Assembly: GCA_019114285.1 (NCBI GenBank)
Contig: DXFT01000057.1
Span: 1 to 39,135 of the forward strand
DNA: 39,135 bases
Source of the DNA: Candidatus Odoribacter faecigallinarum
GTDB lineage: Bacteria; Bacteroidota; Bacteroidia; Bacteroidales; Marinifilaceae
Direction of reading: 5' to 3'
Both the position numbers and the translations under genes were made by a program. The notes beneath the pieces were generated by a model. It did no database searches. It worked only from the letters and a program-made list of their open reading frames with translations, and was not told where the DNA came from. Positions 1 through 39,135 of this stretch are shown in pieces. How positions within the stretch are numbered: position 1 is the first letter of the stretch; each line of letters starts with the position of its first letter.

Positions 1-15
1 CAAAAATAACAAACC

Positions 16-48
16 AAAGGCAGGGGAGGAATCCTCCTTCTGCCTTTT
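16..48 (+). terminator. Rho-independent-like terminator of an upstream gene outside the window
   Basis: AAAGGCAG-G-GGAGG-aat-CCTCC-tt-CTGCCTTTT hairpin followed by T-rich sequence. Confidence 0.55.
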
Positions 49-76
49 AGTTCTTTCATCCTCAATTTATTGGCTT

Positions 77-1069
77 ATGATTGATTTCAAAACGTTAATC
101 GGTAAATTAAACAAATTCTACAAAGAGATACGCCTCAATAGAAACATTGTCACTTACCTGATTTGCGTTGTCATTGCCTCCATGCTATGGTTTCTGAACA
201 TGTTAAACCAGGATTATACCACCGAATTAAGTTATCCGGTCAAGTATGTTCATTTCCCTGAAGACAAATACTTAATCAACGAATTACCTGCCGATTTACA
301 ATTTGACGTTCAAGCGAAAGGATTCACTTTGTTAGGAAATCATGTCAGAACTTCTTTTTTACCTGTAACTTTCAATTTTGCACCCTACACAGACTTGTTA
401 CAAGAAAAGAATGGCATTTTTGAATATACACTAAACCTCAATGACATAAAAGAACGAATCGCCAGCCAACTCAATCCGGATATGAAATTAATATCCATTT
501 ATCCCGAAAAACTCACCTTTCAATTCGCAGCAACCAAAGAAAAAAAAATTGCTATTCTTCCCACGGTAAATTATACATTGAAAAAACAATATATTCTGAA
601 TCAAATTACGGCAGTACCGGACAGCGTATTGGTACGCGGAGCTTCCAATATCATTGATACCCTGCAATACATCCGCACGGCACCTTGGTCATTGAAAAAT
701 ATCAGCAAAACCCAGTCCAAAACCATCCGGCTGCAAGAAATTGAAAACTGCCACATTCAAGACAAAACGACAGAAGTCACCTTAGAAGTAGAACAATTCA
801 CGGAGGCACGGCGCAACATTGCCATCACTCCCCTGCATGTCCCCGACTCCATCAACATACGCCTATTTCCCTCATCAATCAATATCAGTTATGATGTAGG
901 ACTCAGCAAATACAAACATATCCGCAATTCAGACTTCACCTTCACAGTGGAATTTCCGACTAATCGGGAAACTACTTATCTGGAAGTAAAAGTCGATAAA
1001 GCACCAGACTTTATTCAAAACCTAAATTACAGTCCACAACGTGTGGAATACATATTAGAAAAAAAATAG
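77..1069 (+). CDS. YbbR-like domain protein (CdaR family-like), membrane anchored
   Basis: 330 aa ORF with N-terminal TM segment (IVTYLICVVIASMLWFLNMLN) and YbbR-style repeats; directly upstream of coaE as in other Bacteroidales. Confidence 0.8.
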   Translation: MIDFKTLIGKLNKFYKEIRLNRNIVTYLICVVIASMLWFLNMLNQDYTTELSYPVKYVHFPEDKYLINELPADLQFDVQAKGFTLLGNHVRTSFLPVTFNFAPYTDLLQEKNGIFEYTLNLNDIKERIASQLNPDMKLISIYPEKLTFQFAATKEKKIAILPTVNYTLKKQYILNQITAVPDSVLVRGASNIIDTLQYIRTAPWSLKNISKTQSKTIRLQEIENCHIQDKTTEVTLEVEQFTEARRNIAITPLHVPDSINIRLFPSSINISYDVGLSKYKHIRNSDFTFTVEFPTNRETTYLEVKVDKAPDFIQNLNYSPQRVEYILEKK

Positions 1070-1070
1070 C

Positions 1071-1661
1071 ATGAAAAAAATCGGACTGACGGGAGGCATC
1101 GGCTCCGGAAAAACAACAATAGCAGAGATAATCCAACATTTAGGTTACCCTGTTTACATTGCAGACAAGGAAGCATCTTTCCTGATGGAGACGCATGAAG
1201 GCATCCGCAAAAATCTGACACAACGTTTTGGTACTGCTGTCTATACAACAGAAGGGCATGTTAACAAACCTGTGTTGGCAAAAATCATCTTTGAAAACCG
1301 CAAGGCGCTTCAGGAAGTCAACCGGATTGTACATCCATGTGTCATGGAAGCATTTACGGCCTGGTGCCACCGGCAGACCTCCCCGCTTGCCTTTTGCGAA
1401 TCTGCCATTTTATACGAAGGCGGACTGGAAAAATATTTTGATGCCATCATTTGTGTAACTGCCCCGGAAGACGTCCGTCTTGCCCGGGTCATGCAACGGG
1501 ACCAAACCACAGAGCAAAATGTAAAGGGACGTATCCGCAACCAGTTGGATGACACGCTCAAATGCCAACGGGCAGACTTTGTCATTTGCAATGATGGCAA
1601 ACACCTCATTATACCTCAATTAATCACAATCATTCAAAAATTACAAGCAATTAATCAATAA
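1071..1661 (+). CDS. coaE: Dephospho-CoA kinase
   Basis: [22 protein letters not shown]-loop, family-typical DKEA and RDQTTEQ regions. Confidence 0.95.
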
Positions 1662-1665
1662 AATT

Positions 1666-2400
1666 ATGGCAAAATATGGGAAATGGATAGGCGCCGGCTT
1701 GGGGTTTGTTATGGGTGGTCCCTTAGGCGCATTACTTGGACTGTTTATCGGTTCAACATTCGACAATATCACAAATGCTGCAACCCCGACAGGAGACAAT
1801 CCAGCCTCTCCCAATAACGGAAGAGGGGATTTTATGTTCAGCCTTCTGGTGTTGGCAACTGCCATGATGAAGGCGGACGGACGCATCATGCGTTCAGAAC
1901 TGGATTACGTCAAAGAATTTCTGAAACGGAATTTCGGGCTGGAAGCGACACAAGAAGCGATGGGCATGATAAAAAAACTTAGCGAACAGCACATCCCTCT
2001 CCAAGAAGTATGCATGCAAATTCGCTACAACATGGCTCCGGCTTCACGCACCCAATTACTTTATTTTCTTGTAGGTATTGCCAAAGCCGATGGGAATGTC
2101 TGCTCTCATGAAATTGAATTACTGGAGCAGATATCAGACATGCTGGGCATTGACAAAACAACATTCAATTCCATCAAGTCCATGCATTACGATGACCTGG
2201 AATCAGCCTACCGCATTTTAGGCGTCAGCAGTTCAGCCACAGATGAAGAAGTAAAGAAAGCCTACCGAAAAATGGCATTGGAAAACCATCCGGACAAGGT
2301 AAGCCACTTAGGTGAAGACATCCGTAAAGCTGCGGAAGAAAAATTCACTCAAATCAATGTTGCATACGAAAAAATCAAAAAGCAACGCAATATGAATTGA
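1666..2400 (+). CDS. TerB-like / DnaJ-domain protein (DjlA-like)
   Basis: N-terminal Gly-rich segment, TerB-like central helices ([20 protein letters not shown]), C-terminal J domain with [13 protein letters not shown]. Confidence 0.85.
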
Positions 2401-2481
2401 AATCTCATAGGCTAGTATTTTCGAATGTCAATGAAATAAGTTAGCTTTGCGCTCTATTTTAAAAACCACAAATAGCGAATT

Positions 2482-2901
2482 ATGTTAAAAGAAATTTTAT
2501 CTATTGCAGGAAAACCCGGTTTACAGAGACTGATTAGTAATGCTTCCAATGCCATTATAGTAGAATCATTGATAGACGGGAAACGCTTCCCCGCCTATTC
2601 CAATTCCAAAATCATCGCCTTGGAAGACATATCCATATATACAGAAAACGAAGATATGCCGCTAAAGGAAGTCTTCAAACGTATATATGATAAAGAAAAT
2701 GGCAAACCTGCCATTAACCACAAAGAATCTCAAGAAAAAATCACCGCATACTTTAACGAAATTGTACCGGAATACGATAAAGAACGGGTATATATTTCTG
2801 ATATCAGGAAAATTATACAATGGTATAATTTGCTTGTATCCAGAGGAATCCTGAATTTTGAGCAAGAGCAGGAAACCGAAAAGCCCGTAGAGGCACAATA
2901 G
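2482..2901 (+). CDS. DUF5606 domain protein
   Basis: 139 aa, MLKEILSIAGKPGLQRLISNASNAIIVESLIDGKRFPAYSNSKIIALEDISIYT matches the family pattern as I recall it. Confidence 0.8.
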   Translation: MLKEILSIAGKPGLQRLISNASNAIIVESLIDGKRFPAYSNSKIIALEDISIYTENEDMPLKEVFKRIYDKENGKPAINHKESQEKITAYFNEIVPEYDKERVYISDIRKIIQWYNLLVSRGILNFEQEQETEKPVEAQ

Positions 2902-2923
2902 CACTTTGAAATTCCCAGACACA

Positions 2924-3619
2924 ATGTTCCAGTTTAAGCAATTCACCATCCGGCAAGACCGAACAGCCATGAAAGTAGGTACAGATGGTGTATTGCTTGG
3001 AGCATGGGCAAATGTCCAAAGGGCACAATCCATTCTGGATATCGGCACAGGTACAGGACTAATAGCCCTGATGGCAGCCCAAAGAAATACACATGCCCGT
3101 ATTGAAGCCATAGAAATCGAACCTAATGCCTTCCAACAAGCTAAAGAAAATTCCGCTGCAAGCCCTTGGGCGAACAGAATCAACATAACCAACGTCGCCT
3201 TACAGAATTACTATCCCCCCATAACTTTTGATTGCATTATATGCAACCCTCCATTTTTCACACAATCCACCTCCTCTCCTGACCAATGCCGCAATTTGGC
3301 AAGACACAATGACACATTGCCATATAACGAACTAATCTTGCACGTTTGCAGGCTCTTGCAACCAGACGGACAATTCCATGTCATCTTACCGGCAACAGAT
3401 GCCGAAAAATTTATCGCACAAGCCCTTTTTTCCGGACTTTATCCTTTACATATCACAAAAATTTACCCTACCCCAAATAAAGCAGCCAAACGAATCCTCA
3501 TCCAATTTGCTCCCCAATATCACCAGTGCACAGAAGACTATCTGACCTTAGAAGTTACTCATCATCAATACACAAAAGAATATATGACACTAACCAAAGA
3601 TTTTTACCTGAACTTCTAA
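2924..3619 (+). CDS. trmN6: tRNA1(Val) (adenine(37)-N6)-methyltransferase-like (YfiC/TrmN6)
   Basis: FQFKQFTIRQDRTAMKVGTDGVLLGAW, SAM motif LDIGTGTGLIALMAAQR, NPPF motif (CNPPFF). ORF track starts at a TTG at 2906; ATG at 2924 fits the family better. Confidence 0.8.
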   Translation: MFQFKQFTIRQDRTAMKVGTDGVLLGAWANVQRAQSILDIGTGTGLIALMAAQRNTHARIEAIEIEPNAFQQAKENSAASPWANRINITNVALQNYYPPITFDCIICNPPFFTQSTSSPDQCRNLARHNDTLPYNELILHVCRLLQPDGQFHVILPATDAEKFIAQALFSGLYPLHITKIYPTPNKAAKRILIQFAPQYHQCTEDYLTLEVTHHQYTKEYMTLTKDFYLNF

Positions 3620-3709
3620 TTTGATTGTCATTAACAATTTTCTTCCGCATAAAGAAAACTAAATGAATTTTTTAACAATCCATTAACTACCTATCTCAAA
3701 AAACTGCCT

Positions 3710-3717
3710 TATCTTTG
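3710..3717 (+). promoter_or_regulatory. Putative Bacteroidota -7 element TATCTTTG upstream of the ROK kinase leader
   Basis: Exact TAnnTTTG match; no clear -33 TTTG. Confidence 0.4.
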
Positions 3718-3787
3718 TCATGTCAAAGCAAGATAAAAGACACGTTTTTTTTCATAAGTTTGTATGTTTAGGTTAGTAGTTAGTAAT

Positions 3788-3819
3788 TAATAAGGGGTCG
3801 GGCAACCGACCTCTTATTA
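3788..3819 (+). promoter_or_regulatory. 14-bp hairpin with GCAA tetraloop in the leader of the ROK kinase gene
   Basis: TAATAAGGGGTCGG-GCAA-CCGACCTCTTATTA, one G-U wobble, followed by TTTTATATA. Confidence 0.7.
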
Positions 3820-3884
3820 TTTTATATATCTTTATCCCGTGAAAACTCAAGCAATATTTAAATAAACAGACTAAACAATTCAAT

Positions 3885-4850
3885 ATGAAAACAGAAGTCG
3901 CATTAGGGATTGACATCGGCGGCACAAACACCGCATTCGGCTTTATTGACCAAGAAGGCAATTACCTGGCAGAAGGCAACATCCCGACAAACAACCACGA
4001 AGATCTCAGGGACTACCTGAAAGAATTGCACATGGCCATTGAAAACACGTTAGATTCCATACGGGACAATGCCATTCTCGTCGGCATAGGCATAGGTGCT
4101 CCCAGTGCCAATCATTTACAAGGCACTATAGACAATGCCGTCAATCTAAGGTGGCAGGGGGTACTTCCTTTCTGCGATATGATGCAGGAATACTATCCGG
4201 GCATTCCTGTTGTCATTGACAACGACGCCAATGCCGCCACCATTGGAGAAATGATTTACGGCGGAGCAAAAGGAATGAAAGATTTCGTCATGATTACCTT
4301 AGGGACAGGTGTAGGCAGCGGTTTTGTAGCTAACGGGCACATGATTTACGGACACGATGGTTTTGCCGGAGAATTCGGGCACATCATAGTTTCCCCCAAC
4401 GGACGGCAATGCGGCTGCGGAAGATGTGGATGTTTGGAAACATACGTCTCAGCGACTGGCGTGAAACGGACCGCATATAAAATGATGGCAAAATACAATT
4501 ACCCGAGCGAACTTCGCAACGTTCCCTTTAACGAAATGACTTCCAAAACCATTTGCGAAGCAGCCCTAAAAGGAGACTTGATTGCAATCAATACATTCAA
4601 ATATACAGCAAAAATGTTAGGCGAAGCCTTGGCAAATATTGTTGCCATTACCAGCCCAGAAGCCATATTCCTTATGGGAGGCCTCACAAAAGCCGGAGAT
4701 TTGCTTTTCAAGCCTACCAAAGAACACATGGAAATGAACATGCTGAAAATGTTCAGCAATAAGGTAAAACTCCTGCCGTCACAATTGACTAAAAATGTAG
4801 CCATATACGGGGCTGCCGCTTTAGTTTGGAAAGAATTGGACAAAAAATAA
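3885..4850 (+). CDS. ROK family sugar kinase (glucokinase-like)
   Basis: GIDIGGTNTAFGFID, LGTGVGSG, zinc motif CGCGRCGCLETYVS. Confidence 0.92.
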   Translation: MKTEVALGIDIGGTNTAFGFIDQEGNYLAEGNIPTNNHEDLRDYLKELHMAIENTLDSIRDNAILVGIGIGAPSANHLQGTIDNAVNLRWQGVLPFCDMMQEYYPGIPVVIDNDANAATIGEMIYGGAKGMKDFVMITLGTGVGSGFVANGHMIYGHDGFAGEFGHIIVSPNGRQCGCGRCGCLETYVSATGVKRTAYKMMAKYNYPSELRNVPFNEMTSKTICEAALKGDLIAINTFKYTAKMLGEALANIVAITSPEAIFLMGGLTKAGDLLFKPTKEHMEMNMLKMFSNKVKLLPSQLTKNVAIYGAAALVWKELDKK

Positions 4851-4856
4851 CCCATA

Positions 4857-4884
4857 GCCGGGGGCTGCTCAAAAAGCTCCCGGC
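4857..4884 (+). terminator. Terminator-like hairpin after ROK kinase
   Basis: GCCGGGGGCTGCTCAAAAAGCTCCCGGC inverted repeat just after the stop codon. Confidence 0.5.
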
Positions 4885-4918
4885 AACATCTGCAAGTATC
4901 TGACTAAAAAACTCATCC

Positions 4919-6352
4919 ATGAAACGCACCCTACATTTCCTCCTCTGCCTTGTCTTGTCAAGCGGATTGTACAATTGCCAGCCACAAGAAGATGAATTAA
5001 AAACCATAGAATATGTTGACCCGTTCATGTCCCAAGACATCACCAGCCATGGAAAACCGGAAACCGTATTGCCCTTTGGAGCTGTCAGGCTTGCCGCACA
5101 AACAGTGGATAGCGGAACAATCTCATCACTTGCATTCTACAATGCTGCCGACCAAGAGATTTCTCCGGAAGCGCGTGCCCTCCACTTTCTTCCGGTAACA
5201 ACTGCCCCCAACCCGGGAATAGACATACCTTCCTACATTTTAGAGAATCACGCCAACTTCCATAGCACAAACGAGCAGGCACGCCCGGGATACTATGCAG
5301 TCCAATTTGACAACGGCATCAAGACAGAAAGTGCCGTCACCAAGCGCTGTTGCATCATGTACTATCAATACCCCCAAAATGCAAAAAACGCCCTGCTGCT
5401 CAACCTACTTCCCCTTTCCCAGCAAGATTCTGTAAAAACCCAGATATGGAAAATCAACAACCGCACAATAGAGGGCTTCTGCAAATCACAAGGCACTGAA
5501 GACAACAGGCAAATCTATTTTGTCATTGAGTTCTCCCAAGACTGTCAAATATATATCGGAAAAAACACATTCCACCCATTGGGAAACAACCAGAAATTCA
5601 TCTCAGACGGATGTTGCCTCTGGATTGACTTCGGGCAACAAACGAACAAAATATTAGTCAAAGCCAGCCTTTCCACCGTTAATACGGAAGGAGCCGCAGC
5701 CAACCTCGAAAAAGAACTCTCACATTGGAGTTTTGACAAAGTAGAGCGGGATGCCAAACAGGAATGGAAACGTGAATTGCAAAACATCAAAATAACCGGA
5801 GAAAACGAACAGCAACTTAAAACATTTTATACCAAGCTATATCTATCCTACATGACGCCAGCCATTTTCTCTGATGTCAACGGCAATTATAACGGTCCGG
5901 ACGGAGAAATCCACAGTGCACACAAATATACCCACTATGCCGTCTGCCCTCCCTGGAACGACTGGGAAGATATACCGCCTTTATTAGCAATCACGCAAAA
6001 AAAGAAAGTCCGGGAAATGCTCCGTTCTTCCCAAAACGACCTCCGTTTCTCCGGCGTCCCACACCAAGCACAAAAGCCAGAAGACTTTCAAAACCAATTA
6101 CTGACTGCCATCGGGCTGGCACCTTCTGACCCGGACAACAACAAATTCCAGTTAGTAGCCCCGATCTTCGAACGGACAGTCATCCATTTAGGGCAAGAAA
6201 AACGTTTTGTCATCACAGTCACCCAACCCTCCGAAGCGCACATATACATCGAAGAAGCTTGGCTAAACAAACGGAAACTGGACCGCCTTTGGCTCACATT
6301 AGACGAAATCATGCAAGGCGGCAAACTAAACCTGATATTGACAGACAAATAA
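4919..6352 (+). CDS. GH92-like lipoprotein lacking the catalytic (alpha/alpha)6 barrel
   Basis: Lipobox GLYNC; N-terminal EYVDPF...LPFGAVRL and SDVNGNYNGPDGEIH, and C-terminal TLDEIMQGGKLNL resemble GH92, but only 477 aa with the central module missing. Confidence 0.7.
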   Translation: MKRTLHFLLCLVLSSGLYNCQPQEDELKTIEYVDPFMSQDITSHGKPETVLPFGAVRLAAQTVDSGTISSLAFYNAADQEISPEARALHFLPVTTAPNPGIDIPSYILENHANFHSTNEQARPGYYAVQFDNGIKTESAVTKRCCIMYYQYPQNAKNALLLNLLPLSQQDSVKTQIWKINNRTIEGFCKSQGTEDNRQIYFVIEFSQDCQIYIGKNTFHPLGNNQKFISDGCCLWIDFGQQTNKILVKASLSTVNTEGAAANLEKELSHWSFDKVERDAKQEWKRELQNIKITGENEQQLKTFYTKLYLSYMTPAIFSDVNGNYNGPDGEIHSAHKYTHYAVCPPWNDWEDIPPLLAITQKKKVREMLRSSQNDLRFSGVPHQAQKPEDFQNQLLTAIGLAPSDPDNNKFQLVAPIFERTVIHLGQEKRFVITVTQPSEAHIYIEEAWLNKRKLDRLWLTLDEIMQGGKLNLILTDK

Positions 6353-6392
6353 ACATAAGGCATCCCATAGCAGAAAAAGGATAAAGGTGACT

Positions 6393-6424
6393 TTTGCCCT
6401 TTACGTTTTATTATCGTATCTTTG
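6393..6424 (+). promoter_or_regulatory. Bacteroidota promoter upstream of wzi-like gene
   Basis: TTTG (6393-6396), 20 nt spacer, TATCTTTG (6417-6424), start codon 22 nt downstream. Confidence 0.65.
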
Positions 6425-6445
6425 CGCGATGAAATAAGAATAACT

Positions 6446-7900
6446 ATGCGATTGTGTGCCATTTCAATTTGTGTATTAATACTTCCCCTTCACTTGTTTT
6501 GCCAAGAAAGGGAAGTTTCTTTTCAAGTGGAAGCAGGAGGAGCAACTTCGGCCAAACCTTTTTGGCTGCATTCCGGAACCCGGGGAAAAATATCTCCGGA
6601 CACTTATTTATGGGGAAACTTCGGAGCTTTTTCTGATTTTTCTAAAACGGACACCCGGGCTTTTGACTTCGCACTGGGAGCAGAAGGCACCGGTTCTCTG
6701 GGAAAAGACAAAAACCGATTATTTGTCAACCAACTTTTTGGCAAAATCAGATGGCAAAACCTAACCCTGAATGTAGGTCTTTGGAATCAACCTACCCAAT
6801 ACGACGGTTTATCTGCCAGCAATGGCAACATCCTTTATTCCAATAACACCCGCAACATGCCAGGCATTTCCATCGCTACTTGGGACTACATCCGCTTCCC
6901 TTGGTTTTTAGGCAAATGGCTTGCTTTCAAATTCGACTACTCTGAATACGTGATGCTCGATGACAGGCATGTCAAACATGCCCATGTACATCACAAGATG
7001 CTGGGAGGAAAAATCACCATCATTCCACAACTTAGCATAGAAGGCGGCATAGAAGACTTTGCACAATGGGGCGGAAAAACGGACGAAGGGAAAATACGCT
7101 ACAACCTTAAAGACTATCTCAAAATGGTCTGCATTGAATCTGGCGGAGAAAATGCCAGCCGTTCCGACCAAATCAACAAATTAGGCAACCACATCGGCAA
7201 CCACTTCATCCGTATCAACTACCAGGGCACCCGTTTCGCCGCCACCTTATTTTATAACCACCTTTTTGAGGACGGATCAGGCATGCGTTACCAAAACTGG
7301 CCGGACGGATTATACGGTATCTATTTTACCCGCAAGGATAAAAGCAAATGGTTTAAAAGCGTTGTATATGAACTATATTACACAAAAAGCCAAAGCGGTC
7401 CCCGCCACGACCGTCCTGCTACCGATGAAGAAATAGCCCAAAAAGACCCCAATGACCCATTCCAGGACAGGATTGTATTGGGAGGTAACGACAACTACCT
7501 GAACCACGGAGAATACAGTTCCGGCTGGAGCTTATATGGGCAAATGATTGGAGCTCCCTTCTTCACGCCCCGGAAAGCCGTGGACGGCATCATCTCCGGC
7601 ACTTACAACAACAGGTTTATCGCCCATCATTTAGGCATTTGCGGTGAATTGCCTTTATGGAATATCCGCTACAAGATAATGTGCAGCTATTCCTTAAATT
7701 ACGGGACTCACAGCGTTCCCTTCCGCGATGCCCAAGGAAATGCCATTACCCGCAGGCAAGCCAGCGCAGCATTGGAACTCATCCTTCCGGAAAACAAACT
7801 GCCTTTCACAACAACACTTCACCTTGGGGCAGACCGGGGCAGCTTGCTTCCTCATCGTTTTGGAGCCATGCTAACCATTTCCAAAACAGGTATCTTTTAA
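6446..7900 (+). CDS. Capsule assembly protein Wzi family outer membrane protein
   Basis: Signal peptide MRLCAISICVLILPLHLFCQ; Wzi-like motifs (GGATSAKPFWLHSGTRGKI, YYTKSQSGPRHDRP, GSLLPHRFGAMLTISKTGIF). ATG 6446 preferred over the TTG of the ORF track. Confidence 0.8.
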   Translation: MRLCAISICVLILPLHLFCQEREVSFQVEAGGATSAKPFWLHSGTRGKISPDTYLWGNFGAFSDFSKTDTRAFDFALGAEGTGSLGKDKNRLFVNQLFGKIRWQNLTLNVGLWNQPTQYDGLSASNGNILYSNNTRNMPGISIATWDYIRFPWFLGKWLAFKFDYSEYVMLDDRHVKHAHVHHKMLGGKITIIPQLSIEGGIEDFAQWGGKTDEGKIRYNLKDYLKMVCIESGGENASRSDQINKLGNHIGNHFIRINYQGTRFAATLFYNHLFEDGSGMRYQNWPDGLYGIYFTRKDKSKWFKSVVYELYYTKSQSGPRHDRPATDEEIAQKDPNDPFQDRIVLGGNDNYLNHGEYSSGWSLYGQMIGAPFFTPRKAVDGIISGTYNNRFIAHHLGICGELPLWNIRYKIMCSYSLNYGTHSVPFRDAQGNAITRRQASAALELILPENKLPFTTTLHLGADRGSLLPHRFGAMLTISKTGIF

Positions 7901-7926
7901 CACATCACCCCATAAACGCAGCACTT

Positions 7927-9999
7927 ATGATAAATATTCTCTTTTCAGATTCATGCAGGACAGCCTTTTGGGGCGGAGTGGAAAAATGGATTACAACTTT
8001 GGGAGAGGAATTAAACAAACAAAATTACAACGTCCATCTGATATGTCGTCCCCATAGTCTGTTAGGAGAAAGGGCGCAGTCCGTGGGACTTGCCGTACAC
8101 CATGCCACATTCAAAAATAGCCTGGACATCACCACAACTCTCAAAATCCTGTCCCTCATTCGCAAGCAAAAAATAAACGTTATTATTTGTGCCAAGAACT
8201 TAGATACAAAACTTGCAGGGCTTGCCGGAAAAATAGCCGGCATTCCCGTCATCTCCCGACAAGGGCTCGCAATCATACCGGATAATTGGAAATACCGGTT
8301 TTTAGTCAAGCACTTCACTACATCCATGATTACAAACACCATAACCATTAAACAACAATATGAAAACTACTCTTGGTTCCCCAAAGACCACATTCAAGTC
8401 ATTTACAATGGAGTAACCCAACCTCAAAAAACAACCAACAAAGAAAATATCCGAGAAAAATACGGTATCAGCCCCGAAGAAAAACTCATACTCAGCGCTG
8501 GACGAATCTCTAACCAAAAAGGATTCATCTATCTTATTGAAGCTGCCCGTATGGCGCAAGAGCAGCACCTGCCTTGGAAATTTCTTCTACTGGGTGAAGG
8601 CGAAGAACGTCCCCATTTACTCCAACTAATTGAACACTACGAATTAAAAAACATACAACTCCCCGGCTTTCAGACCAATATGGAAGACTTTTACCGGGCA
8701 GCAGACCTTTTTGTGCTTTCCTCCTTGTCCGAAGGCACACCCAATGTAGTACTCGAAGCCATGCTTTACGGGTGTCCGGTTGTTGCTACCAATGTAAACG
8801 GCGTACAAGAAGTGATAGACAATGGCATAGACGGCTGGATTATTCCTCCTAAGGACAGCGAAGCTATTTTTCATACCATCAACGAAAATATAAACAACCT
8901 TGAACGGCTGGCAGAAGTGTCACTACACGCTAAAAAGAAAATACAGGAAAAATTTACGATGGAACAGTCTGTAAAACATTTCTCTGCTTACATTGACCAT
9001 ATTCTTCACCCCGTAAAAAAAGTCATCATCCGAACCCCCAACTTTTTAGGTGACACCATCAACACTACCCCTTGCATACAACTTGTCAAACAAGAATACC
9101 CGGACGCGAAGCTTATTATCGTAGGGCCTGACTTCGTTCGCGATATTTTCAAGTACGAAGAAAGGGTATCCCGGTTCATAACCTTCCCCCTCAACCGCAA
9201 AAAAAACATAACCACCTTCTTCCATCTGCTCAAAGCCATACACACGGAAAAAGGTGATTTGGGCATTATCTTCGTCAACACCTTTGTTTCCGCTTTGCAA
9301 TTCAAACTCGCAGGCGTAAAACGTAGCATTGGTTACTCTTTGGAAAAACGAAGTGCCTTATTGGATTTTTCCCTCCCCCTCAACCGAAACAAACATTACA
9401 TCAACCGCTACGCCAATCTTTTCAATGAATATTTAGGCAATAAATACATCTACCTGCCTGACCTTTATCTGCCCGTCAGCGGAAAAAAGACTTTCCACTT
9501 CGACAACAACCGCCCCACCATTGGTTTCTATCCTGGAGGAAAACATAAAGGCTACCGCGCCTACCCTCAAGACTACGCCATCCAACTTATCCGCGGTCTA
9601 AATCACCAAGGTTTTAATGTAATCCTCCTCGGCGACCAACAAGACGCCCCAGAACAAAGCAGATACATCAGTGAAGTACGTGGTGACAACATCATAAACC
9701 TCGCCGGACAAACTGACATCGAGGAATTTTTCAATACCATCAACCACCTCGACCTCCTCATCACCATTGACTCTGCCGCCATGCACGCGGCAGCAGCCCT
9801 GCACACCCCCTTCATCGCCCTTATGGGACTGTCCACCAGCCCCACCTCCACTATTGTACCGAAAGTCCCCTTTGGCAAAATACTGAAAATAGAAAACAAC
9901 CTCATCCGCGAGGAAGACTACATCCGCAACCTCACCCCCGACATCGTCCTCCATGCCGTTCAGGAGATATTGCCCTCCAATTCAGCAAACCGGTCATAA
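7927..9999 (+). CDS. Bifunctional glycosyltransferase: GT4-like N-terminal domain fused to GT9 (heptosyltransferase-like) C-terminal domain
   Basis: One continuous frame: GT4 motifs (LILSAGRISNQKGFIYLIEA, DLFVLSSLSEGTPNVVLEAM) then GT9 motifs (VIIRTPNFLGDTINTTPC, IDSAAMHAAAALHTPFIALMG). Start set to ATG 7927 after wzi. Confidence 0.85.
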   Translation: MINILFSDSCRTAFWGGVEKWITTLGEELNKQNYNVHLICRPHSLLGERAQSVGLAVHHATFKNSLDITTTLKILSLIRKQKINVIICAKNLDTKLAGLAGKIAGIPVISRQGLAIIPDNWKYRFLVKHFTTSMITNTITIKQQYENYSWFPKDHIQVIYNGVTQPQKTTNKENIREKYGISPEEKLILSAGRISNQKGFIYLIEAARMAQEQHLPWKFLLLGEGEERPHLLQLIEHYELKNIQLPGFQTNMEDFYRAADLFVLSSLSEGTPNVVLEAMLYGCPVVATNVNGVQEVIDNGIDGWIIPPKDSEAIFHTINENINNLERLAEVSLHAKKKIQEKFTMEQSVKHFSAYIDHILHPVKKVIIRTPNFLGDTINTTPCIQLVKQEYPDAKLIIVGPDFVRDIFKYEERVSRFITFPLNRKKNITTFFHLLKAIHTEKGDLGIIFVNTFVSALQFKLAGVKRSIGYSLEKRSALLDFSLPLNRNKHYINRYANLFNEYLGNKYIYLPDLYLPVSGKKTFHFDNNRPTIGFYPGGKHKGYRAYPQDYAIQLIRGLNHQGFNVILLGDQQDAPEQSRYISEVRGDNIINLAGQTDIEEFFNTINHLDLLITIDSAAMHAAAALHTPFIALMGLSTSPTSTIVPKVPFGKILKIENNLIREEDYIRNLTPDIVLHAVQEILPSNSANRS

Positions 10000-11246
10000 A
10001 ACACATAAAATAATGCTAAAAAGAAAACAACAACCGGAAGGGCATCATTCACTACCAACTGAACCTCAAACTGACAATCCACAAAAAGCGCTACAATAAT
10101 GGACAACGCTAAAAAAGAATAACATTTAGACCGCAACATCCGAATAACAGGCAGGAAAAACCAACTCAATATAAAACACAATCCAACAATACCCAACCAC
10201 ATCCAATACTGAAGAAAAGAATTATGGCTATGTGTCAAGGCAGCAACAGTTGTATTCCCGGAATCCCGGTACCACTGCTGGGAAACCCGTTCCGTATAAA
10301 CCCCCAGCCCCCAAACGCCCCATTCTCCAATATGATCGAAACAAGTCTTATAAAAAACCACCCGAGGGGTTATAGAGCCTCCCCCTTCTAACCGTCCTTC
10401 ACGTACATCCTCTATCTCCCGCTCCACCTGCTCCCAACGGCGGTCAAAATTTGCCGGGCGAAATATATAGGCACCTGCCACCAACAGCAACAACACGCCC
10501 AGCAGCCCCCAACGATAACGCCCTGACAAACGGACTAAAAAATAACCATTCAACAAAACAAAACCACACAAAAAGCCCAAAATAGAACTCTTCGTCACTG
10601 TCAAAGAAAGAAACCAGGCAAATATCAAAAAAGCGGCAAACCCCAATACCTTCTTCCCTATATTTGTTGATATCATGCCCCAAGCATAAGCAATCAATGC
10701 CGCTATATATATATGCATTGCCTCCGCATCCAAATACACCCGTCCTCCTAAAAAATACTTCGTAAAACCAAAGCGGGAATTATACAAATAAGCCACAGCC
10801 TTCCCCGGAGTCTTAAGCAAATCCCAACCGGCAACATGAAAAAGCATCAGAAAATTAAACAAAAACACACCGACACAAAAACACAGCAAAAAACGCTTTA
10901 ATATCTTCAAATCGATAAAAAAACGACACGAAACCACATAAACGACCACCAACAAGAAAGCCAATGCCAGTTTCTCAAATACCCCAAACGAAGGTTTAAA
11001 ATCCATATACTTACCACCTTGGATAATAAAAAAAGCATGCACAGCGGCATAGGCCATGACTACTACAGGTATCAACAAATAATATTTATAACGCCTCAGC
11101 AATTGATAAAAATCTTTCCTATACTTCACAAGATTAAACAACAATGCCACACCGATAATTGCTACCTGCAACCCTTCAAACAAAGCCCCCCAAGTCCCCA
11201 ACAAAAAACCAATAAATAGAAATAACTTCACATCTAAATCTTTCAT
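9960..11246 (-). CDS. O-antigen ligase / polymerase family membrane protein
   Basis: 428 aa, about 10 TM segments, periplasmic loop with ALTHSHNSFLQYWMWLGIVGL (ligase H-S-H-N signature). Confidence 0.85.
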   Translation of the reverse strand: MKDLDVKLFLFIGFLLGTWGALFEGLQVAIIGVALLFNLVKYRKDFYQLLRRYKYYLLIPVVVMAYAAVHAFFIIQGGKYMDFKPSFGVFEKLALAFLLVVVYVVSCRFFIDLKILKRFLLCFCVGVFLFNFLMLFHVAGWDLLKTPGKAVAYLYNSRFGFTKYFLGGRVYLDAEAMHIYIAALIAYAWGMISTNIGKKVLGFAAFLIFAWFLSLTVTKSSILGFLCGFVLLNGYFLVRLSGRYRWGLLGVLLLLVAGAYIFRPANFDRRWEQVEREIEDVREGRLEGGGSITPRVVFYKTCFDHIGEWGVWGLGVYTERVSQQWYRDSGNTTVAALTHSHNSFLQYWMWLGIVGLCFILSWFFLPVIRMLRSKCYSFLALSIIVALFVDCQFEVQLVVNDALPVVVFFLALFYVFYDRFAELEGNIS

Positions 11247-11486
11247 CTTCGCTATTCATTTTAATCGAATGGCAAAGATAGAGGAAAACCACAAATTTTA
11301 CGATATTTATCACCCAAAATAGCAATACAAATCAGACACGCATAAAGAAGTAAATATCTTAATGAAAGAATCCAAAACTTAATGATGGGAAAGCACCACA
11401 CTTTTTTTGACCTAAAATAATGGTTATTCCCGAAATATCGTTACATTTGCCCATGCTAACAAAAAGTATGAAATAACAGTAGTAAA

Positions 11487-11525
11487 AAGCGGTTGACAAG
11501 ATAAATATATCTGATGCTACCGCTT
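11487..11525 (+). promoter_or_regulatory. 5' UTR hairpin upstream of outer membrane beta-barrel gene
   Basis: AAGCGGT...ACCGCTT enclosing AGATA-aata-TATCT; TACATTTG -7-like element at 11443-11450. Confidence 0.45.
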
Positions 11526-11549
11526 GGTAACCAATAAAATCTATTAGAA

Positions 11550-12161
11550 ATGAAAAAAATAATCTTAGTAGCGGTCGCCCTCTTGATGGTTTGCATAGCA
11601 AAAGCCCAGCCTGCTGTAGGCGATTTCACTTATGGTGTAAAAGTCGGTCTGAACACCACCTACATCACAAACGCCCACTTGAAAAACAAATCGAGCGTAC
11701 ATGTAGGGCTTTTCACGGAAAAACGCTTCAGCAAAGCATTCGGGCTTGCAGCCGAGTTGCAATACTCCCGCCAAGGCTTCGGCGACCGGGACAACAAAGC
11801 CAAGGAAAGATGGAGCATCAACTACCTGAACCTCCCCATCCTGTTCAAGATTTACATTTGGCAAGGTTTGAGCATTGACTTCGGTCCGCAATTCAGCTAC
11901 AATGTGGACGGCATGCACAAATGGAGGGAAAACAGGGACCATGACCGGGATAAAATCGACGGCATCAAATCCTTTGATTTCGGCATCCCTGCAGGCATTT
12001 CATACGCCTACAAAGACTTCATCGTATCTGCACGTTACGTGACAGGCTTATTGAAAACAGGTTCTTTCGACTTGTCCGTTTTCGAAGAGAACGACCGGAC
12101 CCAAAACCGCGTATTCCAATTGTCTGTAGGCTACAACTTCAGCAATCTGTTTAAGAAATAA
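11550..12161 (+). CDS. Outer membrane beta-barrel protein (PorT/porin family)
   Basis: Signal peptide MKKIILVAVALLMVCIAKAQ; YGVKVGLN...LAAELQYSRQGF...YLNLPILFKIY; C-terminal FQLSVGYNF. Confidence 0.85.
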   Translation: MKKIILVAVALLMVCIAKAQPAVGDFTYGVKVGLNTTYITNAHLKNKSSVHVGLFTEKRFSKAFGLAAELQYSRQGFGDRDNKAKERWSINYLNLPILFKIYIWQGLSIDFGPQFSYNVDGMHKWRENRDHDRDKIDGIKSFDFGIPAGISYAYKDFIVSARYVTGLLKTGSFDLSVFEENDRTQNRVFQLSVGYNFSNLFKK

Positions 12162-12183
12162 ATACATAATGATTTTAACTCAA

Positions 12184-12216
12184 GTGCTGTGTCCGGAAAG
12201 GGCGCAGCTCTTTTTT
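12184..12216 (+). terminator. Terminator of the outer membrane beta-barrel gene
   Basis: GTGCTGTGTCC-ggaaa-GGGCGCAGCTC followed by TTTTTT. Confidence 0.65.
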
Positions 12217-12296
12217 ATAATGGCAACCGCCTTCATTTCTCTGTGCCATTTCCGGTGTGCTTTCATCCTAATCCCGGTCTGTTCACGTATCAACTT

Positions 12297-12329
12297 AGGT
12301 TCAAGTCAGGTTCAAGTTTGGTTCAACTT
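12297..12329 (+). repeat. 11-bp tandem repeat, three units
   Basis: AGGTTCAAGTC / AGGTTCAAGTT / TGGTTCAACTT. Confidence 0.8.
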
Positions 12330-12411
12330 TGCTCCGAAGCGGAAGTAAACCGTACTTGAACGGGGAGTGAACCCTTGTTATTCTCTGAACACACTGCGAC
12401 CTACCACATAG

Positions 12412-12475
12412 TACAACCTATCTTCAACCTATCCCCCAGATACCCCTAAATATCCCGAATACTACAGAAATAGCC
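12412..12475 (-). repeat. Degenerate 11-bp repeat array with GCTATTTCTGTAGTATTC flank
   Basis: On the minus strand: GCTATTTCTGTAGTATTC GGGATATTTAG GGGTATCTGGG GGATAGGTTGA AGATAGGTTGT; flank matches the array at 36982. Confidence 0.6.
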
Positions 12476-12501
12476 TCGGAGCTATCAGATGTCTTTTTGC
12501 C

Positions 12502-12655
12502 CTATTGCTTATTCAATATATAGACAGCAATCATTTTCCCTTTAGCATTGGTATAATAACAGTGCATCCATTCCTGTTCGTTCCCATTATGGTCTATGAT
12601 AATATCATCCCCCCTTCCTCAATTTGCCAATGACCATAACGGAATATTTTATAAT
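12502..12655 (-). pseudogene. C-terminal coding remnant with a frameshift at a G6 tract
   Basis: Minus strand: FANYKIFRYGHWQIEEGG then, after a frame change at 12609-12614, DDIIIDHNGNEQEWMHCYYTNAKGKMIAVYILNKQ*. Confidence 0.5.
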
Positions 12656-12698
12656 TTGCAAAACATCCCGCCAGTTGAGTTGGCGGGATGTTTTGCAA
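12656..12698. terminator. Terminator hairpin for the OsmC gene (minus strand), perfect 18-bp stem
   Basis: TTGCAAAACATCCCGCCA-gttgagt-TGGCGGGATGTTTTGCAA, 12 bp beyond the OsmC stop. Confidence 0.75.
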
Positions 12699-12710
12699 TC
12701 CGGCATCCGA

Positions 12711-13124
12711 TTACCAATTGAATACAATCTTTTTCTCGGTGAGTTCGCCAAGACTGTTGCCTACTGGGCAGGTATTTGCCACACGTTCCAGGATTTTTTT
12801 CTCTTTGTCGGAGTAGCCTTTCGGAGGCATGTTCACGATGAGGGTAATGGAACCTATCCGGTGGGGTTCTTCTGCCATGGAAAGGGAGATTTCCACTTCT
12901 GCGCCTTGGATATCCAAGCCGTTTTTCTCGGCGTATGCCCCCATCATGGTCAATACGCATGCCGCCAAAGCCGAGGCACAAAGTCCGGTCGGGGAGAATG
13001 TCGCCCCTGCTTCCGGCTGTCCAGCCTGTGGGGATGTTTTAAGTTTTGCCCCGCTTTTCAAGTGTTCACATTCCACCTGGAGTCCTCCCAGGTACTGAGC
13101 TTTCATTTCTGCCATAGTCTTCAA
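12711..13124 (-). CDS. OsmC/Ohr family protein
   Basis: AGQPEAGATFSPTGLCASALAACVLTMMGAYAEKNGLDIQGAEVEI: Cys-containing OsmC signature. Confidence 0.9.
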   Translation of the reverse strand: MKTMAEMKAQYLGGLQVECEHLKSGAKLKTSPQAGQPEAGATFSPTGLCASALAACVLTMMGAYAEKNGLDIQGAEVEISLSMAEEPHRIGSITLIVNMPPKGYSDKEKKILERVANTCPVGNSLGELTEKKIVFNW

Positions 13125-13126
13125 AT

Positions 13127-13480
13127 TTAATCTATTATACTTATTGCTTCTTTTATATGTTCTATTTCCAAATCTTCACCAGACAAACATATCAAATCAA
13201 AACGAATTTCCGATGCCCACCCTTTTTTCTTGACGTAAGCATCAGCCGCTTTTATTAGATTGCGGCGTTTCTGCCATCCCAATAGGTCTTCCACATTTTC
13301 TTCTCCGAGCCGCCGAGTCTTTACCTCCACAATGACCAGCATGCCCCCGTGCCGGCATACGATGTCCAGTTCCAGATGCCCGACGCGCCAATTGCGGTCA
13401 AGGATAGTATATCCCCGACGCTCAAGGTATTCGACTGCTTTGTCTTCTCCTTTTTTCCCCAGTATGTGATGTCGTGCCAT
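13127..13480 (-). CDS. YraN family (UPF0102) endonuclease-like protein
   Basis: MARHHILGKKGEDKAVEYLERRGYTILDRNWR...ELDIVCRHGGMLVIVEVKTR; ORF-track start trimmed to MARHH. Confidence 0.9.
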   Translation of the reverse strand: MARHHILGKKGEDKAVEYLERRGYTILDRNWRVGHLELDIVCRHGGMLVIVEVKTRRLGEENVEDLLGWQKRRNLIKAADAYVKKKGWASEIRFDLICLSGEDLEIEHIKEAISIID

Positions 13481-13598
13481 AGTTGTCATACAAAAAATGA
13501 TTTTCAAATATACAAAAAAAGAAGATTCCATCTACAATATGTCCCAAATCAATAAAAATCCAAGCAGTTTTATACTATGTTTTAATTCTCAGGGCATT

Positions 13599-13628
13599 TT
13601 GGATTCTAAACAAAAATCCGTATCTTTG
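13599..13628 (+). promoter_or_regulatory. Bacteroidota promoter upstream of the glycogen synthase-like gene
   Basis: TTTG (13599-13602), 18 nt, TATCTTTG (13621-13628). Confidence 0.55.
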
Positions 13629-13651
13629 TAAGGTTTTTGGGAAACGTAGTT

Positions 13652-14470
13652 ATGGCAAGAAAAAAGATTCTATTTATATCTCAAGAAATCACGCCCTATC
13701 TGCCAGAATCAGAAATGGCGCATATCGGGCGGTATTTGCCTCAGGGGATTCAAGACAAAGGCAAAGAAATCAGGACTTTCATGCCGAGATATGGTTGTAT
13801 CAATGAAAGACGCAACCAACTCCATGAGGTTATTCGCCTTTCAGGCATGAATTTGATTATTGATGATACCGACCACCCGCTTATTATTAAAGTCGCATCA
13901 ATACAAGCTGCCCGAATGCAGGTATATTTTATTGACAATGAAGACTATTTTCAGCGCAAATATACTGTTATGGACGGAAACGGGGATTTTTTCCCGGATA
14001 ATGATGAGCGGGCTATTTTCTTTACTAAAGGGGTTTTTGAAACTGTAAAGAAACTCAGGTGGTCTCCAGACTTGATTTATTGTCAAGGGTGGCTGACTTC
14101 CTTGGTCCCATTGTATTTGAAAAAAGAGTATTGCGAAGACCCCATGTTTGCTCATACAAAAATTGTATATTCTGCTTATAATGACCAATTTAAAGGGAGT
14201 TTAGACCCTAAGTTCCCGCAAAAATTAGTGACAGAGAATATCAAGTCCAGTGATGTCCAAATCGTGCAAGAACCAACGCATACCAATATCAACAAGTTGG
14301 CTTTCAATTATTCGGATGGAATCATTTTCAACAGCAAAGATATTGATCCGGAATTAAAGAAGCATGCAACTGAGAGTGGTAAACCTGTGACGGAATATAC
14401 GACGCCAGAAGATTATATTGATAACTATGCTGCATTTTTTGATAAAATCTTAGCAGAAAATCCAGCTTAG
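13652..14470 (+). CDS. Glycogen/starch synthase-like protein, GT5 N-terminal domain only
   Basis: ARKKILFISQEITPYLPESEMAHIGRYLPQGIQDKGKEIRTFMPRYG ... PDLIYCQGWLTSLVPLYLK; no second Rossmann domain. Confidence 0.8.
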   Translation: MARKKILFISQEITPYLPESEMAHIGRYLPQGIQDKGKEIRTFMPRYGCINERRNQLHEVIRLSGMNLIIDDTDHPLIIKVASIQAARMQVYFIDNEDYFQRKYTVMDGNGDFFPDNDERAIFFTKGVFETVKKLRWSPDLIYCQGWLTSLVPLYLKKEYCEDPMFAHTKIVYSAYNDQFKGSLDPKFPQKLVTENIKSSDVQIVQEPTHTNINKLAFNYSDGIIFNSKDIDPELKKHATESGKPVTEYTTPEDYIDNYAAFFDKILAENPA

Positions 14471-14497
14471 AAGAATTTCTTTTTCCATCTTCCATAA

Positions 14498-14527
14498 AAA
14501 AAATCCCGGTGTAACCACCGGGATTTT
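14498..14527. terminator. Bidirectional terminator between GT5-like gene and rpoC
   Basis: AAAAATCCCGGTG-taac-CACCGGGATTTT, A/T tracts on both sides, convergent genes. Confidence 0.8.
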
Positions 14528-14569
14528 ACTTTTTACAAAGGCGGAGCTTGGCAGCTCCTGCCTCTGCAA

Positions 14570-17500
14570 TTAATTGTTGTTCTTATGTAGTTTTTCCATG
14601 TCTTCCTTAGAACCAACCACTAATCCTCTGAGTTCTTTCATTCCAGTTCCTACCGGAATCAAGTGTCCACAGATAACGTTCTCTTTTAACCCTTCCAATG
14701 GATCCACTTTTCCGTATATTGCTGCCTCATTCAGCACTTTCGTTGTTTCCTGGAAAGAAGCAGCAGAAATAAAGCTTGAGGTCTGCAATGCTGCACGCGT
14801 GATTCCTTGCAATACCTGGGCAGAAGTCGCAGGGATAGCATCACGGGCTTCAACTGTACGCAAATCACGTCGTTTCAATTGTGAGTTGATGTCACGCAAA
14901 GTACGAACTGTAATGATTTGCCCCGGCTTTACACGATCTGAATCCCCCGGATCCAATACCACTTTCTTGCCGAACATTTCATCATTTTCCTCCATAAATT
15001 CGTTCTTGTCAACTATCTGACTTTCCAAGAAACGGGTATCTCCGGAATCTTGTATCAATACTTTACGCATCATCTGGTGTACAATGATTTCAAAATGCTT
15101 ATCATTGATTTTTACACCCTGCATACGGTAAACATCCTGCACCTCGTTTACAATATACTCTTGAACAGCTATCGGTCCCTGGATATTCAATATATCCGTC
15201 GGGGTTATGGCACCATCAGACAATGGCGTACCAGCACGTACATAGTCATTTTCCTGTACCAATATCTGTTTTGTCAAGGACACCAGATATTTCTTTACTT
15301 CTCCAGCTTTTGACGTGACTATAATCTCACGGTTACCACGTTTGATTTTTCCATAGGTAACCTCTCCATCAATTTCAGAAACGACAGCCGGATTAGAGGG
15401 GTTACGTGCCTCAAACAATTCTGTTACACGAGGCAGACCTCCCGTAATATCACCTGCTTTACCAACAGCTCGCGGTATTTTCACAATAATGCTACCTGCC
15501 GTAATCTCATCCCCTTCTTTCACAACTATATGAGCTCCTACCGGCAAATTATAGCTCTTCACAAGCTCTCCGCTTGGATTCAAAATCGTTAACGCAGGCG
15601 CCTTGGTTTTGTCCCTGAATTCAGTAATTACTTTCTCACGGAAGCCGGTAGTCTCATCAGATTCTTCCTTGTATGTCTCACCTTCTATGAGGTTTTCACT
15701 TCCGATACGTCCACTGTATTCAGTTATGATAACTGCGTTAAAGGGATCCCATTCACACAATAAATCATTTTTATGAACCTCCTGACCGTCTTTTACAAAC
15801 AATTTGGCTCCATAAGGAATATTGTGGGATATCAGAACGATATTCGTATTTTTATCAACAATACGCAACTCTGTCAAACGTCCAACTACTACATCACATT
15901 TTTGACCGTTATCCTGTTCGTGTTCAACAGAACGCAATTCTTCAAATTCAACATATCCATCATATTTAGATTTCAATGAATTTTCTGTTGATATATTTCC
16001 TGCCGTACCTCCAACGTGGAATGTACGCAATGTCAACTGAGTACCTGGCTCTCCGATTGATTGTGCCGCAATCGTACCTACAGCCTCACCTAACTGTACA
16101 ATCTTACCCGTTGCCAAGTTACGTCCATAACATTTGGCACATACACCTTTCTTTGCCTCACAGGTAAGTACAGAGCGAACCTCCACACGTTCAATCGGAG
16201 ACTTTTCTATCGCTTCTGCAATAGTTTCTGTAATTTCTTCTCCAGACTTAACCAGCAATTCATTGGTATGTGGATGGTATATATCATGTACGGATACCCT
16301 GCCTAATATTCGCTCATACAAAGAAGCCACAACTTCTTCATTGTTCTTAATAGCAGAAATAGTTACACCTCTTAAGGTTCCGCAATCCTCTTCTGTAATC
16401 GTAATGTCATTTGCAACATCCACCAGACGACGGGTCAGATAACCAGCATCTGCTGTTTTCAATGCCGTATCAGCCAAACCTTTACGAGCACCGTGCGTTG
16501 AAATAAAGTACTCCAATACCGACAGTCCCTCTTTAAAGTTTGCCAAAATCGGATTTTCAATAATTTGTCCACCAGTCGCTCCAGATTTTTGGGGTTTTGC
16601 CATCAAGCCACGCATACCTCCCAACTGACGAATCTGTTCCCGTGAACCACGGGCACCAGAGTCCAACATCATGTATATTGAATTAAAGCCTTGTGCATCT
16701 TCTGCCAATTGCTTCATCAAAGTGTTGGTCAGTTTCGCATTTACATGGGTCCATATATCAATAATTTGATTATAACGTTCATTGTTAGTGATGAATCCCA
16801 TGTTATAATTCGCCATAACCTCTTCTACCTGATCATAACCTTCTTGCAGAAGAGCATCTTTTTCAGCAGGAACAATAACGTCAGCCAGATTAAAGGACAA
16901 ACCACCCTCAAAAGCCATGCGGTATCCCAAATCTTTAATATCGTCCAAGAATTTTGCAGTCACATCTACACCACAACGCTTAAACACATCGCTGATAATA
17001 TCACGCAAAGACTTTTTCGTTATCAATTCATTGATATAAGGAAAGTTTTTAGGCGTAAACTGATTCAATATGATACGCCCAACAGTCGTATCCACCATGT
17101 GGACATATTCTTTTCCCTCATTATCAACATCTCTGATTTTTACTTGAATCTGAGCATGCAAGTCCACAGCTTTTTCATTCAAAGCAATAATCACTTCTTC
17201 CGGAGAATAAAATTTCAACCCTTCCCCCCTTGCACCTTTCCGTGGCTTTGTGATATAGTACAAGCCTAATACCATATCTTGAGATGGTACTGTAATCGGC
17301 GCGCCATTGGCTGGATTCAAGATATTATGCGCACACAACATCAGTATCTGGGCCTCCAGAATTGCTTCATTCCCCAAAGGCAAATGGACTGCCATCTGGT
17401 CACCATCAAAGTCTGCATTAAATCCTGTACAAGCCAAGGGATGCAAACGAATGGCTTTACCTTCTATCAATTTGGGCTGAAAAGCCTGAATACCTAAACG

Positions 17501-18832
17501 GTGCAATGTCGGAGCACGGTTCAATAATACCGGATGCCCTTTCAATACATTCTCCAAAATATCCCAAACGACAGGGTCACGGCGATCTACTATCTTTTTA
17601 GCACTCTTGACTGTTTTGACAATTCCACGTTCAATCAATTTGCGGATAATAAAAGGCATATATAATTCAGCTGCCATGTCCTTGGGCAAACCGCATTCAT
17701 GCATTTTCAAATCTGGTCCAACGACGATAACAGAACGAGCTGAATAGTCCACACGTTTACCCAACAAGTTTTGACGGAAACGTCCTTGTTTTCCTTTTAA
17801 ACTATCAGACAATGACTTCAAAGGACGGTTATTCTCTATTTTCACAGCATTCGACTTCCGCGAGTTGTCAAATAAAGAATCTACCGACTCTTGTAACATA
17901 CGTTTCTCATTACGTAAAATTACATCAGGCGCTTTAATTTCTATCAAACGCTTCAACCGGTTATTACGAATGATTACACGGCGATACAAGTCATTCAAAT
18001 CCGAAGTTGCAAAACGTCCCCCATCCAAAGGCACCAACGGACGCAATTCCGGTGGGATTACTGCCAGAACTTTTACAATCATCCACTCCGGCTTATTCAC
18101 TTCCCGGCTTTCCCTAAAGGCTTCAACGATCTGCAATCTTTTCAATGCCTCATTCTTGCGCTGTTGTGAAGTCTCTGTATTTGCTTTATGACGCAATTCA
18201 TAAGACAAATCGTCCAAATCCAGATTTTCCAACAACATTTGAATAGCTTCCGCTCCCATCTTTGCTATGAATTTGTTGGGATCTTCATCATCCAAATGTT
18301 GGTTGTCGGCAGGCAATGCATCGGTTATATCCAAATACTCCTCCTCTGTCAATAAATCCATTTTGGCAATGCCTTTTTCAGCCATTATCCCCGGCTGTAC
18401 TACAATATAGCGCTCATAGTAAATAACAGCATCCAATTTCTTGGAAGGCAATCCTAACAAATAGCCTATTTTATTAGGCAAGGATTTAAAATACCAAATA
18501 TGGGCAACGGGCACTACCAATTGTATATGTCCCATACGTTCCCGACGTACTTTTTTCTCTGTCACCTCAACACCACAGCGGTCACATACAATTCCTTTGT
18601 AACGTATTCTCTTATATTTACCACAATGGCATTCATAATCTTTCACAGGACCAAAAATACGCTCACAAAACAAACCATCCCGTTCTGGTTTATAGGTGCG
18701 GTAATTTATCGTCTCCGGTTTTAATACTTGACCGCTGGAATGTTCCAAAATCTCTTCTGGAGATGCCAGACCAATCGCTATTTTCGTAAAGGTCTTGGAC
18801 CTATTGGTATTATTATCTTTTCTAAAAGCCAT
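14570..18832 (-). CDS. rpoC: DNA-directed RNA polymerase subunit beta'
   Basis: [12 protein letters not shown] active site, [15 protein letters not shown]; start at MAFRKDNN. Confidence 0.98.
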
Positions 18833-18917
18833 ACTAACTTCGTTATAATGTCGAAAGTTGAAAAACAAATGCCAAATGCCTGAGTAATTATCCCAAGCAT
18901 TTGACTTTTGAGAATAT

Positions 18918-21900
18918 TTATAATAAATTGACGCTCAACCCCAAGCCTCGCAATTCATGCAATAAGACATTGAATGACTCTGGTAAACCCGGGGTAGGCA
19001 TAGGCTCTCCTTTCACAATGTGTTCATAGGTCTTGGTACGCCCTTGCACATCATCAGATTTCACTGTCAAAATTTCTTGCAAAATATGAGCGGCACCAAA
19101 TGCTTCCAACGCCCAAACTTCCATTTCACCGAAACGCTGACCTCCGAACTGTGCCTTACCACCCAGAGGTTGCTGTGTTATCAATGAATAAGGTCCAATG
19201 GAACGAGCATGCATTTTATCATCCACCATATGTCCCAACTTCAAGAAATAAGTGACCCCGACAGTGGCCGGCTGGTCAAAGCGCTCACCAGTACCACCAT
19301 CATACAAATAAGTCGTTCCATAACGAGGAACACCAGCCTTATCCGTATAAGCATTGATATCATCCAAGCTAGCCCCGTCAAAAATAGGTGTTGCAAATTT
19401 CAAACCTAATTCTTTACCAGCCCAACCTAATACAGCTTCAAAAATCTGTCCCAGATTCATACGGGAAGGCACACCCAAGGGATTCAAACAAATATCCACC
19501 GGTGTTCCATCTGCAAGGAACGGCATGTCTTCCACGCGAACTACACGAGAAACAATACCCTTATTCCCATGGCGTCCTGCCATTTTATCCCCAATCTGCA
19601 GCTTACGCTTTTTAGCTACATAGACTTTGGCCATTTTTATAATACCAGAAGGCAACTCATCTCCTACTGTCGCATTATATTTTTTACGCTTCATTTGCCC
19701 CTCTATTTCCTTATATTTAATAACGAAATTATGAAGCAAATCACGAATCATGTCATTCTTCTGCTTATCTGTAGTCCATTTATTCGGATTAATCTCCAGA
19801 TAATTCAGATTCTGCAAAGTCTTCAATGTAAATTTAACACCTTTAGGAATAAGATCTTCATTCAAATAGTTCTTTACTCCTTGAGAAGTCTTACCATTCG
19901 TAAGCTCAAACAATTTATCAATCAACAGATTTGTTAAATCTCCAACTTTACGTTCAAACTGTTCGTCAATTTCAGCCAAAATGGTCTTACCCGCAGCCCT
20001 TGTTTTCCTGTCACCAATGATACGTTGGAACAATTTTTTGTCAATAATGACACCACTCAAAGAAGGAGAAGCTTTTAAAGAAGCATCTTTTACATCTCCA
20101 GCCTTATCTCCAAAAATCGCACGCAACAACTTTTCCTCTGGACTTGGATCAGATTCTCCCTTAGGAGTAATCTTACCAATCAAAATATCACCCGGCTTTA
20201 CGCGAGCACCGATACGGATAATTCCATTTTCATCCAAATCCTTAGTAGCATCCTCACTAACATTAGGAATGTCAGCAGTCAATTCCTCCAAGCCACGCTT
20301 GGTCTCTCTGACTTCCAAAGAATATTCATCGACATGAACGGAGGTAAAGACATCGTTTCGAACAATATTTTCAGATATTACAATTGCATCCTCATAATTA
20401 TATCCCTTCCAAGGCATGTAGGCAACCTTCAAATTACGTCCCAATGCCAATTCCCCTCCTTCAGAAGAATAGCCTTCTGTCAAAATTTGTCCTTTCTCCA
20501 CACGGTCTCCCTTCCGTACAATCGGACGTAATGTCATTGTCGTACTTTGGTTGGTACGCTTATATTTAGGCAATACATATTCTTTCGTGTCACCATCAAA
20601 GCTAACAAAACGTTCCTCTTCTGTCAAATCATACTTAACAACAATACGACGACCATCAACAAAATCTATCGTTCCAGACCCTTCGGCTACAATTTGTGTC
20701 CGAGAATCACGAATCAAAGCTCCTTCCAACCCAGTCCCAACAATCGGGGCCTGTGGTTTTATAATAGGAACTGCCTGTCGCATCATGTTTGAACCCATCA
20801 AGGCTCGGTTCGCGTCATCGTGCTCCAAGAAAGGAATCAATGAAGCAGCAATAGAAGCTATCTGATTAGGAGCAACGTCCATTAAATCAACCTCCTCTAT
20901 ATCGACAACAGGGAAATCTCCATCCTTACGAGCTTTTGCCCTTTTCTCTATAAAATGCCCTTCATCATCAATAGGGGCATTAGCCTGAGCTATCACCAAC
21001 CCTTCCTCTTCTTCCGCAGACAGGTATTTAACTCCCTCTGCAGAAAGATCTACCTCACCATGTTCAACTTTACGATAAGGCGTTTCAATGAATCCCAAAT
21101 CATTAATCTTAGCATATACGCAAAGTGAAGAAATCAATCCAATGTTAGGACCTTCTGGAGTCTCAATCGGGCATAAACGACCATAATGAGTATAATGCAC
21201 ATCTCGGACTTCAAATCCCGCACGATCTCGCGATAAACCACCAGGTCCCAATGCTGACATACGTCGTTTATGAGTAATTTCAGCCAACGGATTCGTCTGA
21301 TCCATAAATTGAGACAAAGCATTTGTCCCAAAAAAAGAATTTATAACAGAAGAAAGAATCTTAGAATTTATCAAGTCAACCGGAGTAAACACCTCATTAT
21401 CACGAACATTCATCCGTTCTCGAATTGTACGGGCCATTCTAGCCAACCCAACTCCAAATTGATTATATAACTGTTCTCCCACTGTCCTTACTCGACGATT
21501 ACTCAAATGGTCAATATCGTCAACATCCGTACGCGCATTCAACAGTTTTATCAAATACTTGATTATCTCTATCATATCCTCTTTTGTCAACACGCGCACA
21601 GAAGGATCAGTAGTTAGACCCAATTTCTTATTTAATTTATAACGCCCTACTTCCCCTAAATCATAACGTTTATCCGAAAAGAACAACTTATCAATAACAT
21701 CACGGGCAGTTGCCTCATCTGGCGGTTCAGAACTACGCAATTGCCTGTAAATATGCATTACAGCTTCTTTTTCCGAATTACATGGATCTTTTTGTAAGGT
21801 ATTATAAATAATGGCATAGTCTGCCAGATTCTGTTTCTCCTTATGCAACAAAATTGTTTTTGCTCCTGACTCAACAATTGCATCTATAAGATCGTTATCT

Positions 21901-22730
21901 AAAACAGTTTCACGATCTACAATAATTTCATTACGCTCTATAGAAACAACCTCACCCGTGTCTTCATCTACAAAATCCTCAATCCAAGTCTTCAAAACGC
22001 GTGCAGCCAAACGGCGACCGACAACTTTTTTCAATCCGGATTTAGAAACATTTACTTCATCAGCTAAATCGAATATCTGCAATATATCCTTATCTGTCTC
22101 AAAACCTATAGCACGTAATAAAGTTGTCACAGGCAACTTTTTCTTACGGTCAATATAAGCATACATTACATTATTGATATCCGTTGCAAACTCAATCCAT
22201 GAACCTTTAAAGGGAATAATTCTTGCAGAGTAAAGTTTAGTGCCATTAGCATGCACACTCTGACCAAAAAATACACCAGGCGACCTATGAAGCTGAGAAA
22301 CAATAACACGTTCAGCTCCATTTATCACAAAAGTACCTTTAGGTGTCATATAAGGAACATTCCCGAGATACACGTCTTCAATCACTGTATCAAAATCCTC
22401 ATGTTCCGGATCGGTGCAATACAATTTCAACTTAGCTTTTAAAGGTGCCCCATAAGTTAAACCCTGCTCCAAGCATTCATCAATTGTATAACGAGGCGGA
22501 TCTATAAAATAATCCAAGAACTCCAAAACAAAATTGTTCCGAGTATCAGTAATTGGGAAATTCTCCTTGAAAACAGTATATAAACCCTCATTTTTTCTGT
22601 TCTCTGGAGTAGTACCCAATTGAAAAAAGTCCTTGAAAGACTTTAATTGCACTTCAAGAAAATCAGGATATTCCAACTGATTTTTCGTGGAAGCAAAACT
22701 TATTCTCTTATTTGAAGTATTTGAAGACAT
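18918..22730 (-). CDS. rpoB: DNA-directed RNA polymerase subunit beta
   Basis: [57 protein letters not shown]. Confidence 0.98.
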
Positions 22731-22771
22731 CTATTACTTTTTTGGAACCTAAACAATAAAAACAACAAAAT

Positions 22772-22799
22772 GGTTTAGAGCCAATCATGACTCTAAACC
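22772..22799 (-). promoter_or_regulatory. Intercistronic hairpin between rplL and rpoB
   Basis: GGTTTAGAG-ccaatcatga-CTCTAAACC, perfect 9-bp stem. Confidence 0.6.
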
Positions 22800-22821
22800 C
22801 CATACCTACAAAGGCAATAGC

Positions 22822-23199
22822 TTATTTAAGTTCAACTTCAGCGCCAGCCTCTTCCAGTTGAGCTTTCAATTGTTCAGCTTCCTCTTTAGAAACTTTCTCT
22901 TTCAAAGGTGCCGGAGCCTTATCTACCAATTCTTTAGCCTCTTTCAGCCCCAGACCCGTCAATTCTTTTACTAATTTTACAACAGCTAATTTTGAACCGC
23001 CAGCTGATTTCAAGATTACATCAAATTCAGTCTGAGCAGCAGCCTCTGCGCCAGCAGCGCCAGCAGCAGGAGCAGCAACAACAGCAGCCGCAGCAGCTGG
23101 TTCTATTCCATACTCTTCTTTCAAGATATCAGCTAACTCTTTTACGTCTTTTACAGTCAAGTTTACTAATTCTTCTGCAAGTTTTTTCAAATCTGCCAT
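22822..23199 (-). CDS. rplL: 50S ribosomal protein L7/L12
   Basis: Ala-rich hinge and [27 protein letters not shown]. Confidence 0.97.
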
Positions 23200-23242
23200 T
23201 TTGATAAATATTTAAAATGTTCTTAATCAATAAATAATATAA

Positions 23243-23761
23243 TTATGCTCTATCTTCCAAAGTTTTAAGAACTCCGCCGATAGTATTTTTCCCTGATTCC
23301 AGGGCAGAAATAAGTTGCTGCATTGGTGACTGCAACAACAATACAATATCTCCCAACAACTCCTCTTTAGACTTAATGCTAACAAGAGTATCCAATTGGT
23401 TTTCGCCTACATAGACACATTCTTCCACGAAAGCAGCTTTCAAAACCGGCTTATCATGAGTTTTGCGAAATTCTTTTATCAATTTCGCAGGAGCATTACC
23501 GGTTTCAGTCAGCATCACAGCACTCGACCCTTTCAAGGCACCATAAAGTTCCTTGTAATCTGCATCCAGATTTTCTAAAGCCACATGAAGCAAAGTATTC
23601 TTTACTTGAATCAATTTAATATTCGCTTCAAAACAAGCTTTACGCAATTCCTGGGTCGCCGCAGCATCCAACTCAGAGATATCACTGATGTAAAAATGCT
23701 TGTGCGCCTTTATCTGCTCGCTAAGACTATCTATAATTACTTGTTTATCTTCCTTTTTCAT
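23243..23761 (-). CDS. rplJ: 50S ribosomal protein L10
   Basis: Sequence and position in rplKAJL-rpoBC order. Confidence 0.95.
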   Translation of the reverse strand: MKKEDKQVIIDSLSEQIKAHKHFYISDISELDAAATQELRKACFEANIKLIQVKNTLLHVALENLDADYKELYGALKGSSAVMLTETGNAPAKLIKEFRKTHDKPVLKAAFVEECVYVGENQLDTLVSIKSKEELLGDIVLLLQSPMQQLISALESGKNTIGGVLKTLEDRA

Positions 23762-23792
23762 GCTACAAAAGTCCTACTTTTAAAGTTAATAA

Positions 23793-24488
23793 TTAATCAA
23801 GCAGTGATTTAACATCTAATTTAATACCGGGACTCATTGTGCTTGACAGGAACACACTCTTCACATAAGTACCTTTAGCTGAAGCAGGTTTCAATTTCTG
23901 GATAGTCGCCATGAATTCACGGGCATTATCTTTAATCTTCTCTGCATCAAAATTCACTTTACCTATAGAAGTATGTACAATACCAAACTTGTCAACTTTA
24001 AAGTCAATCTTCCCTTGCTTAACCTCTTGAACAGCCTTACCAATTTCCATGGTAACCGTACCGCTCTTCGGGTTAGGCATCAATCCACGTGGACCTAGAA
24101 TTCGTCCTAAAGCTCCTATCTTCCCCATAATGGCCGGCATCGTAATTATAATGTCAACATCAGTCCAACCTGATTTCAACTTCTCAATATACTCATCCAA
24201 ACCAACATAATCGGCACCAGCATTTTTTGCTTCTTCAGCCTTATCAGGAGTACAAAGTACTAACACCCTGACTTCCTTACCGGTTCCGTGAGGCAAGGTT
24301 ACGACACCACGCACCATTTGATTTGCCTTGCGCGGATCAACCCCCAGACGAACGTCTATGTCAACTGACGCATCGAACTTGGTAAAAGTAATTTCTTTCA
24401 CCAGCTGAGCAGCTTCTTCAATGGTATAAACCTTACCATTTTCAATCTTCGCTAAAGCTAACTTCTTATTTTTTGTCAGTTTACTCAT
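23793..24488 (-). CDS. rplA: 50S ribosomal protein L1
   Basis: [51 protein letters not shown]. Confidence 0.97.
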
Positions 24489-24512
24489 TACGTTTGAAAT
24501 ATTACAAATTCA

Positions 24513-24950
24513 TTAAAAAGGCTTATCACCATCTATTGTGATACCCATGCTTCTGGCAGTTCCAGCCACCATGCTCATTGCTTTTTCAATTTCAAAAGCA
24601 TTCAAGTCACTCATTTTTCCCTCTGCAATCTCACGCACCTTGTCCCAAGACAATGAAGCAACTTTTTTACGATTGGGTTGTGCTGAACCTGACTTAATCT
24701 TTGCTGCCTCTAAAAGCTGAACAGCAACAGGAGGCTGTTTAGTAATAAAATCAAATGATTTATCACCATAAACCTGAATAATTACCGGAATAATCTTTCC
24801 TGCCTGATCTTGAGTCCGAGCATTAAATTGCTTACAGAAGTCCATAATATTGACTCCCTTAGAACCTAAAGCAGGACCAACTGGAGGCGAAGGATTAGCG
24901 GCGCCAGCTTTAATCTGTAGCTTGATAAGAGCTTCAACTTCTTTTGCCAT
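24513..24950 (-). CDS. rplK: 50S ribosomal protein L11
   Basis: [35 protein letters not shown]. Confidence 0.97.
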
Positions 24951-24967
24951 TTTTCAATCCAATAAAA

Positions 24968-25519
24968 TTAATTATCTTTTTCTACCTGCATGAAATTCAA
25001 TTCAAGAGGTGTCTGACGACCAAAAACTTTCACAATAACTTTTACTCGTTTCTTGTCATTGTTCACCTCCTCTATCACGCCGGAAAAGCCATTGAACGGT
25101 CCGTCTGTAACTTTCACGGATTCGCCAACGACATAAGGTATGTTGCTCTCCTCTGGCTGTTCCGCTTGTTCATCAACTTTACCTAGAATCCGATTTATCT
25201 CAGATTGTCGCATTGGCACCGGCTCTCCGCCCTTGGTTTCCCCCAGGAAGCCCATCACGTTCGTAACATCACGAAGCATGTGGGGGATTTCACCAACAAG
25301 TGCCGCCTCAACCATTACATAACCTGGAAAAAAATTACGCTCTTTAGCTATTTTCTTTCCATTACGTATCTGATAAACCTTCTCTACAGGTATCAAAACC
25401 TGCGAAACATAATCCTGCAGCCCTAGGCTGGCAACTTCATTTTCGATGTACTCCTTTACTTTTTTTTCCTTTCCGCCAACAACCCGGAGCACATACCACT
25501 TTTTCGTAATCTCAGCCAT
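24968..25519 (-). CDS. nusG: Transcription termination/antitermination protein NusG
   Basis: KKWYVLRVVGGKEKKVKEYIE, VKVTDGPFNGFSGVIEEVN KOW region. Confidence 0.96.
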   Translation of the reverse strand: MAEITKKWYVLRVVGGKEKKVKEYIENEVASLGLQDYVSQVLIPVEKVYQIRNGKKIAKERNFFPGYVMVEAALVGEIPHMLRDVTNVMGFLGETKGGEPVPMRQSEINRILGKVDEQAEQPEESNIPYVVGESVKVTDGPFNGFSGVIEEVNNDKKRVKVIVKVFGRQTPLELNFMQVEKDN

Positions 25520-25534
25520 AAACCTGCGAATTAA

Positions 25535-25723
25535 TTACAACATATTATATATAAACTCCATGATGTGCCTGAACGAAAAATCCATAACTAAAACGCCAAT
25601 AGCTATGATGACGGAAGCAATCATCACAATAGTTGCGCTACTCTGGAGTTCAGACCATGAAGGCCAGGAGACTTTATGAACTAATTCATTATAGACGTCT
25701 GCGAAATAAGCTTTTAGTTTCAT
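25535..25723 (-). CDS. secE: Preprotein translocase subunit SecE
   Basis: 62 aa; NELVHKVSWPSWSELQSSATIVMIASVIIAIGVLVMDF. Confidence 0.93.
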   Translation of the reverse strand: MKLKAYFADVYNELVHKVSWPSWSELQSSATIVMIASVIIAIGVLVMDFSFRHIMEFIYNML

Positions 25724-25753
25724 TTTCTATGCAGATTTATTTCAAATTGCCCG

Positions 25754-25785
25754 CAAAGATACAATTTAAAATTGATAATTCCAAA
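25754..25785 (-). promoter_or_regulatory. Bacteroidota promoter of the secE-nusG-rpl operon
   Basis: Minus strand TTTG (25785-25782), 20 nt, TATCTTTG (25761-25754). Confidence 0.65.
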
Positions 25786-25791
25786 TAAAAG

Positions 25792-25864
25792 CACGGGAGG
25801 AGAGACTCGAACTCCCGACACCTGGTTTTGGAGACCAGTGCTCTACCAACTGAGCTACACCCGT
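25792..25864 (-). tRNA. tRNA-Trp (anticodon CCA)
   Basis: ACGGGTGTAGCTCAGTTGGTAGAGCACTGGTCTCCAAAACCAGGTGTCGGGAGTTCGAGTCTCTCCTCCCGTG folds as a cloverleaf; no encoded CCA. Confidence 0.95.
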
Positions 25865-25866
25865 AT

Positions 25867-25895
25867 ATTAAGGTCAGACTAACGCTGACCTTAAT
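25867..25895 (-). promoter_or_regulatory. Hairpin between tuf and tRNA-Trp (terminator or processing element)
   Basis: ATTAAGGTCAG-actaacg-CTGACCTTAAT. Confidence 0.6.
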
Positions 25896-25909
25896 CTTTT
25901 ATCATATTA

Positions 25910-27097
25910 TTATTCCAAAATCTCAGTAATCTGACCGGCACCCACTGTACGACCACCTTCACGGATTGCAAAACGCAAACCTAATGAACAAGCAACCGGA
26001 GTCAACAACTCAACAGTGATAGTTACATTATCTCCCGGCATTACCATTTCAGTTCCTTCCGGCAAAGTAATCTCACCGGTAACGTCCATTGTACGCAAAT
26101 AGAACTGAGGACGATAGTGGTTGTGGAACGGAGTATGACGGCCACCTTCTTCTTTCTTCAGGATATAAACCTCAGCCTTAAACTTCTTGTGCGGTTTTAC
26201 TGAACCTGGTTTTGCAAGAACCATACCACGTCTGATTTCATTCTTGTCAATACCACGCAGCAACAAACCTACGTTATCACCAGCTTCACCTTCATCCAAC
26301 AACTTGCGGAACATTTCAACGCCGGTACATACGGTCTTCTTTCCGTCAGCACCCAAGCCAATGATTTCCAATTCATCTCCTACATGAACAACACCAGTCT
26401 CAATACGTCCTGTTGCTACAGTACCACGTCCCGTAATTGAGAACACATCCTCAACCGGCATCAAGAACGGTTTTTCATTATCACGCGGAGGAAGCGGAAT
26501 CCAAGTATCCACTGCATCCATCAACTCCATAATCTTCTCTTCCCACTTCGGCTCACCATTCAATGCACCAAGAGCAGAACCTAAGATAACAGGAGTATTG
26601 TCTCCATCATACTGATAGAAGTTCAACAACTCACGCACTTCCATCTCAACCAACTCCAACATCTCGGGATCATCAACCATATCCACCTTATTCAAGAAAA
26701 CTACAATTCTCGGAACGTTTACCTGACGAGCCAACAAGATGTGCTCACGAGTCTGAGGCATCGGACCATCAGTTGCTGCAACTACCAAGATTGCGCCATC
26801 CATCTGGGCGGCACCAGTAACCATGTTCTTTACATAGTCAGCGTGTCCCGGACAGTCAACGTGAGCATAGTGGCGATTTGCCGTTTGATACTCTACATGG
26901 GCTGTATTAATGGTAATACCTCTCTCCTTCTCTTCCGGTGCATTATCGATTGAATCAAAAGAACGCTGCTCAGAAAGACCTTTCTTTGCCAACACTGTCG
27001 TAATTGCTGCTGTCAAAGTGGTTTTACCGTGGTCAACGTGACCGATAGTACCGATATTTACGTGCGGTTTAGACCTGTCAAACTTTTCTTTAGCCAT
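25910..27097 (-). CDS. tuf: Elongation factor Tu
   Basis: [59 protein letters not shown]. Confidence 0.98.
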
Positions 27098-27218
27098 GAC
27101 TTAAAAACTTTTTATTATTAAACAACTTATCTCAAAAACTTTTATTACACTTCCAAAAGACTACAGATTTGCAAGCAGTTAATCAACAAAACTCCCCAAA
27201 CCACTTCTTTTGAGCGTG

Positions 27219-27249
27219 CAAATATAATCAAAAAAACTTGTCGAACAAA
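27219..27249 (-). promoter_or_regulatory. Bacteroidota promoter of tuf
   Basis: Minus strand TTTG (27249-27246), 19 nt, TATATTTG (27226-27219). Confidence 0.6.
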
Positions 27250-27321
27250 ATTTTATCCAACAAAGTTCGCCAAACTTTTCCACGCTCCACCAACACATTC
27301 CTTCCCACGCCAGTCAGCACC

Positions 27322-27621
27322 TTACGCTTCCCGTTCTTTTTCCTTTGCCTTGACCAGCTGGCGCTTTACTACATCATACAACTCATCAACAGCATCCTCA
27401 AACTTCTTCGCCTTTTTGCTGGCAAAAATATCTTGCCCCTTTATCCGGGCAATTACTTCTACCACCTTGTTCTCCAGATTATCATCTTTCTCAAGTTTCA
27501 AAGAGACCTCTACGTTGACAATACCGTCATGATATTTTTCCAACTTCCCGATTTTCTTCTGGATAAACTCCTCTAATTGTGAACTCGCAGAAAAACCGAC
27601 TGCATTAATCTTAATTTCCAT
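27322..27621 (-). CDS. hpf: Ribosome hibernation-promoting factor (HPF/RaiA family)
   Basis: 99 aa; SQLEEFIQKKIGKLEKYHDGIVNVEVSLKLEK. Confidence 0.88.
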   Translation of the reverse strand: MEIKINAVGFSASSQLEEFIQKKIGKLEKYHDGIVNVEVSLKLEKDDNLENKVVEVIARIKGQDIFASKKAKKFEDAVDELYDVVKRQLVKAKEKEREA

Positions 27622-27625
27622 AATA

Positions 27626-28570
27626 CTAACATTTATAGGCTCTCGGATGAGCCTGGTTATAAACTTGTTTCAATTTCTCAAAAGAATTATGAGTATAAAC
27701 CTGTGTCGCAGCAAGACTTGAATGGCCCAACAATTTCTGTATAGCTTCAATTCCAGCACCGTTGTTCAACAAAGCCGTGGCAAACGAATGTCTCAACACA
27801 TGGGGACTCCGTTTCGGCAAACCTTTTACATCTTCCAGGCATTTATGCACATGCCTATAAATGTACTTTTCATTAGCAGGCCTGCCCGCATCTGTAATAA
27901 AGAAAAAAGAATGATTACATCCGCCTTCTTTCTCCATCACAAATTTTCTCTGCACAAAATAAACACGCACTGCCTCCACGAAATCATCCAGCATCGGTAC
28001 AATCCTCTGCTTATTCCCTTTTCCTGTTATCCGAATTACTTTGGCTGCCAAATCCACATCCAAAACTTTCAAGTTTTCCAACTCTCCTGCCCGCATTCCT
28101 GTATAATAAGCAACCATCAAGAACATAAAATCCCGGAAACCAGAAAATTCAACATGCTCCATCTGCTTATCTAACAGTTTGTCCATTTCATCATCTGAAA
28201 TAAAAACAGGCAGCTTCTTACCCACCTTAGGAGGTATTATCAAATCCAAAGGACTGCTTTCCACTTTCCCTTCCCGCTGCAAATAACGATAAAGGGAACG
28301 CAATGCGCTCAACTTGCGCCGCACAGTTTTTGCACTTAAAGGCTTACCCCCTTTTTCATTCTTAACCCCCTCACCCTTCCGCTCCCCAGACATTAGAGCC
28401 ACTTCAAAATGCCGAACAACAAGAGGGGTTACACTGCCCCACTCGTTTACATTCTCAACCTTTTCACAGAACTCTATAAACTGACACAAATCTCCTGCAT
28501 AACTAGCGACAGTGGTTGGCGAATATCGCTTCACATTGCATAAATAAGCAAGAAAATCATCAGTTTCCAT
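27626..28570 (-). CDS. xerC: Tyrosine recombinase XerC-like
   Basis: YYTGMRAGELENL, SPHVLRHSFATALLNNGAGIEAIQKLLGHSSLAATQVYTHNSFEKL (R-HxLRHxFAT-LGH-Y). Confidence 0.9.
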   Translation of the reverse strand: METDDFLAYLCNVKRYSPTTVASYAGDLCQFIEFCEKVENVNEWGSVTPLVVRHFEVALMSGERKGEGVKNEKGGKPLSAKTVRRKLSALRSLYRYLQREGKVESSPLDLIIPPKVGKKLPVFISDDEMDKLLDKQMEHVEFSGFRDFMFLMVAYYTGMRAGELENLKVLDVDLAAKVIRITGKGNKQRIVPMLDDFVEAVRVYFVQRKFVMEKEGGCNHSFFFITDAGRPANEKYIYRHVHKCLEDVKGLPKRSPHVLRHSFATALLNNGAGIEAIQKLLGHSSLAATQVYTHNSFEKLKQVYNQAHPRAYKC

Positions 28571-28639
28571 ATCGTGTTCTTAAAAACGAACCCAATATAG
28601 GGCTTTCTTTTGAAAAAAACAAGCCTGACAAGGAAAAAA

Positions 28640-28831
28640 TTACTCTTCAGCCTGCTGTAAGCTCTGCTTATAAATTGCTTTAATTCGCTGAGCACGGTTA
28701 CGAACAGAAGGTTTGGTAAATGCCTGACGTTCTCTCAATTCTTTCACAACCCCTGTCTTCTCAAATTTTCTTTTGAATTTCTTTAAGGCTCTCTCTATAT
28801 TTTCGCCTTCTTTTAAAGGTACTATAATCAT
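28640..28831 (-). CDS. rpsU: 30S ribosomal protein S21
   Basis: MIIVPLKEGENIERALKKFKRKFEKTGVVKELRERQAFTKPSVRNR. Confidence 0.95.
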   Translation of the reverse strand: MIIVPLKEGENIERALKKFKRKFEKTGVVKELRERQAFTKPSVRNRAQRIKAIYKQSLQQAEE

Positions 28832-29119
28832 GATATTTGTTTTTAATTTTGTTACTTCGATAAATTACGCATCAATTATCCATATTCAGGAGAAAACTCC
28901 CATAAAATCACACTACGTTCTATACTAAGAAATCTTCTTCAAATTAAATTACAACATCCTCCTTTCCAAGAATACTGATTATTAATGCGTTCAACATATA
29001 ATTCACTTTTCAATTTGAGCGACAAAGATACGGCAAAATTTCATACAAACCCACAAATCTGTCATCTTTTTTTCACCTCTTAAAGCACAAGGACACCGAA
29101 TTACAATGCAACGTGCAAA

Positions 29120-29401
29120 TCAAGGATTAAACATATCCTTGCAATAATACCCCAAAATATTATTAATCATCGTAACATAATTCATGGCTTTATTATGTTC
29201 AGGCTCAAGGCGGAGCACTGTATTAAACTTATTCAAGGCATCCGCCATACGCCCGTCAGCATACAACATTTCCCCCCATATCAACCATAAATCCGCATTC
29301 TCAGGAAACACAGCAACTTCCTGTTCCAACAAACGCATAGCTTCTGCCCGCCGTCCTTCACGCTCCATTCTTTTCAATTCTTCTATTTCCATAATTCTCA
29401 T
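29120..29401 (-). CDS. Tetratricopeptide repeat protein
   Basis: PENADLWLIWGEMLYADGRMADALNKFNTVLRLEPEHNKAM. Confidence 0.8.
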   Translation of the reverse strand: MRIMEIEELKRMEREGRRAEAMRLLEQEVAVFPENADLWLIWGEMLYADGRMADALNKFNTVLRLEPEHNKAMNYVTMINNILGYYCKDMFNP

Positions 29402-29404
29402 CGT

Positions 29405-31060
29405 TTATTTCATTACTTTTATTTTCAACTCCCGCTTATTCCCAGCCAAATCTTTCACCATGACACACACCGTATTCCATTCTCCCCGGACAAAAGCCGG
29501 CTCACCAAGGCTACATTGCAAAATGGCAGTCCGGGGATCATAACTAAAAAGACACCAGCGCCCGTTCACTTCTCCCCTGTAATCCGTAATGCCAGAAAAA
29601 TCATCCTTAATCCGGAAACGCAATTTACCCCCGGCAACCTTTCCCTCATACGTAATCTTCGGAGCAACCGTATCTATTGCCACTCCATAACGCGCCAAAT
29701 AAGGAACTGAAGCCTCCAATCCCCTGGATGTATGAGAAGTGGCAAGAGGATAACACCTACCATTAGGCGTCACCTCGCATATCAACGCCTGAGGACAAAA
29801 ATTCCCCCGTACAAAAAGCCGGGCTCTTTTTAATAAAGGTACCTCCTCTCTCGCCAACACCAACAAAGAATCCCCAAACCTATCATCATATTCAACCTCA
29901 CACACCCTGGCAACAGATGAAAACAAAGAGGAAGAATCCAATTCCACCTGCCACCTGCCCGTCTTCAAAACATAGGATTTGTCATAAAACAACAAATCCC
30001 CGTCCATACTGTCTCTCGCAACCTCCTCCCCTCCCTCCAAACACAAACGCACCGACGAATGATTGCCATTAATATCCGCCAAAGAAACAGACACCTTGAC
30101 CAAACTATCCGGCAAAACCTTTATACTGCCTCCAGCTTTCGATACCACACCAAACAATTGTTCATGATAATGCCCAAAACAGCGATAAACAGTTTCTTGA
30201 CGTTTATAGCCATGAAAATCTTTCACCTCATTGACCAAACGGGAATGGTCAAAAGAACAAGAATCTACAGAAAAAGCAAAAACAGTATCCTGACCGACTG
30301 CAAGCGCAAGACGGTAAATTCCCAATTTGTTCCAGGAACCTTCCATATAATCCATGGCAAAAACTCCTATTCCTATCCTGCCGGACGGCACGACAACATG
30401 CCCGGCATCATACATTCCTGCCGACACACGCTCCACCGGGCAAGACTGCAACAAGCGAACCACGCCGTTTTCTCCGATACCATATAAATATAGGCGTTTT
30501 ACAACCGGACGCGTGCGGTCCTTCACTGGATAATAACGCAAAGGATTCAACGTATGTTCGGTCCGTGTATTTCGAACCTCAAAATGAAGATGGGGACCTC
30601 CGGAAGAACCGGTATTCCCACTATAAGCCAAGGTATCCCCCGCCTGGTAAAACAAATGACGAGCGTGCAAATCCACATCAATTTTAAAACTCTCATGTGC
30701 ATATTGCAAATCCCGCACCACCTCTGCCAAACGGGGTTCAAACCTCTGAAGATGCCCATACACCGTTGTTGTTCCATCCGCATGCTCCATGTACAAAGCA
30801 TAACCATACCCTGTCGGAGAAACAGAAACCCGCGCTACAATTCCGTCTTTGACATTCCGGACAGGCAACCCCTCTTTCCCTCCAGTCTTAATATCAATGC
30901 CGGAATGGAAATGAGTCGCCCGCAACTCCCCAAAATTCCCGCTCAAAAGCAAATCCCCTTCCACAGGAAATACACGTTCCTGCCCCAACAAAAACAAAGG
31001 GCTCATTAGCAAAAACTTAACAAAAATGTAACACAGTGCGTTTATCGGCATTTTTTTCAT
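29405..31060 (-). CDS. M23 family metallopeptidase, periplasmic
   Basis: Signal peptide; ATHFHSGIDIKTGGKEGLPVRNVKDGIVARV ... GNTGSSGGPHLHFEVR. Confidence 0.92.
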   Translation of the reverse strand: MKKMPINALCYIFVKFLLMSPLFLLGQERVFPVEGDLLLSGNFGELRATHFHSGIDIKTGGKEGLPVRNVKDGIVARVSVSPTGYGYALYMEHADGTTTVYGHLQRFEPRLAEVVRDLQYAHESFKIDVDLHARHLFYQAGDTLAYSGNTGSSGGPHLHFEVRNTRTEHTLNPLRYYPVKDRTRPVVKRLYLYGIGENGVVRLLQSCPVERVSAGMYDAGHVVVPSGRIGIGVFAMDYMEGSWNKLGIYRLALAVGQDTVFAFSVDSCSFDHSRLVNEVKDFHGYKRQETVYRCFGHYHEQLFGVVSKAGGSIKVLPDSLVKVSVSLADINGNHSSVRLCLEGGEEVARDSMDGDLLFYDKSYVLKTGRWQVELDSSSLFSSVARVCEVEYDDRFGDSLLVLAREEVPLLKRARLFVRGNFCPQALICEVTPNGRCYPLATSHTSRGLEASVPYLARYGVAIDTVAPKITYEGKVAGGKLRFRIKDDFSGITDYRGEVNGRWCLFSYDPRTAILQCSLGEPAFVRGEWNTVCVMVKDLAGNKRELKIKVMK

Positions 31061-31088
31061 CACAAAAAAAATTATCATTTTTCCAGTG

Positions 31089-31096
31089 CAAATATA
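31089..31096 (-). promoter_or_regulatory. -7 element of the M23 peptidase gene, divergent from the zap promoter
   Basis: Minus strand TATATTTG. Confidence 0.45.
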
Positions 31097-31129
31097 TTCA
31101 AGAGTCTTGACAATTTAAATAATTCTTCC

Positions 31130-31137
31130 TACCTTTG
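31130..31137 (+). promoter_or_regulatory. -7 element of the zap operon
   Basis: TACCTTTG 19 nt before the first ATG. Confidence 0.5.
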
Positions 31138-31155
31138 TCATGAAAAGTAAAGGTT

Positions 31156-31446
31156 ATGGCAGCAAAAATAGATATAGTTGTTAACGAACTTGACTTTAAA
31201 ATTGAGAAACTGATAAAACAATATATACACTCTTTGGAAGAGAACAAAAGTTTGAAAGACGACATCAACGAGTTAAAAAACAAACTGGAAATTCTGGAAG
31301 AAGAGAAACATGATTTAGAAAATAAATTAAAAACAGCCAGAACGGCTAACGCGGTTGCAAGGGGAGAATACAACAAGGATGGAAAATCGCAGATAAACCG
31401 GCTGGTGCGGGAAATTGACAAATGTATTGCTCTTTTGAACAATTGA
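31156..31446 (+). CDS. Coiled-coil protein (ZapB-like) preceding ZapA
   Basis: 96 aa, heptad-rich (LEENKSLKDDINELKNKLEILEEEKHDLENKL), stop adjacent to zapA start. Confidence 0.65.
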   Translation: MAAKIDIVVNELDFKIEKLIKQYIHSLEENKSLKDDINELKNKLEILEEEKHDLENKLKTARTANAVARGEYNKDGKSQINRLVREIDKCIALLNN

Positions 31447-31447
31447 T

Positions 31448-31720
31448 ATGGATGAAAAACGCAGTATTAACCTCACGATAGACGGCATTCCGATGAACCT
31501 GATTATACAGGCGTCAGAAGAAGAGATTGTCAGGAAAGCGGCAAAAGAGATTAATGAACGCGTTTCAAAATATAAATCCGGGTACACAGAACCGGAGTCA
31601 TTTTATTTTTTAGCTTATGCGACATTGCAATACGCCATAAAGGCAATGCAACAGGAACAAAAGCTGGAAGAGATAGAAAAAATTAGTTCAAAACTTGATG
31701 AATACATCAAGACGGAGTAA
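31448..31720 (+). CDS. zapA: Cell division protein ZapA
   Basis: SINLTIDGIPMNLIIQASEEEIVRKAAKEINERVSKYKSGY. Confidence 0.85.
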   Translation: MDEKRSINLTIDGIPMNLIIQASEEEIVRKAAKEINERVSKYKSGYTEPESFYFLAYATLQYAIKAMQQEQKLEEIEKISSKLDEYIKTE

Positions 31721-31744
31721 TTTTAAAAGAGTTCTTTGAATTAA

Positions 31745-31934
31745 GATATTCCCGCATTATTTCGACTTTAAGCGAAAAACTCAACACTCAAACAATTAGA
31801 GCGGACGCTTTATTTGCACAAGACAGGCCTCAACTCTTCGGAGTTCCTTCGGGACGGTGGAAGTCTGAATCAAATGGCAGCTCTACCCGTGTCATACAGG
31901 GGTTTTATTAAAAAGAAATAATGCGGGATTTTTT
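31745..31934 (+). ncRNA. ssrS: 6S RNA
   Basis: Non-coding 190 nt between zapA and rny; terminal stem CCCGCATTATTTC (31751-31763) / GAAATAATGCGGG (31915-31927), large internal bubble, T-run at 3' end. Confidence 0.75.
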
Positions 31935-31977
31935 ATGGGATATAATATTATTACAAATCAATAATTAATAAATAAAC

Positions 31978-33513
31978 ATGTACACAACAATCATAATAGC
32001 AGTAGTGGCTTTGGTGGTAGGCATGGGTTGCGGATGGATGGTTCTACGACTCATCATGAAACACCGGGCACAAAACATCATTAAAGAAGCAGAGGCTGAA
32101 GCAGAAGTCATCAAAAAAGACAAAATCTTGCAAGCCAAGGAAAAATTCCTGCAAATCAAAGCCGAACATGAAAAACAAGTTGCAGCCCGCAATAATAAAT
32201 TGCAGCAAGCAGAAAATAAACTGAAACAACAGGAGACAGAGGTTTCCCGCAAATTAGAAGAAATCCAGCGAAAGACAAAAGAGATTCAAAGTCAACAGAA
32301 CAACATTGACATGCAGAAAGAGTTGATAGAGAAGAAAAACAATGAACTGGAAAAACTAAAAAAACAGCAAATTGAACAACTGGAAGCCATCTCAGGCATG
32401 TCCGGAGAGCAGGCAAAGGAAAAACTCATCAACTCCCTAAAAGACGAAGCTGAAGCAGAAGCAGTCTCATACGTCAATGAAATCATGGAAGAAGCGAAGA
32501 TGACTGCCAACATGGAAGCGAAAAAAATTGTCATCAAGACAATACAACGGGTGGCAACGGAAACTGCCATTGAAAATGCAGTATCCATCTTTCATATAGA
32601 CTCTGACGAAATCAAAGGACGCATCATCGGACGGGAAGGCAGAAACATCCGGGCGTTAGAAGCTGCGACCGGTGTTGAAATCATTGTGGACGATACCCCG
32701 GAAGCCATTGTACTCTCCGGTTTCGACCCGGTACGCCGGGAAATAGCCCGCTTGTCCTTGCACCAACTGGTCACGGATGGGCGCATCCACCCCGCACGTA
32801 TCGAGGAAGTAGTAAATAAGGTAAAAAAACAAATCGAGGAAGAAATCATTGAAACAGGAAAACGCACCACGATTGACCTGGGCATCCACGGCTTGCATCC
32901 TGAACTGATACGCCTCATCGGCAAAATGAAATACCGTTCCTCTTACGGGCAGAACCTCCTGCAACATGCCCGCGAAACAGCAAACCTCTGTGCCATCATG
33001 GCGGCAGAATTAGGCTTGAATGTCAAAAAAGCAAAACGGGCTGGCTTGTTGCATGATATAGGCAAAGTACCCGATGACGAGCCGGAACTCCCACATGCTA
33101 TCTTAGGCATGCAGTTAGCAGAAAAATACAAGGAAAAACCGGACATTTGCAATGCCATCGGTGCACACCATGAAGAAATAGAAATGACCACGCTCATCGC
33201 CCCCATCGTACAAGCCTGCGATGCCATATCAGGAGCACGTCCCGGTGCTCGCCGTGAAGTCGTGGAATCATACATTAAACGCTTAAAAGACATGGAAGAC
33301 CTTGCCTTGTCCTATAACGGCGTAGTGAAGACATACGCCATCCAGGCAGGAAGGGAATTGCGGGTTGTTGTCGGAAGTGAAAAAATATCCGATGCGGAAG
33401 CAGAAAAAATATCCTTCGACATCGCCAAAAGGATTCAAGACGAAATGACCTATCCGGGACAGGTAAAAGTAACGGTCATTCGGGAAACAAGGGCCATCAG
33501 TTATGCCAAATAA
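31978..33513 (+). CDS. rny: Ribonuclease Y
   Basis: N-terminal TM, long coiled coil, KH motif [42 protein letters not shown] domain GLLHDIGKV. Confidence 0.97.
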
Positions 33514-33665
33514 CAAAGAAAAAACAAACAAGCATTAAGCCTTGATTTTAAACATTTCTTTTATAATTCAACAACAGAAAAAGCATCCTCCCCAGGGTGC
33601 TTTTTTTCAATCGCCCCCTCCCAATTTATTTCACCACAAGAATTTCAAAAATGGATAGAATCTGT

Positions 33666-33673
33666 TATATTTG
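33666..33673 (+). promoter_or_regulatory. -7 element of hisS
   Basis: TATATTTG 30 nt upstream of the hisS ATG. Confidence 0.45.
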
Positions 33674-33703
33674 CAAACACGAAAAAAATCAAATTATAAA
33701 CAA

Positions 33704-35068
33704 ATGGCACAGACACCTTCTATCCCAAAAGGCACAAGGGACTATTCACCGGACATCATGGTGAAACGCAACTACATATTCGACACCATCAAAAGCGTAT
33801 TCAAACTCTATGGCTACCAACCGCTGGAAACGCCAGCCATGGAAAACCTGTCCACCCTCATGGGGAAATATGGAGAAGAAGGGGACAAATTGCTGTTCAA
33901 AATACTGAACTCAGGCGACTTCCTTGCCCAGGTACCCGAAAACGAACTGTTGGAACGCAACAGCATCAGGCTGACCAACAAAATATCGGAGAAAGGATTG
34001 CGATACGACTTGACCGTTCCTTTTGCCCGCTTCGTGGTACAACACCAAAGCGAATTGACCTTCCCCTTCAAGCGCTATCAGATACAACCCGTATGGCGTG
34101 CGGACCGTCCTCAAAAAGGACGCTATCGGGAATTTTACCAATGCGATGTCGATGTCGTAGGCAGCGACTCGTTATTGCACGAAGTCGAACTCATCCAAAT
34201 GGTGGATGAAGTCTATCGCCGGCTGCACATCAACGTCCGTCTCCTCATCAATAACCGGAAAATCCTAGCGGGCATCGCTGAAACCATCGGCCACCCGGAC
34301 AAATTGACCGACATCACAGTCGCCATTGACAAAATGGACAAAATCGGGGGTGACGCCGTCAATGCCGAGTTGCGCGAAAAAGGCATCGACGAAACCGCCA
34401 TCGAAAAACTCCAACCCATCCTGAACCTCCAAGGTTCCAACAACGAAAAACTGGAACGCCTTCAGGGAATCCTGCAAAACAGCCCCACCGGCTTAAAAGG
34501 AATCGAAGAACTGACCACCGTATTCAATTACCTGGAAGGCTTATCCATAGGTACGGAAGTCAAATTAGACCTGACCTTGGCACGCGGACTAAGCTACTAC
34601 ACAGGCGCCATCTTCGAGGTCAAAGCCCTGGACGTGCAAATTGGCAGCATCACCGGAGGCGGGCGCTACGATGACCTCACGGGCATCTTCGGATTGAAAA
34701 ACATGTCGGGGGTAGGCATCTCATTCGGTGCAGACCGCATTTTCGATGTCATGCAGCAATTAAACCTGTTCCCCGAAGACAATAAAGCAACCACCCAAAT
34801 ACTCTTTGTCAATTTTGGAGCAAAAGAAGAACGCTACTGCCTTCCCCTGATGCAACAATTGCGGGCGGCAGGCATCAACACCGAAATCTACCCCGAACCG
34901 GCAAAGATGAAAAAACAGATGGGCTATGCCGACAAAAAAGGCATTCCATTCGTGGCATTGGTCGGAGAAACAGAAATGCAAGAAAACAAAATAGCCCTGA
35001 AAAACATGGCAACCGGTGAACAACAAAACATCACGCTTGCCCAGGCTGTTGAAATCCTAAAAAAATAA
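33704..35068 (+). CDS. hisS: Histidine--tRNA ligase
   Basis: [49 protein letters not shown]; start at [10 protein letters not shown]. Confidence 0.97.
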
Positions 35069-35163
35069 ACAGCCATGCATATCCGTAGAAAAGAACATCG
35101 CCCCTTAAAAAGCCATGGATATGACTCCAGATGTCCGTGAAAAAACATCTTCCTCCCCACATA

Positions 35164-35196
35164 CCCACCGTCCGGCAATCTTTTGCCTCAGGTGGG
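35164..35196 (+). promoter_or_regulatory. Hairpin between hisS and hutH
   Basis: CCCACC-gtcc-GGCAA-tctt-TTGCC-tca-GGTGGG. Confidence 0.5.
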
Positions 35197-35238
35197 AAAT
35201 AATTATTTACTATTAGACAAAACTAAAATTTAAATACC

Positions 35239-36744
35239 ATGATACATTACATATCTCCGGCGCCGCTGACTTTCGAAGCCATCGACACCATTTTAAATAA
35301 ACACTACACCCTGGCACTCTCAGAAGAGAGCAAGAAAGTGATAAATGACTGTAAAGCCTACTTGGACCATAAAATCGAAACATCGGAAAAACCGCTTTAC
35401 GGCATTACCACCGGTTTCGGCTCATTATGCAAAATCAGCATTTCCAAAGAAGACCTGAGCCAATTGCAAGCAAATCTGGTCATGTCGCATGCCTGCAGCA
35501 TCGGCAACCCCATCCAAAAGGACATCATCCGCCTTATGCTGCTTCTGAAAGCGCATGCCCTGTCCCTCGGCAAATCCGGAGTACAGCTGGCAACCGTGGA
35601 ACGCATCATCGACATGTTCAACCATGACGTGCTGCCCGTTGTCCGGGAATTAGGCTCATTAGGCGCTTCCGGAGACCTCGCACCCCTTGCCAACCTCTTC
35701 CTCCCCTTGATTGGAAAAGGAGAAGTATGGTATGAAGGAGAAATCCGTTCCGCTGAAGAAATCAACCAGAAATTCAATTGGGAGCCCATCCGCTTGGGAG
35801 CAAAAGAAGGTTTGGCACTGCTAAACGGAACCCAATTCATGAGTTCCCATGCCGTCTATGCCCTGCTGAAAGCATTCAAAATTGCCAAATACGCAGACAT
35901 CATCGGCGCCATTTCCCTGGATGCCTACGACGGACGCATAGACCCCTTCCTGCCGCAGATACAGGAAGCCCGTCCCCATCCCGGACAAATCGAGACTGCC
36001 CGCAACATCCGCGCCCTGCTCGAAGGCTCCGAATTCCAGAAAAAGGAAAAGACCAGGGTACAGGACCCCTATTCTTTCCGCTGCATCCCGCAGGTACACG
36101 GCGCTTGCAAAGACAGCATCATGTACGTAGCCTCTGTTGTAGAACGTGAAATCAATTCCGTGACCGACAACCCGACCATCTTCTCGGAAGACGACCTCAT
36201 CATCTCAGGCGGCAATTTCCACGGTGAACCCTTGGCATTGGTACTGGACTTCCTGAGCATTGCCGTGGCAGAATTGGGCAGCATCTCCGAGCGCCGCACC
36301 TACCGCCTGATATCCGGCGACCGCGGCAACATCCCGGAATTCCTCGTTGCCAACCCCGGCTTGAACTCCGGCTTCATGATTCCGCAATACGCCGCCGCTG
36401 CCATTGTCAGCAAAAACAAACAACTGTGTACTCCCTGCTCCGTTGATTCCATTCCCTCTTCCAATGAACAGGAAGACCACGTGAGCATGGGCGGCAACGC
36501 CGCTGTCAAAGCCGTGCAAGTCATGGAGAATGTAGAACGCATCCTTGCCATCGAGCTGATGAATGCCGCGCAAGCCATCGACCTGCAACGCCCCACAAAA
36601 ACCTCTCCCTACTTGGAGAAATTCCTGGAAGAGTTCCGGAGCGTCGTGCCGTTCAACAGCATTGACCGCGTGATGTACAAAGACATTGACGCTGCCACCG
36701 ACTTTTTGCGTTACGGCGATTTCGAAGCCAACCCGCAAGCATAA
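35239..36744 (+). CDS. hutH: Histidine ammonia-lyase (aromatic amino acid lyase family)
   Basis: MIO motif GSLGASGDLAPLANL; YGITTGFGSL; SVDSIPSSNEQEDHVSMGGNAA. Confidence 0.9.
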   Translation: MIHYISPAPLTFEAIDTILNKHYTLALSEESKKVINDCKAYLDHKIETSEKPLYGITTGFGSLCKISISKEDLSQLQANLVMSHACSIGNPIQKDIIRLMLLLKAHALSLGKSGVQLATVERIIDMFNHDVLPVVRELGSLGASGDLAPLANLFLPLIGKGEVWYEGEIRSAEEINQKFNWEPIRLGAKEGLALLNGTQFMSSHAVYALLKAFKIAKYADIIGAISLDAYDGRIDPFLPQIQEARPHPGQIETARNIRALLEGSEFQKKEKTRVQDPYSFRCIPQVHGACKDSIMYVASVVEREINSVTDNPTIFSEDDLIISGGNFHGEPLALVLDFLSIAVAELGSISERRTYRLISGDRGNIPEFLVANPGLNSGFMIPQYAAAAIVSKNKQLCTPCSVDSIPSSNEQEDHVSMGGNAAVKAVQVMENVERILAIELMNAAQAIDLQRPTKTSPYLEKFLEEFRSVVPFNSIDRVMYKDIDAATDFLRYGDFEANPQA

Positions 36745-36767
36745 AGTCATCTACTTGCTTTTACCAT

Positions 36768-36799
36768 AAGGGAGGCGCTTACAGGCACCTCCCTTTTTT
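36768..36799 (+). terminator. Terminator after hutH
   Basis: AAGGGAGG-cgcttacaggca-CCTCCCTT followed by TTTT. Confidence 0.8.
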
Positions 36800-36901
36800 C
36801 ATTCCCCCGCCTTTTCTGCCGAAGCACTGTCCTTTCTACCTCTCCCACTTCCCCTCCCTCCTGCTGTGCAATGCCCCTGTCATCGTCTTAGGCTCCCTCT
36901 A

Positions 36902-37102
36902 AAACCATAAATCATTGAGCATTTTACTATATATAATTTATACTTTATTTACATACAAAAGTTATTTACATCCATTTCAAAGCTATTTCTACGGTATTCT
37001 AATAGGGTTTGATTAGGGTTTGAATAGGGTTTGATTAGGTTTAGCTCTCTCTCAACCCTCTGTTAAAGGTTACTTATATGTAAATAAACCATAATTCAAT
37101 GA
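36902..37102. repeat. Intergenic repeat element: 11-bp tandem array bounded by AAACCATAA[A/T]TCA[T/A]TGA direct repeats and TTTATTTACATA inverted repeats
   Basis: DR 36902-36918 and 37086-37102; IR 36944-36955 and 37077-37088; array TAGGGTTTGAT/TAGGGTTTGAA/TAGGGTTTGAT/TAGGTTTAGC at about 37003-37044. Confidence 0.65.
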
Positions 37103-37221
37103 TAGGTTCAGTACCGGTCCTGGCAGACACAAAGCAAGAAAAAATTTATCCGTTCAAAGACAGGATGTGTATGAAAAAATTTACCTACCTTTAGCCTATC
37201 GAATCAAAAAGACAAAAAGCG

Positions 37222-39135
37222 ATGAAACGATATGGCATTTTAATCAGCACGATTCTTATATTAGGAAGCATGGCAAAAGCACAGACCAATGACATGGATT
37301 CGCTCATTGACTACTACCACAAGTACCCCCAACGGGCAATCGAAACAGCGGACAGCCTGTCCAAGGCTGCCCTAAAACAGAAGGACAAGGCACAATGGCT
37401 CCAAGCCTTTATCTTGAAAAACACGTTCCTTCTGAAAAAAGACGAAGGGCTTTACCCGCAGCAATTATCCGAATTGGAAAAGCTCATCCGGGAAGAAAAG
37501 GATGCTGCCGCGCGGAGCATGCTGCACTCCTACGCCGGGGAATTGTACCTGCAATATTACCGCGGCAGGCAATACCAAATCAGCCAGCGCACGGAAATCG
37601 AACAGGAAACGCCGGAGGACATCAACCTCTGGACTGCCGACCTGTTTATCAATAAAATTTGGGAGCATTTACTCGCATCCATTGCCGAAAAGGAAACACT
37701 GCAAAGCACTCCTGCCGAACACTACCAAAAGGCGATGGTGACGGGAGAAGATTCCCGGAGGTTCCGCCCGATGCTGTACGATTTTCTCTGCCACCGGGTG
37801 ATTGACCTGTTGCCGGGAAAAAACACGGCACAAGACACGCTCGGCGCGGAGGCGTTTGCAGAGGCACAGGCATTTGCCCTGTCCCCCGTACAAAAGGCAC
37901 AAAACAGCAATGGCATCCAATTGGGCATCTATAAGGATTTAATCTCATTCCATTTGCAGGACGCCACCCCGGATGCCCTGTTAATGACGGATTTGGAAAG
38001 GTTGTCCTTTGCCTGTCAAGCCTGCAGTTTGGAGCAAAAGGATTCGCTATACGGCAACGCACTGCAACGCCTGGCATTGAAATACGAAGGCAACCCGTTG
38101 GAAGTGGAAATCCTGGCGGAGCAAGCCACTTTGCTACAGCAGAAGGCTTCCTTCTATCCCGTCCCGCCAAGAGAGGAACAACGGACATTGCTCAACCAAG
38201 CCCTCGCTCTTTGCCAGAAAGGCATCCAGAAGCACCCGGATTACGAACGGATAGGATTGTTGAAAGAACTGGTTGCCCAAATTAAACAGCCCTATCTGAG
38301 ATCAAACCTCCCAGCCTACCTTTACCCCGGGGAAACGTTCAATGCCAGCATCCAATATACTAACCTCGAAGCGTTCTACCTGAAAATCTACCGCCTTCCA
38401 GACCGCCTGTTCATGAGGTGGGGACAGGTGAAAGACGAGAACATGCCCAAGTGCTTAATCAAAGAATATGACTTCTGCTTCCCCAAGGACATCGTCCGGC
38501 AAGACTCCGCTTTAAAGATTGAAGGCTTGCCCGCAGGAAATTACCTGATTGAAACGGGTTCGCCAACCATGAAAGAACCAAGAACAAACATTGTCACCTG
38601 TACGCGGATTTATCCTGTTATTGACAGGTTCTCCAATACAAACGGAATCCACGCTTATGATTGGAATAGCGGCAAGCCGATAGCGCACGCCAAAATATTG
38701 GTATATGGCGAGAAGGATGTATTTATCGATTCCCTGAAAACCAACGAGGATGGGTACGCTCTCTATCCCAAGAGACAGAACGATCTCCTGTATTTCCAAA
38801 TTATCAATGCAGAAAACCCAGCAGGAGTAGCCTTTGAGGGTTCATACATTCTCCATCAGGACTTGAATCCCAGTTCACTTACCTGCAGATTGATAACTGA
38901 CCGGACGATTTACCGTCCAGGACAAACGGTCTATTACAAGGGCTATTGCTGGCTTGCCACCAAGGACACGCTTTGCGCACGGACAGGTCTGGAAGAGAAG
39001 GTCACTTTTTATGATGCCAATGGGCAGGAGCTTGCCAGCCAAGAGGTGCGCACCAACCGTTATGGCACCGTCAGCGGATCGTTCGTGATTCCCCGGAATG
39101 CCTTGAACGGCACTTTCGTCCTGAAATACGGCGGT
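37222..39135 (+). CDS. Alpha-2-macroglobulin family protein (MG2 domain), 3' truncated by window end
   Basis: Open frame of 638 codons with no stop: MKRYGILISTILILGSMAKAQTNDMDSL ... LTCRLITDRTIYRPGQTVYYKGYCWLATKDT; absent from the ORF track. Confidence 0.85.
   Translation, partial: MKRYGILISTILILGSMAKAQTNDMDSLIDYYHKYPQRAIETADSLSKAALKQKDKAQWLQAFILKNTFLLKKDEGLYPQQLSELEKLIREEKDAAARSMLHSYAGELYLQYYRGRQYQISQRTEIEQETPEDINLWTADLFINKIWEHLLASIAEKETLQSTPAEHYQKAMVTGEDSRRFRPMLYDFLCHRVIDLLPGKNTAQDTLGAEAFAEAQAFALSPVQKAQNSNGIQLGIYKDLISFHLQDATPDALLMTDLERLSFACQACSLEQKDSLYGNALQRLALKYEGNPLEVEILAEQATLLQQKASFYPVPPREEQRTLLNQALALCQKGIQKHPDYERIGLLKELVAQIKQPYLRSNLPAYLYPGETFNASIQYTNLEAFYLKIYRLPDRLFMRWGQVKDENMPKCLIKEYDFCFPKDIVRQDSALKIEGLPAGNYLIETGSPTMKEPRTNIVTCTRIYPVIDRFSNTNGIHAYDWNSGKPIAHAKILVYGEKDVFIDSLKTNEDGYALYPKRQNDLLYFQIINAENPAGVAFEGSYILHQDLNPSSLTCRLITDRTIYRPGQTVYYKGYCWLATKDTLCARTGLEEKVTFYDANGQELASQEVRTNRYGTVSGSFVIPRNALNGTFVLKYGG

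Follow-up and report, generated by a model that had tools for sequence, protein, structure and literature searches.

A GH92-derived putative lipoprotein of Odoribacter that lacks the catalytic barrel is kept by purifying selection and probably has a non-enzymatic role

Does the beta-sandwich/spine half of GH92 enzymes from gut Bacteroidales carry a non-catalytic function? This question is made directly testable by a gene in the window analyzed here, a 39,135-nt stretch of contig DXFT01000057.1 from Candidatus Odoribacter faecigallinarum, whose genome (labeled G000) is a 2.25-Mb draft of 200 contigs with 88% completeness. An original prediction, made from the letters of the window, described the gene as encoding a GH92-like lipoprotein without a catalytic barrel, possibly a non-catalytic glycan-binding or surface protein rather than a fresh pseudogene. 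According to the list of open reading frames, its 477 codons are indeed uninterrupted. The parts of the gene and its surroundings are collected in Table 1.

Searches with profile models confirmed the proposed GH92 ancestry. The model of the GH92 N-terminal beta-sandwich domain (PF17678, Glyco_hydro_92N) matches over its whole length (positions 1-236 of 236, E=5e-31), and the catalytic-domain model PF07971 matches in two pieces with a total E of 6e-45, the better piece (aa 258-380) covering positions 1-121 of 464. Solved GH92 structures likewise align in two pieces, an N-terminal part and the C-terminal ∼80 aa (aa ∼394-477), as illustrated by 6f8z with E=1e-38. The (alpha/alpha)6 catalytic barrel is incomplete, being represented at best by those 121 model positions plus the C-terminal end, and the score against the NCBIfam GH92 model TIGR01180 (209.5 bits) stays below the curated cut-off of 249.55. 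In an alignment to the syntenic full-length ortholog of the Odoribacter genome G007, residues ∼382-649 of the latter (268 residues) are opposed by a mere 23 residues (aa 371-393) in the window protein. Thus, the barrel has been lost as proposed, except that the barrel domain has kept its first strands and first helix. Similarly, the N-terminal sandwich and the C-terminal tail are retained, with the correction that FYTKLYLSYMTPAIFSDVNGNYNGPDGEIH, taken before as part of the sandwich, lies in spine helix 2 and at the beginning of the catalytic domain.

The lost segment held the motifs TEGNAWQY (general acid), GNEDCGQM (general base), WELAGNETxCM, and GNEPSHH. Following published residue roles (PMC5930347, PMC10167667), the general acid Glu (E533 of BT3990) and the general base Asp (D644; GN[DE]D motif) both fall inside it; the published base Asp633 of BT3965 corresponds to the second Asp of GNDDCG. 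Of the −1 subsite, to which the Asp of WDT, the Trp, Cys, and Met of WELAGNETxCM, and a Gly loop of the N-domain contribute, WDT has become WND, and WELAGNET and the SGTG loop are absent. None of the five barrel-less proteins described below has intact N-domain pocket loops: GWDWxSGYHYSD and HLSGTGIGD are either deleted or scrambled. Judged from its sequence, the product is incapable of GH92 mannosidase activity by the known mechanism, in line with the original prediction, and its gene is better not annotated as an alpha-mannosidase, since the protein shares the ancestry of GH92 while failing on the catalytic features of the family. Annotation pipelines may nevertheless count such genes as mannosidases, given the strong Pfam match to the catalytic domain of a protein whose catalytic residues are gone.

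Table 1. Features of the GH92-derived gene and its neighborhood in the window
Feature	Position	Strand	Basis
ROK-family sugar kinase, conserved upstream neighbor	3885..4850	+	Pfam, synteny
10-bp RNA hairpin between ROK and GH92-derived gene	4857..4884	+	dG -22.3, z -3.8
Barrel-less GH92-derived lipoprotein gene, 477 aa	4919..6352	+	Pfam, TIGR01180, solved structures, ortholog alignment
Signal peptide ending in lipoprotein Cys20, then acidic residues QPQEDE	4919..4978	+	Cys20 invariance, lipobox table
GH92 N-terminal beta-sandwich, aa 32-252	5012..5674	+	PF17678 whole-model match
Former mannose-pocket loops of N-domain, aa 61-118, deleted or scrambled	5099..5272	+	Motif table; identity; kept residues 0.21
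Last strand and spine helices 1 and 2, aa 241-320 (LSHWSFDKVERDAKQEWKREL ... FYTKLYLSY), best conserved part	5639..5878	+	88% identity in aa 241-290; general GH92 residues kept 0.89; spine naming after PMC5930347
Strands and first helix of barrel domain, aa 321-370; WDT to WND	5879..6028	+	Pfam, alignment, motif table
Junction, aa 371-393, in place of ∼268 aa of barrel	6029..6097	+	Alignment to G007 ortholog; same place in G003
C-terminal GH92 strands, aa 394-477	6098..6349	+	Second match to solved structures
Bacteroidetes-type promoter motif TTTG-N20-TATCTTTG before Wzi gene	6393..6424	+	Motif scan
Wzi-like outer-membrane protein, usual downstream neighbor in family	6422..7900	+	Pfam, synteny; TTG start as listed, ATG at 6446

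Relatives were compared among eight Odoribacter genomes, in the wider family (60 genomes), and in the order (393 genomes), and 17 orthologs were identified. A second Odoribacter species (G003, CALUKF01), represented by an independent metagenome assembly, encodes an ortholog that agrees with the window protein in length and junction and is 62% identical to it. Four of the eight Odoribacter genomes (G007, G001, G004, and G002) carry full-length orthologs of 734-739 aa, and the ortholog of G006 is broken by contig ends. The deletion is therefore not confined to one strain among otherwise full-length orthologs; both forms exist. In the wider family, full-length orthologs are found in g3, g5, and g17, and further barrel-less proteins, consisting of N- and C-terminal parts, in G020 (431 aa) and G021 (423 aa) of g4 and in G033 (420 aa; g8), with junctions that differ from the one shared by G000 and G003. 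The barrel-less set thus comprises five sequences, one genome per species, mostly from metagenome assemblies. G025 (g6; L074, ∼7987-10095) has a full-length protein of 702 aa in which every catalytic motif is lost. In G032 (g8, a congener of G033), IspD directly follows ROK with no GH92 gene between them, showing that the gene can be dispensed with. One lineage-specific mannosidase gene in one fixed chromosomal slot thus encodes intact enzymes in some genomes, a dead protein of full length in another, and barrel-less proteins in several more, and is missing altogether in yet another. Outside this family, no barrel-less form was confirmed in the 393 genomes of the order, with at most four candidates scored per genome: short GH92 frames in G109, G430, G392, and G296 run off contig ends, and those in G317 and G215 are full length or frame-shifted. 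A scan of viral contigs found no further relatives.

Two side observations concern other members of this series. The GH92 ortholog of G025 clusters with the barrel-less proteins of g4, and catalysis may thus have gone before the barrel there. In the nearly complete genome G014, the syntenic ortholog (L071:7376-9594) is split by a frameshift into frames of 592 and 203 aa, reflecting either a real inactivation or a sequencing error.

Barrel-less and full-length genes share the order YbbR-CoaE-TerB/DnaJ-DUF5606-MTase-ROK-[GH92], exceptions being G033, where the upstream set is missing, and G007 and G004, which lack ROK at the site. The window gene descends, in synteny, from one that encoded a complete GH92 alpha-mannosidase, a lipoprotein present in the Odoribacter family. 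Downstream, the Wzi gene follows in most genomes, though it is not near the GH92-derived gene in G003. Flanking genes are mostly of the housekeeping type, and IspD, which has been relocated elsewhere in G000, G003, and G020, is single-copy in 10/10 genomes checked; both observations weaken a polysaccharide locus as the setting of the gene, and none of the neighbors points to a binding partner for its product. As for other details of the site, hairpins occur at the place of the window's own in G003 and G001 as well, with unrelated sequence and no T run. Between G000 and G003, the ROK kinase, absent from the site in G007, G004, and G033, shows 94% identity, compared to 63-85% for the neighbors.

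How often was the barrel lost? In a tree of six neighbor proteins, G000 and G003 nest among the full-length Odoribacter genomes, and G020 and G021 fall with g3 and g6. On the retained GH92 columns, the approximately unbiased (AU) test rejected a single clade of all five barrel-less proteins (p-AU 0.003) and also a clade of four, that is, G000/G003 with G020/G021 and without G033 (p-AU 0.007). Because long-branch attraction would pull barrel-less sequences together, the rejection of a single clade is conservative. For G033, the same columns gave p values of 0.07 for placement with G000/G003 and 0.215 for placement with G020/G021; its different junction and different genus argue for a third event. 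Taken together, these analyses indicate that the barrel was lost independently at least two times in the family.

Between G000 and G003, the barrel-less gene shows a dN of 0.265-0.277 and a saturated dS (ML, 2.6), corresponding to an omega of about 0.1 and resembling the neighboring genes CoaE (dN/dS, 0.24/2.1) and MTase (0.26/2.9). These values were obtained by NG86 and ML, YN00 being mostly unusable at saturated dS. Codon positions 1, 2, and 3 differ at 0.30, 0.18, and 0.56, respectively. In a neutral simulation, by comparison, 0.1 substitutions per site already put stops into 300/300 copies. The gene thus has neither the disrupted frame nor the omega near 1 of a pseudogene, and the earlier view that it is not a fresh one is further borne out by the same-junction ortholog and the independent barrel losses elsewhere. 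Nonetheless, the branches leading to barrel-less proteins exceed those of full-length orthologs several-fold in length, indicating that constraint has been partly relaxed, i.e., reduced but not removed. By contrast, a second GH92 relic in G007 (L029:889-1635; G007:C1 ∼3985638-3986384) is a true pseudogene, its reading frame being interrupted by several stops and broken as well.

Constraint is unevenly spread along the protein. Identity between G000 and G003 reaches 88% in aa 241-290, which span spine helix 1 and the strand before it, the last of the sandwich, and 75% in aa 426-477, compared to 28% in aa 61-118, the fastest-diverging region of the barrel-less pair, for which full-length pairs show about 70-81%. 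Likewise, the barrel-less proteins keep 0.89 of the conserved general GH92 residues in the spine-helix-1 region versus 0.21 in the pocket loops; the corresponding fractions in G025 are 0.93 for the helix-1 region and the C-terminus, 0.51 for the barrel, and 0.44 for the pocket loops. What selection has retained comprises the lipoprotein Cys, the rear side of the beta-sandwich, both spine helices, and the strands at the C-terminus. Thirteen residues (N132, C144, K178, R182, E204, Q207, G239, T242, H269, S271, K274, V275, and Y311) are invariant in all five barrel-less proteins and present in ≥92% of full-length orthologs, as opposed to ≤25% of other GH92 proteins, and no invariant residue new to the barrel-less forms was found among the five. 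The conserved features therefore predate barrel loss. These 13 lineage-specific residues could be structural rather than part of an interface.

In the proposed lipobox, GLYNC, Cys20 is invariant in 5/5 barrel-less proteins, but the Asn before it (LYN-C) in the window protein is non-canonical; the lipobox of most relatives is canonical. The acidic residues behind Cys20 resemble Bacteroidetes lipoprotein export signals (PMC5080379), and together with the lipoprotein Cys they make a surface location plausible.

What, then, might the protein do? The leftover lipid-anchored product probably has a non-enzymatic job. More specifically, we lean toward a non-catalytic envelope protein, anchored by its lipid, that uses its sandwich/spine face to contact a binding partner, a role older than the barrel losses. 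In GH92 enzymes, helix 1 lies behind the sandwich, helix 2 is a rigid backbone joining both halves, and the space beneath the sandwich is packed with short strands and the first helix of the barrel (PMC5930347). The parts that purifying selection has kept (the beta-sandwich, two spine helices, the first barrel strands and helix, and the C-terminal strands) may accordingly fold as a compact sandwich-plus-spine unit; an AlphaFold model of the window protein, built from two sequences only, reached a pLDDT of 31 and a pTM of 0.23. Sitting in the outer membrane, such a unit would contact a protein or another envelope component via its conserved face and not via the old mannose pocket. If this binding role already resided in the full-length enzyme, different lineages could have dropped the barrel and kept the rest.

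Beta-sandwiches are common glycan binders, and a lectin-like product, whose N-terminal sandwich or a new site on it would bind mannose-containing or other surface glycans without cutting them, deserves consideration, even if we think it not very likely. The lipoprotein anchor is kept, and in the parent enzyme, the GH92 N-domain takes part in binding the sugar (PMC5930347). Sugar contacts in GH92 need both domains, however, and the N-domain loops are deleted or scrambled not only in the five barrel-less proteins but also in G025, their region (aa 61-118) being the least conserved; nor do the barrel-less proteins show any newly gained invariant residues. With the pocket gone on its barrel side as well as on its N-domain side, glycan binding through the ancestral site, as contemplated in the original prediction, is unlikely, though a new glycan site may exist elsewhere on the protein.

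The series from intact enzyme over the dead full-length protein of G025 and the barrel-less forms to absence in G032, combined with the accelerated evolution of the barrel-less branches, could also be read as slow decay of a gene that became dispensable several times, with point mutation followed by barrel deletion and finally by total loss, the barrel-less genes being transient intermediates of little function. We consider this clearly unlikely in view of the low omega between two species at saturated dS, a frame that is open where neutrality predicts many stops, the patterned constraint, and the quite different appearance of the true GH92 pseudogene in the genus. It is highly improbable that the protein regulates active GH92 paralogs of its own cell, acts as a decoy for them, or assembles with them: G000, G003, G020, and G021 do encode further GH92 proteins with barrels, but no barrel match exists anywhere in the 96% complete genome of G033, where partnering with an active GH92 paralog is thus rejected. 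Last, the fragmented state of the window's draft genome might raise suspicion of an assembly or binning artefact in a single metagenome-assembled genome. This probability is practically negligible; the idea is refuted by the same junction in the independent G003 assembly, along with the frame preserved across it and similar forms in three further genomes.

Several known classes can be compared with the window protein. With the GH92 alpha-mannosidases BT3990, BT3130, and BT3965, it shares, by homology, the beta-sandwich at the N-terminus, both spine helices, the start of the barrel domain, and the C-terminal strands, and its syntenic full-length orthologs have intact motifs; it differs in lacking the general acid and base, the Ca site, the −1 subsite, the N-domain pocket loops, and about 268 barrel residues. 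Like pseudoenzymes (reviewed in PMC10211241 and PMC5106787), it derives from an enzyme, has lost the catalytic motifs, and is kept by selection in two species. Whereas most pseudoenzymes keep the complete catalytic fold with few residues changed, here the catalytic barrel itself was excised, and more than once.

Bacteroidetes also possess surface glycan-binding lipoproteins of the SusE/F type and carbohydrate-binding modules (CBMs), which the window protein would resemble as a non-catalytic, lipid-anchored beta-sandwich protein beside enzymes. Unlike these, it is GH92-derived, has no known binding residues, and is probably not encoded in a polysaccharide utilization locus, with no SusC/D neighbors among the genes examined around it. 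The open-access literature that we searched yielded no report of barrel-less GH92 proteins, and a non-enzymatic role of such a lipoprotein is probably undescribed in that literature. Tentatively, one might go further and see in this family a second, non-enzymatic envelope role of a GH92 lipoprotein, essential enough for its sandwich and spine to have been kept after independent barrel excision in two or three lineages and inactivation by point mutation in another, which would amount to a recurrent conversion of enzyme to scaffold.

Two observations on the surrounding window may be added. The promoter motif TTTG-N18-22-TAnnTTTG occurs at seven sites compared to 1.9 expected, one of them directly before the Wzi gene. 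Further downstream, the single frame at 7657-9999 encodes a GT4 glycosyltransferase fused to one of the GT9 type and begins, as listed, before the Wzi gene has ended.
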